Assembly (NCBI GenBank): GCA_944320765.1
Contig: CALUIS010000008.1
Location: forward strand, 51,161 to 115,160
DNA length: 64,000 nucleotides
Reading direction: 5' to 3'
DNA from: an uncultured Paraprevotella sp.
GTDB lineage: Bacteria > Bacteroidota > Bacteroidia > Bacteroidales > Bacteroidaceae
Shown here in pieces: positions 1 to 64,000 of the stretch. A program made the translations under genes and the position numbers. The notes under the pieces were generated by a model, which saw only the letters and a program-made list of their open reading frames with translations, was not told the DNA's origin and searched no databases. Position 1 is the stretch's first letter. The number at the start of each line of letters is the position of its first letter.

Positions 1-441
1 CTGGTTCTGGATGAACAGTTTGATTTGCTGGTGGTAGACTTGGCTGGAGGGCGTGTCTTCCAGGGCCAGAATCATGCGCCTCATATTGTCCCGTTTGGTG
101 TCCAGCAAGGCGGAGAGGGTGTCAAGGCGTGCCTTTTGCAAAGAGTCGGTGAACAAGGAGTCCAGAGAGGCGATGGATTGTTGCACTTCCATCAGCGACT
201 GCACGTATTTCCGGTAGGCTTCCCAATGTCCGAGCCGGACGGTCTGTCCGATGTTCTCGGCCTCGAAAAGCTGGCAGACGAGCTGGTGGGTGGCTTTCCG
301 TCTTTCCGCGAGAACCGTCTCGTTGTCGTTCATCCGGGTCAGGGCGGACATCTGGCGATAGACATATCTGACGGAACACAGCAGCAGGATGATGAGCAGG
401 ACGTAGCCGCAGCCTATCTTGAAAGGAGTATGGGACTTCAT
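1..441 (-). CDS. N-terminal part of a membrane sensor protein, probably a hybrid histidine kinase (partial)
   Basis: The reading frame is open from an ATG at 441 to the window edge, so only the first 147 residues are seen. They show a short basic start (MKSHTPFKIG), one strong membrane segment at about residues 10-28, and then a long helical, charged stretch expected to lie outside the membrane. This is the usual opening of Bacteroidales hybrid sensor kinases, where a short sensor region is followed by a second membrane helix and the kinase core. The kinase domain itself is outside the window, so the assignment rests on the N-terminal pattern only. It is transcribed in the same direction as the decarboxylase cluster upstream but is separated from it by a terminator hairpin. 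Confidence 0.55.
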   Translation of the reverse strand, partial: MKSHTPFKIGCGYVLLIILLLCSVRYVYRQMSALTRMNDNETVLAERRKATHQLVCQLFEAENIGQTVRLGHWEAYRKYVQSLMEVQQSIASLDSLFTDSLQKARLDTLSALLDTKRDNMRRMILALEDTPSSQVYHQQIKLFIQNQ

Positions 442-464
442 TGATTGCAGAAGATTCGGAAATG

Positions 465-504
465 AAACACCCCGAAGGGCCGATGAAGGACTTTCGGGGT
501 GTTT
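465..504 (-). terminator. Hairpin terminator after the decarboxylase cluster
   Basis: Perfect 12-base inverted repeat: AAACACCCCGAA at 465-476 and its complement at 493-504, with a 16-base loop. It lies 17 bases beyond the stop of the biotin carrier gene and before the next gene in the same direction. The T-run after it is short, so termination is inferred from position and stem strength. Confidence 0.65.
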
Positions 505-520
505 GGGGTAATGGGGAGGT

Positions 521-925
521 TTATTCCAGAACAACCAAGTCCTTTCCGTCCATGACGGATTCGCCCGGACTGACGCAGACCTCGACCACCTTTCCGGCCC
601 GGTCCGAGGTGATGTTGTTCTCCATCTTCATGGCATCCAGGATGACCACCGTGTCGCCGCGCTTGATCTCGTCGCCCGGTTTGACCACCACGTCCACGAT
701 GACCCCCGGCAGCGGGGCTTTCACGCCATATTTCTTGGGTTTGTCGATGGGGGCGGGGACACCGGCCGGCTTGACGACCATCGGGTGATGGGCCGGTTTT
801 TCGGGTTCGGGCATCTTGACGGTGTACGTCTCGCCGTTCACCGTCACGGTGGCCACGTAGTTCTCGATTCCTTCCACGGCCACTTCATAGTCGTGTCCGT
901 TGATGTTGTATTTGAATGTCTTCAT
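521..925 (-). CDS. Biotin carboxyl carrier protein of the methylmalonyl-CoA decarboxylase/acyl-CoA carboxylase complex
   Basis: A 134-residue protein that carries the biotin cofactor between carboxyltransferase and partner subunits. The C-terminal half is a biotinyl/lipoyl domain: PLPGVIVDVVVKPGD opens it, and the biotinylation motif DAMKMEN puts the modified lysine at residue 100. A lysine/proline-rich linker (about 40-66) joins it to an N-terminal beta-rich segment, as in the gamma subunits of sodium-pumping decarboxylases. It is the last gene of a minus-strand set with the carboxyltransferase (1132-2685) and the epimerase (2843-3247). The product is expected to be cytoplasmic or peripherally membrane-bound. 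The carrier role is secure; which complex it serves is inferred from neighbours. Confidence 0.92.
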   Translation of the reverse strand: MKTFKYNINGHDYEVAVEGIENYVATVTVNGETYTVKMPEPEKPAHHPMVVKPAGVPAPIDKPKKYGVKAPLPGVIVDVVVKPGDEIKRGDTVVILDAMKMENNITSDRAGKVVEVCVSPGESVMDGKDLVVLE

Positions 926-936
926 TTACGTCGGGT

Positions 937-1110
937 TTAAAATTTATGTTCAGGCATCTGGCGTTGCATGCGCAGCTTGGAGTTCCATTCCGTCTCTTCC
1001 TTGCCGAGTGTCAGTACCCCGCTTTCCGCCACGTGCATCGTGTAGCCTTGGTATTCGTAGAGGGCCAGTGTGATGGCCGCCTCTACTTCATGTTTCTGTT
1101 CTTGCGTCAT
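937..1110 (-). CDS. Small conserved protein between carboxyltransferase and biotin carrier (OadG/delta-like without a membrane anchor?)
   Basis: A 57-residue protein beginning MTQEQKHEVEAAITLALYEY. It fits exactly between two genes of a biotin-dependent decarboxylase set. An alternative TTG start at 1125 would add five residues; the ATG at 1110 is preferred because TTG starts are rare here. Position and the segment VEAAITLALYEY resemble the region after the membrane helix of decarboxylase delta/gamma (OadG-type) subunits, but no membrane helix is present. It may be an accessory subunit bridging the carboxyltransferase and carrier. The function is unproven; that it is a real gene is likely from its tight fit in the operon. 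Confidence 0.6.
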   Translation of the reverse strand: MTQEQKHEVEAAITLALYEYQGYTMHVAESGVLTLGKEETEWNSKLRMQRQMPEHKF

Positions 1111-1131
1111 GATTTTGATGCTCAATCGTTT

Positions 1132-2685
1132 TTACAAGGGGATGTTGCCGTGCTTCTTGGCCGGGTTGGACTGGCTCTTGGTCTTCAGCTGCGCCAAGGC
1201 GCGGATGACGCGGAAGCGCGTGTTGCGCGGCTCGATGACATCGTCGATGTAGCCATACTTGGCCGCCTGGTAGGGGTTGGTGAAGAGTTTGTTGTACTCG
1301 TCCTCCTTCTCCTTCAGGAAGGCCTGCGGGTCTTCCGCCGCTTTGGCTTCCTTGGCATACAGCACGGCCACGGCTCCCTCGGCGCCCATCACGGCGATTT
1401 CCGCCGATGGCCAGGCGTAGTTCAGGTCGCCGCGCAGCTGCTTGCAGCTCATCACGATGTGCGATCCGCCGTAGCTCTTGCGCAGGGTGACGGTAACTTT
1501 AGGTACGGTAGCTTCTCCGTATGCGTAAAGCAGTTTGGCCCCGTGCAGGATGACGGCATTGTACTCCTGGCCCGTGCCCGGCAGGAAGCCCGGCACGTCT
1601 ACCAGCGTCACCAACGGGATGTTGAAACAGTCGCAGAAACGCACGAAACGCGCCCCCTTGCGGCTGGCGTTGCAGTCGAGCACGCCGGCGTAACATTTGG
1701 GCTGGTTGGCCACGATGCCCACGCTCTGCCCGTTGAAGCGGGCGAAGCCCACGATGATGTTGCGGGCGAAGTCTTTCTGCACCTCGAAGAACTCGCCGTT
1801 GTCCACGATGGCCCCGATGACTTCATACATGTCGTAGGCCTTGTTCGGGTTGTCCGGGATAATCTCGTTCAACGCGTCCTCCATACGGTCGATGGGGTCG
1901 GTGCATTCCACGCGGGGAGCTTCTTCCATGTTGTTCTGCGGGATGAAGCTCAGCAAGGTGCGGATGGTGGCGATGCCTTCTTCCTCGGTGGCGGCCGTGA
2001 AGTGCGTCACGCCGGACTTGGTGGCATGAACGCTCGCGCCGCCCAAATCCTCCTGCGACACGTCCTCGCCCGTCACGGTCTTCACTACTTTCGGGCCGGT
2101 GAGGAACATATAGGAAGTGCCTTCCATCATCAACGTGAAGTCCGTCAGGGCGGGGGAGTAGACCGCCCCGCCGGCACACGGGCCGAAAATGCCCGAAATC
2201 TGCGGAATCACGCCCGAAGCCATGATGTTGCGCTGGAAAATCTCTGCGAAACCGCCCAGGGCGTTGATGCCTTCCTGGATGCGCGCGCCGCCTGAGTCGT
2301 TCAGGCCGATGCAGGGCGCACCCATCTTCATGGCCTGGTCCATCACCTTGCAGATTTTCTCCGCCATGGTTTCGGAGAGAGAGCCGCCGTTGACGGTGAA
2401 GTCCTGTGCGAAAACGTACACCAGCCGTCCGTCGATGGTGCCGCTGCCGGTCACCACGCCGTCGCCCAGGTATTGCTTTTTCTCCATGCCGAAGTTTGTG
2501 CAGCGGTGCAGCTTGAACATGTCCATCTCTTCGAAGCTACCCGGATCAAGCAGCATGTCGATGCGTTCGCGGGCGGTGTATTTCCCTTTCGCGTGTTGTT
2601 TCTCAATCGCCTTCTCGCCGCCACCCAGACGGGCCTTGGCGCGAAGTTCCACTAATTCCTTGATTTTTTCTGTTTGAACACTCAT
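1132..2685 (-). CDS. mmdA: Acyl-CoA carboxylase beta / methylmalonyl-CoA decarboxylase alpha subunit (carboxyltransferase)
   Basis: A 517-residue carboxyltransferase of the propionyl-CoA carboxylase beta / MmdA family, moving CO2 between (S)-methylmalonyl-CoA and biotin. Its length matches the family (about 510-520). The two crotonase-like halves are visible: the N-terminal half with LNDSGGARIQEGINALGG and FGPCAGGAVYSPALTDF, the C-terminal half with VDVPGFLPGTGQEYNAVILHGAKLLYAYGEATVPKVTV split over the acyl-CoA and biotin site. It lies downstream of methylmalonyl-CoA epimerase and upstream of the biotin carrier, which points to the succinate-to-propionate pathway of Bacteroidales. Whether it works as a sodium-coupled decarboxylase or a carboxylase cannot be read from the sequence; no membrane beta subunit is in the window. 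Confidence 0.93.
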   Translation of the reverse strand: MSVQTEKIKELVELRAKARLGGGEKAIEKQHAKGKYTARERIDMLLDPGSFEEMDMFKLHRCTNFGMEKKQYLGDGVVTGSGTIDGRLVYVFAQDFTVNGGSLSETMAEKICKVMDQAMKMGAPCIGLNDSGGARIQEGINALGGFAEIFQRNIMASGVIPQISGIFGPCAGGAVYSPALTDFTLMMEGTSYMFLTGPKVVKTVTGEDVSQEDLGGASVHATKSGVTHFTAATEEEGIATIRTLLSFIPQNNMEEAPRVECTDPIDRMEDALNEIIPDNPNKAYDMYEVIGAIVDNGEFFEVQKDFARNIIVGFARFNGQSVGIVANQPKCYAGVLDCNASRKGARFVRFCDCFNIPLVTLVDVPGFLPGTGQEYNAVILHGAKLLYAYGEATVPKVTVTLRKSYGGSHIVMSCKQLRGDLNYAWPSAEIAVMGAEGAVAVLYAKEAKAAEDPQAFLKEKEDEYNKLFTNPYQAAKYGYIDDVIEPRNTRFRVIRALAQLKTKSQSNPAKKHGNIPL

Positions 2686-2738
2686 GGTTGATGTCTTTTG
2701 TTTTTTCAGAGTGAAAGGATGTCCCCTTTATAAACGCC

Positions 2739-2782
2739 CCACCAGCGGAACGGTTTCGTCAGCGAAGCCGTCCCGCCGGTGG
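2739..2782 (-). other. Strong mRNA hairpin in the epimerase-carboxyltransferase spacer
   Basis: Bases 2739-2758 pair with 2763-2782 around a TCAG loop: 20 positions with two mismatches and one G-T. It sits in the 157-base gap between mce and mmdA, which are transcribed in the same direction. There is no T-run after it on the transcribed strand, so it looks more like an RNA-processing or stability hairpin than a terminator. Confidence 0.6.
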
Positions 2783-2842
2783 TATCAGGTTCAAGGGACT
2801 GTCCTTATGATTATGATATGGTATGCCTTTGGATGCACGGGG

Positions 2843-3247
2843 TTAATGTTCGCAAAGTTCGGTCAGCACGCCGCAGGTCGATTTCGGGTGCAGGAAAGCG
2901 ATTTGCAGCTTCTCCGCTCCCAGGCGCGGGGCTTTGTCGATGAGGCGGATACCTTTTCCGTCGCATTCGGCCAGAGCGTTGGCTACACCGTCTTCCACGC
3001 AGAAGGCCACGTGGTGTACGCCGCGTCCGCCCTTCTCCAGGAACTTGGCGATGGCACTTTCCGGGCTGGTCGGTTCGAGCAGCTCGATTTTCACTTCGCC
3101 CACTTTCAGGAAAGCGGTCTTCACCTTCTGGTCGGCCACTTCCTCTACGGCGTAACACTTCAGTCCCAGTACGTTCTCAAAGTAGGGCAGAGCCTCTTCA
3201 ATGCTTTGTACGGCGATGCCCAGATGTTCGATGTGTGATATCTTCAT
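2843..3247 (-). CDS. mce: Methylmalonyl-CoA epimerase
   Basis: A 134-residue glyoxalase/VOC-fold protein that interconverts (R)- and (S)-methylmalonyl-CoA, linking methylmalonyl-CoA mutase to the decarboxylase encoded next to it. Family features visible are the opening IEHLGIAVQSIEEALPYFENVLGL with the first metal-binding histidine, the central VKIELLEPTSPESAIAKFL, the segment GGRGVHHVAFCVED with the second histidine, and the C-terminal FLHPKSTCGVLTELCEH with the metal-binding glutamate. The length is typical. It is the first gene of the minus-strand cluster, with a Bacteroidales -7 box about 50 bases upstream. Confidence 0.93.
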   Translation of the reverse strand: MKISHIEHLGIAVQSIEEALPYFENVLGLKCYAVEEVADQKVKTAFLKVGEVKIELLEPTSPESAIAKFLEKGGRGVHHVAFCVEDGVANALAECDGKGIRLIDKAPRLGAEKLQIAFLHPKSTCGVLTELCEH

Positions 3248-3296
3248 GACTTCTGATTTTAGTTGTTTTGCACGTTATCGTGCGTCATTTACCGTG

Positions 3297-3304
3297 CAAA
3301 ATTA
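3297..3304 (-). promoter_or_regulatory. -7 box of the mce/mmdA cluster promoter
   Basis: The minus strand reads TAATTTTG, matching the TAnnTTTG -7 box of Bacteroidales primary promoters, 50 bases before the epimerase ATG. A clear -33 TTTG is not seen at the expected spacing. Confidence 0.45.
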
Positions 3305-3345
3305 CGCATTTTGCCGTGAATCAGGAAATATTTCCGTGTCTTTGT

Positions 3346-4305
3346 TCATGGCAGGCTGTTGATTTCTTCCGCTGTCAATCCGGTCGTTTCCATGATGATA
3401 TCCATCGGGACATTGCGCCGTTTCAGTGCTGAGGCCATTTTTCGTATGGATTCTTCCCGTCCTTCCTTAAGTCCTTCCTTAAGTCCTTCTTTCCGTCCTT
3501 GTTCAAGACCTTGTTCAAGACCTTGTTCAAGACCTTGCTTAAGACCTTGCTTAAGTCCTTGCTTAAGTCCTTGCTTAAGTCCCTTTTCGATGCCGTCGTG
3601 GATTGCACTGCTTATATGCATCTTTTCCGTGCTGATGATGTCCCAGAATTTTTCGTAGCCCAATAGTTGCCCTTCGGTGAAAGCGGACTCTTCCAGCTGC
3701 GTGACTGCTTTGTTGATTTCCGGGTTTTCCCGCAGTTCTTCAGGCACTTCAACAGTCTTTTCGTTGATTTCAGTCAGGTAACGAAGCCAAAGCACTTGCA
3801 TCTTCTTGTCCCCATAGTTTTTCGGCGTGAACTTGGGCAGTTCGATGAAGATGAAGCGCAGTCCTTCGATGACTTCTTGGGTGTCGGCCACTTCCACGAT
3901 CCGGTAATCGTGATAGTATGTCTCGCTGTCCGAGAATGTGTCGTTTACGAGGTTCAGCGAGTAGACCGGTTGCAACAACTGGTAGTCGCCTCCTTTGTCC
4001 AGTTGGCTGACGTACGCTTTCGAGGCGTTGAACAGTACGCGTTGTTTGTAGGCCGAAGTCCACATCATCTGCATTTCCACGATGAATTGCCGCCCGATAT
4101 GGTCCTTGCAGCGCACGTCCACGATGCTGTCCTTGTGCAGGGGAGTCCGTGGCACCAGTTCAGGGTTCAGGTATTCCACTTCGGTGATTTCGTCTTCCGG
4201 TGTCTCGAACGGCAGGAGGGCGTTCAGGAAACTGATGACGAGGTCGGGATGCTCGCCGAACACTTTCTTGAAAGTGAGGTCGGCTTTCGGGTTCAGGTAT
4301 CTCAT
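3346..4305 (-). CDS. Rpn/PD-(D/E)XK nuclease family protein (putative transposase-derived) with a Gln-Gly-Leu-Lys repeat tail
   Basis: A 319-residue protein of the Rpn/PD-(D/E)XK family often labelled recombination-promoting nuclease or transposase. The N-terminus (LNPKADLTFKKVFGEHPDLVISFLNALL) is characteristic. The nuclease core shows D in IVDVRCKD followed by QFIVEMQM, giving the D...ExQ form of the active site. Residues about 230-290 are a low-complexity helical run of QGLK/QGLE units encoded by a 12-base tandem repeat, and a short C-terminal domain follows. Family members promote RecA-independent recombination in E. coli. No terminal inverted repeats suggest a present-day mobile element. 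The biological role here is unknown. Confidence 0.8.
   Translation of the reverse strand: MRYLNPKADLTFKKVFGEHPDLVISFLNALLPFETPEDEITEVEYLNPELVPRTPLHKDSIVDVRCKDHIGRQFIVEMQMMWTSAYKQRVLFNASKAYVSQLDKGGDYQLLQPVYSLNLVNDTFSDSETYYHDYRIVEVADTQEVIEGLRFIFIELPKFTPKNYGDKKMQVLWLRYLTEINEKTVEVPEELRENPEINKAVTQLEESAFTEGQLLGYEKFWDIISTEKMHISSAIHDGIEKGLKQGLKQGLKQGLKQGLEQGLEQGLEQGRKEGLKEGLKEGREESIRKMASALKRRNVPMDIIMETTGLTAEEINSLP
3461..3592 (-). repeat. 12-base tandem repeat inside the Rpn-family gene
   Basis: About ten imperfect copies of a 12-base unit (plus-strand form CTTAAGTCCTTG, variants CTTAAGACCTTG and TTCAAGACCTTG) encode repeated QGLK/QGLE residues. The unit length is a multiple of three, so copy-number changes would alter protein length without shifting the frame. 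Confidence 0.85.
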
Positions 4306-4416
4306 GGTCTATGTTCTTTGTTCTTTTGCTGGTTTGCTTTTGCAAAAGTAGCAAAATCATAGGAAAGGATGAACAGGTTTCCTATAAATTGGTAGATTCT
4401 TTTGCTTGTGATTCTG

Positions 4417-6816
4417 TTACAACTCTATCAGCAGGCGGGCGTTGATTTGCCGGCCCGTCAGGTAGTTGGGTACGGCGTATTGTTGGTTGGTCACGTCCGT
4501 AACCCAGTAGTAGGAGCTGACGTTGGCGATGTCGAACAGGTTGAAGCAGTCCACGCCCAGCCACACGTTGCGCAGGTAGCGGACGAACTTCCGCTGGTTT
4601 CGGCCGTCCTCGTTGTCCAGCAGGCGGTAGCTCATGCCGATGTCCACGCGCTTGTAGGCCGGGGCGCGGAAGGCCATCCGTTCCAGTCCCGTGTGGGGCG
4701 GTCCGAAAGGCAGGCCGTCGGCCACGCTGGCCTTGAGCGTCATCTTCCAGCGCGTGGTGCCGGGGAAGAAGTCGCTGAAGAAGAAGTTCAGGTTGTAACG
4801 CTGGTCGGTGGCTTGCGGGAAGCTGCGCCCGTTCACCTTCTGCTGCGCCTTCATCAGGCTGAAGCTGATCCAGGAGTCCGTCCCCTCCACGAACTCGCCG
4901 AAGAGTTTGAAGTCGATGCCCGTGGTGTAGCCCGTGCCGATGTTGCCGCCGTAGTAGACGATCTTCACGTTGTCCACGTTGTAGGGGATGAGGTTGCTAA
5001 GTGCCTTGTAGTAGGCTTCCACGGTGAACTTGAAGGGGCGGTCCATCAGCTTGAACTTGTAGTCGCCGCCCACCACCACCTGGTAGGAGCGTTGCGACTT
5101 GATGTCGCGGTTGAGCACCACACGGGTGGAGCCGGCCGTGGTCACGGTGTCGCGCAGTTCCTTGTAGAAGGGCGACTGGTAGTAGAGACCCGTGGCCAGG
5201 CGGAAGGTGAAGTTGTCGTTGAAGGCAGGGATGATGCCGAGCGACACGCGGGGGCTGAAGAGCCACTCCCGGTTCCAGCTCCAGTAGCTGAGGCGCGCGC
5301 CGTAGTTGAAGGAGAAGATGCCGCCGCGGGCGTTGGTGAACCGCCACGTGTCCTGCCCGAACAGTTCGAGGCGGTTGCTGCTGATGCGGTTGGACGAGCG
5401 CAGGTTGTAGATGAGGTCGAGGCGGTCGCCCGTGTGGGGGATGGAGTATCCGGCGGAGTCGCGCATCTCCCATTCGCGGGTGTTTTCCTCGATGGTCTCG
5501 TGCTTCCACGTGATGCCGGCCCGGATGTCATGTCCTTGGGGCTTGTGGGAGAACATGAGCTTCAGGCTCTTCATGTTCGCGTCCAGGAAGTTGCGGGCGT
5601 GTTCCATGTAGGTACCCACGCCGAGCTGTTCGGTGGTGTTGGTCTCGTCCAGCCAGTATTGCCCTTGGATGTCATACGTCTCCTGCTCTTTGGTGGCGAA
5701 GGCCGAGGCCAGCAGGGAGAGCCGGGTGCGCTCGGTAAAGTTGTGCGAGAGGCTCAGCGTGCCGAAGAGCGTGCGGAAGAGGTCCTGTTCCTGTCCGTCG
5801 AAGAACACCTGGAACGACTTCACGTCCTGCATCGTGCCGAAGTTGGTGTGGCGGTTGGCGGGGATGAAGTCGTATTTGTTCTGCGAGATGTTGCCGATGA
5901 AGTCGATGCTCCACTGGCGGTTGGGCGACCAGCTGAGGTACGTCTGGTAGTCGAGGAAGCGGGGGCTGTATTCGCCCTTGGTCTCCAGCGAGCCGAGCAT
6001 GTACTGGTTGGTCTTGTAGCGCACGCCGTGGGTCATGCTGAAGCCCTTCTTGGCGTAGCCCACGTAGAGTCCCGCGCCCAGCAGGCTGGCCGAGGCCGAG
6101 GCCTCGAACCTCTTGGGCTTTTTGTAGGTGATGTCCAGCACGGACGACATCTTGTCGCCGTATTGCGCGTCGAAGCCTCCGGCGGAGAAGTTGATGCTCT
6201 CCACCATGTCGCTGTTGATGACGCTCAGCCCCTCCTGTTGGCCGGAGCTGATGAGCAGGGGGCGGTAGACTTCCACGCCGTTGATGTACACGCTGTTCTC
6301 GTCGAAGCTCCCGCCCCGCACGTTGTACTGCGAACTCAGCTCGTTGTGCGTGCTCACCCCGGCCTGGGTGGCCACCAGCTCTTCCACGGCGTTGCCCGTG
6401 GTGGAGGGCAGGCGTTTCAGGGTTTCGGCGTTGAGGTGCTGGGTGGAGTTCATCTGTCGGCGCACTTCCTTGACTGTCACCTCGCCCATGCTGATGCTCT
6501 GGGTCTGCAGGGTGACGTTCAGCCGCAGGTCGCCCCGGGGGCGGATGAGGGTCTTCTTCTTGGTGGCGTAGCCGATCATGCTGAACGACACGGTCACGGT
6601 GTCGGCCGTGGAGAACTCCATCTGGTATTTCCCGTCGATGTCGGTAGTGGTGCCGGCGGCTTGCCCTTCCACCCGCACCACGGCGAAGATTACCGGGTTC
6701 TGCTCGTCGTCGATGACGCGTCCGGAGAGCTTCACCTTGTCTTGGGCGGAGGCTTGCAGGGCGGCCAGCGTGGTCAGGATGAGGCAGAGTATGGATTTGA
6801 AAAATCGGGTATTCAC
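4417..6816 (-). CDS. TonB-dependent outer-membrane receptor with carboxypeptidase-regulatory N-terminal domain
   Basis: A 799-residue outer-membrane receptor. The start is taken at a GTG (6816) because it opens a clean signal peptide, NTRFFKSILCLILTTLAALQASAQ; the frame stays open far upstream but that part is antisense to other genes. After the signal peptide comes a CarboxypepD_reg-like domain (about 25-110: VKLSGRVIDDEQNPV... GTTTDIDGKY), then the plug (LPSTTGNAVEELVATQAGVSTHNELSSQYNVRGGSFDENSVYINGVEVYRP), then the beta-barrel to the C-terminus. There is no SusD partner, so a SusC role is not supported. The ligand is unknown; siderophore, cofactor or peptide uptake are all possible. A -7 box lies 36 bases upstream. 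Confidence 0.88.
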   Translation of the reverse strand: MNTRFFKSILCLILTTLAALQASAQDKVKLSGRVIDDEQNPVIFAVVRVEGQAAGTTTDIDGKYQMEFSTADTVTVSFSMIGYATKKKTLIRPRGDLRLNVTLQTQSISMGEVTVKEVRRQMNSTQHLNAETLKRLPSTTGNAVEELVATQAGVSTHNELSSQYNVRGGSFDENSVYINGVEVYRPLLISSGQQEGLSVINSDMVESINFSAGGFDAQYGDKMSSVLDITYKKPKRFEASASASLLGAGLYVGYAKKGFSMTHGVRYKTNQYMLGSLETKGEYSPRFLDYQTYLSWSPNRQWSIDFIGNISQNKYDFIPANRHTNFGTMQDVKSFQVFFDGQEQDLFRTLFGTLSLSHNFTERTRLSLLASAFATKEQETYDIQGQYWLDETNTTEQLGVGTYMEHARNFLDANMKSLKLMFSHKPQGHDIRAGITWKHETIEENTREWEMRDSAGYSIPHTGDRLDLIYNLRSSNRISSNRLELFGQDTWRFTNARGGIFSFNYGARLSYWSWNREWLFSPRVSLGIIPAFNDNFTFRLATGLYYQSPFYKELRDTVTTAGSTRVVLNRDIKSQRSYQVVVGGDYKFKLMDRPFKFTVEAYYKALSNLIPYNVDNVKIVYYGGNIGTGYTTGIDFKLFGEFVEGTDSWISFSLMKAQQKVNGRSFPQATDQRYNLNFFFSDFFPGTTRWKMTLKASVADGLPFGPPHTGLERMAFRAPAYKRVDIGMSYRLLDNEDGRNQRKFVRYLRNVWLGVDCFNLFDIANVSSYYWVTDVTNQQYAVPNYLTGRQINARLLIEL

Positions 6817-6851
6817 GTGGCTTCTGTTTGCTTGTCTTTGGGTAGATAACG

Positions 6852-6859
6852 CAAAATTA
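6852..6859 (-). promoter_or_regulatory. -7 box upstream of the TonB receptor
   Basis: The minus strand reads TAATTTTG, 36 bases before the GTG start at 6816. This supports transcription from here and thus the downstream start choice. Confidence 0.45.
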
Positions 6860-6966
6860 CGCTTTTTTGTATAAAGCCCCGCCGATTTCTTTGTCGAAAA
6901 TGTCCTTAGTGGTATCGCTTTCCTTTCATTGCCGCGTAACTTTTCGTCATCTGCCCGCCATTTCCG

Positions 6967-6996
6967 TTTGATATTCACATTATATTCGTAACTTTG
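6967..6996 (+). promoter_or_regulatory. Promoter of the nitroreductase-to-phosphatase gene run
   Basis: TTTG at 6967-6970 and TAACTTTG at 6989-6996 with an 18-base spacer match the Bacteroidales -33/-7 promoter. A purine-rich ribosome site (GAAAGGAG) follows, then the ATG at 7028. Confidence 0.65.
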
Positions 6997-7027
6997 CGGC
7001 GAAAGGAGATAAAAAAGACAGACGACA

Positions 7028-7570
7028 ATGGAAAGTTTTGCCAAATTGATAGGGATACGCCGCAGCATGCGGAAGTTTACGGAGGAGCTGCTGACCCAGG
7101 ACGAGGTGGTGGCGTTGCTGCGCTCCGCTTTGATTGCCCCTTCGTCCAAAGGTTCGCACCCTTGGGAGTTCGTGGTGGTGGAGGACAAGGAATTGCTTCG
7201 CCAGCTGGCCCGTTGCAAGGACCGCGGGGCGGAATTGATCGAGGGCGCCCCGCTGGCTGTGGCGGTGCTGGCCGACCCGGCGGTGAGCGACGTGTGGATT
7301 GAGGACGCTTCGGTGGCCACGACCATGATGCTCCTGCAGGCCGAGGACCTGGGGCTGGGCGCCTGCTGGGTGCAGGTGCGCAACCGCACGATGGAGGACG
7401 GCAAGCCGGCCGAGGAGATGGTGCGCGCCATCCTGCACATCCCGGAACACCTGCGGGTGCTTTCCATCGTGGCCGTGGGGCATAAGGGGATGGAACGCAA
7501 GCCGTTCAACGAGGACCGCCTGCTGTGGGAGAAAGTGCATATCAACACGTTTGACGCGCCGAAGGAATGA
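7028..7570 (+). CDS. Nitroreductase family protein
   Basis: A 180-residue FMN-dependent oxidoreductase-fold protein. The FMN phosphate-binding arginines are seen in IRRSMRKFTEE near the N-terminus, followed by LLRSALIAPSSKGSHPWEFVVVED, and the C-terminal GACWVQVR and LSIVAVGH segments are typical of small nitroreductases. The length suits the compact subgroup. It is expected to be a cytoplasmic NAD(P)H-dependent dimer; the natural substrate is not known. Its stop overlaps the next start as ATGA, so it is co-transcribed with the DUF2520 gene. Confidence 0.87.
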   Translation: MESFAKLIGIRRSMRKFTEELLTQDEVVALLRSALIAPSSKGSHPWEFVVVEDKELLRQLARCKDRGAELIEGAPLAVAVLADPAVSDVWIEDASVATTMMLLQAEDLGLGACWVQVRNRTMEDGKPAEEMVRAILHIPEHLRVLSIVAVGHKGMERKPFNEDRLLWEKVHINTFDAPKE

Positions 7571-8373
7571 GGGTTGTATGGATAGGGGCCGGCAATCTGG
7601 CCACCCGGCTGGGCCTCGCGCTGAAGCGTGCGGGGCATGAGACGCTGCAGGTGTTCAGCCGGACGGAAGCATCGGCGGTGGCTTTGGCCGAACAGCTGGA
7701 TTGCCCGTTCACGTGCCGGACGGAAGAAGTCCTGCCCGGGGCGGACGTGTATCTCTTCGCGGTGAAGGACAGCGTGCTGGAGGAACTGGCGGGGCATATC
7801 GCCCCGAAGGTGGGCGACGCGTTGTGCCTGCACACGGCCGGCAGTATGCCGATGGACGTGTTCTGTGGGCATGCGGCGCGGTATGGCGTGTTGTATCCCA
7901 TGCAGACGTTCTCCAAACATACGTCAGTGGACTTTCGGGAGATTCCGGTGTTTCTGGAAGCTTCGGACGTGTCGGCTTACGGGCTGGCTGAGGAACTGGC
8001 CCGTTCCGTGTCGGGGAACGTCCGGGCGATGAGTTCGGCGGACCGCCGCTACCTGCATCTGGCTGCCGTGTTCGCCTGCAACTTCGTGAACCACTGCTAT
8101 GCCCTTTCGGAAGAGGTGTTGCGGAAGATTGACGCGCCTTTCGAGGTGATGAGGCCTTTGATAGACGAGACGGCGAGAAAGGTGCGTCAGACGCCGCCCC
8201 GCGAGGCACAGACGGGACCGGCCGTGCGTTACGACCGGAACGTGATGGACCGCCAGCTCGCGTTGTTGGAGGACGAGCCGGACATGCAGGCGATATACGA
8301 GGCGATGAGCCGGAGCATCCGCCGCCTGGCATGGGAAGAAAAGAAGAAGGAGACGGACGATGATAAACTATGA
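7567..8373 (+). CDS. Rossmann-fold and DUF2520 domain-containing protein
   Basis: A 268-residue NAD(P)-binding protein. The N-terminus [24 protein letters not shown] is a dinucleotide-binding GxGNxA Rossmann motif, and the C-terminal DUF2520 region contains [24 protein letters not shown] and [22 protein letters not shown]. The family resembles ProC/6-phosphogluconate dehydrogenase-type reductases, but its substrate is not established. It overlaps the nitroreductase by 4 bases and the phosphatase gene by 14, a coupling common in Bacteroidales where this trio precedes Maf. Confidence 0.85.
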
Positions 8374-8878
8374 TTTGAAGAAGATAAAGGCTTTGGCCTT
8401 CGACGTGGACGGCGTGCTGAGTGCCGAGACCATCTTCATGCACCCCGACGGGGAGCCGATGCGGTCGGTGAACATCAAGGACGGCTATGCCCTGCAGCTG
8501 GCCGTGAAGATGGGGTTGCACGTGGCCATCATCACGGGCGGAAAGACGGAGGCCGTGCGCAAGCGGTATGAGAACCTCGGCGTGCCGGACGTGCATCTGG
8601 GCTGCGCCGTGAAAATCAAGACCTACGAGGAGTTCCTGCGCAAGTACGGGCTGAAGGACGAGGAGGTGCTTTACATGGGCGACGACATCCCGGACTACGA
8701 GGTGATGCGCCGGGCGGGATGCCCCTGCGCCCCGTCGGACGCCGCCCCGGAAATCAAGGAGGTGGCCCTCTACATCTCCCACCTGAAGGGTGGCTACGGT
8801 TGCGGGCGCGACGTGGTGGAGCAGGTGCTGAAGGCGCAAGGCAAATGGCTGAAGGACGAGAAGGCCTTTGGTTGGTAG
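8360..8878 (+). CDS. KdsC-like HAD-superfamily phosphatase (3-deoxy-D-manno-octulosonate 8-phosphate phosphatase type)
   Basis: A 172-residue capless HAD phosphatase of the KdsC/YrbI group, which removes phosphate from KDO-8-phosphate in lipopolysaccharide synthesis. The nucleophile motif is FDVDGVLS near residues 13-20, motif II is IITGG, and motif III/IV is [12 protein letters not shown]. Length and the [15 protein letters not shown] tail are those of the tetrameric KdsC group. Neighbours do not include other KDO genes, so a related sugar-phosphate substrate is possible. Confidence 0.85.
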
Positions 8879-8902
8879 TATATAATAATAAGGTAAAGGA
8901 AC

Positions 8903-9484
8903 ATGTTGGAGAATCTGAAGAGATACCATATCGTGCTGGCCAGCAATTCGCCGCGACGCCGCGAGCTGTTGGCGGGGCTGGACATTGATTATGAAGTGAA
9001 GGTGCTGCCGGGCATCGACGAGTCGTATCCCGGCACGCTGGGCGCGGAGGAAATCCCGCAATATATCTCCCGGGAAAAGGCGGCGGCCTACGAGGCCGGC
9101 CTGCGGGCGGACGACTTGGTGATCACGGCCGACACCATCGTGTGGACGGACGGAAGGGTGCTGGGCAAGCCCAAGGACGGGGAGGAGGCCAAGGCCATGC
9201 TGCGCCTGCTTTCGGGCCGCACGCATCAGGTGATTACGGGCGTGACGTTGCTCACGAAAACGGTGAGGCGGACGTTTGCCGTCACCAGCGACGTGACGTT
9301 CGACACCCTCACGGAGGAAGAGATAGACTACTACGTGGAGCGTTACCGTCCGTTGGACAAGGCCGGTGCTTATGGCATCCAGGAATGGATTGGTTATGTG
9401 GGCGTGTCCGCCTTGCGCGGCTCTTACTTCAACGTGATGGGCTTGCCCGTGCAACGGTTGTATCAGGAATTGAAAACATTATAA
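8903..9484 (+). CDS. maf: Maf-like nucleoside triphosphate pyrophosphatase
   Basis: A 193-residue Maf/HAM1-fold protein that hydrolyses non-canonical or excess nucleoside triphosphates (dTTP/UTP or modified bases) to monophosphates. The N-terminal LASNSPRRRELL is the signature phosphate-binding motif. Other conserved blocks are EEIPQYISREKAAAYEA, ITADTIVWTDGRVLGKPKD and DKAGAYGIQEWIG. It lies 24 bases after the KdsC-like gene in the same direction, in the usual Bacteroidales order. Confidence 0.92.
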   Translation: MLENLKRYHIVLASNSPRRRELLAGLDIDYEVKVLPGIDESYPGTLGAEEIPQYISREKAAAYEAGLRADDLVITADTIVWTDGRVLGKPKDGEEAKAMLRLLSGRTHQVITGVTLLTKTVRRTFAVTSDVTFDTLTEEEIDYYVERYRPLDKAGAYGIQEWIGYVGVSALRGSYFNVMGLPVQRLYQELKTL

Positions 9485-9490
9485 AGCTTT

Positions 9491-9979
9491 ATGAGAATAC
9501 ATCTTTTGAAATCCGCAGCGTGCGCCGCAGTGGCTGCGCTGGCCCTTTCGGCATGTGATGATGACAAGAATGTGTGTACGTTGCCCGCCTTCGCGGGATT
9601 CCGCATCGAACCGGTGACGGGATGGAATGCCGGCGACTCCGTGACCGTCACGGCGGTGCAGTCTTCCTTGGGCGACTTGCTCTACAAGGCGGAGTACAAG
9701 TGGTCGGTGGCGTGCGACGACACGACCTTTACCAAGAATTATGACGTGGTGTACGACTTGGACAAGAGTGACCCTTATATCGGCATCCGCTTGCCGGAAG
9801 GGTTCAGCACGACGAATGCCACGATAAGCTTCAACGTATTGTACAGCTATTCGGCCACCGCGCCCACTTCCGCCCCGGCGGGTGTCCACGGCGACGGACT
9901 GTATGGTTCCATCACGACCGTGGCCGCCAGCCAGTTGTACGGGACGGGCAGCGGGTCGTACAGACTTGACTTGAGATGA
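9491..9979 (+). CDS. Putative surface-exposed lipoprotein of unknown function
   Basis: A 162-residue protein with a lipoprotein signal peptide ending LALSAC; the lipidated cysteine is residue 22. It is followed directly by DDDKN. In Bacteroides, acidic residues right after the cysteine act as a lipoprotein export signal, so exposure on the cell surface is likely. The rest is beta-rich with no recognised domain. It starts 6 bases after the Maf stop and overlaps the phosphatase start by 4, so it is part of the same transcript. Confidence 0.72.
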   Translation: MRIHLLKSAACAAVAALALSACDDDKNVCTLPAFAGFRIEPVTGWNAGDSVTVTAVQSSLGDLLYKAEYKWSVACDDTTFTKNYDVVYDLDKSDPYIGIRLPEGFSTTNATISFNVLYSYSATAPTSAPAGVHGDGLYGSITTVAASQLYGTGSGSYRLDLR

Positions 9980-10449
9980 GCAGGAAGATATTGTTCGTGT
10001 GCCTCGGGAACATCTGCCGTTCCCCGGCGGCGGAGGAAATCATGCGCCGGCTGGTGGCGGATGCCGGTCTGGACAAGGAGATTGTGCTTGACTCAGCCGG
10101 GCTGATAGACTATCACGAAGGGGAACCGGCCGACGGGCGGATGCGCGCCCATGCGGCCCGGCGCGGTTATCAGATCACCCATCTCTCCCGTCCGGTAAGG
10201 TATGACGACTTTTTCGACTTCGACCTTATCGTGGGGATGGACGACCGGAACATCAGCAGGCTGAAAGCCCTTGCCCCGGGGCTGGACGAAGAACGGAAGG
10301 TGGTGCGGATGACGGACTACTGTCGCCTCAAGGTGGCGGACCACGTGCCGGATCCTTATTACGGGGGTGCTTCAGGCTTCGAGAACGTGCTCGACATTCT
10401 CGAGGATGCCTGCGCCGGCCTGCTGGACACGCTGCGCGAATCCCGTTAG
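9976..10449 (+). CDS. Low-molecular-weight protein-tyrosine phosphatase
   Basis: A 157-residue LMW-PTP. The P-loop CLGNICRSP carries the nucleophile Cys9 and phosphate-binding Arg15. The general-acid loop DPYYGG is near residue 125, as expected for the family. Such enzymes dephosphorylate tyrosine kinases of capsule export and other proteins in the cytoplasm. It is the last gene of the plus-strand run; its stop overlaps by 4 bases the stop of the convergent serine dehydratase gene. Confidence 0.93.
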   Translation: MSRKILFVCLGNICRSPAAEEIMRRLVADAGLDKEIVLDSAGLIDYHEGEPADGRMRAHAARRGYQITHLSRPVRYDDFFDFDLIVGMDDRNISRLKALAPGLDEERKVVRMTDYCRLKVADHVPDPYYGGASGFENVLDILEDACAGLLDTLRESR

Positions 10450-11672
10450 CGGGATTTGTGCAGCGTGTCCCACATTTTCTGGTAATCTTCTGCCAGTCCT
10501 CCTTCTCCCGTTTCCTTGTAGAGCGAGGGCAGGTCGTGTCCCGTGCGTTGCATGACCTCCACCACGCGGTCGAACGACACCTGGTGTACGCCGTCCGTCA
10601 GCATGGCATACGAGTTGGCATCCATGGCCCGTGCGGCGGCGTAGGCATTGCGTTCGATGCAGGGGATTTGTACCAGTCCGCACACCGGGTCGCATGTCAG
10701 TCCCAAGTGGTGTTCCAGCCCCATTTCGGCCGCATATTCGATTTGGGCCGGCGTTCCGCCGAAAAGCTGGGCAGCCGCGGCGGCGGCCATGGCGCAGGCC
10801 ACGCCGACCTCTCCCTGACAGCCCACTTCCGCCCCGGAGATGGAGGCGTTGGCCTTGACGATGTTGCCGAACAGGCCGGCGGTGGCCAATGCGTGGAGTA
10901 TCCTTTGCCCGCTGATGTGGCGCGATGTGGATAGATGGTAGAGGACGGAAGGCAGCACGCCGCAGGAGCCGCAGGTAGGGGCCGTGACGATTTTCCCGCC
11001 CCCGGCGTTCTCCTCGCTGACGGCCAGCGCGTAGGCGAAGAGCAGGCCCCGTGTGCGCATGGAATGCTGGTAGCCCTCGGCGCGGACATAGTAGGACGTG
11101 GCCTTGCGGCGCAGGCCCAACGGCCCGGGCAGCACGCCCTCATGTTCCAGCCCGTTGCGGACGGCCTGCTGCATGGTGTCCCATACTTCTTCCAGATAGT
11201 CCCAGATTTCTTTCCCCTCGCACTCTTCCACGTACTCCCAGTAGCTTTTCCCCGTGTGCATGCACCACGACAGGATTTCTGTGGCGGAGCTGATGGGGTA
11301 GATGTTCTCAAAGGGCAGGGCTTCCTGGCCTTCCTCGGCCAATGCCCCTCCGCCGATGCTGAACACGGTCCATTCCTCGGTGGTTTGTCCTTCCGCGTCA
11401 ATGCCTTTGAATTTCATTCCGTTCGGATGGAAGGGGAGGAATTCTTTGGGGAGCCAGATAATCTGTGTCCGTTTTTCGTCCAGTACGTCGAGGACGGCCT
11501 TGTCGGTCATGTGTCCTTTCCCGGTGGCGGCCAGGCTGCCGTAGAGCGTCACCTCGAAGCGGACGGCCTGCGGGTTGCGTTCCAGGAAGAGGGTGGCGGC
11601 CTTGCGCGGGGCCATCGTGTGGCTGCTCGACGGGCCGTAGCCTATGCGGTAGAGTTCTTTCAGTGTAATCAT
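10446..11672 (-). CDS. sdaA: L-serine ammonia-lyase (single-chain, iron-sulfur type)
   Basis: A 408-residue enzyme converting L-serine to pyruvate and ammonia. The start at 11672 gives MITLKELYRIGYGPSSSHTMAP, the proper N-terminus of the family (GPSSSHTMGP motif). The alpha domain contains TAPTCGSCGVLPSVLYH and GCQGEVGVACAMAAAAAAQLFGG, and the cysteines in PTCGSCG, VGCQGEVG and CDPVCGLVQIPC are those expected to ligate the 4Fe-4S cluster. Beta and alpha domains are fused, as in the E. coli type. It lies 19 bases downstream of the Fur-family gene in the same direction. Confidence 0.93.
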   Translation of the reverse strand: MITLKELYRIGYGPSSSHTMAPRKAATLFLERNPQAVRFEVTLYGSLAATGKGHMTDKAVLDVLDEKRTQIIWLPKEFLPFHPNGMKFKGIDAEGQTTEEWTVFSIGGGALAEEGQEALPFENIYPISSATEILSWCMHTGKSYWEYVEECEGKEIWDYLEEVWDTMQQAVRNGLEHEGVLPGPLGLRRKATSYYVRAEGYQHSMRTRGLLFAYALAVSEENAGGGKIVTAPTCGSCGVLPSVLYHLSTSRHISGQRILHALATAGLFGNIVKANASISGAEVGCQGEVGVACAMAAAAAAQLFGGTPAQIEYAAEMGLEHHLGLTCDPVCGLVQIPCIERNAYAAARAMDANSYAMLTDGVHQVSFDRVVEVMQRTGHDLPSLYKETGEGGLAEDYQKMWDTLHKSR

Positions 11673-11691
11673 ATTCTTCGGTTTCTTGAAG

Positions 11692-12120
11692 TCAGCCGTG
11701 TTTCTTGCGGCATTCCGGACATTCCCCTTTGACAACGAAGGAGAAGGAGTGCGGGGTGAATCCTTCAGCCAGTGACAGGTCAGGGAGCGGGATGTCTTCC
11801 ATGCAGAAGGACCTCTGGCACGATTCGCAGTAGAAGTGGATGTGGGTGTCCGAATGGTTGCAGACGCCTTCGCTCGTGCATAGCTCGTAGTTCAGCACGC
11901 CGCGCCCGTCCTCGAAAGAATGTACGATGTCATGCTCCAGGAAGAGGGTCAGGACGCGGAAGATGCTCGACTTGTCCATCGTCGGCAGCTTGTCCTGCAG
12001 GTCGGCCATGCTCATCGGGCGGGCGGCCTGCGCGAGGGCTTTCAGCACGAGAATCCGGTTGGCGGTGGGTTTCACGCCCTTCCGCTCCAAGTTGGCGGTC
12101 ATGTCGTCTGTGGGTTCCAT
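11692..12120 (-). CDS. Fur-family metal-responsive transcriptional regulator
   Basis: A 142-residue Fur/Zur/PerR-family repressor. The N-terminal winged helix includes KPTANRILVLKALAQAARPMSMADLQDKL and the recognition helix SSIFRVLTLFLEHDIV. The metal-binding half has HSDTHIHFYCESCQ and a C-terminal CPEC, the two CxxC pairs of the structural zinc site. It is divergent from a Zn/Cd-type efflux ATPase, and a perfect TGCAACC palindrome lies between the two starts, so it probably controls that pump and itself. Whether it senses zinc, iron or peroxide cannot be decided; an exporter partner favours zinc or a similar divalent metal. Confidence 0.88.
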   Translation of the reverse strand: MEPTDDMTANLERKGVKPTANRILVLKALAQAARPMSMADLQDKLPTMDKSSIFRVLTLFLEHDIVHSFEDGRGVLNYELCTSEGVCNHSDTHIHFYCESCQRSFCMEDIPLPDLSLAEGFTPHSFSFVVKGECPECRKKHG

Positions 12121-12149
12121 TTGGATGTCCGGTTGCGTTTAATCTGCTG

Positions 12150-12204
12150 CAAAGTTACGAAAAAAAATATGCAACCCGGTTGCACGGATCTTGCCTTAAC
12201 TTTG
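12150..12204. promoter_or_regulatory. Divergent promoters of the Fur-family and metal-ATPase genes
   Basis: TAACTTTG is found on the minus strand at 12150-12157 (30 bases before the regulator ATG) and on the plus strand at 12197-12204 (25 bases before the ATPase ATG). Both match the Bacteroidales -7 box. The -33 regions of the two promoters overlap in the space holding the TGCAACC palindrome. Confidence 0.6.
12170..12184. promoter_or_regulatory. Candidate Fur-family operator palindrome
   Basis: TGCAACC at 12170-12176, a central C, and GGTTGCA at 12178-12184 make a perfect 7-1-7 palindrome, the symmetry bound by Fur-family dimers. It is placed so that a bound repressor would cover the upstream regions of both divergent promoters. 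A related half-site, GGTTGCG, is at 12131-12137 near the regulator start. Confidence 0.6.
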
Positions 12205-12228
12205 CGGCAGGATAAAAAACATCGGATT

Positions 12229-14157
12229 ATGGCAAATCAGCATCATTCTCATGAACACCGCCATCATGGACATGGCGGCATGAAAGGAAAAATCATTCTT
12301 GTTGCGGTGACGGCCTTGTTGCTCGCCGGGGCCGTACTGGTTGAGCGATACGGCGGCTTGTCGTCCGTGCAACTGCTGTTCGTTTACCTGGTTCCTTACC
12401 TGTTGGTGGGGTATGGCACGCTGAAGGAGGCGGCGGAGGGCATTGTCAAGGGGGATATGTTCAATGAGCATTTCCTGATGTCCCTTGCGACCATCGGCGC
12501 ACTCTGCATCGGTTTCCTCCCGGGGGCGGAGACGGAATATCCGGAGGCCGTGTTCGTCATGCTGTTTTTCCAGGTGGGCGAGCTTTTCGAGGGATATGCC
12601 GAGGGGAAGAGCCGGGAAAGCATCTCCCACCTGATGGACATCCGTCCGGACGTGGCCCACGTGGAGCGGGACGGCAAGCTGTGCGACGTCTCTCCCGATG
12701 AGGTCGGGATAGGGGAAACCATTGTCGTCAGGCCTGGGGAGAAGGTGCCGCTCGACGGTAAGGTCATGGAAGGCGCGTCCGCACTGAATACCATTGCCCT
12801 TACGGGAGAGAGCCTGCCCCGGGACGTGGCAGCGGGGGATGACATCGTGTCCGGATGTGTCAACCTGACCGGACTGGTTCGTGTGAGGACCACCAAGACG
12901 TTCGGCGAGAGTACGGTGTCGAAAATCATCCGGTTGGTGGAGAGCGCGGACGAGAAGAAGTCGCGGAGCGAGTCTTTCATCACACGGTTCGCACGGGTCT
13001 ATACCCCCATAGTGGTCTGTGCCGCCTTGCTGTTGGCCTTCGTGCCTCCGTTCTTTGCGGCGGGAGGCTTTGCCGCTTCGTTTTCAGCGTGGCTCCACCG
13101 TGCTTTGATTTTTCTGGTCGTGTCGTGTCCCTGTGCGTTGGTCATCAGTGTGCCGCTCACGTTCTTCGGCGGTTTGGGAGGCGCATCCCGCAAAGGGATT
13201 CTGGTGAAGGGGAGCTGTTATATGGACGCGCTGGCCAAGGTCGGCACGGTGGTGTTCGACAAGACGGGGACGCTCACTCGCGGCGAATTCGCTGTGGAGG
13301 CCGTGCATCCGGAGGATTTCAGTGAGACGGAACTGTTGCATCTGGCCGCCCACGTGGAGCATTTCTCCACGCACCCCATCGGCGAGGCCCTGCGTGCCGC
13401 CTTCCCCAATGAGGCGACCGACGGCTGCCCGGTGGCAGACGTGGAAGAAGAGGCCGGATATGGCATCCGTGCGCGGGTGGTCGGACGGGAAGTCTGCGTG
13501 GGCAACTCGAAGATGATGGACCGCATAGGGGTGCAATGGCGCGGTTGCCATCATGTCGGCACCATCATCCATGTGGCGGTGGACGGCAGGTATGCCGGAC
13601 ATATCGTCATCAACGACCGGGTGAAGGAGGACAGCGCACAGGCTGTCGCTGCCTTGAAGGGCCTTGGGGTGAAGCGTACGGTCATGCTGACGGGCGACCG
13701 CGAGGAGGTGGCCCGCGACGTGGCGGGGAAGCTGGGGCTTGACGCCTATTTCGCGGAACTGTTGCCGGCGGACAAGGTGGAACATGTGGAGCGGCTGCTT
13801 GCGGCCAGGCCGGAAGGCCGGAACCTGGCTTTCGTGGGGGACGGCATCAACGACGCGCCGGTACTGAAACGTGCGGATGTCGGCATCGCCATGGGCGGCC
13901 TGGGGAGTGACGCGGCCATTGAGGCGGCTGACGTGGTGCTGATGGACGACCAACCGTCCAAGGTGGCTCTGGCCATCCGCATCGCCCGCCGCACCATCCG
14001 TATCGCCCGGGAGAACGTGTGGTTCGCCGTGGGTGTCAAGGTTGGCATATTAGGTTTGGCCGTAGTGGGGCTCGGCACGATGTGGATGGCGGTGTTCGCG
14101 GATGTAGGAGTGACGGTGCTGGCCGTGCTGAACGCGATGCGGGCCTTGCGGATTTAG
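12229..14157 (+). CDS. Zn/Cd/Pb-type P1B heavy-metal translocating ATPase
   Basis: A 642-residue P-type ATPase exporting divalent metal from the cytoplasm. The start at 12229 gives a histidine-rich tail (HHSHEHRHHGHGG) in place of the usual N-terminal HMA domain. Then come TGES in the actuator domain, the metal-site SCPCALVIS in a membrane helix (about 298), the phosphorylation motif DKTGTLT (about 343), the P1B hallmark HPIGEAL, and GDGINDAP (about 537). The final helices carry a lysine (VKVGILG) and aspartate (FADVGVTVLAVLNAMR), the pattern of zinc/cadmium pumps (P1B-2). It is divergent from the Fur-family regulator. Confidence 0.93.
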   Translation: MANQHHSHEHRHHGHGGMKGKIILVAVTALLLAGAVLVERYGGLSSVQLLFVYLVPYLLVGYGTLKEAAEGIVKGDMFNEHFLMSLATIGALCIGFLPGAETEYPEAVFVMLFFQVGELFEGYAEGKSRESISHLMDIRPDVAHVERDGKLCDVSPDEVGIGETIVVRPGEKVPLDGKVMEGASALNTIALTGESLPRDVAAGDDIVSGCVNLTGLVRVRTTKTFGESTVSKIIRLVESADEKKSRSESFITRFARVYTPIVVCAALLLAFVPPFFAAGGFAASFSAWLHRALIFLVVSCPCALVISVPLTFFGGLGGASRKGILVKGSCYMDALAKVGTVVFDKTGTLTRGEFAVEAVHPEDFSETELLHLAAHVEHFSTHPIGEALRAAFPNEATDGCPVADVEEEAGYGIRARVVGREVCVGNSKMMDRIGVQWRGCHHVGTIIHVAVDGRYAGHIVINDRVKEDSAQAVAALKGLGVKRTVMLTGDREEVARDVAGKLGLDAYFAELLPADKVEHVERLLAARPEGRNLAFVGDGINDAPVLKRADVGIAMGGLGSDAAIEAADVVLMDDQPSKVALAIRIARRTIRIARENVWFAVGVKVGILGLAVVGLGTMWMAVFADVGVTVLAVLNAMRALRI

Positions 14158-14220
14158 GGTTTTGGCCTTTCGGGGCACGTTAATCTGTGTGTATTGTCCG
14201 GTTTTTCCGCTGAGAATGGC

Positions 14221-14228
14221 TACCTTTG
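14221..14228 (+). promoter_or_regulatory. -7 box upstream of the HpaII-like gene
   Basis: TACCTTTG, 28 bases before the ATG at 14257. No clean -33 box is at the best spacing. Confidence 0.45.
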
Positions 14229-14256
14229 TCCTCATAATATTAAATAAGGTATAGAT

Positions 14257-15345
14257 ATGCTGACAGCTACACGCAGGGAATGGAACGAGTTATATGTGTT
14301 TTTCGCATTGTTGGGCAAAGGGAGCGTCACGTTGGGCGATGAGGAAGGAAAGCCCTCGCCGCGCGTGCTGCCCATCGTCCGGATTTCCCGTCAGGAACAC
14401 GACGGGAAACGGGAGTACCGGGTGGAGAAGGACGAGGTGCATGTGACGGGCGGGCAGATGGACGGGCGGTTTCCGAGGGAAGACTTCCGCACGGCGGCCG
14501 CGCTGATACTTGAAGCCCTGAAGCAGTGCCGCGAGGATGAGGTGGAGGCGCCCGAGGGGGTGGAGGACTTCCTGGACGCGCTGAAGATATACGACATGGA
14601 GGCGCGTACGGACGACCGCACGGACTTCTACCTGACGTTCCATGATGACAGCTTTCCCCCGATGGGGTTCAGGATCTATTCCCGGCTGTGCGCGATGAAC
14701 CCGCTGCTGGACGGCGGGCGCACGGCCAACCTGAAGTATGCGCAGACCGGCGTGCGGTTCTCCGCCCCCGCCGTGAACAAGATCAATTATACGGACGACC
14801 CGGACAACCCCAACGAGGTGGCCCGCCGGATGCTCTACATCGAGAGCTTGGGCGGCGTGCTGAAGTATGACGACGTGGCCGACAAGATATTCCGCAGCAA
14901 CTTGTGCCTGATAGACCTGAACTTCGCGAGGGTGCTGGCCGAGATGGTGCGGCTGATGCACTTGGACAATGTCGGGCGGGTGGACGAGCTGACGGCGTTG
15001 GTGGAAGAGCGGAACCCGTTGAAGATAAAGGACGAGCTGATTCACAAGCATCTGTATTACCGCCATAAGGTGAAGGAGTTCCTGCTGGCCGTGGCCTTGG
15101 GGATGCGTCCGGCCAAACAGTATGACGGGACGGACTCTGCCGTGGCCGGTTTTGTGATGGTGGACGCGCAGGGGGGCTTGCTGGCTTACCGCAAGACGGA
15201 GCGTGAGACGTTCGCCAATTTCCTTTTCACCCACACGCGGCTGGAAAAGGGCAGTCCGGAAAAGGACAAGTACGGCTATCTGGAACGGGAGAACCGGGCG
15301 TACCATCTGAAACTGAACGTGAAGGTCGGTTTCGTGAAACGCTAA
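14257..15345 (+). CDS. HpaII-family type II restriction endonuclease-like protein
   Basis: A 362-residue protein that I assign to the HpaII endonuclease family from remembered patterns: the opening REWNELYVFFALLGKG, the central DDRTDFYLTFHDD, then MGFRIYSRL and LLDGGRTANLKY, and a length close to HpaII itself. HpaII cuts CCGG. In my recollection the segment corresponding to GFRIYSR contains a lysine in the enzyme (GFxIKS), so the tyrosine here could mean altered or lost catalysis. No DNA methyltransferase is adjacent; the nearest is the C5 enzyme at 50793-52115. CCGG is frequent throughout the window, so the host DNA must be protected or the enzyme inactive or of different specificity. Family call moderate. 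Confidence 0.6.
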   Translation: MLTATRREWNELYVFFALLGKGSVTLGDEEGKPSPRVLPIVRISRQEHDGKREYRVEKDEVHVTGGQMDGRFPREDFRTAAALILEALKQCREDEVEAPEGVEDFLDALKIYDMEARTDDRTDFYLTFHDDSFPPMGFRIYSRLCAMNPLLDGGRTANLKYAQTGVRFSAPAVNKINYTDDPDNPNEVARRMLYIESLGGVLKYDDVADKIFRSNLCLIDLNFARVLAEMVRLMHLDNVGRVDELTALVEERNPLKIKDELIHKHLYYRHKVKEFLLAVALGMRPAKQYDGTDSAVAGFVMVDAQGGLLAYRKTERETFANFLFTHTRLEKGSPEKDKYGYLERENRAYHLKLNVKVGFVKR

Positions 15346-15366
15346 GGCATAGCGGGAGAGGCAGGA

Positions 15367-16737
15367 ATGAATAACTTGTATGAAGAGCGGTTGGGGACGG
15401 ACCGGATGTGGCCGTTGGTGTTCCGCATGGCCTTTCCGGCGGTGGCTGCCCAAGTCGTTAACTTGTTGTACAGTCTGGTGGACCGGGTTTATATCGGCCA
15501 TATCCCTGGAATCGGCACCGATGCGTTGGCCGGCATCGGCGTGACGGGTTCTGTCATCGTGCTGATTTCGGCTTTCTCGTCCATCGTGGGAGCGGGCGGT
15601 GCGCCGCTGGCCGCCATCGCCTTGGGGCAAGGCGACCGGGAACGTGCGGGCAAGTTCCTGGGCAGCGGTTTTGTCTTGCTCGTGTGCTTCACCGTGCTGA
15701 CTTCGGCGGTCACATACGCTTTCATGCGTCCGTTGCTGATGGCGGTCGGTGCCTCGGAGCATACGATAGGGTATGCGATGGAGTACCTGTCCGTGTATCT
15801 CTTGGGGACGCTGTTCGTGGAGCTGTCCGTGGGACTGAACACGTTCATCAGCACCCAGGGGCGTCCGGCCATAGCCATGTGGTCGGTGGTGATTGGGGCG
15901 GTGCTGAACATCGTGCTCGACCCTTTGTTCATTTTCACTTTCGGGATGGGCGTGCGGGGCGCGGCCTTGGCCACCATCCTGTCGCAGGCCTGCAGCGCGT
16001 GGTGGGTGTTGCGTTTCCTGACTTCCCGAAAGGCCACGTTGAGGCTGGAGCGGCGGTATGTCCGTTTCGACCGGCGGATTGTGCTTTCCACCCTGGCATT
16101 GGGCGTGTCGCCCTTTATCATGGCCAGCACGGAGAGTCTGGTCGGTTTTGTGCTGAACGGCAGCTTGAAAGCCTATGGCGACATTTATGTGAGCGCGTTG
16201 GCCATCATGCAGAGCGCGATGCTGGTGGTGAGCGTGCCGCTGGCCGGTTTTTCCCAAGGCTTCATCCCCATCGTGAGCTATAATTACGGGCATGGCGATG
16301 CCGGGCGGGTGAAGGAATGCTTCCGGATTGTGCTGAAGGTGATGTTTGCGTTCAATCTGGCGTTGGTCTTGTTCATGGTCTTGTGTCCTCATGTGGTGGC
16401 CGCGGCCTTCACGTCCGATGCCCGTCTGATAGCCGTGGTGGAGCGGGCCATGCCGATATTCCTGGCGGGTATGACCATCTTCGGCTTGCAGCGTGCCTGT
16501 CAGAACATGTTCGTGGCCTTGGGGCAGGCACGGGTGTCGGTGTTCATCGCTCTGCTCCGGAAAGTTTTTTTGCTGGTGCCGCTGGCCCTGCTGCTTCCCC
16601 GCTGGATGGGCGTGACGGGCGTGTTCGCGGCCGAAGGCATTTCCGATGCCACGGCGGCCGTGTGCTGCACGCTGATTTTCGCCTGGCAGTTCCCGAAAAT
16701 CCTGCGGAAGGCAGGGGATGGCGCACGGAACGGATAA
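15367..16737 (+). CDS. MATE family efflux transporter
   Basis: A 456-residue membrane protein with about 12 transmembrane segments in two related halves. The family pattern is clear: RMAFPAVAAQVVNLLYSLVDRVYIGHI at the start, TGSVIVLISAFSSIVGAGGAPLAAIALGQGD, and NTFISTQGRPAIAMWSVVIGAVLNIVLDPLFIFTFGMGVRGAALATILSQ. MATE pumps export cationic drugs or metabolites in exchange for sodium or protons. It starts 21 bases after the HpaII-like gene and may share its transcript. The substrate is unknown. Confidence 0.92.
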   Translation: MNNLYEERLGTDRMWPLVFRMAFPAVAAQVVNLLYSLVDRVYIGHIPGIGTDALAGIGVTGSVIVLISAFSSIVGAGGAPLAAIALGQGDRERAGKFLGSGFVLLVCFTVLTSAVTYAFMRPLLMAVGASEHTIGYAMEYLSVYLLGTLFVELSVGLNTFISTQGRPAIAMWSVVIGAVLNIVLDPLFIFTFGMGVRGAALATILSQACSAWWVLRFLTSRKATLRLERRYVRFDRRIVLSTLALGVSPFIMASTESLVGFVLNGSLKAYGDIYVSALAIMQSAMLVVSVPLAGFSQGFIPIVSYNYGHGDAGRVKECFRIVLKVMFAFNLALVLFMVLCPHVVAAAFTSDARLIAVVERAMPIFLAGMTIFGLQRACQNMFVALGQARVSVFIALLRKVFLLVPLALLLPRWMGVTGVFAAEGISDATAAVCCTLIFAWQFPKILRKAGDGARNG

Positions 16738-16834
16738 GAAAGTCGATAGAGTCCTATTCTAAGTCGTTTTTGTCCAATGAGAAAGGCGGAAAGTTCACTA
16801 TCTTTGTGTCTGCAAAGAAGAAAAACATACTGCT

Positions 16835-17990
16835 ATGATAAGGAATGTGGTGAGACGTTTTTTGTGTGCCATGATTTGCGGGGCCGGGCTGGGACGATTG
16901 CAGCGCGATATGGGACGAGAAGGGGAATGCTTATTTCGTGGGTACTCATTTCGCGGACGGATACAAGACTTATCTGTTCGACATGGCACCCGACGGGAAA
17001 AGCATCGACCGTGGGTCGGCCCGGCTGGTCAACGAAGGCAACGGCCGCGAGGCCAACAAGCTGATTAAGGTGGGCGGATGGTACTATTTGGTGTTCAGCG
17101 AGCATAAGCCGGGCATCGGGCGTTACGTCATGGCCAGGCGGTCGCGCAAGGTGACGGGGCCGTACAAGGAGGAGAAGCAGCTGGCGTTGCCCGGCGTGGA
17201 GGCCATGGAACCCAATCAGGGCGGCATCGTGGAAGGGCGCGATGGTCGTTGGTACTTCTTTACGCACCATGGCACGGGCGACTGGGGCGGACGGATTGCC
17301 AGTCTGCTGCCCGTCACTTGGATAGACGGCTGGCCCATCATCGGGCAGGTGCTTGACACGGGCATCGGGACGATGAAGTGGGGCGGCGACATGCCTTTCC
17401 TGGCCGACGAGCGGCTGGCCATCCGCCGGAGTGATGATTTTGACGAAGGCGTTCTGGGGCCGCAGTGGCAATGGAACCACCAGCCCCGTGCGGATTTTTT
17501 TTCGTTGGAGGAGCGTCCCGGATGGTTGCGCCTGAAGGCGTTCCGCCCCTTGGAGGCGGACCAGCTGATGAAGGCCGGCAACACGTTGACGCAACGCACT
17601 TTCAGGCAGACGGAGAATGAGGTGACCGTCAAGATGGACATTTCCGGCATGGCCGACGGGCAGAAAGCCGGGCTTTGCCATTTCTCCGGGCAGCATTCCG
17701 CGCTGGGAGTGGTGAAGGAGAAGGGGGACTGCCGGTTGGAATACCGCAAAAACGGGGAAGTGCGGCAGGGAGCGATGGTGAAGGCGAAGCATGTCTGGCT
17801 CCGGACCCGGTGGGGACTGGACGGCTTGTCGCATTATTCCTACAGCTTGGACGGAGACCGTTTCCTGCCTTTCGGCGAGCCTTACCAGATGGTGTGGGGG
17901 AACTACAAGGGAGACCGCGTGGGCATCTACTGCTTCAACGACAACGGTGAGGCCGGCCATGTGGACGTGGACTACTTGCATTACAGATAG
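16835..17990 (+). pseudogene. Decayed glycoside hydrolase family 43 gene (internal deletion with frameshift)
   Basis: An ATG at 16835 opens a signal peptide (MIRNVVRRFLCAMICGAG), but about 50 bases on the homology continues in another frame as GPGWDDCSAIWDEKGNAYFVG and stays open to 17990. The second frame contains the rest of a GH43 propeller (REANKLIKVGGWYYLVFSE with the likely acid glutamate) and the C-terminal GH43_C2 beta-sandwich from about DDFDEGVLGPQWQWN. The missing part, about 130 residues, normally carries the first propeller blade and the catalytic base aspartate. The gene is therefore inactive unless translation restarts at 16938, which would still lack the base. Intact relatives are arabinofuranosidases or xylosidases. 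A GH97 gene follows 38 bases later. Confidence 0.8.
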
Positions 17991-18028
17991 ACAAATTGCA
18001 TCTTAAAGACAGATTAAACAGAAAACTT

Positions 18029-19915
18029 ATGAAGGTATTAAGGAGGACCGGGATTTTGTTGCTGGCCGTATGGGCCTGCTCGTGTCAAAGTGCGGCAAAG
18101 TCGCTGGTTTCGCCCGACGGCGATTTGAGGCTGGCGATGGAACTGTCTGCCGAAGGCGGGCCGGTCTTTGCCATCCATTATAAGGGCGAGACCGTGGTGC
18201 CCGGAGTAAGGTTGGGATTGCGTACCGACCGTCAGGACTATGCCGGCAACCTGAAGCTGGAGGCCGTGTCGGAGGTGAAGGCCGTGACGGACGATTATGT
18301 GATGCCGGCGGGCAAGCGCAGCCATTGCGTGAACCATGCGTCGGAGCAGATCTATTCGTTCGGGAATCCCGATGGGGGGCGGATGGACGTGACCATTCGC
18401 GTTTATAATGATGGCGTGGCCGTCAAATACGGCATACCCGAGGCGGAGGACGGTGAGAACATCGTGGACGAACTCACCACCTACGAGATACCCGGGGAAG
18501 CCAGCCGATGGATGCAGGAGTATGTGTTGGGCTATGAGGGGTTCTATCCTCATTCCACCGACGGGAGGCTTCCCGGGAAACCCGGGGCGTCCGATTGGGG
18601 GTATCCCGGCCTGGTGGAACTGAAAGACTCAGTGTTCCTGCTGATGACGGAGGCCAACATCCGCCGGGGGCATAGCGGGTCTTATTTGAACAATACGGAA
18701 GACTGCGACCGTTACCGGGTGCGTCTTTTTGACGGGCGGTTGCCGGTGGCCGATGGATGGGAGTCGCCTTGGCGGGTACTGATTGTAGGGACGTTGGCGG
18801 ACGTGGTGGAGTCCACGCTCGTGACCGACGTGTCCGACCCTTCCCGGCTGGGAGACACCTCGTGGATACAGCCCGGATTGGTTTCTTGGATTTATTGGGC
18901 TTACAACCATGGCACGCGGGATTTCCAAAAGGTGAAGGAATACATCGACCTTGCGGCCGACATGGGATGGCCTTACAACCTGATAGATTGGGAATGGGAC
19001 CAGATGTCGAACGGCGGGGACTTGGAAGACGCCGTGGCCTATGCGCGGGAGAGGGGCGTGAAGCCTTTGTTGTGGTACAATTCGAGTACCGCGTGGCTGG
19101 GTCCTACGCCGTTGTATCGTCTGAACAAACCCGAAGACCGGGCGAAGGAGTTTGAATGGCTGAACCAGTTGGGCATCTGTGGCGTGAAGATTGACTTCTT
19201 CGCCGGCGACAGCGTGTCGTCCATGAACTATTACATCGACTTGCTGGAAGACGCGGCACGGCACAAGCTGTTGGTCAATTTCCACGGCGCGGCGGTTCCC
19301 CGGGGGTGGCAGCGCACTTATCCCCATCTGTTGTCCACGGAGGCCGTGTACGGTGCCGAGTGGTATAACAACAACGGCGTGCTGACCCATGCCGCTGCCG
19401 CCCACAATGCCACGCTTCCCTTTACGCGGAATGTGATAGGGCCGATGGACTACACGCCCGGCACGTTCTCCGACTCGCAGCATCCCCATGCCACGACTTA
19501 TGCCCACGAGCTGGCCTTGCCCGTGCTTTTTGAGTCGGCCCTGCAGTGTATGCCGGACCGTCCGGAGGTGTACGGCAGCCTGCCGGAGGCTGTCAGGGAA
19601 TTCCTGTCAGCCTTGCCTGCGGCTTGGGACGACACAAGGCTGTTGTCCGGTTATCCCGGAAGGGATGTGGTCTTGGCCCGCCGTAAAGGAAAGGTCTGGT
19701 ATGTGGCCGGCATCAACGGTACGGATGAGCGGCGGGGCTTGGAGGTGCCGTTGGAGCGTCTTCAGCTGGAGGGCGGACGCACTTTGACTTGGTTCAAGGA
19801 CGGGCCGGATGGCAAGAGCCTGGTGGCGGGACCAGAGGCGGCTTTGCCGGAAGGCACGGGAAGCTTGCGGGCGGACTGTCTGCCGCGCGGCGGTTTTGTG
19901 GCAATCATCCGTTGA
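18029..19915 (+). CDS. Glycoside hydrolase family 97 enzyme, retaining type (alpha-galactosidase-like)
   Basis: A 628-residue GH97 enzyme. The ATG at 18029 gives a lipoprotein-type signal peptide (RRTGILLLAVWACSC), so it is probably anchored in the periplasm or outer membrane. The N-terminal beta-sandwich (about 30-280) precedes a TIM barrel with PYNLIDWEWDQM and GVKIDFFAGDS. The aspartate of KIDFF is residue 389, at the nucleophile position of retaining GH97 enzymes, and Glu438 in LLSTEAVYG is the candidate acid/base. SusB-type inverting members use a glutamate instead, so a retaining alpha-galactosidase is more likely than an alpha-glucosidase. It follows the broken GH43 gene, suggesting a former arabinogalactan/pectin side-chain locus. 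Confidence 0.88.
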   Translation: MKVLRRTGILLLAVWACSCQSAAKSLVSPDGDLRLAMELSAEGGPVFAIHYKGETVVPGVRLGLRTDRQDYAGNLKLEAVSEVKAVTDDYVMPAGKRSHCVNHASEQIYSFGNPDGGRMDVTIRVYNDGVAVKYGIPEAEDGENIVDELTTYEIPGEASRWMQEYVLGYEGFYPHSTDGRLPGKPGASDWGYPGLVELKDSVFLLMTEANIRRGHSGSYLNNTEDCDRYRVRLFDGRLPVADGWESPWRVLIVGTLADVVESTLVTDVSDPSRLGDTSWIQPGLVSWIYWAYNHGTRDFQKVKEYIDLAADMGWPYNLIDWEWDQMSNGGDLEDAVAYARERGVKPLLWYNSSTAWLGPTPLYRLNKPEDRAKEFEWLNQLGICGVKIDFFAGDSVSSMNYYIDLLEDAARHKLLVNFHGAAVPRGWQRTYPHLLSTEAVYGAEWYNNNGVLTHAAAAHNATLPFTRNVIGPMDYTPGTFSDSQHPHATTYAHELALPVLFESALQCMPDRPEVYGSLPEAVREFLSALPAAWDDTRLLSGYPGRDVVLARRKGKVWYVAGINGTDERRGLEVPLERLQLEGGRTLTWFKDGPDGKSLVAGPEAALPEGTGSLRADCLPRGGFVAIIR

Positions 19916-19944
19916 AGGGCGGCGGGAAATCCCAAATTCCATTT

Positions 19945-20390
19945 TGTCAAAACGTCAAAACCGGCCTCGCGAGAATCGCGCGGGCGGGAGCAAGGGCGGG
20001 GACGGACGGAAATACGCGAATCTCGCCGGCCCGCAGGAATGCAGGATGAAAGCCGGAAGCCGGGTTGCCGCGACGCTTTGCCTCCCGCTGCGGGCCGCCG
20101 TGCGGACGGGTGCCGCCCCCGCGTCAGCCGGATGGGGAAAATGCCCGCAAAAGGACAAATGGATTTTGCACGCGAAAAGCCTCCAATTAGAAGGAAAAAG
20201 CCGCCCGAAGCCCCGTTTTTCCCCGCTTTCCACACGCCCGTGAATTTCTTTGCGGCAAGAAATCCGCGTCTTTGCGGCAAGAAGAAAATTTCTTTCAGCA
20301 AAGAATTTCCGTTTTTGCCGCACAAAAACGGGCAATGAGGCGGGGAAATGCTCCATGCGGACAGTTTTTCCGCCCGTTTTTTAACACTTC
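19945..20390 (+). repeat. Dispersed ~450-base element, copy A
   Basis: First of three related noncoding copies. It starts at TGTCAAAACGTCA (19945) and ends at CGTTTTTTAACACTTC (20390). Shared blocks in order are CGCGAGAATCGC, GGAAATACGCGA, GCCGCCCGAAGCCCC, the CTTTGCGGCAAGAA hairpin cluster (20244-20325), GGGGAAATGCTC and the terminal CGTTTTTTAACA. It fills most of the 604-base gap between GH97 and the convergent helicase gene; nothing else is seen in the remaining flanks. Confidence 0.82.
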
Positions 20391-20519
20391 AGGGCCTATT
20401 CCCGCCCTTTCATTCCTCCGTGCGGACGCGGGACGGGGTGGAAAGGCTGTCTTTTTGACAGGAAGTCCATAGGTTTGATGACATTTTGTAATTGCTAACC
20501 GGGAGGCTGCTCCTCGCCG

Positions 20520-23500
20520 CTAACGGAAAATCTGTCCGTCCTTCAGGAAGTCCAAAAAGTCCCGGTAGGCTTCGCACTGCCGGAGCAATTCCTCGTCGCC
20601 CACCATGAAGAACTGTTGGCGGGCCCGGGTGACGGCCACGTTGAGCTTGCGGTCGACGGCCTGCCCTTCGGTCATGGCCGGTTCGGACAGGACGGGCAGC
20701 TGGTCGGGGCGGCTCACGGTGGTGCTGAAGATGATGATGTCCCGTTGGCTGCCTTGGTAGCGTTCCACGGTGTCGATGGTGATGTCCCCGCCGCCGGGGA
20801 TGCCCGTCGCCGCGAGTGCTTTCCGTATCATGGCGATTTGTGCGCGGAAAGGCACGATGATGCCGATATGCTTTCCCGTTTCGGACAAGGGGAAGTCCGG
20901 ATGCAAGGCGGTTATTGTATGGATGATGCATGCCACGGTCTCTGCTTCCCGCCTGTTGCTTTTCAGGTGTGCGGCCCGTCTTTCCGCTTTTACGGCGACG
21001 AATCCCATGCGGGTGGAGGATATGAAGGTGGTCCAGGCGTCTTGGCGAGGTGCCGGGGGCAGGGCCTCCAGCTGGTGGCTCACGGGCACGATGTCCAGAC
21101 GGCCTCCATAGTATGCGTGGTTGACGAACGCGCTGATGTCCGGATGCATCCGTCCTTGCCGGTGGAGCATGGCCACGATGCCTTCCGTGCCTCGCGTCCG
21201 GCTCAGGCGGTGCAGGCGTTCGAAGAGGGAGTTGCGGCAGTCCGTGAGTCCGATGGCGTGCAGTTCCTCTTCGTCCACCCTGGACACGGACGGGGGCTGC
21301 ACGACTACCGCCGGCAGCTGCTTGTGGTCGCCGATGAGGATGAACTTCCCGATGGCGCAAGGATGCAGGGTGTAGTCTCCCCGGTTGACACGTGAGGTGG
21401 CGCAGAGCAGGGGCAGCAGCTGTGGCTCGAGCACTTGTGAGGCTTCGTCGACCAGGGCCACGTCGAAGACTTTCAGATTGAAAAGTTCCGTCTGTCCGCA
21501 CAGGCTGCTGATGGTGCCGGTGAAAACCCGGATCGGGGCCAAGGTCTCGTAGATGGCCCGGCGGGAGGCGGCCCGGGCGATGACATTCTTCATCAGCCGC
21601 GGCCTGTAGGCGGGAGCGCAGTTCAGTTCCTGGCCGATGCGGACGTATTCCGGCACGGGACGGAGGGTGGACAGCATCCCGCAAATCTCGTCCACGGCCC
21701 GGTTGGTGTAGGCCATGAGCAGGAGGGTCTTGGGCGGGTCGTCCGAGAGGAACTCTTCCACCATGGCCTTCAGGGCCACCGAGGTCTTGCCCGTACCCGG
21801 CGGCCCCACCAGCAGGAAGTAGTCCCGCGCTTGCTTGGCCTGCAGCACGATGCGGTCCGTCTCTTCGTTCCCGTGCCGGAGGTTGAGGCGGACGGTCGGG
21901 TCGGTTTCCGGCTCACGTTGCCCCAGGAGCAGCTCCTTCCGCCGCCGGGGGGCGGTGAGCAGGCCGAACAGGCCGGCGTAGGCCTGGTTGAAGGTGGCGT
22001 CCATGTAGCCGGGTTCGATGGCATAGTGTCGTTCCGTGTGGAACACGTCGGCGTGGCGTTGTTTGTAGGAGAGTTTCAGGGTGGCTTGGGTGGGGGAGAT
22101 GTTTTCCACCACGCAACGGAAGTATTGTTGGCTGGCGGGTGTGTCTGCCTCATGTTCGTGTTCGTAGAGCATGACCATGTCGCCTTCCCGGAAGTTGGGC
22201 AGGAAGTCCTCGCCGTAGTCCGGCATCTCCAGTTCCAGGCCGGTTACGGCACCTTCCCCGTCGCATACGGGATGCAGCCTCAGGCCCGTGAGGATGTTTC
22301 CTTCCTCTTGTTTGGCGGCGGTGCCGTCCCGCCAGGCCGCCGCGAACCCTCCGGACCGTCCTGCCGGCCCGTCTCCTGTCTTGGCCAGGAACTGCTCGCG
22401 CTCCATAAAGTTCAGGAAACGGTGGAAATATGCGGCTTCCGTCCCTTCCATGCGGTGGAGCGGGGTCAGGACTTCCAGTATCCGCGGGCGCAGGTATTGC
22501 TGGTAGAACCGGTCCTGCCGCCCCGTCACATTGATGCGTTCTTCGGTCAGCTCTTCCAGCACCTTCCGTGAGTCTCCGTCGCGGAGCCGGCGTTCCAGGT
22601 GGATGATGTCGTTCCGCAAGGCTATGGCGCGGCGGATGTCGTCCCGCGGCACGTCGATGGCGTACATCTGGGGATAGCGGGAATAGAAGAGGTAAGACCG
22701 CACCTCTTCGTAAGGAAGGTCCAGGTTGTAGTGCAGGATTTCCTTGTAGAGGGCCATCTGCAGCCGGTGTTCTTCCCTCGGGGCGCGGCGGGGATATTCT
22801 TCGGCCTTGCCGCTTTTGAGTTCTATCAGTTCGTGCGCGTCCTGTGTCAGCAGGTCCATGCGCCCCTGCAGGCCGAGGGCCTCGCAGAGGAAGGACGGTT
22901 CGAGCTGCACTTCCGTGGAGCGGATGTCGATGCGGGCCTCCCCGAAATGGGATTGCACGGTCTGGCGGATGTGGTGGAACTGTTTCCGGCATTGGTCGAA
23001 GAAGTCGCGGCCGATGTCCGTCAGGGTGGAGTAGGCCAGGGGGGAGGCGCGGAAGCTGTTTTGCATGGAGCGGAGGTAAAGCTCGTCTTCCGTGAGTCCG
23101 TCCGCATGTTCGTTGACGCAGTCGTCCAGGAATTGGTTGGCGGCGTTTCCCAGCTGGATGGCGGCGGAGCGTGCCGGAGGGGTGAACTTGTCCAGCAGGT
23201 GGGTGTAGGGGGAGTGGCCGTAGGGCCTGACGCAGGCGCAGAGGGCTGTGATGTCCATCAGGAAGTCCGGTTCCAGCACGAGCAGTTCCGGCTGCAAGGT
23301 GCAGGGGTATTCCACTGCCTCTTCCCCGCCGGTCCGGACAAGGCTGACCGACAGCAGGTTGAGGGTTGCCCCTTCGTAGAGTTGTTCCCTCAACCCGGCA
23401 AATAGGGTGTCATCGTCGGAAGCGTATTCCGCTTTGATGCGTTTACTGTCCGGCGTTTCCGCATCCTTGCCGTAGACGAAACGGTCATCCCACCGTTCCA

Positions 23501-23540
23501 CGGTCATGCGGACGCGTTTGATGGGGGATTCGTCACTCAT
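20520..23540 (-). CDS. Dna2-like helicase with a PD-(D/E)XK nuclease domain
   Basis: A 1006-residue fusion of nuclease and superfamily 1 helicase. The nuclease core is near residues 220-260: GLQGRMDLL with the metal aspartate, HELIELKSGK with the ExK pair, and EEHRLQMALYKEIL with the Q-Y motif. Only a CAC pair is seen before it and no cysteine cluster after it, so an iron-sulfur cluster is not supported. The helicase has Walker A GPPGTGKTS (about 580), LVDEASQ (about 696), GDHKQLPA, DTVERYQGSQRD (about 923) and NVAVTRARQQ (about 970). It probably processes DNA ends or replication intermediates. It overlaps the upstream transglycosylase gene by 8 bases. Confidence 0.88.
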   Translation of the reverse strand: MSDESPIKRVRMTVERWDDRFVYGKDAETPDSKRIKAEYASDDDTLFAGLREQLYEGATLNLLSVSLVRTGGEEAVEYPCTLQPELLVLEPDFLMDITALCACVRPYGHSPYTHLLDKFTPPARSAAIQLGNAANQFLDDCVNEHADGLTEDELYLRSMQNSFRASPLAYSTLTDIGRDFFDQCRKQFHHIRQTVQSHFGEARIDIRSTEVQLEPSFLCEALGLQGRMDLLTQDAHELIELKSGKAEEYPRRAPREEHRLQMALYKEILHYNLDLPYEEVRSYLFYSRYPQMYAIDVPRDDIRRAIALRNDIIHLERRLRDGDSRKVLEELTEERINVTGRQDRFYQQYLRPRILEVLTPLHRMEGTEAAYFHRFLNFMEREQFLAKTGDGPAGRSGGFAAAWRDGTAAKQEEGNILTGLRLHPVCDGEGAVTGLELEMPDYGEDFLPNFREGDMVMLYEHEHEADTPASQQYFRCVVENISPTQATLKLSYKQRHADVFHTERHYAIEPGYMDATFNQAYAGLFGLLTAPRRRKELLLGQREPETDPTVRLNLRHGNEETDRIVLQAKQARDYFLLVGPPGTGKTSVALKAMVEEFLSDDPPKTLLLMAYTNRAVDEICGMLSTLRPVPEYVRIGQELNCAPAYRPRLMKNVIARAASRRAIYETLAPIRVFTGTISSLCGQTELFNLKVFDVALVDEASQVLEPQLLPLLCATSRVNRGDYTLHPCAIGKFILIGDHKQLPAVVVQPPSVSRVDEEELHAIGLTDCRNSLFERLHRLSRTRGTEGIVAMLHRQGRMHPDISAFVNHAYYGGRLDIVPVSHQLEALPPAPRQDAWTTFISSTRMGFVAVKAERRAAHLKSNRREAETVACIIHTITALHPDFPLSETGKHIGIIVPFRAQIAMIRKALAATGIPGGGDITIDTVERYQGSQRDIIIFSTTVSRPDQLPVLSEPAMTEGQAVDRKLNVAVTRARQQFFMVGDEELLRQCEAYRDFLDFLKDGQIFR

Positions 23541-24801
23541 CAGCCTTGTCCTCCTCTTCCTTGTATTTGGCTTCCAGCTCTTCCGCGCTCAGCACCCTGC
23601 TCTTGAACCCTCCCCGCGAGTTGCGCCGCGAGGGGGACGGGGCGGTTCCGGCTGTCCCGCCGTGGACGGCTCCGCGGTAACGCCTCCACCGCTCCTGGAT
23701 GGAGTTCACATACGCGTAGGTCTCCTCTCCCCGCAGGTAGCCGTAGCGCACCACGGGGTCGTTGTAGTATTGGGGCTGGCCCAGCCGCAGGATGAACGGG
23801 GCCACGTCGTTCCACACCTTGGGGTTCTTGCCGTGCTTGCGGGCCAGCGCCATGGCGTCGCGCACGTGTCCCGTCCCGCCGTTGTAGGCGGCCAGGACAA
23901 AGCTGATGCGTTCCGCCCGTCCGGGGATGTCGCTGAATTTGCGTTCCAGCTCGCGGATGTAGCGGGCGGCCGCGCTGATGTTCTTTTCCGGATGGTGCAG
24001 CTGGCTGGCTGGCAACCCCAGGTGTGCGGCCGTCTCCGGCATGATTTGCATCAGGCCTCTGGCCCCCGCCCACGACACGGCCTGCGGGTCGAAGCCGGAT
24101 TCCTGGTAGCATTGGGCCGCCATGAGCCTCCAGTCCCATCCGATGGCCCGGCTGTGGCGGATGAAGCTGGCGTCGTAGGGAGAGATGATGCCTTTGGCCC
24201 GGTTCTGGAAGGGGGCGCGCACGCGCCGCCTCACCCCTCCCCCGGGGGCGAGCCTTTTCCGTTCGCGGTTTTGCAGGAAAGCCCTTGTTTCCGGCTTGTA
24301 CCATCCGTCCAACGCCTCGGCCAGGAAGGGGGAGTCGTTCCGCACCACCCAGCTCCGGCGGCATTTTCCCGTGCTGTCGGCACCGGACGACCAAACGCCG
24401 GAGAAGCGTAGGCTGGCATCTCGCATGAGGCTTTCCGGAATCTCCAGGGCGATAAGGTCTATCTCGCCTTGTTTTAGGCGGCGGAACAACTCGGCGGTGT
24501 CCCGTGCGGTCTCCATGCGGAGCCTGGCTCCGATGGTGCTGGCGAAGCTTTCGGCCATCTCGAACTGTAGCCCGAATCCCCGTCCCTTGTATTCATAATA
24601 AGTGTCCGGTCCGGAGAGGGTGGCGGCAATCAGCTCGCCGGCCTGCCGGATTTGGTCCAGGTCGTAGGCCGCAGGCTCGGTCTCTTCTTCCGGCGTGATG
24701 CCGAGGGGGGAGATTTTCTTCTCCTCCTTGCCATCGCACGCGCTGAGGAACAGTCCGCCGGTGAGGCATGCGAGCAGGAGGTGTCGTGCCGGACGGCTCA
24801 T
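23533..24801 (-). CDS. MltF-like membrane-bound lytic transglycosylase
   Basis: A 422-residue lipoprotein with signal peptide ending LFLSAC. Two domains follow: a solute-binding-protein-3-like domain (about 50-240, LIAATLSGPDTYYEYKGRGFGLQFEMAESFA) and an SLT lysozyme-like domain with the catalytic glutamate in AAQCYQESGFDPQAVSWAGARGLMQIMPETA. It cleaves peptidoglycan glycan strands to 1,6-anhydro ends in the periplasm. The C-terminal tail is lysine/glutamate-rich. It overlaps the uridine kinase gene by 4 bases and the helicase gene by 8, so the three form one operon. Confidence 0.9.
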   Translation of the reverse strand: MSRPARHLLLACLTGGLFLSACDGKEEKKISPLGITPEEETEPAAYDLDQIRQAGELIAATLSGPDTYYEYKGRGFGLQFEMAESFASTIGARLRMETARDTAELFRRLKQGEIDLIALEIPESLMRDASLRFSGVWSSGADSTGKCRRSWVVRNDSPFLAEALDGWYKPETRAFLQNRERKRLAPGGGVRRRVRAPFQNRAKGIISPYDASFIRHSRAIGWDWRLMAAQCYQESGFDPQAVSWAGARGLMQIMPETAAHLGLPASQLHHPEKNISAAARYIRELERKFSDIPGRAERISFVLAAYNGGTGHVRDAMALARKHGKNPKVWNDVAPFILRLGQPQYYNDPVVRYGYLRGEETYAYVNSIQERWRRYRGAVHGGTAGTAPSPSRRNSRGGFKSRVLSAEELEAKYKEEEDKADE

Positions 24802-25427
24802 ACGTCTCCTCCCGCGTTGAAGCCTAAGTGGTGCTGGATGTAAGTGCGCATGATTCCGATGGCTTTCTCGTTCTCCCCGCCTTGGGGGATGATGAGGTCG
24901 GCATACCGTTTGGTGGGCTCTATGAATTCCAGGTGCATGGGCTTGAGTACGGCACGGTAACGGTCCACCACCATCTGCACGGTGCGTCCGCGTTCCACGA
25001 TGTCCCGTTCGATGACGCGGATGAGGCGTTCGTCCGGGTCGGCGTCCACGAAAATCTTCAGGTCCATCAGGTCGCGCAGCTCCTTATGGGCCAAGGCCAG
25101 TATGCCTTCGATAAGCACCACCTTGCGCGGCTCCACGTGCAGGGTGGGTTCCAGCCGGTTGCATTCCAGGTAGGAATAGGTGGGCTGCTCGATGGGCCGC
25201 CCGGCTTTCAGGTCGCGCACCTGCCGCACTAGCAGTTCCCAGTCGAAGGCCGACGGATGGTCGTAATTGATTTTCCTCCGTTCCTCCATGGGCATTCCGG
25301 TGGTCTCGATGTAATAGGAATCCTGCGGGATGAGTGCCACCTCCCCTTGCGGCAGGCTTTCGATGATTTTCCGGGCCACGGTGGTCTTGCCCGAGCCGGT
25401 GCCTCCGGCTATGCCGATGATGTACAT
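24798..25427 (-). CDS. udk: Uridine kinase
   Basis: A 209-residue P-loop kinase that phosphorylates uridine and cytidine in pyrimidine salvage. The Walker A motif GIAGGTGSGKTTVA is at residues 4-17. Family blocks NYDHPSAFDWELL, VVLIEGILAL, FVDADPDERLIRVIERDIVERGR and IIPQGGENEKAI are present, and the length is typical. First gene of the three-gene minus-strand operon; a -7 box lies 20 bases before the start. Confidence 0.95.
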   Translation of the reverse strand: MYIIGIAGGTGSGKTTVARKIIESLPQGEVALIPQDSYYIETTGMPMEERRKINYDHPSAFDWELLVRQVRDLKAGRPIEQPTYSYLECNRLEPTLHVEPRKVVLIEGILALAHKELRDLMDLKIFVDADPDERLIRVIERDIVERGRTVQMVVDRYRAVLKPMHLEFIEPTKRYADLIIPQGGENEKAIGIMRTYIQHHLGFNAGGDV

Positions 25428-25446
25428 AAGCGTTCCTTTTGAACGA

Positions 25447-25454
25447 CAAAGATA
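25447..25454 (-). promoter_or_regulatory. -7 box of the udk operon
   Basis: The minus strand reads TATCTTTG 20 bases before the udk ATG. Confidence 0.5.
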
Positions 25455-25531
25455 GCGGAAATCTTTTATATTCAGTTCCTATCTCAATTAAATTGATTAA
25501 GTTTGCAGGACAAAGCTAAAAAACAAAGAAG

Positions 25532-25831
25532 ATGGTAAAGCATATCGTATTGTTTCAGTTGGATCCGGAGATGGAAGCCGGACGGAAAGCGGAAGTGATG
25601 GAAGCGTTTAAGAGGGGGATTGAGGCCTTGCCGACCGAGATTCCCTTCATCCGGAAGATAGAAGTGGGGCTGAACGCCAATCCCGCCGAGAGTTTCGACA
25701 TCGCCCTCTACAGCGAGTTCGACACGATGGACGACGTGAGGGCCTATTCCGTCCATCCGAAGCACGTGGCGGTGGCGGCGTTGCTGAAGGATTGCAAGAA
25801 GGCCCGTTCATGCGTGGATTATGAGATTTGA
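25532..25831 (+). CDS. Dabb family (stress-responsive alpha/beta-barrel) protein
   Basis: A 99-residue ferredoxin-like-fold protein with the Dabb pattern: MVKHIVLFQLDPE at the start, IEVGLNANPAESFDIALYSEFDTMDDVRAYSVHPKHVAVA in the middle and a short C-terminal strand. Members form small dimeric barrels; most have unknown functions and some act in polyketide or aromatic metabolism. It stands alone before the histidine operon, with TAAGTTTG at 25498-25505 as a plausible -7 box. Confidence 0.85.
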   Translation: MVKHIVLFQLDPEMEAGRKAEVMEAFKRGIEALPTEIPFIRKIEVGLNANPAESFDIALYSEFDTMDDVRAYSVHPKHVAVAALLKDCKKARSCVDYEI

Positions 25832-25863
25832 GAAGCTATTTCCGTTGTTTTCTTCCAATTTTG

Positions 25864-25894
25864 TTGTGGGTGTGGCGGAAAAGTTTTATCTTTG
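25864..25894 (+). promoter_or_regulatory. Histidine operon promoter
   Basis: TTG at 25864-25866 and TATCTTTG at 25887-25894 with a 20-base spacer. It lies 19 bases before the ATG of the leader peptide. Confidence 0.6.
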
Positions 25895-25912
25895 TCGCAA
25901 ATAAGAGAGAAA

Positions 25913-25957
25913 ATGAAGAATATTGCCACACGTCATCACCATCATCCTAACGGTTGA
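25913..25957 (+). CDS. hisL: Histidine operon leader peptide
   Basis: A 14-codon reading frame, MKNIATRHHHHPNG, directly after a promoter and purine-rich AAGAGAGAAA. Four histidine codons in a row (25934-25945) are what a ribosome-mediated attenuator needs: when charged tRNA-His is scarce the ribosome stalls on them and changes the fold of the RNA downstream. The first structural gene, hisG, begins 114 bases after its stop. The match of codon content, position and a following terminator makes this a confident call by inspection. Confidence 0.88.
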   Translation: MKNIATRHHHHPNG

Positions 25958-25958
25958 A

Positions 25959-26034
25959 CATCGGTAGGCTGTGCTGCGTGTGCCAGTGGAATATAGGAGA
26001 TAGAGGCTTGCCGATGTGTCGGTGAGCCTTTTTT
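25959..26034 (+). promoter_or_regulatory. Histidine operon transcription attenuator (antiterminator and terminator)
   Basis: The terminator is AGGCT-TG-CCGA-TGTG-TCGG-TG-AGCCT followed by a T-run (26004-26034). CATCGG at 25959-25964, just after the leader stop codon, is complementary to CCGATG at 26011-26016, the 5' arm of the terminator. The two pairings exclude each other, as expected for attenuation. The antiterminator core is only 6-7 base pairs, so its exact extent is uncertain. Confidence 0.8.
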
Positions 26035-26071
26035 CATGGTTGTGGAATCCATTCATAAAAAAGATAAAGAT

Positions 26072-26923
26072 ATGCTTAGAATTGCAGTGCAATCCAAAGG
26101 CCGTCTGTATGAAGACACGATGGCTTTGTTGGCGGAAGCCGACATCAAAGTGAGTTCGTCCAAGCGCACCTTGCTGGTGCAGGCTTCCAACTTCCCGGTG
26201 GAGGTGCTTTACCTGAGGGACGACGACATCCCGCAGTCCGTGGCCAGCGGCGTGGCCGACCTGGGCATCGTGGGCGAGAACGAGTTCGTGGAGCGCGAGG
26301 AGAACGCCGTGGTGGTGCGCCGGCTGGGCTTCAGCAAGTGCCGCCTCTCGCTGGCCATCCCCAAGGCCGTGGACTATCCGGGCCTGGAATGGTTCGAGGG
26401 GAAGAAAATCGCCACGTCGTATCCCAACATCCTGCGGAAGTTCATGAAGGACAACGGGGTGGAGGCCGACATCCACGTGATCACGGGTTCGGTGGAAATC
26501 GCGCCGGGCATCGGGCTGGCGGACGGCATCTTCGACATCGTCAGCTCCGGCTCCACGCTGGTGAGCAACAACCTGCAGGAGGTGGCCATCGTGATGAAGA
26601 GCGAGGCGTTGCTCATCGGGAATCCCGCGATGGATGCGGCCAAGAAGGCCATTCTGGACGAACTGTTGTTCCGCATCGAGGCGGTGAAGAGCGCGGAGGA
26701 CAAGAAGTATGTCCTGATGAACGTCCCGTCGGACAAGGTGAAGGACGTGGTGGCTGTGCTGCCCGGCGCCAAAAGCCCCACGGTGATGCCTTTGGCGCAG
26801 GAGGGCTGGAGCAGCGTGCACACCGTGATTGACGAGTCCCGCTTCTGGGAAATCATCTCCCGCTTGAAGGAACTGGGGGCGCAGGGCATTTTGGTGGTGC
26901 CGGTGGAGAAGATGATTCTTTGA
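26072..26923 (+). CDS. hisG: ATP phosphoribosyltransferase, long form
   Basis: A 283-residue enzyme for the first step of histidine synthesis, joining ATP and PRPP. The start at 26072 gives MLRIAVQSKGRLYEDTMALL, the standard N-terminus. The PRPP-binding region is ADGIFDIVSSGSTLVSNNL, and the C-terminal ACT-like regulatory domain (KKYVLMNVPSDKVKDVVAVLPGAKSPTVMPL) makes it the long, histidine-inhibited form that does not need HisZ. It is preceded by the leader peptide and attenuator and followed after 30 bases by hisD. Confidence 0.95.
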   Translation: MLRIAVQSKGRLYEDTMALLAEADIKVSSSKRTLLVQASNFPVEVLYLRDDDIPQSVASGVADLGIVGENEFVEREENAVVVRRLGFSKCRLSLAIPKAVDYPGLEWFEGKKIATSYPNILRKFMKDNGVEADIHVITGSVEIAPGIGLADGIFDIVSSGSTLVSNNLQEVAIVMKSEALLIGNPAMDAAKKAILDELLFRIEAVKSAEDKKYVLMNVPSDKVKDVVAVLPGAKSPTVMPLAQEGWSSVHTVIDESRFWEIISRLKELGAQGILVVPVEKMIL

Positions 26924-26953
26924 TACGGTTAGAGAAGAAAAGGAGGCAGAAAG

Positions 26954-28249
26954 ATGAATGTGATACAATATCCGAAAAGAGAGGACTGGGACGGGCTGCT
27001 GAAACGTCCCGTGATGAATGTGGACACGTTGCGCGAGACGGTGCGCCGGGTGCTGGACGACGTGAAGGCGCGGGGCGACCAGGCCGTCAAGGACTATGAG
27101 CGGCAGTTCGACCACGTGGAACTGGAGAGCCTGGCCGTGACGGAAGAAGAGATGGAGGAGGCCGCAAGCCTGGTTTCGCCGGAACTGAAGCAGGCGTTGG
27201 AGCTGGCGCACGACAATATCTACAAGTTCCATGCGTCCCAGCACTTTGAGGCGGAGAAGGTGAAGGTCTGCGCCGGCGTGACGTGCTGGCAGAAGGCCAT
27301 CCCCATCGAGAAGGTGGGTCTGTACATCCCGGGCGGCACGGCGCCGCTTTTCTCCACGGTGCTGATGCTGGCCACCCCGGCCAAGATCGCCGGCTGCCGC
27401 GACATCGTGCTGTGTACGCCGCCCAACCGTGAGGGCAAGGTGCATCCGGCCATCCTGTATGCCGCCCGCGTGGCCGGCGTGAACCGCATCTTCAAGGCGG
27501 GAGGCGTGCAGGCCGTCGGGGCCATGGCCTACGGCACGGAGAGCGTGCCTAAGGTCTACAAGATTTTCGGGCCGGGCAACCAGTACGTCATGGCGGCCAA
27601 GCAGCAGGTTTCGTTGCACGATGTGGCGATAGACATGCCGGCCGGGCCGTCGGAAGTGGAGGTGCTTGCGGACGGGACGGCCAATCCGGTGTTCGTGGCG
27701 GCCGACCTGCTTTCGCAGGCCGAGCACGGCGCGGACAGCCAGGTGCTGCTGGTGACCACCGACGAGGCGTTGGTGGACAAGGTGCAGGCGGAAGTGGAAC
27801 GCCAGTTGGCCGTGCTGCCGCGCAAGGAGATTGCCGCGAAATCGTTGGCTAGCAGCAAGCTCGTCGTCGTGCGGGACATGGAAGAGGCTTTGGAAATGAC
27901 CAACCGCTACGCCCCGGAACACCTGATCATCCAGACGGCCGATTACCGGCAGGTGGCGGAAGGGGTGGTCAATGCCGGCAGCGTCTTCCTCGGCCCTTAC
28001 ACGACGGAGAGCGCGGGCGACTACGCCTCCGGCACGAACCACACCCTGCCTACCAACGGCTATGCCGTGGCCTACAACGGCGTGAACCTGGACAGCTACC
28101 ACCGCAAGGTCACTTTCCAGGAACTCACTCCGGAGGGCGTGCGTGCCATCGGGCCGGCCGTGGAACTTCTGGCGGCGGGCGAGCAACTGGATGCCCACCG
28201 CAACGCCATGGCCGTGCGGCTGGAATCGTTGAACCTTAAAACCGAATGA
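26954..28249 (+). CDS. hisD: Histidinol dehydrogenase
   Basis: A 431-residue zinc enzyme catalysing the last two oxidations from histidinol to histidine with NAD. Diagnostic blocks are [75 protein letters not shown] and the C-terminal [24 protein letters not shown] carrying metal and catalytic histidines. A good ribosome site (AGGAGG) precedes the ATG. The stop overlaps the hisC start as ATGA. Confidence 0.96.
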
Positions 28250-29295
28250 ACATGAAACCTTTGCAGCAATTAGTCCGACCGAACATCTGGGCGTTGAAGC
28301 CGTACAGCTCCGCCCGGGACGAATACAAGGGGGTGACGGCCTCTGTGTTCCTGGATGCCAATGAGAATCCTTACAACGCGCCTTACAACCGTTATCCCGA
28401 CCCGTTGCAGGAAGAGGTGAAGGCCTTGCTGGCCCCCATCAAGGGCGTGAGGCCGGAGCAGATCTTTCTGGGCAACGGCAGTGACGAGGCCATCGACCTG
28501 GTGTTCCGCATCTTTTGCGAGCCGAGGGTGGACAATGTGGTGGCGATTGCCCCCACGTACGGGATGTATAAGGTGTGTGCCGACATCAACGATGTGGCCT
28601 ACCGTCCGGTACTGTTGGACGAAGGATTCCGGCTGGATGCCGGCAAGGTGCTGGCCGCCACGGACCACCGCACGAAGGCCATCTTCCTTTGTTCGCCCAA
28701 CAACCCTTCGGGGAACGACCTGGAGCGTGGGGAAGTGGTCAAACTGATAGAGGGGTTTGACGGGATTGTCGTGATAGACGAGGCCTATTCCGACTTCTCC
28801 GTCCAGAAGCCTTTCCGCGAGGAACTGGACGCTTATCCCCACATCATCGTGCTCAACACCTTCTCCAAGGCGTGGGGCAGCGCGGCCATCCGCCTGGGCA
28901 TGGCTTTCGCGTCGGAAGAGATTATAGAACTATATAATAAGGTGAAGTATCCCTACAACGTGAACCAACTCACCCAGCAGCAGGCTCTGGAGATACTTCG
29001 GAAGCGGTTCGACGTGGACAAATGGGTGAAGATGATTCTCCGCGAGCGGCAGCAGGTGATGTCCGCCTTTGCGGAGCTTCCCGTATGCGAGAAAGTCTAT
29101 CCCACCGACGCGAACTTCTTCCTGGCCCGTGTCAAGGGTGCGGACACGGTCTACGCCTATCTGGTGAGGAAGGGGATTATCGTGCGTAACCGTTCGCGGG
29201 TGGAGCTTTGCGGCGACTGCCTGCGGGTGACCGTCGGCACGCCGCAGGAGGACAACAGCCTGCTGGCCGCCTTGCGGTCGTATAAACCGGAATAG
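28246..29295 (+). CDS. hisC: Histidinol-phosphate aminotransferase
   Basis: A 349-residue PLP enzyme of fold type I converting imidazole-acetol phosphate to histidinol phosphate. Key regions are LDANENPYN at the N-terminus, [34 protein letters not shown] with the cofactor-binding aspartate and tyrosine, and [16 protein letters not shown] with the Schiff-base lysine. A second ATG two codons downstream of 28246 is an equally possible start. It is translationally coupled to hisD. Confidence 0.95.
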
Positions 29296-29310
29296 GGAGG
29301 GCGTAAGACG

Positions 29311-30414
29311 ATGAAGAGAGCTTTGTTTATAGACCGTGACGGCACTTTGATTCGGGAGCCGGCGGACGAGCAGATTGACGCGTTTGAGAAACTGGAATTC
29401 GTGCCGGGCGTGATGCGCAACCTGGCGTTCATCCGCCAGCGGCTCGACTATGAGTTTGTCATGGTGTCCAACCAGGACGGGCTGGGGACGGACGCTTTCC
29501 CCGAGGACACGTTCTGGCCGGTGCACAACCTGATGATGAAGACGCTGGAAGGCGAGGGCGTGACATTTGATGATGTCTTGATAGACCGCAGCTTCCCGGA
29601 AGAGCATCTGCCGACCCGCAAGCCGGGGACGGGCATGTTGGGACGCTACCTGTCGGGGGATTACGACATGGAGGCCTGCTGGGTCATCGGCGACCGCGAG
29701 ACGGACGCGCAGCTGGCGTTGAACCTGGGCTGCCGGGCGTTGATCCTGAAACGGAAGGACGAGAATTCCTTTTCGGACGAGCATATCCGTTATGTGGACA
29801 GCTGGGACAGTATTGCGGAATTCCTTTTCGCGGGCGAGCGGAAAGCGCAGGTGCGCCGCACGACCAAGGAGACGGACATCGAGGTACGGCTGGATTTGGA
29901 CGGCAGCGGGCAGTGCGACATCCGCACGGGGCTGGGATTCTTCGACCACATGTTGGAGCAGATAGGCAAGCACGGCGGCATGGACTTGTATATCCGCACG
30001 CGGGGCGACTTGCAGGTGGACGAGCACCATACGATAGAAGACACGGCGTTGGCTTTGGGCGAGTGCCTGGCGCGGGCTTTGGGCGACAAGCGCGGCATAG
30101 AGCGTTACGGTTATTGCCTGCCCATGGACGACTGCCTGTGCAGCGTGGCTCTGGATTTCGGCGGACGGCCCTGGCTGGTGTGGGATGCCGAGTTCCGGCG
30201 CGAGAAGATAGGGGAGATGCCCACCGAGATGTTCCTCCATTTTTTCAAGAGCCTGAGCGACGCGGCCAGGATGAACCTGAACATCAAGGCGGAAGGCACG
30301 AACGAGCATCACAAGATTGAGGGCATCTTCAAGGCGTTGGCCCGCAGCCTGAAGATGGCCGTGCGGCGGGACATCCACCATTTCGAGCTGCCTTCGAGCA
30401 AAGGGGTGCTGTAG
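29311..30414 (+). CDS. hisB: Bifunctional histidinol-phosphatase/imidazoleglycerol-phosphate dehydratase
   Basis: A 367-residue fusion. The N-terminal HAD phosphatase (1-165) has the nucleophile motif FIDRDGTLI and [14 protein letters not shown]. The C-terminal dehydratase (about 185-367) has [32 protein letters not shown] and [18 protein letters not shown] with the manganese-binding histidines. It supplies two steps of the pathway in one chain. hisB is the last his gene here; hisH, hisA, hisF and hisI are not in the window. Confidence 0.96.
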
Positions 30415-30442
30415 CGTAGCGGCTGAGGGAGGCACGTCCACA

Positions 30443-30470
30443 GTAGAGACGCGGTTAATCGCGTCTCTAC
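30443..30470. repeat. Palindromic hairpin GTAGAGACGCG after hisB
   Basis: GTAGAGACGCG at 30443-30453 and its perfect complement at 30460-30470 around GTTAAT. It lies 28 bases after the hisB stop and could stop transcription, though no T-run follows. I recall very similar GTAGAGACGCG palindromes recurring between genes in many bacteria, so it is probably a small dispersed repeat. Confidence 0.65.
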
Positions 30471-30636
30471 CATGCGGATGGCACGGGCGTGCACCCTCCC
30501 AACCGTTTTTCTTTATTTCGATAGTTTTTGTAGCTTGCAGACAAAAACAACAGGAAAAAGGACAAAAAACACAGCTCTTGTTTCCCCGTTTGGCGTACCT
30601 TTGCACTTATTCAAGTTTTTAACCTAAGTTCAATAT

Positions 30637-33600
30637 ATGAAAAAAGAACTATTATTTTCGATGTTGGCGGTGAGTGCGCTTTCGGTCCATGCCCAGCGGC
30701 AGATGGAGACGCTCGACCGCGGCCTTGTGGCGGTGAAGACCGCGTCAGGCGTTTTCACGAGTTGGCGTATCGACGGTACGGAGTACTATGACACTCAGTA
30801 TAACCTTTACCGCGACGGCACGCGGGTGAACCAGGAGCCGTTGGAGGTTTCCAACTTCACGGATCCGGCGGGTACGGAGTCTTCCACCTATACGGTGCGG
30901 GCCGTGGTGCGGGGCGAGGAGCAGGAGGCTTGCGAACCGGCCAAGGTGTGGAACCGGCAGTATCTGGAAGTCCCGATGGGGAAGGTCTATTCCCGCCGGG
31001 GGACGGACATCACGAAGGACTATAGCCTGAACGACGCCACGGCGGCGGACTTGGACGGCGACGGGGAATACGAGCTTATCGTGAAGCGGCTTTACAACAA
31101 CGAAGGGCTGTTCGAGGTGGACAACGACAGCGCGTACGCCTTTATAGAGGCTTACAAGCTGGACGGCACCAAGCTGTGGTCCATCGACGTGGGGCCGAAC
31201 ATGATCAGCAGCGGGCAGGTGGAACTGAACATCATCGCCTACGACTGGGACCGGGACGGGAAGGCCGAGCTGGCGATGCGGGCCATGGACGGCACCATCA
31301 TCTATGACGCGGAAGGAAACCGGCAGGCCACGGTGGGCAGCATGACGGCGAACTACCGCAATATGATTTCCCATAGTGCCAACCTGACTTACGCCACGGC
31401 GGGTGCCGAATACTTATTATATATGGAGGGTGCCACCGCCAAGCTTTATGGCGAGCCGATGGAGTTCCCCCTGAAGCGTCTGGAAAACGGGGAGACGGAC
31501 ATCAACGCGGCATGGGGAGACGGCACCGGCCACCGTTCCAACAAGTTCTTCTTCGGTGCGCCTTACCTCGACGGGCGGAACCCGAGCCTCTTCCTGGCGC
31601 GGGGCATCTATACGCGGCACAAGATGATAGCCTACGACATCGACCCGGCGACCCACAAGCTGACGGAGCGGTGGCGTTGGAACTGCAGCGACGGGGGCAG
31701 CCCCTGGTTCGGGCAGGGATACCATAACTATGGCATTGCCGATGTGGACTGGGACGGACGGGACGAGATTGTCTACGGCTCGATGGTCATCGACGACAAC
31801 GGCAAGGGGCTCTCCACCACCGGGCTGGGACACGGCGACGCCCAGCATTGCAGCGACTTCGACCCCTACCGCAAGGGGCAGGAGATTTTCGCCTGCAACG
31901 AGAACGCGCAAGGGGCGAACTACCGTGACGCCACCACCAGCCAGATTTACTACATGCACCATTACGGGCACGACTGCGGGCGTGCGATGGCCGGCAACTT
32001 CACCGACCAATATGCGGGAAGCCAAGCCGTGGCACCCGGCATGGGGCTGCTCAGCACCGTGACGGACAAAGTCCTGGACAGCGGCTCTGAGGGCATTGAC
32101 GTCAATTTCAGGATTTACTGGGACGGCGACCTCTGCTCGGAGACCTTGAACGGTGACGGGACGGAAGGCCCGGCCGTGGTGCACAAGTTCGGTTCGTGGA
32201 CACCCATCTTCACGGCTTCCGGCACGAAGCTGAACAACTGGACGAAGAACACGCCCTCCCTGCAGGCCGACATCCTGGGCGACTGGCGCGAGGAAATCAT
32301 CGCCCGCTCGGACGACAACATGTCCTTGCGGATTTATACGACGACGGTGGAAACGCCGTGGCGCATTTATACCTTGCTGCACGACATGCAGTACCGCCAG
32401 GCGGTGGCCTGGCAGATGTGCGGCTACAACCAGCCGCCCCACTTGAGCTACTTCCTGGGCGCGGCCGAGGGAATCACGGTGGCCCCGCCTCCGGTGATGA
32501 CCAACGGGCGCACGGAAGTGGCGGACGCCATCACGGCGGCGCAGGACGACCGGCATGTGCTGTTGGCCGATCCGGACGGGGGGACGGTCACGGTGGCCGA
32601 CGGCGCCTCGCCCTATATCCTGACGGTGAACGCCTTCTCGCACACCGAGGGACATGACAACAACGACAATATCACCACCAGCCGTTCGGAATACGTGCTG
32701 CAGGGCGGAAGCTTCGGCGGGGACATGCGTCTGGTGAAGCAGGGCGAAGGCGTGCTGACCTTTGGCGGCACCCAGGCTTATGCCGGGCCGACCGAGCTGT
32801 GGGGCGGCGTGACGAACTTCGACGGCAACCTGCCCGACAGCCGGGTATGGATGAACCGCTTTGCGGAACTGAACGCTTCGGGCGAGTTCGGCAAGGACAT
32901 CGAGATGGAGTACGGGGCCGTCCTCCGCGTGGGCGGCGAAGGGCAAGGCACGCTGCGGGCCGACAGCCTGGTGCTGGACTTCGGTGCGGTGGTGGAATTT
33001 GACTTGTATTCCGAGAACCTGCAGGCCGACGTGCTGACTCTGGGAAGCCGTCTGACGCTGAAGGAGTGCGGCTTGACGGGCGGTCCCGCTTATCAGGTGC
33101 CGGTGTTCCGCATGGTGCAGCATCCTCTTGCCGGGGAGGAACATGTGGCGTACGGAAGATACCATATCATGGATGTGCCGGAGGTCAAGGGCGACTTGTC
33201 GGAAGTGGTGGTCGAGGGCCTCTCCGGGTTGTCCGCGCACTTGGAGGCGGAAGGGGAGTCCGTTTATCTGGTGGTGGAAGACATGCGCGCTCCGTCCACG
33301 GTCTATTGGAACGGCACTTCGGGCCACAACGTGTGGGACTTGTGGAACGAAGCCAACTTCAGCAACGAGGGAGAGGCGGACAAGTTCGCGACGGGGGACG
33401 AAGTGATTTTCGACGACGCGGCGGAACTGGCCACCGTGTCGCTGGCCGAAGCGGTGGAACCCTCCGGCGTGGTGTTCAAGAACGAGGAGAAGACTTACAT
33501 CCTTACCGGCGCCGGGAGCATTGCCGGCACGACGGGGCTGACGAAGCACGGCGACGGCATGTTAACCATTGGCACGGCCAACACTTATACGGGCAAGACG

Positions 33601-35175
33601 CTGCTGGAAGGAGGCCAGACGAACATCTCGGCCTTGGCCAACAGCATCACGCCGAGCGGCGCGTTCGGGGCCTACACCACTGAAAAGGGCAAGCTGGAAA
33701 TCCGGAACGGCGCCACGCTGCGGAACATCGCCGCCGTGACGAACGGTACGCCGATCACCATCGGCGAGGGCGGCGGTACGCTCCAGACGCAAGGGAACTT
33801 CACGATGCAGGCGGCGTTCGACGGCGGCGTGCTGACCAAGACCGGAGCGGGCGAGCTGGCCATGGCCACCGGGGGCAATGTGCTGGACCACGTGGTGCTG
33901 GAGGAAGGTACGCTGCGGGCCACGGCGGACAACGTGAACTTCGGCGACACCCTGGTCTTTGCCGGGAACTCCACTTACGCCGACCACGACGACTGGTATT
34001 CCTACAGCACCAATTCCAACAGCTTCAAGGTGGAGGAAGGTGTGGATGCCTACATGTATTTGGACGGACGCTGCACCTACACCGGGCGGCTCTACGGCAA
34101 GGGCACGCTGCGGGTGAACGTGCCTTATGTGCGCTCTTACCTGCAGGGCAACTGGTCGGCGTTTGAAGGGACGCTGGTGACTTTGAATTCCGGGCAGACT
34201 TTCTCCTTTGACAACGGCTACGGCTTGCCGAAGGCCGTGCTGAACATCCCTGAGGGGGTCTACGTGGGCAACTCCGGCAAGGCTTTCGAGATTGGGAAAG
34301 TGACGGGCGCGGGAAGCCTCGGAGGCTTGTGCTTGGATTACAAGTCTGGAGTGAACACGTGGAAAATCGGGTCGCTGAATGAGGACTTCACTTTCTCGGC
34401 GGTCATTACGGGCAGCGGCACGATGTTCGAGAAGGTCGGCACGGGAAAGATGACGGTCAACAGCGCGAGCGACTTCACCGGCACGTGTACCGTTTCGGCC
34501 GGCACGCTGTGCCTGAACAACACTTCGGCGGAGAAGGCCATGATGGGCACGGGGGCATTGACGGTCAAGGACGGCGCCACGCTGTGCGGGGTCGGCAAGC
34601 TCGGCAACTCTTCGGTCAAGGTGGAGCGCGGAGGCGTGCTGTATCCCGGCACGCGGGAGACGGCCATGGCCGGGACGCTGGACTTCTCCGGGAAGAGCCT
34701 GTCGGTGAGCAGCGGCGCCGTGCTGCAGTTCAACATCGGCAGCAAGACGCGTTGCACCAACCTGGAGAACCTTTCTTCCCTGACCTTGCGCGGCACGCTG
34801 AAAGTGTCGGTGCGCGAGGGGCTGGAGCTGGAACCCGGGGATGAATATACCCTGTGGGAAGCGAACCGCACGAGCCTGTCGGACGGCGTGGAGATGGAAC
34901 TGGCCAGTCCGGGCGCAGGGCTGGAATGGGACACGGCGGACTTGGAGAACGGCATCCTGCGCGTGAAGGAAGGCATGGGCGTGGAGGCCGTCCTGGCCGA
35001 CGAGCCGGTGGACTGCGAGGCCTACACGGTGGGCGGTGCCGCAGCGGGACGCTTCACTTGCGCCCGCCGGGATATCCGCCGCACGATGGAGGCCGAGGGC
35101 TACGCGCCCGGCGCCTATACCGTGAAGGTGCGGCACGGAGCTTCCGTCTCTGTCCTGAAGATTACCGTCGACTGA
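30637..35175 (+). CDS. Rhamnogalacturonan endolyase (PL11) fused to autotransporter-type beta-strand repeats
   Basis: A 1512-residue secreted protein with signal peptide MKKELLFSMLAVSALSVHAQ. Residues about 20-625 form a PL11 rhamnogalacturonan I lyase: LDRGLVAVKTASGVFTSWR, DLDGDGEYELIVK, DWDRDGKAELAMRAMDG, GIADVDWDGRDEIVYG and DILGDWREEIIAR are typical calcium-binding propeller elements. From about 640 to 1430 the chain becomes a beta-helix-like stalk with at least four autotransporter-associated repeats (MRLVKQGEGVLTFGGT near 697, GLTKHGDGMLTIGTANTYTG near 967, VLTKTGAGELAM near 1064, MFEKVGTGKMTVNSASDFTG near 1261). A sorting-type tail (YAPGAYTVKVRHG...VLKITV) ends it. Normal PL11 enzymes are about 620 residues, so the repeats more than double it. 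Confidence 0.88.
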   Translation: MKKELLFSMLAVSALSVHAQRQMETLDRGLVAVKTASGVFTSWRIDGTEYYDTQYNLYRDGTRVNQEPLEVSNFTDPAGTESSTYTVRAVVRGEEQEACEPAKVWNRQYLEVPMGKVYSRRGTDITKDYSLNDATAADLDGDGEYELIVKRLYNNEGLFEVDNDSAYAFIEAYKLDGTKLWSIDVGPNMISSGQVELNIIAYDWDRDGKAELAMRAMDGTIIYDAEGNRQATVGSMTANYRNMISHSANLTYATAGAEYLLYMEGATAKLYGEPMEFPLKRLENGETDINAAWGDGTGHRSNKFFFGAPYLDGRNPSLFLARGIYTRHKMIAYDIDPATHKLTERWRWNCSDGGSPWFGQGYHNYGIADVDWDGRDEIVYGSMVIDDNGKGLSTTGLGHGDAQHCSDFDPYRKGQEIFACNENAQGANYRDATTSQIYYMHHYGHDCGRAMAGNFTDQYAGSQAVAPGMGLLSTVTDKVLDSGSEGIDVNFRIYWDGDLCSETLNGDGTEGPAVVHKFGSWTPIFTASGTKLNNWTKNTPSLQADILGDWREEIIARSDDNMSLRIYTTTVETPWRIYTLLHDMQYRQAVAWQMCGYNQPPHLSYFLGAAEGITVAPPPVMTNGRTEVADAITAAQDDRHVLLADPDGGTVTVADGASPYILTVNAFSHTEGHDNNDNITTSRSEYVLQGGSFGGDMRLVKQGEGVLTFGGTQAYAGPTELWGGVTNFDGNLPDSRVWMNRFAELNASGEFGKDIEMEYGAVLRVGGEGQGTLRADSLVLDFGAVVEFDLYSENLQADVLTLGSRLTLKECGLTGGPAYQVPVFRMVQHPLAGEEHVAYGRYHIMDVPEVKGDLSEVVVEGLSGLSAHLEAEGESVYLVVEDMRAPSTVYWNGTSGHNVWDLWNEANFSNEGEADKFATGDEVIFDDAAELATVSLAEAVEPSGVVFKNEEKTYILTGAGSIAGTTGLTKHGDGMLTIGTANTYTGKTLLEGGQTNISALANSITPSGAFGAYTTEKGKLEIRNGATLRNIAAVTNGTPITIGEGGGTLQTQGNFTMQAAFDGGVLTKTGAGELAMATGGNVLDHVVLEEGTLRATADNVNFGDTLVFAGNSTYADHDDWYSYSTNSNSFKVEEGVDAYMYLDGRCTYTGRLYGKGTLRVNVPYVRSYLQGNWSAFEGTLVTLNSGQTFSFDNGYGLPKAVLNIPEGVYVGNSGKAFEIGKVTGAGSLGGLCLDYKSGVNTWKIGSLNEDFTFSAVITGSGTMFEKVGTGKMTVNSASDFTGTCTVSAGTLCLNNTSAEKAMMGTGALTVKDGATLCGVGKLGNSSVKVERGGVLYPGTRETAMAGTLDFSGKSLSVSSGAVLQFNIGSKTRCTNLENLSSLTLRGTLKVSVREGLELEPGDEYTLWEANRTSLSDGVEMELASPGAGLEWDTADLENGILRVKEGMGVEAVLADEPVDCEAYTVGGAAAGRFTCARRDIRRTMEAEGYAPGAYTVKVRHGASVSVLKITVD

Positions 35176-35200
35176 TGCGATGTATGAAAAATATTATTCG

Positions 35201-35208
35201 TATCTTTG
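35201..35208 (+). promoter_or_regulatory. -7 box of the rubrerythrin gene
   Basis: TATCTTTG 53 bases before the rubrerythrin ATG. Confidence 0.5.
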
Positions 35209-35260
35209 GGCAGTCCCTTGCGGACGTGACGAATCATTAATTCACTAAAAAACGAAAACG

Positions 35261-35839
35261 ATGGAGAAAAGCATTAAGGGAACACGCACGGAGAAGAACC
35301 TCATGGTGTCTTTTGCCGGAGAGTCGCAAGCGAGAATGAGGTACACCTACTTTGCCAGCGCGGCCAAGAAGGAAGGTTACGAACAGATTGCGGCCATCTT
35401 TGCCGAGACGGCGGACCAGGAGAAGGAACATGCCAAGCGGATGTTCAAATGGCTGGAGGGCGGCATGGTGGAAATCACGGCCAGCTATCCGGCGGGTGTC
35501 ATCGGCACCACGGCGGAGAACCTGAAGGCCGCCGCGGCCGGCGAGCACGAGGAGTGGACGGCGGACTATCCCAAGTTCGCGGAGGTCGCGGACGAAGAGG
35601 GCTTCCCGGCCATCGCCGCCATGTACCGCATGATTGCCGTGGCCGAGAAGGGCCACGAGGAGAGGTATCTGGCGTTGCTGAAGAACCTGGAGGAATTCAA
35701 GGTGTTCGTCAAGGACGGCGAGACGGTATGGCAGTGCCGCAACTGCGGGTACATCCACGTGGGCAAGGAAGCCCCCCAGACTTGTCCGGCCTGCCTGCAT
35801 CCCCAAGCCTATTTTGAGGTGAAGAAGGAGAACTATTGA
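35261..35839 (+). CDS. rbr: Rubrerythrin
   Basis: A 192-residue non-heme diiron peroxidase that reduces hydrogen peroxide in anaerobes. The N-terminal four-helix domain has the diiron ligands in LMVSFAGESQARMRYTYFA, TADQEKEHAKRMFKWLEG and a second ExxH pair in AEKGHEERYLALL. The C-terminal rubredoxin domain has CRNCGYIHVG and CPACLHP with the four iron cysteines. Length and domain order are standard. It has its own promoter and a terminator-like hairpin at 35984-36018 inside repeat copy B. Confidence 0.96.
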   Translation: MEKSIKGTRTEKNLMVSFAGESQARMRYTYFASAAKKEGYEQIAAIFAETADQEKEHAKRMFKWLEGGMVEITASYPAGVIGTTAENLKAAAAGEHEEWTADYPKFAEVADEEGFPAIAAMYRMIAVAEKGHEERYLALLKNLEEFKVFVKDGETVWQCRNCGYIHVGKEAPQTCPACLHPQAYFEVKKENY

Positions 35840-35895
35840 CCGGGAGGTCCTCCGGGCGGACGCTCCCTTGCGGCCCGGCGCGGATGCTTTCAAAG

Positions 35896-36350
35896 TGTCA
35901 GATGGTCAGACGCGGCGGCGCGTGGGGCGCGTGTACGGGACGAAAGCCGGAGGCGGGCGGAAATGCGCGAGTCTCAAGGCATTGCGGGAAAACGTTTTGC
36001 TACGTTTTCCCGCTTTTTGTTGGCATCTTGTCGGCGGTGGGCGGCCGTCCTGCGCACAAGGCGGCGGGCCGTGTCGCCCGTTCCGCCCTTCGGGTGGCAA
36101 TCCGTCATCCGGATTTTGTATGCCGCCGCGTCCCGTCTGGAACGGAAAAGCCGCCCGAAGCCCCGGATTTTCCGGTTTTCCACACTGCGTGAAACTTCTT
36201 TGCGGCAAGAAATCTTCGTCTTTGCTGAAAGAAATTTTTTTCTTTCAGCAAAGAAATTCCATTTTTGCCGCACGAAAAGCGCCGCCGTTCCGGAGAAATG
36301 TATTATACGAGCATTTCTCCGGCGTTTTTCCCGGCGTTTTTTAACACTTC
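35896..36350 (+). repeat. Dispersed ~450-base element, copy B
   Basis: Second copy, same orientation as copy A. It begins AAGTGTCAGATGGTCAGACG and ends CGTTTTTTAACACTTC. It shares AAAAGCCGCCCGAAGCCCC with copy A word for word and has the same TTCTTTGCGGCAAGAAATC...CGTCTTTGC block. Its central hairpin is a 16-base perfect inverted repeat (36219-36234 with 36239-36254). A second hairpin pairs CGGAGAAATG (36291-36300) with CATTTCTCCG (36312-36321). It fills most of the 733-base gap between rubrerythrin and the BNR-4 gene. Confidence 0.82.
35984..36018 (+). terminator. Terminator-like hairpin in repeat copy B
   Basis: GCGGGAAAACG (35984-35994) pairs perfectly with CGTTTTCCCGC (36003-36013) and is followed by TTTTTG. 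It lies 145 bases after the rubrerythrin stop and is the first good terminator for that gene. Confidence 0.65.
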
Positions 36351-36507
36351 CTTTCCGGAAGCTCCCTTCCCGGATTTGTGGCGGAAAAGGGAAAGTGGGC
36401 GTTTCCTTTCGTTTTGATAGCGGATGGCGGATTCGTGCCGACATTCTGTCAATGGGGCCCCTTGCCTGTCCCGTTACGCCCGGCCTGTGTGAAAATGCCG
36501 CCGGAGA

Positions 36508-36538
36508 TTGTTTCTTTCTTCGTTTTTCCCTATTTTTG
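36508..36538 (+). promoter_or_regulatory. Promoter of the BNR-4 gene
   Basis: TTG at 36508-36510 and TATTTTTG at 36531-36538 with a 20-base spacer; the ATG is at 36573. Confidence 0.6.
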
Positions 36539-36572
36539 TGGGCGTAAACAGTTTTTCTTAATTTAACGAGCC

Positions 36573-39500
36573 ATGAAAAAGTATTTCTATTCCTTTTTGG
36601 TGTGTTGCCTCTTGTGGGCGGCAGGGGCGGCAAGGGTGGCCGCCGGGAGTTTCCCTTTGGCTTCGGAAGGGGCCTGGTGCTGGTTCGCCGACCCGCGTGC
36701 CATTCATTATGAGAACGAGGCGGGTAGTATCAACGCTTCCTACGTGGGCTATATCGACGTGCATGGGAACATCAAGGCCATGCAGTTCGACTTCCTGACG
36801 GGGGAGCGGAACGAGGTGTTGGTGCGGTCCAACTTCCAGCCGGACGACCATAACAACCCCACGTTCCTCGTGCTGCCGGACGAGCGGGTGCTGGTCATCT
36901 ACTCGCGCCATACGGACGAGCCGGCGTTCTACTACCGCGTGTCCCGCAAGCCGGGCGACATCACGTCGCTGGGGGAGGAGAAGTGCATCCGCACCAGCCA
37001 CAACACGACGTATCCCTCGCCCTTCATCCTGAGCGATGATCCGGAACATTTCTATCTTTGCTGGCGGGGCATAGGCTGGCATCCCACCATCGCCAAGTTC
37101 TCCCTGCCGGACGGGAATGACGACGTGGAAGTGGAGTGGGGGCCTTACCAGATGGTGCAGTCCACGGGGGCGCGCCCGTATGCCAAGTACAGCAGCAACG
37201 GGAAGGACAAGATTTACGTGACCTACACGACCGGGCATCCGGACAACGAGATGCCGAACTACGTGTACTTCAATGTCATCGACCTGCAGGCGGAAAAGGA
37301 CGCGGCGGGCAACGTGACGACGAACCCCGTGCTGGAGGACGTGCGGGGCAACCGTCTTTCGGTGATTGCCGACGGCACGTTCAAGGTGGACAAGTCGCAG
37401 GGATACAGGGACAGTTATCCCTATACGGTGGTGGACGCCCCGGGCGACCGCCGCGACTGGGTGTGGCAGGTGGCTTCCGATGCCGACGGACACCCGGTGA
37501 TTGCCATGGTGCGCATTAGCGGGGGCAAGGACCAGCACGAGTATTTTTATGCGAAGTGGACGGGGGACGCATGGCGGCTGACCGACTTGGCGGACGGGGG
37601 CGGGCGGTTCCATTCGTCCAATATCGAGTATTGCTACAGCGGAGGCATGGCGCTCGACCCGGCAGACGTGAAGACCGTTTACCTCTCCATTCCCACGGAG
37701 GGGGCGCACGGCCGGGTTTATGAGCTGTGGAAATACGTGCTGGACGATGAGGGGAAGGTCGTGGCGAAGGAGCAGGTGACAAAGGACTCGGAGAAGAACA
37801 ACGTCCGCCCGTATGTGTTGCCGGACTCTGAAGGCACGGACCTGCGCCTGACCTGGATGAACGGGGATTATGAGTATTGGATAGTGAAGAAGGACTTCCC
37901 CAACGGGTATCCCACGGACATCTACAGCGAGTATGACTACCAGGCGAAGATCGGGGAGGATGTGGATGCCCCGGCATCGGACAAGGACTTCGGTGGGCAG
38001 GCCATGGATGCGGGGACGCAGGAAACCGTGGCGTTGCCGGGAGGCGGCGCGTTCACGCTGAACGTCGTGCTGGGAATAGGCGAGGAGGCCTATCATGGCA
38101 AGCTGCTGGCCGGCGGGAACTGGGAGTACAGCGTGTCCCGGGAAAGCGTCAAGCCTTGCCTGACAGTGGACGGGGAGGCCTACGGCAGCCAGAACGTGCT
38201 GTACACTTCGGACAACTGGGCACTCAATTCCACCGGCACGAGCGGGGACAACTGGCCGACCTGTCTGGGGACGTTCAACCTGACCCTGGCTTATGACGGG
38301 GAGACGCTGACGGTGTACCGCAACGGATGGATAGACCAGCGTGTGGAAGGCCTGCGGCTGGACGGGGATGAAGTGAAAATCGGCGGCTACAAGGGTACGT
38401 TGGAGCGTGCCACCGCCTATTCCCGCTGCCTATCGCAGGACGAAGTGAAACAGATGTTGAGGCAACAGGTGCTGGACGCATTGTATGTGCCGGACGAGAT
38501 CCGTACGGACGTGGTGCTTCCCGTGAAGCTGAACGGGGAGAAGGTGTCGTGGGCTTCGGACCATGCGGACGTGTTGGATGCCGGCGGCACTTTCGCGGCA
38601 CCGGACGCGGAGACGGAAGTCAGGCTGACGGCCACGGTGGGGGAGCTTTCGCGCTCCTTCACCCTGCGGGCCATGCCGCGTGACATCCGGGAGAACCTGA
38701 TTGCGGCGTATGCTTTCGAGACGGAAGATGTATACGAGGATGGAGGGGCAAGGAAGGTGAAGGACTTGAGCGGGAACGGGCGCGACCTGTCGCTGATGGG
38801 GAAGGCGGAAGCCGATGGCGTGCTGGACCTGACGGGCAACCAGCCCACGGCGTTCACGTCCAACGGCTATGCGCTGTTGCCTTCGGACGTGCTGGACAGC
38901 CTGAGGAGCTATACGGTGCTGTTCACGGCCACGCCGGCCTCTTTGGCGGCGGCCCCCCGTTTCTACGATTTCGGCTTCAATGCGGGGAACAGCCTTTTTT
39001 TCCGGGCCAACACGCTGGCGGCCGGCATCAAGTATAACGGCGGGATCACGACAATGGTGAACGGCGGTTACACCCTTGAGGCGGGCCGGACCTACAAGCT
39101 GGCGGTCACGTATGACGCAAGGAGCGGCGTGACTTCCATTTATGTGGACGGCAAGCTCGTGGGCAGCGGGACGGCCAATGTGAACGAGCCTTATATGATT
39201 CCCGCCCTCCAGACCCCGGAAAGGAACTATGTAGGGCGTACGCAGTGGTGGGATTCCAACGTGGCGGCGGACAATGCGGACTACGTGGGGACGCTTGACG
39301 ATTTCGAGATGTATGACGTGGCGTTGGAACTGGACGAGATCATGGAGCGTCAGGAAATTCGTGCGGAAGACGAGACGTTGAACGTGGATTGCAGCGGTTT
39401 CCTGAAGAACCGCGATTTTGAGGGGGAGTATTCCGTGAAAGGAGGCACCGGCGTGACATCGGACCGCGCGGTCTACGAGCCGGAAGGCTGGAACGTGACT

Positions 39501-40310
39501 TATACGGACGGCAATGAGAACGACATGACCATACTGAACGCCACCTGCCTTTACGCCAGCCTGTTCTCGGGAATACCGACCACCAACGGAGGCGGGGAGA
39601 ACGCTTACCTCGTGCGGCAAAAGTGGGGCGTGTCTTCCATCGGGCTGGAGCAGGCCTGTGACTCGCTGCCGGCGGCTTATTACCGTTTGGGAGCGGAGGT
39701 GTGGCAAGGCGGTTCGGGCGGCTCGGCCGTGTTGTACGGTTCCACGAGAGGCGGGAAGGAAGTGTCGGCCACCATGGCGGACCTGGCTGGATGGCAGCAG
39801 GGAGAGGTCATGTTCCCGCACGACGGGAGCGTGTCGGTGGTGGTGGGCATGAAGGCGGTCCATACGGAAAACGGCGGAGAGAAGTTCGTGGGGTTCGACA
39901 ATGTCGTGCTGTATGACGTGACGGCCAACCGGAATCCGGCGGAACTGGCCGGCCTGCTGGAAGACATGGAGGCTTTTGCCGGCCGGTTGCTGGACGGCAC
40001 GCTGCCTGACGAGAACATGCGTGAGACACTGGAGGAAGCCTGCGGAAAGGCGGCCTTGTTGGACGGGAATGACACGCAGGAAGAGCTGTATGCCGCTTAT
40101 GGGGCGCTCCGGGACGCCTTGTCCGCCTCGCAGGTGCCTCATGCCACAGGCGTACGGCCTGTGACGCTTGCGGAAGGGGACGGCAAGGCCGGTGCGGTTT
40201 ATGACTTGGGCGGACGGTTGGTGAGAAAGACGGCAGACTTCCGGAAAGGGTGGGATGATTTGCAGCCCGGCGTGTATATCCAGGGAAACCGCAAAGTGTG
40301 GGTGAGATGA
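36573..40310 (+). CDS. Large multidomain secreted protein: BNR-4 propeller, LamG-like modules and sorting tail
   Basis: A 1245-residue protein with a signal peptide (MKKYFYSFLVCCLLWAAGAARVAAG). The first 430 residues form a BNR-4 beta-propeller: WCWFADPRAIHYENEAG, NNPTFLVLPDERVLVIYSRHTDEP and TSHNTTYPSPFILSDDPEHFYLCWRG. A LamG/concanavalin-like module follows (about 470-630), then an atrophied Ig-like segment (about 640-710), a second LamG-like module (about 710-930), a galactose-binding-like region (about 940-1115) and a helical stretch. The end VYDLGGRLVRKTADFRKGWDDLQPGVYIQGNRKVWV is the tail common on secreted Bacteroidales proteins. BNR-4 proteins occur in polysaccharide-utilisation loci for pectin and similar glycans. 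A lyase or hydrolase activity is likely but not assignable. Confidence 0.8.
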   Translation: MKKYFYSFLVCCLLWAAGAARVAAGSFPLASEGAWCWFADPRAIHYENEAGSINASYVGYIDVHGNIKAMQFDFLTGERNEVLVRSNFQPDDHNNPTFLVLPDERVLVIYSRHTDEPAFYYRVSRKPGDITSLGEEKCIRTSHNTTYPSPFILSDDPEHFYLCWRGIGWHPTIAKFSLPDGNDDVEVEWGPYQMVQSTGARPYAKYSSNGKDKIYVTYTTGHPDNEMPNYVYFNVIDLQAEKDAAGNVTTNPVLEDVRGNRLSVIADGTFKVDKSQGYRDSYPYTVVDAPGDRRDWVWQVASDADGHPVIAMVRISGGKDQHEYFYAKWTGDAWRLTDLADGGGRFHSSNIEYCYSGGMALDPADVKTVYLSIPTEGAHGRVYELWKYVLDDEGKVVAKEQVTKDSEKNNVRPYVLPDSEGTDLRLTWMNGDYEYWIVKKDFPNGYPTDIYSEYDYQAKIGEDVDAPASDKDFGGQAMDAGTQETVALPGGGAFTLNVVLGIGEEAYHGKLLAGGNWEYSVSRESVKPCLTVDGEAYGSQNVLYTSDNWALNSTGTSGDNWPTCLGTFNLTLAYDGETLTVYRNGWIDQRVEGLRLDGDEVKIGGYKGTLERATAYSRCLSQDEVKQMLRQQVLDALYVPDEIRTDVVLPVKLNGEKVSWASDHADVLDAGGTFAAPDAETEVRLTATVGELSRSFTLRAMPRDIRENLIAAYAFETEDVYEDGGARKVKDLSGNGRDLSLMGKAEADGVLDLTGNQPTAFTSNGYALLPSDVLDSLRSYTVLFTATPASLAAAPRFYDFGFNAGNSLFFRANTLAAGIKYNGGITTMVNGGYTLEAGRTYKLAVTYDARSGVTSIYVDGKLVGSGTANVNEPYMIPALQTPERNYVGRTQWWDSNVAADNADYVGTLDDFEMYDVALELDEIMERQEIRAEDETLNVDCSGFLKNRDFEGEYSVKGGTGVTSDRAVYEPEGWNVTYTDGNENDMTILNATCLYASLFSGIPTTNGGGENAYLVRQKWGVSSIGLEQACDSLPAAYYRLGAEVWQGGSGGSAVLYGSTRGGKEVSATMADLAGWQQGEVMFPHDGSVSVVVGMKAVHTENGGEKFVGFDNVVLYDVTANRNPAELAGLLEDMEAFAGRLLDGTLPDENMRETLEEACGKAALLDGNDTQEELYAAYGALRDALSASQVPHATGVRPVTLAEGDGKAGAVYDLGGRLVRKTADFRKGWDDLQPGVYIQGNRKVWVR

Positions 40311-40336
40311 GCGGCACTGCCGGTCCGGATATAATA

Positions 40337-40375
40337 AACCGGAGGAGAATCCCATGACGGGATTCTCCTCCGGTT
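40337..40375. terminator. Bidirectional terminator between the BNR-4 gene and rpmA
   Basis: AACCGGAGGAGAATCCC (40337-40353) and its perfect 17-base complement (40359-40375) around ATGAC, between two converging genes. It can serve both strands. Confidence 0.85.
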
Positions 40376-40409
40376 GTTTGTCTGATGTGACGGAAGTGTC
40401 CGCGGATGC

Positions 40410-40685
40410 TTAGGCCTCGGCCAAAGCCTCCACAGAGACCACGCTTCTGTCCTGACGGCCTCTGTAAGCACTCTTCTTGAATACTACCACTCCGTCTACC
40501 AATGCGTAAAGAGTATGGTCCTTGCCCATGCCCACGTTGGCACCGGGATAGTGGACCGTGCCGCGCTGGCGAACGATGATGTTGCCCGCCACGCATTTCT
40601 GTCCACCGAAAATCTTTACGCCTAATCGTTTTGATTCTGACTCACGGCCGTTCTTGGAACTACCTACACCTTTTTTATGTGCCAT
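40410..40685 (-). CDS. rpmA: 50S ribosomal protein L27
   Basis: A 91-residue L27. It begins [24 protein letters not shown] and contains [34 protein letters not shown], the standard L27 pattern. The N-terminal tail reaches the peptidyl-transferase centre and is not the cleaved type seen in some Firmicutes. Cotranscribed 19 bases after rplU. Confidence 0.98.
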
Positions 40686-40704
40686 TTTCTTCTAACTTTT
40701 AGGG

Positions 40705-41022
40705 TTAAGCAATAACTTGTTTGATGGTCAACTCGGTGAACTGCTGGCGGTGGCCATTCAGTTTACGATAACCTTTTCTTCTCTTCTTGTGGAACACCAG
40801 GACCTTGTCGCCCTTCACCAGCGGGGACACGATTTCGCATACGACCTTGGCGCCTTCCACCGTGGGGGTTCCGACGGTTACGTTACCATCGTTGTCAATC
40901 AACAACACTTTCTCAAACTCAACAGCCTGGTTGGCTTCGGCGTTCTGGATGTGATGCACAAACAGTTTCTTGCCTTCCTCTACCTTGAACTGCTGACCGT
41001 TAATTTCTACAATTGCGTACAT
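40705..41022 (-). CDS. rplU: 50S ribosomal protein L21
   Basis: A 105-residue L21 ([25 protein letters not shown] at the start, [27 protein letters not shown] at the end). It binds 23S rRNA with L20. It forms the usual two-gene unit with rpmA under the promoter at 41106-41137. Confidence 0.98.
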
Positions 41023-41105
41023 TTTTATGGATTAAACGGGTTTTTCCATGGGGCGGAAGCCTTTGTGGCCTCGCTTTTCTGAGCCTCGATGGACTAAATC
41101 GGCTG

Positions 41106-41137
41106 CAAAGTTACGAATATCGGTCCATTCCGCCAAA
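41106..41137 (-). promoter_or_regulatory. Promoter of the rplU-rpmA unit
   Basis: On the minus strand TTTG (plus 41134-41137), a 20-base spacer and TAACTTTG (plus 41106-41113), a full match to the Bacteroidales promoter, 83 bases before rplU. Confidence 0.72.
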
Positions 41138-41192
41138 GCTTTGTGCGTTTTTTATCTGTTAAAATGGCGGGACGGACCGATATGGGGATGGA

Positions 41193-42131
41193 TTACAATC
41201 TTTTTTCTGCCAGATAGCGTTCGGCCTCGATGGCGGCCTTGCATCCGCTGGCCGCTGCGGTGATGGCTTGGCGGTAGTGCGGGTCGGCCACGTCGCCGGC
41301 GGCGAACACGCCGGGGATGCCGGTGCGGGGGGAATCGCCTTCGGTGACGATGTATCCGGTCTCGTCAGTCTTCACCCACGGCTTGAAAATGTCGGAATTG
41401 GGCTTGTGCCCGATGGCCAGGAAGAAGCCGTCGACGGGGAGGTCGTAATGCTGTTCGTCGGCCTCGCCCCGGCGCTTCACCAGATGCACGCCTTCCACGC
41501 CGTTCTCTCCGAACAGCCCTTCGGCGTTGTGCTCGAACAGGACTTCAATCTTCGGGTTCTCCATGACACGCTCCTGCATGATTTTGGAGGCCCGCAGGAA
41601 GGGCTTGCGCACGATGAGGTAGACTTTGGACGCCAGGCCGGCCAGATAGGTGGCTTCCTCGCAGGCCGTGTCGCCCCCGCCTACCACGGCCACGGTCTTC
41701 TTGCGGTAGAAGAATCCGTCGCAGGTGGCGCAGGCGCTGACTCCCATGCCGGCGTATTTCTTCTCGTCCTCCAGCCCGAGGTATTTGGCGGTGGCCCCGG
41801 TGGCGATGACGACCGTGTCGGCTTCCACCGTGGTGTCGTCGTCGAAAGTGATTTTATAAGGGCTTTCGCTCAGGTCCGCCTTGACGGCGATGGCGCCGCG
41901 GATCACCGTGCCGAAGCGTTCGGCCTGCTTGCGCAGGTCCTCCATCAGGTCCGGGCCGGCCACGCCTTCCGGATAGCCGGGGAAGTTTTCCACTTCGGTC
42001 GTGATGGTCAGCTGTCCGCCGGGCTGTATGCCTTCGTACAGTACCGGGTTGAGGTTGGCGCGGCCTGCATAGATGGCCGCCGTGTATCCGGCAGGGCCGG
42101 AGCCGATAATCAAACAACGTATATGTTCCAT
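41193..42131 (-). CDS. trxB: Thioredoxin-disulfide reductase
   Basis: A 312-residue NADPH-dependent flavoprotein that keeps thioredoxin reduced. The start at 42131 gives MEHIRCLIIGSGPAGYTAAIYAGRA with the FAD-binding GxGPAG. The redox-active disulfide is CATC at 134-137, the NADPH motif is VAVVGGGDTACEEA, and the C-terminal FAD contact is TGIPGVFAAGDVAD. The frame is open upstream but that part has no family match. Third gene of the ftsK-lolA-trxB run. Confidence 0.96.
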   Translation of the reverse strand: MEHIRCLIIGSGPAGYTAAIYAGRANLNPVLYEGIQPGGQLTITTEVENFPGYPEGVAGPDLMEDLRKQAERFGTVIRGAIAVKADLSESPYKITFDDDTTVEADTVVIATGATAKYLGLEDEKKYAGMGVSACATCDGFFYRKKTVAVVGGGDTACEEATYLAGLASKVYLIVRKPFLRASKIMQERVMENPKIEVLFEHNAEGLFGENGVEGVHLVKRRGEADEQHYDLPVDGFFLAIGHKPNSDIFKPWVKTDETGYIVTEGDSPRTGIPGVFAAGDVADPHYRQAITAAASGCKAAIEAERYLAEKRL

Positions 42132-42175
42132 GATGTGATATGATTGTTGATATAAAATGTTTTTGCCGTGTGCGT

Positions 42176-42820
42176 TCATCTCAGGTCGATGACTTCGGCT
42201 TGCGGGAAGTCTGAGGCGTTGAACTCGAAGTCCGACGCCTTGAAGGCCTGCCCGGTGTGGAAGCCGTGGATGGAGATGCGGGTCCAGTGTCCGTTTCCGC
42301 CTTGCTGCATCCTGACGCACAAGGGTACGTACGTCTTCCGGTCGATGTCCAGGATGACGGTGCGCAGGCTTGCCTTCTTGTCTTGGGCCGTCAGCGTCAC
42401 TTCGTAACATGCTTTTCCACGCAGGGTGGTTTCTTTCATCTCATAATGGTATCCGCTCTTGTAGAGGTTGACGAAGGTGTAGGGGTTCATGCCTTGCCGC
42501 TCTTCCGGGGTGGGGACGCTTACGTTGACCTCTTCGTTGGCTTTCACGTAGCTCCATTGCGTCTCTCCGTTGTACCATGTGGTCATGTCCGGGGTGGTCA
42601 TCTGGAACTTCTCCCCCCACAGGCACATGGTGCCGGACGTGCTGCCCTGGAGCTGCCCGCCGGCGAAGCTGTCAGCCTTGAAGTCTGCCCTTATGCCGCC
42701 TTTCCCGGTGATGAGGGAAGCCGTCGTGTCCAATACCTTGCGCGCGTCCTTGCCGGACTCCGCATGTCCCGTCATGGCCAGCGCGATGCAGCAGGCCGCT
42801 ATCCAGATTCTTTTCTTCAT
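42176..42820 (-). CDS. lolA: LolA-like outer-membrane lipoprotein carrier protein
   Basis: A 214-residue periplasmic protein with a signal peptide (MKKRIWIAACCIALAMTGHAES). The body has the LolA half-barrel pattern: SGTMCLWGEKFQMTTPDMTTWYNGETQWSYVKANEEVNVSVP, then FVNLYKSGYHYEMKE and the C-terminal ISIHGFHTGQAFKASDFEFNASDFPQAEVIDLR. It would escort lipoproteins from the inner to the outer membrane. It is placed 9 bases after ftsK, the usual Bacteroidales order. Confidence 0.88.
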   Translation of the reverse strand: MKKRIWIAACCIALAMTGHAESGKDARKVLDTTASLITGKGGIRADFKADSFAGGQLQGSTSGTMCLWGEKFQMTTPDMTTWYNGETQWSYVKANEEVNVSVPTPEERQGMNPYTFVNLYKSGYHYEMKETTLRGKACYEVTLTAQDKKASLRTVILDIDRKTYVPLCVRMQQGGNGHWTRISIHGFHTGQAFKASDFEFNASDFPQAEVIDLR

Positions 42821-42829
42821 CTTTTTGGT

Positions 42830-45316
42830 TTATTTGATGCCCAGTTGGTCTAATTTCATTTGCAGGGAGTTCTCGTCGGCGTACAGTACTTCGCGGGGCT
42901 TGCTGCCTTGCGCCGCCCCGACCACGCCGGCCCGTTCCAGCTGGTCCATGATGCGTCCCGCACGGTTGTAGCCGATGGCGAACTTGCGCTGTATCATCGA
43001 GGTGGAGCCTTGCTGTGTGGCGGTTATCAGGTGCGCGGCCTGTCCGCACAGGGGGTCCCAGCTGCCGATGTCCGACGCGTCGCCCATGCCGCCGTCCTCG
43101 TTCTCCATTTCCACCTTGGGCAGCTCGAACGGCCCGAGGTAGCTTTGCTGGCGGGAGATGTAGGTGGTGATGCGTTCCACTTCCGGCGTGTCGACAAAGG
43201 CACACTGCACGCGCACCGGTTCGCTGCCGCTGAGGAAGAGCATGTCGCCCCGCCCGATGAGGCGGTTGGCCCCAGGCTGGTCCAGGATGGTGCGCGAGTC
43301 GATCATCGAGCTGACCTTGAAGGCCATCCGGGCCGGGAAGTTCGCCTTGATGGTACCTGTGATGATGTTGGTCGTGGGGCGTTGCGTGGCGATGATCATG
43401 TGGATGCCCACGGCGCGGGCCAGCTGGGCGATGCGGGCGATGGGAAGCTCCACTTCCTTTCCCGCAGTCATGATAAGGTCGCCGAACTCGTCGATGACCA
43501 CCACGATGTAGGGCATGAAACGGTGCCCGTTCTCCGGGTTCAGCTGCCGGTTTTTGAACTTGGCGTTGTATTCCTTGATGTTCCGCACGCGTGCCTTCTT
43601 GAGCAGGTCGTAGCGTGTGTCCATCTCGGCGCAGAGGCTTTTCAAGGTGGCCACTACCTTCTGCACGTCCGTGATGATGGGTTCGCCCTCTTCTTCCGCT
43701 ATCTTGGCCAGGAAATGGTTCTCGATGGGGGAGTAGATGCTGAACTCCACTTTCTTGGGGTCCACCATGACGAATTTCAGTTCCGCCGGATGCTTCTTAT
43801 ATAATAAGGAGGTGATGATGGCGTTCAGCCCGACGGACTTTCCTTGTCCCGTGGCGCCGGCCACCAACAGGTGCGGCATCTTGGCCAGGTCCACCATGAA
43901 GACCTCGTTCGTGATGGTCTTGCCTAGCGCGATGGGCAGCTCGTAGTCCGTTTCGCGGAACTTGCGGCTGTTCAGGATGCTTTCCATCGACACGATGCGC
44001 GGCCTGTCGTTCGGGACCTCTATGCCGATGGTGCCTTTTCCCGGAATCGGGGCGATGATGCGGATGCCCTTGGCGCTCAGGCTTTGGGCGATGTCGTCCT
44101 CCAGGTTCCGGATGCGGGAGATGCGCACCCCTTGTGCCTGCGTGATTTCATAAAGTGTGACGGTGGGCCCCACCGTGGCCTTGATGGACACGATTTCCAC
44201 CCCGAAGTTCCGGAGAACCTCGATGATGCGGTCTTTCTTCTGGTTCTGTTCCGTCATGTCGATGGGAATGGTGTCGTCCGCGCATTTGTCCAGCAGGTCC
44301 AGCGTGGGGTAGTGGTAGTTCTCCAGGTCCAGCTTCGGGTCGTAAGGTTCCAGCGCGCCTTTGCTGTCTTTGTCGGCCACTTCTTCCTCTTCCGTTTCCA
44401 CGATGTCCAGTTCGAGTGCCGGGGCTTCGTGCCCGCCCCCCTCCATCGTGGCGGGCGGGACGGGAGCAGGTTCTTGTTTTTGCGGGATTTCAAGTTCAAT
44501 GGTGTGCGGGATGTCCTCTTCCTTTTCTTCCTCTTCCCTCCGGCGACTGTCTGCAGGTTCTTGGACCTCGGGCTGTTCCGTCGTGCCGTTTGCGGGGAGG
44601 CCCGTCTCAGGATGTTCCTTGGCAGGGAGCTTGGACTTGATATAATCCACCGGATTCAGGATGCGCCTCACCAGCCGGATGGTCTCGTTGCTGACATACG
44701 CCAGGTAGGCCACCGCTACCAGCAGCAGGGTCATGAAAGTGCCGATGGCGCCGATGCGTTGGTTGAGCCATTGGGAGATGAAAAGGCCGTGGTCGCCTCC
44801 CGGGTTGATGAAGTTCCAGCCGTCCAGACCCTCGAAGAACTGTTGCAGGAAAAAAGAGCCGGCCACAGACAGCCAGATGGTCAGGGTCGTGCAATGGAGG
44901 AACCATTTCCAAAGTCTGACTTTGTAGGCCCGCATCAGTTTCATGGAGGCCACGATGAGGAAGGCCGGCACGATGAACGCGGAAAACCCGAAGCAGTGGT
45001 TGATCCAGTAGTGGGCGCAGTATGCTCCTACCGCCCCGGCGTAATTCATGAAACCTTCCATGCTTCCGGTTTCCAGCAGGCATTGGTCGTCGGCTCCGGT
45101 AAAAAGGTAAGAGGTGAACGAAAGCAGCATGAACAAGGCGAGGATGAGCAACGCCAGGCCGAAGAAGAAACGGATGGTCTCTTTATGCCCCACCGGCTCT
45201 TCCCCCGCGTTCAGCACTTTTCCTTCCGCTGCGGGGCTTTTGTCCTTCGTGCTTTTGTTCTTTCGTATCTTATTGCCTAATTTGGTGGTTTGTACGGTTG
45301 GAGTCTTCTTGTTCAT
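42830..45316 (-). CDS. ftsK: DNA translocase FtsK/SpoIIIE
   Basis: An 828-residue membrane-anchored motor that moves chromosome DNA at the division septum. The start at 45316 (MNKKTPTVQTTKLGNKIRKNK) is followed by about four membrane helices (about 55-215), an acidic linker (EEEEKEEDIPH), the alpha/beta motor with Walker A GATGQGKSVGLNAI near 487 and Walker B YIVVVIDEFGDLI, and the gamma winged-helix domain at the end (ITATQQGSTSMIQRKFAIGYNRAGRIMDQLERAGVV) that reads polar sequences. The open frame upstream of 45316 is not part of the gene. First of the ftsK-lolA-trxB run. Confidence 0.96.
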   Translation of the reverse strand: MNKKTPTVQTTKLGNKIRKNKSTKDKSPAAEGKVLNAGEEPVGHKETIRFFFGLALLILALFMLLSFTSYLFTGADDQCLLETGSMEGFMNYAGAVGAYCAHYWINHCFGFSAFIVPAFLIVASMKLMRAYKVRLWKWFLHCTTLTIWLSVAGSFFLQQFFEGLDGWNFINPGGDHGLFISQWLNQRIGAIGTFMTLLLVAVAYLAYVSNETIRLVRRILNPVDYIKSKLPAKEHPETGLPANGTTEQPEVQEPADSRRREEEEKEEDIPHTIELEIPQKQEPAPVPPATMEGGGHEAPALELDIVETEEEEVADKDSKGALEPYDPKLDLENYHYPTLDLLDKCADDTIPIDMTEQNQKKDRIIEVLRNFGVEIVSIKATVGPTVTLYEITQAQGVRISRIRNLEDDIAQSLSAKGIRIIAPIPGKGTIGIEVPNDRPRIVSMESILNSRKFRETDYELPIALGKTITNEVFMVDLAKMPHLLVAGATGQGKSVGLNAIITSLLYKKHPAELKFVMVDPKKVEFSIYSPIENHFLAKIAEEEGEPIITDVQKVVATLKSLCAEMDTRYDLLKKARVRNIKEYNAKFKNRQLNPENGHRFMPYIVVVIDEFGDLIMTAGKEVELPIARIAQLARAVGIHMIIATQRPTTNIITGTIKANFPARMAFKVSSMIDSRTILDQPGANRLIGRGDMLFLSGSEPVRVQCAFVDTPEVERITTYISRQQSYLGPFELPKVEMENEDGGMGDASDIGSWDPLCGQAAHLITATQQGSTSMIQRKFAIGYNRAGRIMDQLERAGVVGAAQGSKPREVLYADENSLQMKLDQLGIK

Positions 45317-45343
45317 TTGGGTTTCTCGATATGAAAACGAGTA

Positions 45344-45402
45344 CAAAAGTAAATGAAAATCATCAATTCTTCTACTTTTTCCCCCAATTTTTTGTAGCTT
45401 TG
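45344..45402. promoter_or_regulatory. Divergent -7 boxes of ftsK and the DUF5063 gene
   Basis: Minus strand TACTTTTG at 45344-45351, 28 bases before ftsK, and plus strand TAGCTTTG at 45395-45402, 29 bases before the DUF5063 ATG. Both match TAnnTTTG; -33 boxes are weak. Confidence 0.5.
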
Positions 45403-45430
45403 TACTTTTTAGGGAAAAATAGGAGTTGGA

Positions 45431-45991
45431 ATGAATGCGAATGGAATGAAGAATATCGTATATTCCCGTAATACAGTGGAATTTGTAACTGTAGCCGCAG
45501 AATATTGTGCCTATCTGGAGCAGTCGGAAGGGCGTAAGCGTCCGGAATTCGTGGATACAGTGTTGAAGCTCTTGCCTTTGCTCTACCTGAAGGCTTCCTT
45601 GCTGGAGGATGTGGAAGGGGCGGAGGATTTCCTGCCGGAGGATTTCGTTTCGGAACAGGATTATGAATTCATACGCCTGACCTTGTCTTCCATCATGGGC
45701 GAGGACGACGACTACCTGGACTTTTGCAACGAAGGCGTGAGGTTCAGTGACGAGCCTGCGGTGAAGACGATATCCGAGGATTTGTCGGATGTGTACCAGG
45801 CCGTGAAGAATTTCGTGGAGACTTACCGGCTGGGGCTGGATGAGAACATGTATGAGGCCGTGGCGGAAGTGCGGAATGCGTTTGTGCTTTACTGGGGGCA
45901 GACGTTGGCCAATGCCATGCGCGCGTTGCACCGCGTGCGCTATGCCGCACGTGAGGAAGAAGGGGAGGACGGCTATGGCGATATAGACTAA
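45431..45991 (+). CDS. DUF5063 domain-containing protein
   Basis: A 186-residue acidic, all-helical protein typical of DUF5063 in Bacteroidales: RNTVEFVTVAAEYCAYLEQSE, LLPLLYLKASLLEDVE, FVSEQDYEFIRLTLSSIMGEDDDYLDF and DLSDVYQAVKNFVETYRLG. No signal peptide or membrane segment is present. The function is unknown. It is followed after 14 bases by the 3'-5' exonuclease and then the rRNA methyltransferase, an order seen in related genomes. Confidence 0.82.
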   Translation: MNANGMKNIVYSRNTVEFVTVAAEYCAYLEQSEGRKRPEFVDTVLKLLPLLYLKASLLEDVEGAEDFLPEDFVSEQDYEFIRLTLSSIMGEDDDYLDFCNEGVRFSDEPAVKTISEDLSDVYQAVKNFVETYRLGLDENMYEAVAEVRNAFVLYWGQTLANAMRALHRVRYAAREEEGEDGYGDID

Positions 45992-46005
45992 ATTGAAGCT
46001 GAAAG

Positions 46006-46626
46006 ATGAAAACATTATATAACAGATTTGACAAAAAGATGATATCCACGTTGCCGCGTGTCTTGTTCGACGGGCGGATTTTTGTGATTCAGACAGAGCC
46101 GGAGGCAACCAAGGCTGTGGATTACCTGTCCGGGTTCCCCTTGGTGGGAGTGGACACGGAGACCCGTCCGTCGTTCCGGAAAGGCGCGGTGAACAAGGTC
46201 GCTTTGCTGCAAGTGTCCACGGACGATACCTGCTTTCTGTTCCGGCTGAACCGTATCGGCCTGACGGATAGCGTGAAGAGCTTGTTGCAGAACCAGAATG
46301 TGCTGAAGGTGGGATTGTCGTTGCGGGACGACTTCGCTTCGCTGCACAAGAGGGATGAGTTTGAACCCCATGCGTTCCTGGAGCTTCAAGACTACGTGAA
46401 GGCTTTTGGAATACAAGATATGAGCCTGCAGAAGCTGTATGCCAACGTGTTCGGGCAGAAAATCAGCAAAGGGCAACAGCTGACCAACTGGGAGGCGGAC
46501 GTGTTGAGCGAAGGGCAGAAACTGTATGCGGCCACCGACGCCTGGGCCTGCATCCGCCTGTACCGGGAGCTGGAAAGCCTGAAAAAGACCCGTGATTACC
46601 AGTTGGCCGTCGTGGAAGAATCATAA
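46006..46626 (+). CDS. 3'-5' exonuclease (DnaQ/RNase D-like)
   Basis: A 206-residue DEDD-family nuclease domain. Motif I is VGVDTETRPSF with the Asp and Glu, motif II has FLFRLNRIGLTD and VLKVGLSLRDDFASLHK with the conserved aspartate, and motif III is LYAATDAWACIRLY with the Y...D pair. It lacks the HRDC domains of full RNase D, as do WRN-exo-like relatives. The likely role is trimming RNA or DNA 3' ends. Confidence 0.88.
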   Translation: MKTLYNRFDKKMISTLPRVLFDGRIFVIQTEPEATKAVDYLSGFPLVGVDTETRPSFRKGAVNKVALLQVSTDDTCFLFRLNRIGLTDSVKSLLQNQNVLKVGLSLRDDFASLHKRDEFEPHAFLELQDYVKAFGIQDMSLQKLYANVFGQKISKGQQLTNWEADVLSEGQKLYAATDAWACIRLYRELESLKKTRDYQLAVVEES

Positions 46627-46646
46627 TCAACTTTGAGAAAGGACTT

Positions 46647-47828
46647 ATGTATAAGAACGTATATTTAAAAAGAGGAAAAGAAGAGAGTCTGAAACGTTTC
46701 CATCCCTGGGTCTTCTCCGGTGCCATCCAACAGATAGAGGGAGAGCCGGAGGAAGGGGAAGTCGTGCGGGTGCTGACGGCAGAAGGGGATTTCATCGCCG
46801 TGGGACATTGGCAGATTGGTTCCATTGCCGTCAGGGTCCTCGACTTTGAGGACCGGGACATTGATGAGGACTATTGGAAGCGTCGGCTGCAGGTGGCTTA
46901 TGATATGCGTCGTGCCATAGGGGTGGCCAGCGGAAAGGGCAATGACACTTACCGCCTGGTGCATGGCGAAGGGGATGGCCTGCCCGGGCTGGTGGTGGAC
47001 GTGTACGGGAAGACTGCCGTCATGCAGGCGCACAGTGTGGGGATGCATTGTGCGCGTCATGAAGTCGCCGGCGCCGTGGTCGGAGTGACTTGTGGGGCTG
47101 TCGAGAATGTGTATTATAAGAGTGAGACCACTTTGCCTTTCAAGGCGGACTTGGGACAGGAGAACGGTTTCATCATCGGCGGAAGCCGTGATGACGTGGC
47201 TGTGGAGAACGGGCTGAAGTTCCATATCGATTGGTTGAAAGGGCAGAAGACGGGATTCTTTGTGGACCAGCGCGACAACCGTTCGTTGCTGGAACGCTAT
47301 GCCAAAGGGCGCACGGTGCTGAACATGTTCTGCTATACGGGCGGATTCAGCGTATATGCCATGCGGGGCGGGGCTGCCTCGGTGCATTCCGTGGACAGCT
47401 CGTCCAAGGCTGTGGACCTGACGCGGGCCAATGTGGAGCTGAATTTTCCGGGTGACGCACGTCATGAAGCCTATGCGGAAGACGCCTTCAAGTTCTTGGA
47501 TGCGATGGACAGCCGTTATGACCTCATTGTCCTCGACCCGCCGGCCTTCGCCAAGCACAAGGATGCGCTCCGCCAGGCGTTGAAGGGGTACACCCGGCTG
47601 AACGCCAAGGCTTTCTCCAAAATCAGGCCCGGAGGAATCTTGTTCACGTTCAGTTGTTCGCAAGTGGTCAGCAAGGACAATTTCCGGACGGCAGTGTTCA
47701 CGGCGGCGGCACAAAGCGGGCGAAAGGTGCGTATCCTCCATCAACTTCACCAGCCTGCGGACCATCCGGTCAATATTTATCATCCCGAAGGCGAATATTT
47801 GAAAGGACTGGTGCTTTATGTGGAGTGA
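46647..47828 (+). CDS. Class I SAM-dependent rRNA (cytosine-C5) methyltransferase, RlmI-like
   Basis: A 393-residue protein with an N-terminal PUA-like RNA-binding domain (YLKRGKEESLKRFHPWVFSGAI), a central EEHI-type region, and a Rossmann methyltransferase domain with KTGFFVDQRDNRSLLERYAKGRTVLNMFCYTGGFSVYAMRGGA. The catalytic loop is LIVLDPPAFAK, and the active cysteine is in FTFSCSQVV. E. coli RlmI methylates C1962 of 23S rRNA; the same target is likely. It starts 20 bases after the exonuclease. Confidence 0.92.
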   Translation: MYKNVYLKRGKEESLKRFHPWVFSGAIQQIEGEPEEGEVVRVLTAEGDFIAVGHWQIGSIAVRVLDFEDRDIDEDYWKRRLQVAYDMRRAIGVASGKGNDTYRLVHGEGDGLPGLVVDVYGKTAVMQAHSVGMHCARHEVAGAVVGVTCGAVENVYYKSETTLPFKADLGQENGFIIGGSRDDVAVENGLKFHIDWLKGQKTGFFVDQRDNRSLLERYAKGRTVLNMFCYTGGFSVYAMRGGAASVHSVDSSSKAVDLTRANVELNFPGDARHEAYAEDAFKFLDAMDSRYDLIVLDPPAFAKHKDALRQALKGYTRLNAKAFSKIRPGGILFTFSCSQVVSKDNFRTAVFTAAAQSGRKVRILHQLHQPADHPVNIYHPEGEYLKGLVLYVE

Positions 47829-47894
47829 AAGGCCGTCAGAAACCGCCTGAATTCATAAAACATGTTAAACACAGTGCATTTTTTAGCCCAAATG

Positions 47895-47925
47895 TTTGGA
47901 GGTATCTGGAAAACCCGTACCTTTG
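47895..47925 (+). promoter_or_regulatory. Strong promoter in the gap before the nucleoside transporter
   Basis: TTTG at 47895-47898, a 19-base spacer and TACCTTTG at 47918-47925, the best promoter match in the window. The nearest gene starts 195 bases away, beyond two terminator hairpins, so it most likely serves a short RNA. Confidence 0.7.
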
Positions 47926-47930
47926 CATTG

Positions 47931-47999
47931 TGTTTTTCATGGTATTAGATTTAAGGTTAATGGAAGATTGGTTGTCGAGATGACAACCTTCTTTTTTTT
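47931..47999 (+). ncRNA. Candidate small noncoding RNA of about 70 bases
   Basis: The stretch begins just after the promoter -7 box and ends in a terminator: GGTTGTC (47970-47976) pairs with GACAACC (47982-47988), followed by TTCTTTTTTTT. The 5' half is AT-rich and contains CATGGTATTAGATTTAAGG, a block I associate with noncoding RNA candidates in Bacteroidales, though I could not check this. The only frame from its ATG (47939) is short and without coding character. Start and end are estimated to within a few bases. Confidence 0.6.
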
Positions 48000-48036
48000 A
48001 CCCTCTTTCCTTTCTCGGAAAGAGGGTAATTTTTTT
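48000..48036 (+). terminator. Second terminator after the small RNA candidate
   Basis: ACCCTCTTTCC (48000-48010) pairs perfectly with GGAAAGAGGGT (48017-48027) around a 6-base loop, followed by AATTTTTTTT. Confidence 0.75.
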
Positions 48037-48119
48037 GCGCCTACGGAGCAGGGATACGGATTTTTTTGTGTAAGTTTGCAAGGATAATAGGACTGCGGAC
48101 AAGTTAATACGTGAGAGCT

Positions 48120-49391
48120 ATGGATTTGAAAGTGCGTTTGACGGTGATGAACTTCCTGGAATATGCGGTGTGGGGGGCATACCTGACCTCCATGGGAAGC
48201 TATCTGGTGAAGATAGGAATGGCGGAGAACATCGGCTGGTTCTACTCTGTGCAGGGATTCATGTCTCTGTTCATGCCTGCTTTGGTGGGCATCATTGCCG
48301 ACCGTTGGCTGCAGGGGCAGAAAGTGTTGAGCCTGTGCCATGCGTTGGCTGGATTGTTTATGTTGTCCGCTTCCTTTTATGGCTTTGAGGCGGGCGCACA
48401 TGCTTCTTTCGCCACGCTGTTCACGCTTTATGCCTTAAGTGTGGCTTTCTTTATGCCGACCATAGCCTTGGCCAATTCGGTGGCCTATTCCGCATTGGAC
48501 GGTGCCGGGCTGGACACGGTGAAGGCTTTTCCGCCGATACGTGTGTTCGGCACCATCGGGTTCATCTGCTCCATGTGGGTGGTGGATTTGGGCGGAATGC
48601 AGGAGAACGCCGGGCAGTTTGCCTTCTCGGGGGCGTTGAGCCTCGTGCTGGCCGCATACGCCTTGACGTTGCCCGCCTGTCCGGTGAGCCGGGCCTCGGA
48701 ACGTAAGAGCCTGACGGAGGCTTTGGGGCTTCGTGCGTTCACCTTGTTCAAGCAGAAGCGCATGGCTCTTTTCTTCATCTTTTCCATGTGTCTGGGCATT
48801 TGCCTGCAGATTACCAATGGCTTTGCCAGTCCGTTCATTTTTTCTTTCGGCAACTTGCCAGAATATGCCGACACTTTTGGCGTGCAACATGCCAACATCC
48901 TGATTTCCATCTCGCAAATCAGCGAGACGTGCTGCATCCTGCTGATACCTTATTTCCTGAGCCGTTTCGGCATCAAGCGGGTGATGCTTATCGCCATAGT
49001 GGCATGGGTGTTCCGTTTCGGATTCTTTGCCGTCGGAAATCCCGGGCCGGGCGTATGGTTGTTCATCTTGTCGATGATTGTCTATGGAGTGGCTTTCGAC
49101 TTCTTCAATATCTCGGGGTCGCTGTTCGTGGACAAGGAAACCGACATCCGCATCCGCAGCAGTGCGCAGGGATTGTTCATGATGATGACCAACGGTCTTG
49201 GCGCTACGGTAGGTACGCTTTCCGCACAGGCCGTCATCAACCATTTCGTGTACGATTTGCCGCAGACCGCCACGGGGCATGAGGTCGTGGCGGGATGGCA
49301 TACCTGCTGGATGATATTCGCGGCCTACGCTTTGGTCATAGCCGTGTTGTTCTCCATATTCTTCAAATATAAACATGAGGCAAAGGAGTGA
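48120..49391 (+). CDS. Nucleoside permease, NHS/NupG-type MFS transporter
   Basis: A 423-residue membrane protein with about 12 transmembrane segments. The ATG at 48120 (MDLKVRLTVMNFLEYAVWGAYLTSMGSYL) is preferred to an upstream GTG because it gives the family's exact N-terminus. PTIALANSVAYSAL and FPPIRVFGTIGFICSMWVVD are typical of nucleoside:proton symporters. It imports nucleosides for salvage. Its stop is 6 bases before the next start, so it is coupled to the nuclease and rsmE genes. Confidence 0.92.
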   Translation: MDLKVRLTVMNFLEYAVWGAYLTSMGSYLVKIGMAENIGWFYSVQGFMSLFMPALVGIIADRWLQGQKVLSLCHALAGLFMLSASFYGFEAGAHASFATLFTLYALSVAFFMPTIALANSVAYSALDGAGLDTVKAFPPIRVFGTIGFICSMWVVDLGGMQENAGQFAFSGALSLVLAAYALTLPACPVSRASERKSLTEALGLRAFTLFKQKRMALFFIFSMCLGICLQITNGFASPFIFSFGNLPEYADTFGVQHANILISISQISETCCILLIPYFLSRFGIKRVMLIAIVAWVFRFGFFAVGNPGPGVWLFILSMIVYGVAFDFFNISGSLFVDKETDIRIRSSAQGLFMMMTNGLGATVGTLSAQAVINHFVYDLPQTATGHEVVAGWHTCWMIFAAYALVIAVLFSIFFKYKHEAKE

Positions 49392-49396
49392 GCCGG

Positions 49397-49957
49397 ATGA
49401 TGAGTGAGGAGGTGAAAGAATTGAAAGTGCTGACCGTTTCAAAATGTACGGAAGACGGGGCAGCTTATATGGCTCTCTTGCGGGAGAAGGACGGCAAACG
49501 CATCTTGCCGGTCCTGATGGAACGCAGTGAGGCCTTTCAGCTGTTGATGAAGATGAAAGGCGTGAAGAAGAGCGACCTCCCGTCTACAATGGCGGACGTG
49601 ATGCGTGCGGCGTTCCAGCAGTGCGAAATGAACATCGAGGAGGTGCGTATCGCGGCCGTTGGGGCCGGTGTGACCTATTGTCACATTTTGTATCGGGAAC
49701 ATGCGATGTACCACATGATCCGTTACTGCAAGGCGGCGGACTGCCTGATACTGGCCTATACGTTCGACTGTCCGATAACCATCGGCGAGATCCTGTTGGA
49801 GCAGCAATACATGCGCGAGGTGGGGGAGGGAATGTATTCCATACCCGTGAACTCGGTGAACATAGAGGCGTTACGTGAGGCGTTGAAGCGTGCGATAGAA
49901 GAAGAGAATTATGAACTGGCATCCCAGTTGAGGGATGAAATCAAACGACGGGCATGA
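49397..49957 (+). CDS. Bifunctional nuclease (BFN) domain protein with UVR motif
   Basis: A 186-residue protein. The BFN domain spans about 1-130 (LREKDGKRILPVLMERSEAFQLLMKMKGVKKSDLPSTMADVMRAAF), and a UvrB/UvrC-like motif ends it (RALKRAIEEENYELASQLRDEIKRR). BFN relatives from plants and bacteria have been reported to cut RNA and single-stranded DNA; the true bacterial role is unclear. The ATG at 49397 is chosen over a GTG overlapping the previous gene because AAAGGAG lies at the right distance. It overlaps rsmE by 4 bases. Confidence 0.85.
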   Translation: MMSEEVKELKVLTVSKCTEDGAAYMALLREKDGKRILPVLMERSEAFQLLMKMKGVKKSDLPSTMADVMRAAFQQCEMNIEEVRIAAVGAGVTYCHILYREHAMYHMIRYCKAADCLILAYTFDCPITIGEILLEQQYMREVGEGMYSIPVNSVNIEALREALKRAIEEENYELASQLRDEIKRRA

Positions 49958-50715
49958 AGGAAATCCATGTGTTTTACGCGCCGGAGGCCGGCGAGGTGCA
50001 GGAACTTCCGGCGGAGGAAGCGGCCCATTGTGTGCGGGTGCTGCGTCTGCAGCCCGGCGATGAGATTCGTCTGACAGACGGGAAGGGTACCTTTTATCGG
50101 GCCGAGATTACGACGGCCACAGGGAAACGGTGCTTGTTCCGTGTGCTGGAGGCTTGGTCTCAGGGCAAGGAATGGAGGGGATGCCTGCATCTGGCTGTGG
50201 CTCCCACCAAGAACATGGACCGTATGGAATGGCTGGCGGAGAAAGCCACGGAAATCGGGTTTGACGAGCTGTCTTTCCTGGACTGCCGTTTTTCCGAGCG
50301 GAAGGTGGTGAAGACGGAGCGGATAGAAAAAATCCTGGTGTCGGCCATGAAGCAGAGCCATAAGGCCTTCAAGCCGCAATTGAACGGGATGGAAGACTTC
50401 AAGCGTTTCGTGTCCCGCCCATTTGCCGGACAAAAGTTCATCGCGCATTGTTATGATGAGGCTGACGTGTCCGGGGCGGAGAAACGGGAAGAGGACAAGG
50501 CCATGGACGGCGGCAAGCCGTTCCTGCTGGACGAGCTGGAGGCGGACCGGGACGCACTGGTGATGGTGGGGCCGGAAGGTGACTTCAGCGTCGAGGAGGT
50601 GCGTCTGGCGTTGGCCAACGGGTTCCGTTCCGTCAGTCTGGGGCGGAGCCGGTTGCGGACGGAGACGGCGGCACTGGTGGCCGTGCACCTGATGCATATC
50701 CGTCATGCAAAATGA
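49954..50715 (+). CDS. rsmE: 16S rRNA (uracil-1498-N3)-methyltransferase
   Basis: A 253-residue SPOUT-class methyltransferase that makes m3U1498 in 16S rRNA. The PUA-like N-terminus holds AHCVRVLRLQPGDEIRLTDGKG. The knot region shows KNMDRMEWLAEKATEIGFDEL, VMVGPEGDFSVEEV and SVSLGRSRLRTETAALVAV, the SAM-binding loops. It is slightly longer than common forms (about 235-245) owing to an acidic insert near residues 165-190. Last gene of the transporter-BFN-rsmE run. Confidence 0.95.
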   Translation: MKEIHVFYAPEAGEVQELPAEEAAHCVRVLRLQPGDEIRLTDGKGTFYRAEITTATGKRCLFRVLEAWSQGKEWRGCLHLAVAPTKNMDRMEWLAEKATEIGFDELSFLDCRFSERKVVKTERIEKILVSAMKQSHKAFKPQLNGMEDFKRFVSRPFAGQKFIAHCYDEADVSGAEKREEDKAMDGGKPFLLDELEADRDALVMVGPEGDFSVEEVRLALANGFRSVSLGRSRLRTETAALVAVHLMHIRHAK

Positions 50716-50792
50716 GACTATATGAAAAGATAACGTGAAACGGATTGATGGAAACAAGTGATTTGTGTGGTGTAAGTTTGATAAAGGGGGCA

Positions 50793-52115
50793 ATGGCGGA
50801 GCGGTCTCAAAAGAGGAAGGCGGAGATGTCATTGTCGGACGAGGAGAGGATGGCGGTTGTTTCCCACTATCTTCATAATCGGGGATATGCCTCGGAAAAG
50901 GTCTATGAGGATAAGGCGTTGCCGTTGTTGCGTGATTTTTATGATGAGGATTCTTTTCAAGGGCGTGCGGACGGGATTTTGGCGGAGCGCTCCGTTCAAG
51001 CCAGTTTGTTTCCTCAATTCTTTTCCGTACCTTTTCCTGAAACCCGATGTCCGGAATTTACTTTCATCGATCTGTTCGCCGGGATTGGCGGATTCCGGAT
51101 TGCGCTTCAGAATCAGGGTGGGCGTTGCGTGTATTCTTCCGAATGGGATGTCCAGGCGCAGAAGACATATCTCGCGAATTTCTGGGAGATGCCCTTTGGG
51201 GATATTACATGTGCTTCTACCAAGGCGTTCATACCGGACCGTTTTGATGTGTTATGCGCCGGGTTTCCATGCCAGCCGTTCAGCATCTCCGGGCGGCAGA
51301 AAGGATTTGAGGATACCCGTGGGACGCTTTTCTTTGATATATGCCAGATATTGGATGAAAAACGTCCTCCAGTGGTGTTCCTGGAAAACGTCAAGCATCT
51401 GATGTACCATGACGGGGGAAAGACTTTGAATACGATTTTGGAGAAGCTTTCGGGCTTGGGATACAAGGTGTCATGGAGGATATTGAATGGAGCGGATTAT
51501 GGGGTGCCTCAGAATCGGGAGCGTATTATTATTATAGGTTCGCGCGACAAGCTGTTTGATTTTGGTTCGCTTCGGACGATGCCCCGCAGGCCGCTGAAGG
51601 ATTTCCTTGACAAGAGTGGGGATTTTGAGTATCTTGACCCGTCGGAATATACTTTGTTGGAACAGATGCACCAGCAGCCCCGTTCAGGATTGATATTTGC
51701 GGGGTACAGGAACAAGTCTATCCGCAAGGTCGGGGTCCGCCCGGGGACGGAGCATTTGTCGCGGGTCCACAAACAGCCTAACCGAATCTATTCGGTGGAG
51801 GGGATACATCCGACGCTGCCTTCGCAAGAGAGTTCCGGGCGTTTCTTTATTCTGACGGAAGATCATCGGGTGAGGAAGCTGACAATCTCGGAATGCTGGC
51901 GCATTATGGGATTTCCGGACGAGTATGTCAAGGTGAGCGCAGTGGGGCAGCAATACAAGCAGCTGGGCAACTCTGTCTGTGTGAAAATGATAGAGGCGAT
52001 AGGCAAGGAGATAAAAAGGCAATTGCTATTCAGTGGAGAATATGGGACGAAAGGAAATATAAAGTACCCCCATCTGGTGGCATGGAATGAAATCATTAGT
52101 AAAACTGTTTTTTAA
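50793..52115 (+). CDS. Orphan DNA (cytosine-5) methyltransferase
   Basis: A 440-residue C5 methyltransferase (from the ATG at 50793, preceded by AAAGGGGG; an ATG at 50748 would add 15 residues). An N-terminal helical extension of about 90 residues precedes motif I FIDLFAGIGGFR. Motif IV is GFPCQPFS with catalytic Cys160, motif VI is FLENVKHL, motif VIII is PQNRERIIIIG and motif X is QLGNSVCVKMI. The recognition domain (about 265-370: GYRNKSIRKVGVRPGTEHLSRVHKQPNRIYS) differs from what I recall of M.HpaII, so its target is not assigned. Base composition is lower in GC than its neighbours. It sits alone between rsmE and a housekeeping-type gene, which suggests insertion by transfer. Confidence 0.9.
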   Translation: MAERSQKRKAEMSLSDEERMAVVSHYLHNRGYASEKVYEDKALPLLRDFYDEDSFQGRADGILAERSVQASLFPQFFSVPFPETRCPEFTFIDLFAGIGGFRIALQNQGGRCVYSSEWDVQAQKTYLANFWEMPFGDITCASTKAFIPDRFDVLCAGFPCQPFSISGRQKGFEDTRGTLFFDICQILDEKRPPVVFLENVKHLMYHDGGKTLNTILEKLSGLGYKVSWRILNGADYGVPQNRERIIIIGSRDKLFDFGSLRTMPRRPLKDFLDKSGDFEYLDPSEYTLLEQMHQQPRSGLIFAGYRNKSIRKVGVRPGTEHLSRVHKQPNRIYSVEGIHPTLPSQESSGRFFILTEDHRVRKLTISECWRIMGFPDEYVKVSAVGQQYKQLGNSVCVKMIEAIGKEIKRQLLFSGEYGTKGNIKYPHLVAWNEIISKTVF

Positions 52116-52120
52116 GAACG

Positions 52121-53545
52121 ATGAAGAAGAGAGCATGGATTGGGGTGGCGGCTGTGGCCGTCATCTTGGGCGCAGGAGCTTTTTGGGGATATAGGGCGTG
52201 GTCGTCCGATGCCTATTTGTATGCCTTGCCTTCGCATCCCAAGGCTTTGATGGCTGTGGACTGGCCGGAACTGGTGCGGGGGACGGGACTGGAGGCGGAA
52301 GAACTCGCCACCTGTATTCCCGAGGGAATGGAGATTCCGCAAGGCATTGATTGGGAGAAGCGGACGTACGTTTTTATGTCCGGAAAGGAGTTCACGGGAT
52401 TCTTGGCGGCGGTGGCGGACCGGGACGAGCTGGCGGAATGGTTCCGCGAGGCTGCGAAGAAAAAGCTGTGCGGCGAGCCGGAAGAGCGTGCCGGACGCTA
52501 TTGGACCGTGTGGGGCGGCAGCTGGATGGTCGGGTTCGACGACCGTGCCTTGCTGGTCATGGGGCCGGGGCTACAGGCCGAGATGGATGTGTACCGCCGG
52601 GAAATCACGGCCTGCCTGCTTCAGGACAAGGAGGAGAGCGGTATGCAGTCTCCCGTGTTCGGGGACGTGGAAAAGGCGGGAAAGTCCTGCGCCTTCGTGG
52701 CCCGGCTGGATGTGCTCCCCGACCTTTATGGCAAGGAGGCACTTCTGGGCCTGCCCGGCCATGCCAGCCTGGGCGACGTGAACCTCGTGGCGGAGCTGGA
52801 GCTGGAGGAGGACGGGCTGACGGTAGACGCGGAAATCCGTTCGGAGAATCCGGACGTGAACCGATATTATGAGCAGCTGGCTGTCTTGGGGGGCGAGATT
52901 GACGGGACGTATGCCCGTTATGTGCCGACGGACGCTTTGGGGTGGTGCTGCGTGAATGTCGATGGCGGGTACCTGCTGGAGCAGCTGCGACAGAGTCCCA
53001 TGGTGCGTACCTTCCTTTTGGGACTGAACATGGGGGTGGATGCCGACCTGATGATCAAGAGCATCTGCGGCGACTTCGCGGCGACGTTCTTTCCGGAACG
53101 TCCTTTGGGCGACGGCTATCTCTTGACGGCTCGCCTGGAGAACACCGACTTCCTGAAGGAAGCACCTTATTGGAAGGAGAGCGCGGCCCGGACGGGCGCG
53201 ATGGTTTTCCGTGACTTCGGGGACAACCGCTTCTTCATGTCGGCCGGCGGCCTGCGGACTTATTTCGGTGTGAAAGACAGGACGCTTTACGTGACGCCCG
53301 ACGGGGAGTTGGCTGCGCAAGTGTGCGCGGAGGAGACCCCGACCTTGTCCGCATGGGAGGATGAAATCGGCGGGAGCCGCTTTTTCCTTTGGGGCAACTT
53401 GAGGCGGATGCTGCCTGCGGCGGGAGGTCTGGAGCGTCTGGGGCTTTTCCGCGACGTGGTATTGTATTCTTCCGATGCCCGGCGTTTCACGTTGGAACTG
53501 AAGGGCGAGGAAGGACGTAATGTGTGGAAGGAGATTTTAAGATAG
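52121..53545 (+). CDS. DUF4836/DUF3352-like envelope protein of unknown function
   Basis: A 474-residue protein with a single N-terminal membrane helix (KKRAWIGVAAVAVILGAGAFWGYRAW) and a large periplasmic part. Patterns such as YLYALPSHPKALMAVDWPELV and FLLGLNMGVDADLMIKSICGDFAATFF are like Bacteroidales DUF4836 proteins, which have repeated alpha/beta units. The role is not known. It starts 5 bases after the methyltransferase stop and is followed after 4 bases by an ABC ATPase, so the three downstream genes probably form one transcript. Confidence 0.65.
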   Translation: MKKRAWIGVAAVAVILGAGAFWGYRAWSSDAYLYALPSHPKALMAVDWPELVRGTGLEAEELATCIPEGMEIPQGIDWEKRTYVFMSGKEFTGFLAAVADRDELAEWFREAAKKKLCGEPEERAGRYWTVWGGSWMVGFDDRALLVMGPGLQAEMDVYRREITACLLQDKEESGMQSPVFGDVEKAGKSCAFVARLDVLPDLYGKEALLGLPGHASLGDVNLVAELELEEDGLTVDAEIRSENPDVNRYYEQLAVLGGEIDGTYARYVPTDALGWCCVNVDGGYLLEQLRQSPMVRTFLLGLNMGVDADLMIKSICGDFAATFFPERPLGDGYLLTARLENTDFLKEAPYWKESAARTGAMVFRDFGDNRFFMSAGGLRTYFGVKDRTLYVTPDGELAAQVCAEETPTLSAWEDEIGGSRFFLWGNLRRMLPAAGGLERLGLFRDVVLYSSDARRFTLELKGEEGRNVWKEILR

Positions 53546-53549
53546 GCAG

Positions 53550-54194
53550 ATGGACAAGATAGAATTGAAGAACACGCTGCCGGAGGTGTTCGCCCTGCGC
53601 GATGACATACAGAGCGACATCTGGCACCGGGAGGTCGCATTCGAGCGCGGGCACTTGTATCTGGTGGAAGCCGGCTCCGGTACGGGGAAGTCTTCCTTGT
53701 GCAGCTACATTATAGGGTATCGCGACGATTACCAGGGCATCATCTGTTTCGACGGGAAGAACATCCGCAGCAACAAGGTGAAGGACTGGGTGGAGCTTCG
53801 CAAGCGTTCGTTGAGCCTCCTGTTCCAGGAACTCCGCCTGTTTCCCGAGCTGACCGCCTACGAGAACGTGGCCATCAAGAACAACCTGACGGGATTCAAG
53901 AAGAGGCGGAAGATAGAGGAGTGGTTCGGCGCGTTGGGCATCGGCGACAAGATGCACGAGAAAGTGGGGCGGATGAGTTTCGGGCAGCAGCAAAGGGTGG
54001 CCATGATACGGGCCTTGTCGCAGCCGTTCGACTTCCTGCTGGCCGACGAGCCGGTGAGCCATCTGGACGATGAGAATGGAAAGGTTATGGGAGAAATCAT
54101 GATGGAGGAGGCCCGCGCACAAGGGGCCGGTGTCATCGTGACCAGCATCGGCAAACATATCGCGTTGGATTACGAAAAGACATTCAGGTTATGA
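53550..54194 (+). CDS. ABC transporter ATP-binding protein (FtsE/LolD-type)
   Basis: A 214-residue ATPase subunit. Walker A is VEAGSGTGKSSL, the Q-loop FQELRLFPELTAYENV, the signature MSFGQQQRVAMIRAL and Walker B FDFLLADEPVSHLD. The GQQQ signature and short length are those of FtsE/LolD/MacB-type mechanotransmission systems. Unusually the serine in GTGKSS takes the place of a second threonine, which is tolerated. It overlaps the permease gene by 4 bases. Confidence 0.9.
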   Translation: MDKIELKNTLPEVFALRDDIQSDIWHREVAFERGHLYLVEAGSGTGKSSLCSYIIGYRDDYQGIICFDGKNIRSNKVKDWVELRKRSLSLLFQELRLFPELTAYENVAIKNNLTGFKKRRKIEEWFGALGIGDKMHEKVGRMSFGQQQRVAMIRALSQPFDFLLADEPVSHLDDENGKVMGEIMMEEARAQGAGVIVTSIGKHIALDYEKTFRL

Positions 54195-55390
54195 TTTTGG
54201 TTTGGAAATTATTGCGTCAGCATATCAGCGTCCCGCAGTTTGCAGGTTTCTTCCTGGCCAACCTGTTGGGAATGCTCATCGTGCTGTTGAGCCTTCAGTT
54301 TTATTGTGATGTGGCACCGGCCTTCACCCAAGGGGACGGTTTTATCAAGAGCGAGTATCTGGTGGTCTCCAAGCGCATCAGCATGGTGGGGGCCTTCAAC
54401 GGGCGGAGCAGCAGCTTCTCGCAGGCGGACATCAGGGAAATCAGGGAACAGAAGTTTTGCAAGAGCGTGGGGGCGTTCACGGCGAGCCAGTATGAGGTGA
54501 GCGCGAGCATGGGCGTGGAAGGCATGGGGTATATGAGTACCGACATGTTTTTCGAGTCCGTACCGGACCGCTTCGTGGATGCGGACACGGAGAACTGGCA
54601 CTTCGAGCCGGGCGACCCTGTGGTGCCCATCATCCTGCCCCGCAACTATCTCGCGATTTACAATTTCGGGTTCGCCCAAAGCCGCTCTCTTCCGAAACTG
54701 TCAGAAGGGGTGGTCGGCATGGTGGACCTGAACGTGCGGCTGCGCGGCGGAGGCCGGGAGGAGATGCTGAAGGGACGGGTCGTGGGCTTCAGCAACCGGC
54801 TGAACACGATACTGGTGCCGGAGGGCTTCATGGACTGGAGCAACCGGGCTTTCGCCCCGGGGGCGGACACCGCGCCCACGAGGCTGATTGTGGAGGTGGA
54901 CAATCCCACGGACGACGGCATCGCGCGTTTCCTGCAGGAGAAGGGGTATGAGACGGAGGATGACAAGCTGGATGCCGGGCGCACCACCTATTTCCTGAAA
55001 ATCGTGTCAGGGGTGGTGATGAGCGTCGGGCTGCTCATCAGTGTCCTGTCTTTTTATATCCTGATGCTGAGTGTCTACCTGCTGGTGCAGAAAAATACGG
55101 CAAAGCTGGAGAACCTGCTGCTCATCGGCTACAGCCCCTGGCGGGTGGGTTTGCCCTACCAGGTGTTGACGGTGGGCATGAACCTGCTGGTGTTCCTGCT
55201 GGCCGTTGGCTTTCTGGTCTTGTTGCGGGGATATTATCTGGACATGCTCCTGCTGATGTTCCCGCAGATGGAGGTGGAGGGCATCTGGCCTTCCTGCATT
55301 TTGGGCATCCTGCTTTGCCTGGGGGTCAGCGTACTCAACGTGTATGCCATTCATGCCAAGGTGATGGCGATTTGGAGACATAAAGGATGA
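54191..55390 (+). CDS. FtsX/MacB-type ABC transporter permease
   Basis: A 399-residue membrane protein: one N-terminal helix (FAGFFLANLLGMLIVLLSLQFYC), a periplasmic domain of about 230 residues, and three C-terminal helices (VMSVGLLISVLSFYILMLSVYLLV, ..., ILGILLCLGVSVLNVYAI). This four-helix arrangement is typical of FtsX and MacB, which transmit ATPase motion across the membrane. The partner is the ATPase just upstream. It overlaps the following kinase gene by 4 bases. The substrate is unknown; an envelope role is suggested by the neighbouring DUF4836-like and cell-wall recycling genes. Confidence 0.85.
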   Translation: MILVWKLLRQHISVPQFAGFFLANLLGMLIVLLSLQFYCDVAPAFTQGDGFIKSEYLVVSKRISMVGAFNGRSSSFSQADIREIREQKFCKSVGAFTASQYEVSASMGVEGMGYMSTDMFFESVPDRFVDADTENWHFEPGDPVVPIILPRNYLAIYNFGFAQSRSLPKLSEGVVGMVDLNVRLRGGGREEMLKGRVVGFSNRLNTILVPEGFMDWSNRAFAPGADTAPTRLIVEVDNPTDDGIARFLQEKGYETEDDKLDAGRTTYFLKIVSGVVMSVGLLISVLSFYILMLSVYLLVQKNTAKLENLLLIGYSPWRVGLPYQVLTVGMNLLVFLLAVGFLVLLRGYYLDMLLLMFPQMEVEGIWPSCILGILLCLGVSVLNVYAIHAKVMAIWRHKG

Positions 55391-56865
55391 AGCGTATGGA
55401 AAGATTGTTGCGGTTATATGAGGTATGGAAAGGTTGCCCGGCCCGTGAGGTGGAGCGGATTCCCGGAGCGGGAAGCAACCGTACGTATTACAGGATGACG
55501 GACGCGGGAGGCGCGACGGTGATTGGTGTTGTGGGTACGTCCCGCGAGGAGAACGAGGCTTTCTTTTATCTGTCGTCCCATTTCGTGTCGTGCGGGCTTC
55601 CCGTGCCGGATGTCCGGGCCGTGTCGGAAGACCGGATGTGTTACCTGCAGGACGACCTGGGCCGCCGCAGCCTGTATGATGCCTTGGCGGAAGGCCGTGC
55701 CGGGGGCGGCTGCTATTCGGAGGCGGAGAAAGAGCTGTTGCGGCGTACGATGGCGGCGTTGCCCCGCATACAGTACAAAGGGGCGGAAGGGCTGGACTTC
55801 AGCCGCTGCTACCCGTTGCCTGACATGGACGGGCAGGCCGTGCTTTTCGACCTGAACTATTTCAAATACTGTTTCCTGAAGGCTACGGGGCTGGATTTCC
55901 ATGAGGGGAGGCTGGAGGCGGACTTCCGCCAGATGGCCGCGGATTTGGTGGGCCGGACGGAGAGGGACACGTTCCTCTACCGTGATTTCCAGGCGCGCAA
56001 CGTGATGCTGGACGATGAGGGGCGGCCTCATTTCATCGATTATCAGGGCGGGCGTCGCGGTCCGGTGGAGTACGATGTGGCGAGCTTTCTGTGGCAGGCC
56101 TCCGCGCATTACGCTCCCGCGCTACGCGAGGAGCTGACGGGGGTGTATCTGGAGGCTTCGCGCCCGTTTGCCGAGGTGGATGCCGTGCTGTTCCGCGAGC
56201 GGTTGCGGCGTTTCGTGCTGTTCCGCACCCTGCAGGTGTTGGGCGCCTACGGCTTCCGGGGCTACTTCGAGCGGAAGCCCTATTTCCTGAAGAGCATCCC
56301 GGCGGCCATCGGGAATCTTCGCGGCTTGTTGGAGGAGGGGGCTTGCCCTTATCCTTATTTATATGGATTGTTGCATGAGATGGTCCGCCTGCCTCGTTTT
56401 GTGGAGGAGCGGCCCTCCGCGTCGCGTTATGACGGAAAGGGGCCGTTGGTGGTGCGCGTGTTCAGTTTTTCCTATCGCAGGGGCATTCCGGAGGACGCGA
56501 GCGGCAACGGCGGGGGCTATGTGTTCGACTGCCGGGCCACGCACAACCCCGGGCGTTATGAGCGTTACAAGCCGCTGACGGGGCTGGACGAGCCGGTCAT
56601 CCGCTTTCTGGAAGACGATGGGGAAATCCTCCAGTTCCTGGAGCGGGTCTACCAGCTGGCCGACGCGCATGTGGCCCGTTATCTGGAGCGCGGGTTCACG
56701 GACCTGATGTTCGCCTTCGGCTGCACGGGCGGGCGGCACCGCAGCGTGTACTCCGCCCGGCACCTGGCCCTGCACCTGCATGAGAAGTTCGGCATCGAGG
56801 TGCGGCTCGAGCATCGCGAGCAAGGCATCCGGGAGACATTCCCGGCGCGTCCTGTCCGGCAGTAG
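55387..56865 (+). CDS. Fusion of an AmgK-like anomeric sugar kinase and a RapZ C-terminal domain
   Basis: A 492-residue two-domain protein. Residues about 15-330 are an aminoglycoside-phosphotransferase-fold kinase: GSNRTYYRM in the nucleotide loop, LQDDLGRRSLYDAL, FLYRDFQARNVMLDD with the catalytic aspartate, and HFIDYQGGRRGPVEYDVASFLWQ. This matches AmgK, which phosphorylates MurNAc/GlcNAc at C1 in peptidoglycan recycling. Residues about 345-485 are the RapZ C-terminal fold (VRVFSFSYRRGIPEDASGNGGGYVFDCRATHNPG, GFTDLMFAFGCTGGRHRSVYSARHLA). In E. coli RapZ that domain senses glucosamine-6-phosphate. The partner nucleotidyltransferase (MurU-like) is at 60098, 3.2 kb away with minus-strand genes between. 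Confidence 0.85.
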   Translation: MKRMERLLRLYEVWKGCPAREVERIPGAGSNRTYYRMTDAGGATVIGVVGTSREENEAFFYLSSHFVSCGLPVPDVRAVSEDRMCYLQDDLGRRSLYDALAEGRAGGGCYSEAEKELLRRTMAALPRIQYKGAEGLDFSRCYPLPDMDGQAVLFDLNYFKYCFLKATGLDFHEGRLEADFRQMAADLVGRTERDTFLYRDFQARNVMLDDEGRPHFIDYQGGRRGPVEYDVASFLWQASAHYAPALREELTGVYLEASRPFAEVDAVLFRERLRRFVLFRTLQVLGAYGFRGYFERKPYFLKSIPAAIGNLRGLLEEGACPYPYLYGLLHEMVRLPRFVEERPSASRYDGKGPLVVRVFSFSYRRGIPEDASGNGGGYVFDCRATHNPGRYERYKPLTGLDEPVIRFLEDDGEILQFLERVYQLADAHVARYLERGFTDLMFAFGCTGGRHRSVYSARHLALHLHEKFGIEVRLEHREQGIRETFPARPVRQ

Positions 56866-56876
56866 GCTTCCCGTCC

Positions 56877-58040
56877 TCAGGACTTTTTTCCGGAGGCTGC
56901 AGTGCGGAAGAGCGGGGCCGCCTTGTCCAATGCCATGCCGGCCATGAGGCAGAGGCAGGGGTACATGGGCATCATCAGGCGGGGGAACTCGGCGTAGGCC
57001 CCCCAGACGGCGGTGAAGATGGTGGCGATGCAGCACAAGGATAGCAGGGCGGAGTATAGGAATGTGTCTTTCTCCCGCCTTCTGGTCCATTGCCATGACA
57101 TAAAAAGGAACACGAAGACGTAGGTGAACCATAAGGGAAAGCCCACGACCTTGTTCATGACCTTGCCGACAGTGCCGAACCCGGCATTGGGGTAATACAT
57201 GGGGCAGGACAGCAGGAAGTCGCGTATTCTTCCCTTTGCGTATGCCAGTTTGTCTTGTGATATTTTCCGGTCGATGCTTTCCACGTATTCAGGGAAACCC
57301 TCGGAAGTGGTCCAGAACTTTTGAATCTCCTTGTGGTCCTGGGGGGAGGCCATGATGCAGCGGTTGATGGCTGAGACTTTGGAGAGTGTGAACATGCCGT
57401 GTTGCTCTTGGATGGCGAGACAATAAGAAAGTAGGGCGACCGTCACGAATGCGGCGGACAAGATGACGGCGGCCTTTATCTTGGCGCGTGACGTGGCGAA
57501 AAAGTAAAGGTAGGCGAGGAGCAGGATGGGAGTGAGGCAGATGAAGAACGGGCGCAGCATGACCAGCAGGAACATGAGTGCGCCCATGGACAGGATGCCG
57601 CGTGCCGTAGGGCGTTGGAAGAAGGCCAGGGCAAGCAGGTGGCAAAGGCAGACCATTCCGGAGAGGGCCAATGATTCGGTGCCGATGTCTTCCACGCACC
57701 AGCTGACCACGGCGGGGTTGCAGGCGTAAAGTGCCGTGGCGGCAGTCCGTACCCCTTTGCTTTCTGACAGCAGCGAGAGTGTACGGTAGAGGACGGTGAC
57801 GGAGCCGAGGAACGCTGCAAAGAGGAGGAGGGAAATGGCGTAGGGGGCATAGGGGCCGCACATCGCGCGGGCTGATTGGCATATCAAGGGGAATACGGGG
57901 GTGCGGAAGAAGTCCAGATTGCCGCCGAAGAGGTGTGCGCCCGCCGTGAAGTAGCCTTCGGAGTCGGGAGATGTCCCGATGTGGAACCCGTTGACGAGGA
58001 GTATGGCAAGGTAGAGCAAGGCCGCCGTCTTCTTTAACAA
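56877..58040 (-). CDS. GT-C type membrane glycosyltransferase-like protein
   Basis: A 387-residue protein with about nine membrane helices. The first loop has SPDSEGYFTAGAHLFGG with the acidic pair placed as in GT-C glycosyltransferases, followed by DFFRTPVFPL, and a later SWCVEDIGTESLALSGM also fits mannosyl/arabinosyl-type enzymes using lipid-linked sugars. The only possible start is a TTG at 58040, because a stop lies just upstream and the next methionine is far inside. The frame upstream belongs to the broken oxidoreductase, so the N-terminal junction may itself be rearranged. Substrate unknown. Confidence 0.68.
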   Translation of the reverse strand: MLKKTAALLYLAILLVNGFHIGTSPDSEGYFTAGAHLFGGNLDFFRTPVFPLICQSARAMCGPYAPYAISLLLFAAFLGSVTVLYRTLSLLSESKGVRTAATALYACNPAVVSWCVEDIGTESLALSGMVCLCHLLALAFFQRPTARGILSMGALMFLLVMLRPFFICLTPILLLAYLYFFATSRAKIKAAVILSAAFVTVALLSYCLAIQEQHGMFTLSKVSAINRCIMASPQDHKEIQKFWTTSEGFPEYVESIDRKISQDKLAYAKGRIRDFLLSCPMYYPNAGFGTVGKVMNKVVGFPLWFTYVFVFLFMSWQWTRRREKDTFLYSALLSLCCIATIFTAVWGAYAEFPRLMMPMYPCLCLMAGMALDKAAPLFRTAASGKKS

Positions 58041-58044
58041 GGAG

Positions 58045-59276
58045 AGGTTGCGCGCGTCCGTCGCGGAGGTTGCTTACGGCCTCCATGGCTGTGAGCATGG
58101 AGTGGTCCATGTTGTTGTAGCGGTGCTGCCCGTTGCGCCCGATGCAGAAAAGGTTGGGTATGCCGTCGAGCCACCCGGTCACTTCCGGCAGTTCTGCATA
58201 GCTGCCATGGTAGGCGGGATAGGCTTTCCGCTCCCGGATGACGGTGGCGTCCTCCACGTCCGCCATGCCGCCCGGAATGCCGGTCCGCCGCAGTTCTTGC
58301 TGTGCCATCGTGATGAAATCCTGGTCGGAAAGCCGCCATAGGGCGTCTCCTTCGTTGCAGAAATATTCCAGCCCCATCCAGAGGTGGTTGTGGTGGCCGT
58401 GATTTCACGGACTTTCCCGTCTTGCAGGTTGAGGCGGCATGCCCGGTGTCCCAGGATGATTTCCCCGCCTTTCCGGATGATTTCCCGCGCAGCCTCCTCC
58501 CACAGTTGTCCGGGTCCCAGTTTGGGGTAGAGGAAGTTCGAGATGAGTGATTTCTCGACACCTTCCTGCCTGATGTCGTTGCGGGGATGTGCCTTTTGGC
58601 GGGTGAAGTTCTTGAGCAGCGTGCTGATGGATATGCCGTTTACCCGTTGCCTGCCCCAGCTCGCGTCCAGTTTGGAAGGCGGCAGTCCCCACACTTTCTC
58701 GGTGTAATGCTTGAAGAACATGTTGTACAGCGGAGTCCCGAAACGGTTGATGTAGAAGTCCTCGAGCGAGGTCTCGGCCCGTTTGAACATGTTGGCGTAC
58801 ATCCAGCCGGCTCCGGCATACGCGCTCCGGAACAAGCCCAGGTTGAGGAGGGTCTCCATGTTGAATGTGACCGGATAGGTGAAGAACTTCCGGTTGTAGA
58901 GGATATGCGAGAGCCTGTGGCGCAGCAGCATGACGCGGTCTTCCCGTTCGGGGTCCGGCCCGTCCGCCGGGAATGCCTTGGCGTGCGGGCCGGGGAGGTC
59001 GTCTGCCGCCGGCTTCCCTTGGATGGGCAGCAGGTCTGTCCACCATTTCATGACGGCGGGGTCTTTGGAGAAGAAGCGGTGCCCTCCGATGTCTATGCGG
59101 TTTCCGTTGTGTTCCACCGTGCGTGAGAGTCCGCCGACTTGGCGGCTCGCTTCCAGTATGACGGGGTGGATGTCCGTATGGCGGAGGAGTTCCAGTGCGG
59201 CGGTAAGGCCGGCCGGTCCGGCGCCTATGATGAGGGCCGTCCTCTTGTCCTTTGCGTGGGTTGCTGCTTGTGTCAT
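58045..59276 (-). pseudogene. FAD-dependent oxidoreductase (UDP-galactopyranose mutase/protoporphyrinogen oxidase-like), internal deletion
   Basis: The N-terminal part is sound: [18 protein letters not shown] (FAD site), [23 protein letters not shown] and [18 protein letters not shown]. The frame is lost near 58395: after KVREITAT the homology resumes one frame away as [22 protein letters not shown] and continues to IGRNGQHRYNNMDHSMLTAMEAVSNL. About 100-120 residues normally between these blocks, including the substrate-side sheet and the NNWSP segment I recall from the family, are missing. The deletion is not a multiple of three, so the gene should be inactive. The C-terminal homology then runs into the GT-C start. 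Relatives often desaturate or rearrange sugar or carotenoid-like substrates. Confidence 0.78.
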
Positions 59277-59327
59277 AGAGATTCCATAATTATGGGGGGT
59301 GGAAGGCTTGTCGAGCCTTTCCCCTTA

Positions 59328-59335
59328 CAAAGGTA
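59328..59335 (-). promoter_or_regulatory. -7 box of the broken oxidoreductase gene
   Basis: Minus strand TACCTTTG, 52 bases before the ATG at 59276. The stretch from here to the repeat copy at 59573 holds only one further hairpin, CCGTTCCGCC (59396-59405) with GGCGGAACGG (59417-59426). Confidence 0.45.
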
Positions 59336-59572
59336 GGGCTTTTTTGTCACATTCTTCTTTTCCGCGGACGATTTATTCCCGTTCGGGCGGCATTTCCGTT
59401 CCGCCGCGGGGGCCGTGGCGGAACGGGAGGAGTGGTTCGGTGTGGGGGGGCGAAGGCCCGCGACAAGGATGTCATGATGTATCGGGTATTCCGGATTTTC
59501 GTATCAAAAAGAAAGGGTTTCGCCGGAATCCGTGACAGGTCTTTGGCGCATGAAGCACAAACCAGGACGCCG

Positions 59573-60015
59573 GTTGTTAAAAAACGGGCGCGGGAACTGC
59601 CATATACGAGCATTTCTCCGCCCAAATCCCGGTTTCTTTGCGGCAAGAAATTTGCGTCTTTGCTGAAAGAAATTTGTTTCTTGCCGCAAAGCGGTGGGAA
59701 GTTCTTTGCCGGATGCTGATTTTTTGTCCGGAAAAACGAAACAATGGGGCTTTGGAAGGCTTTTTTCCTCCTGGATGGAGTGTCTTCCCCGGCAGGAATG
59801 GGGAAGCGGTTTGTCACCGTTTCCCCATTCCTGCTGACGCGCCGGCCCGGCCCGTGCGCCGGACGCGGGCGGCTGGCGCACGGAATGCAAGGGAATCTGC
59901 TGTTTGGCTGACATTCCGCTCATCCTGCACCCGTGAAATACGGTCGTATTTCCGACCGTCCTTTCCTTCCGCCCGGAATATGCGATTCTCGCGGACCGTC
60001 CGTGACATTTTGACA
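59573..60015 (-). repeat. Dispersed ~450-base element, copy C (reversed)
   Basis: Third copy, opposite orientation. On the minus strand it reads from TGTCAAAATGTCA (60003-60015) through CGCGAGAATCGC, GGAAATACG, AAAAAGCC...AAAGCCCC and the CTTTGCGGCAAGAAA hairpin block to CGTTTTTTAACAAC (59573). The central hairpin here is an outer pair of perfect 15-base arms (59636-59650 with 59677-59691). A private hairpin pairs 59792-59809 with 59817-59834, 17 of 18 matching. It lies in the 821-base gap before the MurU-like gene. Confidence 0.82.
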
Positions 60016-60039
60016 ATTTGGCAGAATGTATTATCTTTG
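60009..60039 (+). promoter_or_regulatory. Promoter of the MurU-like gene, overlapping the end of repeat copy C
   Basis: TTTG at 60009-60012, a 19-base spacer and TATCTTTG at 60032-60039. The TTTG lies inside the terminal TGACATTTTGACA of the repeat. The ATG of the gene is 59 bases downstream. Confidence 0.6.
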
Positions 60040-60097
60040 CATAGGTATTGGCAGAGAATGGAATGCCATAAAGTAAAGGCGCGGAGGAAACAGAAGC

Positions 60098-60853
60098 ATG
60101 AAAGCCATGATATTCGCGGCGGGGCTGGGCACCCGCCTGAAACCTTTGACGGACACGATGCCCAAGGCCCTGGTGCCGGTGGGCGGGAGACCGCTGTTGG
60201 AAATCCAAATCCGCAGGCTGGTGGCCGCGGGGTTCTCGGACATTGTCGTCAACGTGCATCATTTCGCGGAACAAATCGTGCGCTTCGTGGAGGAGCATGG
60301 GGGCTTCGGGGCCAAGGTGAGCTTCAGCGACGAGGGCGGCTGCCTGCTGGAGACCGGCGGCGGCATCCGGAAAGCCATGCCCTTGTTGTTGGAGGGGAAC
60401 GGGGAGGGGGAGCCGTTCCTGGTGCATAACGTGGACATCCTGAGCAATGTGGACCTGGCGGGGTTCTACCGGAAGGGGCGCGGCGCGGCGGCCTTGCTGC
60501 TGGTGAGCGAACGCCGGACGCAGCGTTACCTGCTGTTCGACGAAGAAGACCGCCTGGTGGGGTGGACCAACGTCAAGACCGGAGAGGTGAAATCCCCTTA
60601 TCCGAAGTTGGACGTGGAAGCCTGCCGCCGTTACGCTTTCGCCGGCATCCATACCTTCTCTCCCCGCCTGTTCCCTTATTTTGAAGGATGGCCGGACAAA
60701 TTCTCCGTGATTGATTTCTATCTCTCGGTGTGTGGCAAGGAGCCGATATATGCCAGTCCTTGCCCTGGATTGAGAATGCTGGACGTGGGGAAGCCGGATT
60801 CCTTGGCGCAGGCGGAGGAATTCTTGGCGGGGGAAAGTTGCCCGTGTCGATAA
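60098..60853 (+). CDS. murU: MurU-like sugar-1-phosphate nucleotidyltransferase
   Basis: A 251-residue nucleotidyltransferase. The signature [29 protein letters not shown] opens it, followed by [22 protein letters not shown] and the metal-site NVDIL. The length and the [13 protein letters not shown] and [11 protein letters not shown] blocks fit MurU (MurNAc-1-phosphate uridylyltransferase) rather than the longer GlmU or RmlA. Together with the AmgK-like kinase at 55387 it would turn recycled MurNAc into UDP-MurNAc, by-passing de novo synthesis. The substrate call is by family resemblance and genome context. Confidence 0.8.
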
Positions 60854-60868
60854 ATTGTTGTACTTTTG
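60838..60868 (+). promoter_or_regulatory. guaA promoter
   Basis: TTG at 60838-60840, a 20-base spacer and TACTTTTG at 60861-60868, 28 bases before the ATG. The -33 box falls inside the end of the MurU-like gene. Confidence 0.62.
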
Positions 60869-60896
60869 CGTTCACAATCAGATAAGAATCTATTAT

Positions 60897-62420
60897 ATGC
60901 AACAGAAAATCATTATTCTTGACTTCGGTTCGCAGACCACGCAGCTCATCGGGCGGCGGGTGCGCGAGCTGGACACTTTCTGCGAGATATTGCCCTACAA
61001 CAAGTTCCCGAAGGACGACCCGGACGTGATAGGCGTGATATTGAGCGGCTCTCCTTTCAGCGTGTACGACAAGGAGGCTTTCAAGATAGACCTGGACGGC
61101 ATCCGCGGCAAGTATCCCGTGCTGGGCATCTGCTACGGGGCGCAGTACATGAGCTACGTGCTGGGCGGCGCGGTGGAGCCTGCCGGCACACGCGAGTACG
61201 GACGTGCCAACCTGGCATGGTTCGACAGGGAGAACCCGCTGTTCAAGGGCTTCGAGGAAAATTCCCAGGTGTGGATGAGCCATGGCGACACCATCACCCG
61301 CCTGCCGGAGGGCTTCAAGGTGATAGCCTCCACCGACAAGGTGCGGAACGCCGCCTATCAGGCCGAAGGCGAGAAGCTCTGGGGCGTGCAGTTCCATCCG
61401 GAAGTGTTCCACTCCGTGCAGGGTACCTTGCTGCTGAAGAACTTCGTGGTGGACATCTGCGGCAGCCGGCAAGACTGGAGCGCGGCCTCGTTTGTGGACT
61501 CTACCGTGGCCGAACTGAAAGAGCAGTTGGGTGACGACCGCGTGATTCTCGGATTGAGCGGAGGCGTGGACTCTTCGGTGGCCGCCGTGCTGCTGAACCG
61601 TGCCATCGGCAACCGCCTGACGTGCATCTTCGTGGACCACGGCATGTTGCGCAAGAACGAGTTCAAGAACGTGCTGCATGATTATGAGTGCCTGGGGCTG
61701 AACGTGGTCGGGGTGGACGCCAGCGACAAGTTCTTCAAGGATTTGGAAGGCGTGACCGACCCGGAGCAGAAGCGCAAGATTATCGGCCGCGACTTCGTGG
61801 AGGTGTTCGACGCCGAGGCGCGGAAGATTACCGACGCCAAGTGGCTGGCGCAGGGCACCATCTATCCCGACCGTATCGAGAGCCTGAACATCACGGGCAA
61901 GACCATCAAGAGCCATCACAACGTGGGAGGCCTGCCTGAAGAGATGAACCTGCGGCTCTGCGAGCCGTTGAAGTGGCTGTTCAAGGACGAGGTGCGCCGT
62001 GTGGGACGCCAGCTGGGGATGCCCGAGCATCTGATTACCCGCCATCCGTTCCCGGGGCCGGGGCTGGCCGTGCGCATCCTGGGCGACATCACGCGGGAGA
62101 AAGTGCGCGTGCTGCAGGATGCCGACGACATCTTCATCCAGGGGCTGCGCGACTGGGGGCTTTACGACCAGGTATGGCAGGCCGGTGTCATCCTGCTGCC
62201 GGTGAAGAGCGTGGGCGTGATGGGCGACGAGCGCACTTACGAGCGTGCCGTGGCCTTGCGCGCCGTGACCAGCACGGATGCCATGACGGCCGACTGGGCA
62301 CACCTGCCGTACGACTTCATGGCCAAGGTGAGCAACGACATCATCAATAAGGTGAAGGGGGTGAACCGCGTATGCTACGACATCTCCTCCAAGCCGCCTT
62401 CGACCATCGAGTGGGAATAG
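60897..62420 (+). CDS. guaA: GMP synthase (glutamine-hydrolysing)
   Basis: A 507-residue enzyme making GMP from XMP. The start at 60897 ([24 protein letters not shown]) is the family N-terminus. The class I amidotransferase domain has the nucleophile Cys79 in [10 protein letters not shown] and the histidine in [10 protein letters not shown]. The PP-loop ATP domain has [14 protein letters not shown], and the C-terminal dimerisation domain ends TIEWE as expected. The length matches the family. A terminator follows at 62440-62469. Confidence 0.97.
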
Positions 62421-62439
62421 CAAGAATAGACGAACCAAT

Positions 62440-62469
62440 AGGCCGCGTAGGAACAAGCGCGGCCTTTTT
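62440..62469 (+). terminator. guaA terminator
   Basis: AGGCCGCG (62440-62447) pairs with CGCGGCCT (62458-62465), followed by a run of T to 62469. Confidence 0.85.
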
Positions 62470-62486
62470 CATAGCATCTGGGGTAT

Positions 62487-63446
62487 ATGGCAGAAGACAG
62501 GATGGGGGAATTCCGGGAACGGACCGTGTCGGTGGTGATTCCGGTATACAATTCCGAGGACACGGTAGGCCGTTGCATTGGGAGCGTGGCTGGGCAGGAT
62601 TACAGGGCGTTGGAAATCATCGTGGTGGACGATGGGAGCGAGGACCGGAGCGGAGAGGTTTGTGACGAGTGGGGCAGGAAAGACGGGCGGGTGAAGGTCA
62701 TCCATCAGGAGAACCGCGGGCGGTCGGCGGCCAGATGGGCCGGGGTGGAGGCCGCCTCTTCGGAATGGGTCGCTTTCGTGGACTCGGACGACCGGTTGCC
62801 CCGGTCTGCCATATCGGACTTGTATGCCGCAGCCGTGCCGGAAGTGGACATCGTTTTGGGGAACGGCCGTTTGTTGGGGAAGCATTATAAGGAGCGGATT
62901 CCGATGGATGAGTTCCGCCATCTGGCCGTGAGGGCGGAGGGTACCATCGGTGTGCCGTGGGGAAGCCTTTTCCGGCGTGCCGCGCTGACGCCCTACGTCT
63001 GGGACATTCCGCGGGAAATCTGTATGGGAGAGGATTACATCTTCTGGTTGAGGGTCGTGTTCGGGACCGGGAAGCCGGTGAATGTGGTGTACGGGAACGT
63101 GTATGAGAAAGGGGCGGACACGACGAGCAGCCGTTTCGTCTGGGATACGGAGTATGCCTCGGCGATAGACGGCTTGCGGAAGGCGGCTGTCCCCCGCGAG
63201 ATGCATGACGTTTATCTCCCGGACATGATAGCCGACCGCCTGGAGAACCTGATGGCTTTGGCGCTGTACACTCCTAAGGCGCGATGGAAAAGAAGCAGGT
63301 TTTATTTGGAACTGAAAGAAGACATGGCGCGGAGCGGATTCAGGCTTCCGCCGGGTGCGGGGCTGTACTTGTCGCTGCCCTGCCGCCGGATGAGAAAGAT
63401 GTATGCCTGGTTGAGCGACGCAAAAAGAAAAGTGGGGATATGCTAA
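62487..63446 (+). CDS. Family 2 glycosyltransferase
   Basis: A 319-residue GT-A fold glycosyltransferase. The N-terminal VSVVIPVYNSEDTVGRCIGSVAGQDYRALEIIVVDDGSEDRSGEV is the classic GT2 opening. The metal-binding DSDDR and the acceptor-side GEDYIFWLRVVF are in place. It would add a sugar to a cell-surface polysaccharide or lipid; donor and acceptor are unknown. It starts 18 bases after the guaA terminator and overlaps the CrcB gene by up to 7 bases. Confidence 0.9.
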   Translation: MAEDRMGEFRERTVSVVIPVYNSEDTVGRCIGSVAGQDYRALEIIVVDDGSEDRSGEVCDEWGRKDGRVKVIHQENRGRSAARWAGVEAASSEWVAFVDSDDRLPRSAISDLYAAAVPEVDIVLGNGRLLGKHYKERIPMDEFRHLAVRAEGTIGVPWGSLFRRAALTPYVWDIPREICMGEDYIFWLRVVFGTGKPVNVVYGNVYEKGADTTSSRFVWDTEYASAIDGLRKAAVPREMHDVYLPDMIADRLENLMALALYTPKARWKRSRFYLELKEDMARSGFRLPPGAGLYLSLPCRRMRKMYAWLSDAKRKVGIC

Positions 63447-63829
63447 GGATGTGGATTCCGGTCTTTATAGGCGGAGGGGTAGGGAGTTTGTTACGCTTTG
63501 GCGTGCAGTGTGCCATGCACAGGTGGGTGGTGCCGTTCCTGTTCCCGTGGGCCACCTTGGGTGTCAATGTGGCTGGTAGTTTCCTTATCGGCTTGTTTTA
63601 TGTCTGGTCGGCGCGTTTCCATTATCCGGAGGATGTGAGGCTGTTCCTGACCACAGGCTTGTGTGGCGGTTTTACGACCTTTTCCACTTTCAGCCACGAA
63701 GGTGTGGAGATGCTTCGTGACGGACATTACCAGGCTTTCTTCCTGTATGTGTCGGTCAGTGTTTTGGCCGGTGTGGCATCCGCGTTTCTGGGAGGCTGGT
63801 GCGGGGAGTCCCTTTTCGGGAAAGGGTAA
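63440..63829 (+). CDS. crcB: Fluoride channel CrcB/Fluc
   Basis: A 129-residue four-helix membrane protein exporting fluoride. It begins MLRMWIPVFIGGGVGSLLRFG; family motifs are LGVNVAGSFLIGLFYVW and LCGGFTTFSTFSHEGVEML with the conserved phenylalanine and serine lining the pore. An ATG at 63449 is an alternative start. Fluc works as an antiparallel dual-topology dimer, so a single gene suffices. It overlaps the end of the glycosyltransferase gene. No fluoride riboswitch is seen upstream. Confidence 0.93.
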   Translation: MLRMWIPVFIGGGVGSLLRFGVQCAMHRWVVPFLFPWATLGVNVAGSFLIGLFYVWSARFHYPEDVRLFLTTGLCGGFTTFSTFSHEGVEMLRDGHYQAFFLYVSVSVLAGVASAFLGGWCGESLFGKG

Positions 63830-63865
63830 AGGCTGTAAATGAAAAAGGTTCCTGAACCACTGCTG

Positions 63866-63917
63866 TCCGGAGAAATTTTACCATAAAGTAAGTTGTACGA
63901 CAGAACCCGTCTCCGGA
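63866..63917. other. Inverted repeat in the right-end gap
   Basis: TCCGGAGA (63866-63873) and TCTCCGGA (63910-63917) pair perfectly, with weaker pairing of the CTG/CAC flanks. The last 171 bases show no gene. This could be a terminator or a structured RNA running out of the window. Confidence 0.35.
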
Positions 63918-64000
63918 ACACTGACGGGGACTGTCGGCTGATTAAAAAGATCCCGGATGTCCGTCCTCTGGAAGAGGACCTGCCCGATTGAGTTAGATAT

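Follow-up and report, generated by a model that had tools for sequence, protein, structure and literature searches.

Three intergenic gaps of the window, the whole 64,000-nucleotide stretch of DNA analysed here, hold sequences that align with one another as copies of one repeat family. They were named c1 (19939..20491, plus strand), c2 (35890..36451, plus strand) and c3 (59476..60023, minus strand). c1 adjoins a helicase gene, c2 has a rubrerythrin gene as its left neighbour and c3 lies next to a nucleotidyltransferase gene. c1, a core unit of the repeat, belongs to the c1 subfamily (profile match 19939-20488, 539 bits), while c2 (35890-36448, 387 bits) and c3 (60023-59476, 364 bits) belong to divergent subfamilies; as the profile was built from 69 aligned places of the source genome, c1, c2 and c3 included, the bit scores of its own copies are inflated. 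The initial annotation had described the three gaps as related, and the alignment, the pairwise matches and the profile hits at all three bear this out. The only Rfam family reaching its gathering score in the window is FopS (RF04319, a family of paralogous Bacteroidetes small RNAs), with 82.7 bits at 47930-48000 on the plus strand; none did so over the repeat, and a known Rfam RNA was therefore rejected for the copies.

The left end of the element carries TGTCA and GTCA words, often as TGACAnnnTGTCA in divergent copies; in c1 these words, conserved across the aligned copies, read TGTCA AAA CGTCA (19945..19957, +). Domain A comes next, with CGCGAGAATCGCG and then GGAAATACGCGAnTCTCG about 30 bases on. 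Its first half in c1 is the palindrome CGCGA GAA TCGCG (19968..19980, +; 12-mer CGCGAGAATCGC), and its second half is GGAAATACGCGAATCTCGCC (20008..20027, +), where the domain A profile, R2, also matches other genomes of the genus. A variable middle leads to a GAAAAAGCC..GAAGCCCC block and then to three 15-bp boxes, set at 22- and 19-bp steps and located by box search. In c1 these are CTTTGCGGCAAGAAA at 20248..20262 (+), a box with 1 mismatch at 20270..20284 (+), 22 bp after box 1, and the inverted CTTTGCTGAAAGAAA at 20289..20303 (-). The boxes of c2 were found at 36198-36212 (+), 36220-36234 (+) and 36239-36253 (-), spanning 36198..36253, and those of c3, by box search and alignment, at 59677-59691, 59658-59672 and 59636-59650 on the minus strand, spanning 59636..59691. 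The arrangement is thus ++- in c1 and c2 and +-- in c3.

The boxes are followed on their 3' side by a small second hairpin, then by the terminator-like hairpin and its T-run, and finally by about 100 more bases. The terminator-like hairpin was read at 20339..20382 (+) in c1; it occupies, together with CGTTTTTTAACA, 36286..36346 (+) in c2, where sequence, covariation and fold support a 13-pair core stem, and 59573..59625 (-) in c3, as read in the sequence. The initial annotation had put the right end of the element at this T-run, which instead belongs to the hairpin: conservation runs about 100 bp past the CGTTTTTTAACA T-run, as far as CTTTTTGACAG...TGACATT, often present as TGACAnnnTGTCA in divergent copies. 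The true right end is a TGACAnnnTGTCA-like palindrome that resembles the left end, and was read as GACATTTTGTAA in c1 (20480-20491, +) and as GACATTCTGTCA in c2 (36440-36451, +). Because the earlier right end is a terminator-like hairpin and not a terminus, the inverted repeats first named as the termini have to be replaced by these matching palindromes.

The source genome (G000) comprises 2.93 Mb in 48 contigs, of which sixty stretches and the window, 1.248 Mb in total with neighbouring stretches overlapping by 500 bases, were scanned. Among named relatives, the HisB protein of the window came closest to that of an uncultured Paraprevotella MAG (79% identity, from a list that may omit the source genome), which suggests a Paraprevotella-like bacterium of the Bacteroidales. 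The profile gave 35 matches above 60 bits, 28 of them 540-559 bp long, so that a rough extrapolation from the scanned DNA suggests about 80 copies per genome. Of the earlier description, a fixed length and fixed ends at about 450 bases, the near-constant length holds; the size and the right end do not. The repeat unit is a gene-free core of about 550 bp. Open reading frames drawn mechanically do span the gaps, but none with a coding-like score was centred inside any of 63 copies (6 of the 69, truncated or at contig ends, being left out, and genes being called by a simple codon-score method). A hidden gene in the repeat was rejected on this basis, in agreement with the earlier remark that no copy carries a convincing gene. 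Among the 56 copies with both neighbours called (7 more lacked one), the flanking genes were convergent in 19, divergent in 10 and in tandem in 27, and the left-hand gene was directed into the element in 35.

Used as queries, c2 matched c1 over 139 bases (E 4e-33) and c3 matched c1 over 117 bases (E 3e-17), in both cases in the part from the boxes to the terminator. Such short matches are what a chance likeness of GC-rich intergenic DNA, limited to short hairpin words, might give, c3 and c1 resembling each other over little more than their boxes and terminator. This reading is hardly tenable. The c1 query found at least 40 places in the source genome (40 of 105 candidates scored), most of them 73-86% identical across most of the unit. 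Both c2 and c3 retrieved additional divergent copies, two of which match c3 at 71% across its whole length, and the copy at C19:27602-28054 bridges c1 and c2, with 76% identity to c1 and 70% to c2 over most of its length. The boxes argue in the same direction. With up to 2 mismatches CTTTGCGGCAAGAAA occurs 10 times in the window (0.14 in shuffles), 9 of the 10 within the three copies, and TTTTTTAACA occurs three times, once in each copy (0.02 in shuffles). Across the 1.248 Mb of the source genome, 81 exact boxes lie inside copies and 0 outside, and 95 one-mismatch boxes inside and 3 outside; for domain A, the exact 12-mer gave 22 inside and 0 outside, and a 13-mer with one mismatch 37 inside and 1 outside. 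A similarity limited to short hairpin words, the outcome against which the initial annotation had set its claim, is refuted by the full-unit matches and by this exclusivity of the boxes.

Conservation is uneven along the unit. In 25 divergent copies, mean pairwise identity was highest in the boxes (75%) and the terminator (69%), followed by the left palindromes and the second hairpin (66% each), domain A (59%), the GAAAAAGCC block (58%), the middle (49-50%) and the right TGACA stretch (48%); it was 38% immediately past the terminator and 31-33% in the flanks. Similarly, mean pairwise identity among 30 c1 copies was 87% at the left palindromes but 31% in the adjoining upstream sequence, and 71% at the right TGACA stretch but 37% downstream of it. 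That the boxes and domain A are conserved and exclusive to the copies suggests that they have a binding partner. In two G012 copies (L364 and L347) domain A seems, by eye, to be inverted with respect to the other parts of the element. Taken with the differing box arrangements of c1 and c3, this suggests DNA-binding modules rather than parts of an RNA.

The initial annotation had also considered a family of structured RNAs, and this part of its proposal survives for one hairpin and for some copies. Covariation in the terminator stem was analysed in 16 divergent copies, picked from the 61 with a recognisable hairpin for their divergence from c1 and not for pairing, a set that leaves out the c3 copies and the closer c1 copies. 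In these 16 copies we counted 16 doubly changed cells, against 8.3 +/- 1.9 after shuffling (0/500), with a covariation of 0.208 against 0.110 shuffled (0/500), and 88% of cells were paired, against at most 54% when the stem was slid. The number of stem pairs with a double change in the same set, five, was not above that in the shuffles (4.0; 128/500). When set out in this layout, most c1- and c3-type copies show poorer pairing in the outer stem. The covarying hairpin, with its T-run, is predicted to stop transcription. In a scan, terminator-like sites as such were no more frequent than in shuffles (2 against a mean of 1.7).

As whole sequences, c2 and c3 fold far better than their shuffles (z -8.7 and -5.9, respectively), but c1 folds little better (z -1.4, with 9/100 shuffles as good). 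On the box region RNAalifold found one covarying pair of 16, and domain A, laid out as a stem, appeared by eye to be conserved rather than covarying. One long folded RNA common to all copies was rejected on account of the c1 fold and the weak RNAalifold result in the box region. The copies might still be host RNAs or regulatory sites, 3' UTR and terminator modules selected in place, with mobility playing a minor part. The covarying hairpin, the folds of c2 and c3, the identity of the boxes and terminator well above that of the flanks, the frequent orientation of the left-hand gene into the element, and the existence of in-place orthologues all accord with such a reading. We nevertheless regard it as improbable, given the c1 fold, the single covarying pair of the box region, the absence of an Rfam family and two results from the comparison of genomes described below, namely differences in presence and absence and an in-place orthologue that has changed faster than its surroundings.

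The element is spread through the genus. When c1 was searched as DNA against 60 relatives, 5 gave matches, all of them within the genus. Two profiles were then applied to 18 genomes of the genus, source and model genomes included: R1, covering the boxes to the terminator, has matches in 10, and R2, covering domain A, in 13. R1 was built from G000 and G007, and R2 from G000, G007, G009, G012, G014 and G017, so these genomes match by construction. For R2, more than 50 matches each were found in G000, G007, G012, G014 and G017, strands being counted apart; because hits on either strand enter the counts of both profiles, these do not give copy numbers. On reading, some of the weak R1 matches in G004 and G015 did not resemble the element, and for R2 the matches in G005 (E 0.007) and G016 (E 0.004) are marginal. 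Box sequences vary by species, and the order of the parts appears constant by eye. The profile search of the genome and its relatives proposed in the initial annotation thus returned matches in both.

Sites were compared using 19 G012 loci and 18 G014 loci. The clearest pair concerns the c1 site: between the same two genes, one of them the helicase gene (protein identity 46.8% and 64.6% between the two genomes), G014 has a 598-bp gap with a copy and G007 has 23 bp. In the source genome c1 adjoins the same helicase gene, in the orientation opposite to the G014 copy and with a different left neighbour. In addition, five distinct G012 sites have both flanks adjacent in the scanned 1.248 Mb of the source genome, and all five are empty here, with gaps of 119, 2, 312, 40 and 30 bases. 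The corresponding G012 intervals measure 1.0-2.7 kb; in four of the five an ORF of 250-419 codons is present as well, which makes the difference bigger than the element, and only at L406 is the difference element-sized. Empty sites, for which the initial annotation had suggested looking in sister strains, were found between related species, cleanly in the G014/G007 pair and with an extra ORF at four of the five G012 sites. Beside the rubrerythrin gene no element was detected in G007, G014 or a Paraprevotella MAG, and beside the nucleotidyltransferase gene none in G007, G012, G014 or G017.

The element is also inherited in place, as at least 10 of the 19 G012 copies have a counterpart in the G014 set, recognised by element and flanks (by a single flank in three cases). 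At the site L002/L427 the source genome and G014 both carry a copy, oriented alike. Shared occupancy of this kind, like that of the c1 site in opposite orientations, would seldom arise by random insertion. L029 of the source genome and L122 of G007 form an in-place orthologous pair, in which element windows are 74-88% identical and most flank windows 92-98%. The element thus changes faster than its neighbours, which, like the differences in presence and absence between genomes, is at odds with host RNAs selected in place.

Gene order around the copies differs between genomes. In G007 and G014 the genes flanking c1 are separated from each other, and so are those flanking c2; both c3 neighbours were found in G012 only, on different contigs. 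Homologous recombination between copies may have caused these breaks of synteny at c1 and c2, and perhaps at c3. At another locus, L183/L504 on C18 of the source genome and L387/L505 on C3 of G017 are 97-99% identical from the left palindrome of a truncated copy through a gene, and the similarity of L183 and L387 declines downstream to 97, 94 and then 79%. This looks like a recent exchange with its breakpoint at the element. A cargo-carrying form was considered for this locus and dropped, since the similarity declines and a search of that stretch gave no other end of the element, which fits recombination better. We also observed a second repeat, a hairpin of about 65-90 bases with GACAGAAGAACAAAAGGACA-like arms that adjoins the ends of the main element. 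It is present in G012 and absent from G014 at two sites (L407, about 2200-2300, versus L423; L409, about 2060-2135, versus L430), and it also occurs at L399.

In G007, a genome of the same genus, about 40 c1-like places were found (40 of 69 candidates scored). Conservation extends further in this genome, and a unit of about 757 bp is bounded on either side by the inverted repeat GGCTCAGTAGAAATyCAGTGGGG. We examined 34 loci and set aside 12 without a recognisable end and 1 duplicate, which left 21 copies with both ends; an 8-bp target duplication scoring at least 6/8 was present in 11 of these, five of them exact, and the other 10 scored below 6/8. Mispaired flanks used as a control reached this level in 7/420 cases (1.7%). 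G007 also carries an insertion sequence (IS) with the same ends, about 1.4 kb long and with two genes. Their products are an ISAon1-family N-terminal protein (120.9 bits) and a transposase (528.6 bits) of the ISL3 DDE type, the families and domains matched being NF049916, NF049917 and PF01610 (ISAon1 family, ISL3 group). Compared by eye, the right end of the IS resembles the left arm of the G007 unit, whereas to the right of the core the two have just the terminal repeat in common. The core itself shows no likeness to the IS, and the repeat holds no transposase. Derivation from an ISAon1/ISL3 element by internal deletion was rejected, only the left G007 arm being IS-like. Since G012 and G014 have the core but no ISAon1 ends, the core is more than an IS that has lost its middle; in G007 it seems to ride between ISAon1 ends. 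In the same genome, the 3' part of an ISAon1-type transposase gene and the terminal repeat are duplicated in tandem behind an IS (L318, about 1523-1890 on C9).

In the source genome, ISAon1-type ends were found at ten contig ends. The exact 16-mer CAGTAGAAATTCAGTG survives at the right end of the copy L014, and weaker ISAon1-like right ends in the correct orientation are present at L002, L020 and L023, making four of the 30 c1 loci; a fifth weak end, at L016, points the opposite way. No target duplication was detected in any of the 26 c1-type copies of the source genome, whose ends are eroded, c1 being among those without one. The target-site duplications raised in the initial annotation are thus found in G007 but not among the c1-type copies here. 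Nor were duplications seen, by eye only, at the palindromes. At the 37 G012 and G014 loci there were no ISAon1-type ends, one weak match per set lying more than 1 kb from the element; the G012 and G014 copies read do carry TGACAnnnTGTCA-like palindromes. An ISAon1-type IS is apparently inserted in a repeat copy at L291 (the end of C2) and L297 (the end of C20). AAAACTTG adjoins the IS end on both the C20 and the C2 flanks and is an 8-bp duplication if these contig ends belong together; its presence on both sides indicates that contigs C2 and C20 probably join there.

We consider it probable that the repeat is a MITE-like, nonautonomous mobile element whose core, about 550 bp long, contains no gene. 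An ISAon1-type (ISL3) transposase likely mobilises it in trans; this would apply at least to the G007 lineage and probably to the c1-type copies of the source genome as well. The assignment follows from copies being present in one genome and absent from another at corresponding sites, together with the IS-type ends and the target duplications. The copies are short, repeated and without a transposase gene. In G007 their ends match those of a resident ISAon1-type IS, with IS ends also at contig ends of the source genome, and orthologous sites are filled in one genome and empty in another, G014 and G007 giving one such case and the G012 comparison five more. The terminal inverted repeats are clear in G007, remain as remnants at the four c1 loci here and were not found at the 37 G012 and G014 loci. 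The nonautonomous mobile element put forward in the initial annotation therefore finds support in the dispersed gene-free copies, the G007 duplications and ends, and the empty sites. The ISAon1 transposase would act on the ends of the element. The hairpin, if it stops transcription, could make insertion behind genes tolerable, and the boxes and palindromes may bind a protein needed either for movement or for a role in the host.

The G012 and G014 copies, which lack ISAon1-type ends, require a different mover or an older route. One alternative, to which we give somewhat less than an even chance, is that the core forms an element by itself, with TGACAnnnTGTCA ends and a mover of its own, and that ISAon1 ends were captured secondarily in one lineage. 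Conservation in the source genome stops near the palindromes on both sides, the G012 and G014 copies read have palindromes and no ISAon1-type ends, the G007 orthologue L122 lacks the IS-derived arm, and the boxes and domain A are absent or nearly absent outside copies, all as an independent core would have it. Against it, we saw no autonomous element bearing such ends and, by eye, no target duplication at the palindromes, and the four c1 copies that retain ISAon1-like right ends have them in the correct orientation. A further proposal goes beyond this one and is possible but doubtful: the core would be a self-standing nonautonomous class and not an IS remnant, defined by its own TGACAnnnTGTCA ends, the palindromic domain A, a species-specific and flippable three-box array and a compensated terminator hairpin, and it would persist in the genus by coevolving with a trans-acting binding protein, hitch-hiking on captured ISAon1 ends.

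Under the preferred reading of a MITE-like element moved in trans, the family bears on how such elements last. MITEs are usually viewed as short-lived leftovers of IS that decay. Here a repeat of near-fixed length is matched by profile dozens of times per genome in at least five species of the same genus, its core is kept while its ends change or vanish, and its exact motifs are exclusive to the copies in the scanned DNA. Since core, length and motifs are all kept, the family offers a natural test of whether selection on the interior can keep a bacterial nonautonomous element, and also of which protein, if any, reads its boxes. In addition, the repeat probably accounts for some of the assembly breaks and genome rearrangements in these species.

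A literature search, which covered few subscription papers, returned no description of this repeat family. The ISAon1-family IS has the same terminal sequence as the G007 copies, and its apparent insertion in the source genome has an 8-bp repeat. Small dispersed nonautonomous elements are known from Streptococcus pneumoniae, namely SPRITE, RUP and BOX, of which SPRITE is terminator-like, with a sequence resembling a rho-independent terminator, according to a review of prokaryotic MITEs (PMC10969869); they belong to a different phylum and are likened to the present repeat by description, not by sequence. The nearest described parallel that we found is the BrickBuilt MITE of Porphyromonas gingivalis, present in 19 copies with an array of varying length and IS5-type ends (PMC4596501). 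Like our repeat, BrickBuilt is gene-free, intergenic and found in Bacteroidales, its ends match those of a resident IS, and its sites are largely common to strains; its own layout begins with a leader and closes with a tail, between which lies an array of repeats of about 23 nt (PMC4596501). Membership in BrickBuilt was rejected, as there is neither a tandem array of about 23 nt nor ISPg1-type ends, but three boxes and ISAon1-type ends instead. Compared with BrickBuilt by description and not by sequence, the present repeat is more numerous and varies little in length. Its three 15-bp boxes, set at steps of 22 and 19 bp, occur in either of two arrangements; it also possesses a palindromic domain A as a separate part and a terminator-like hairpin that covaries, and its ends, of the ISAon1/ISL3 type, are clear in one species only.
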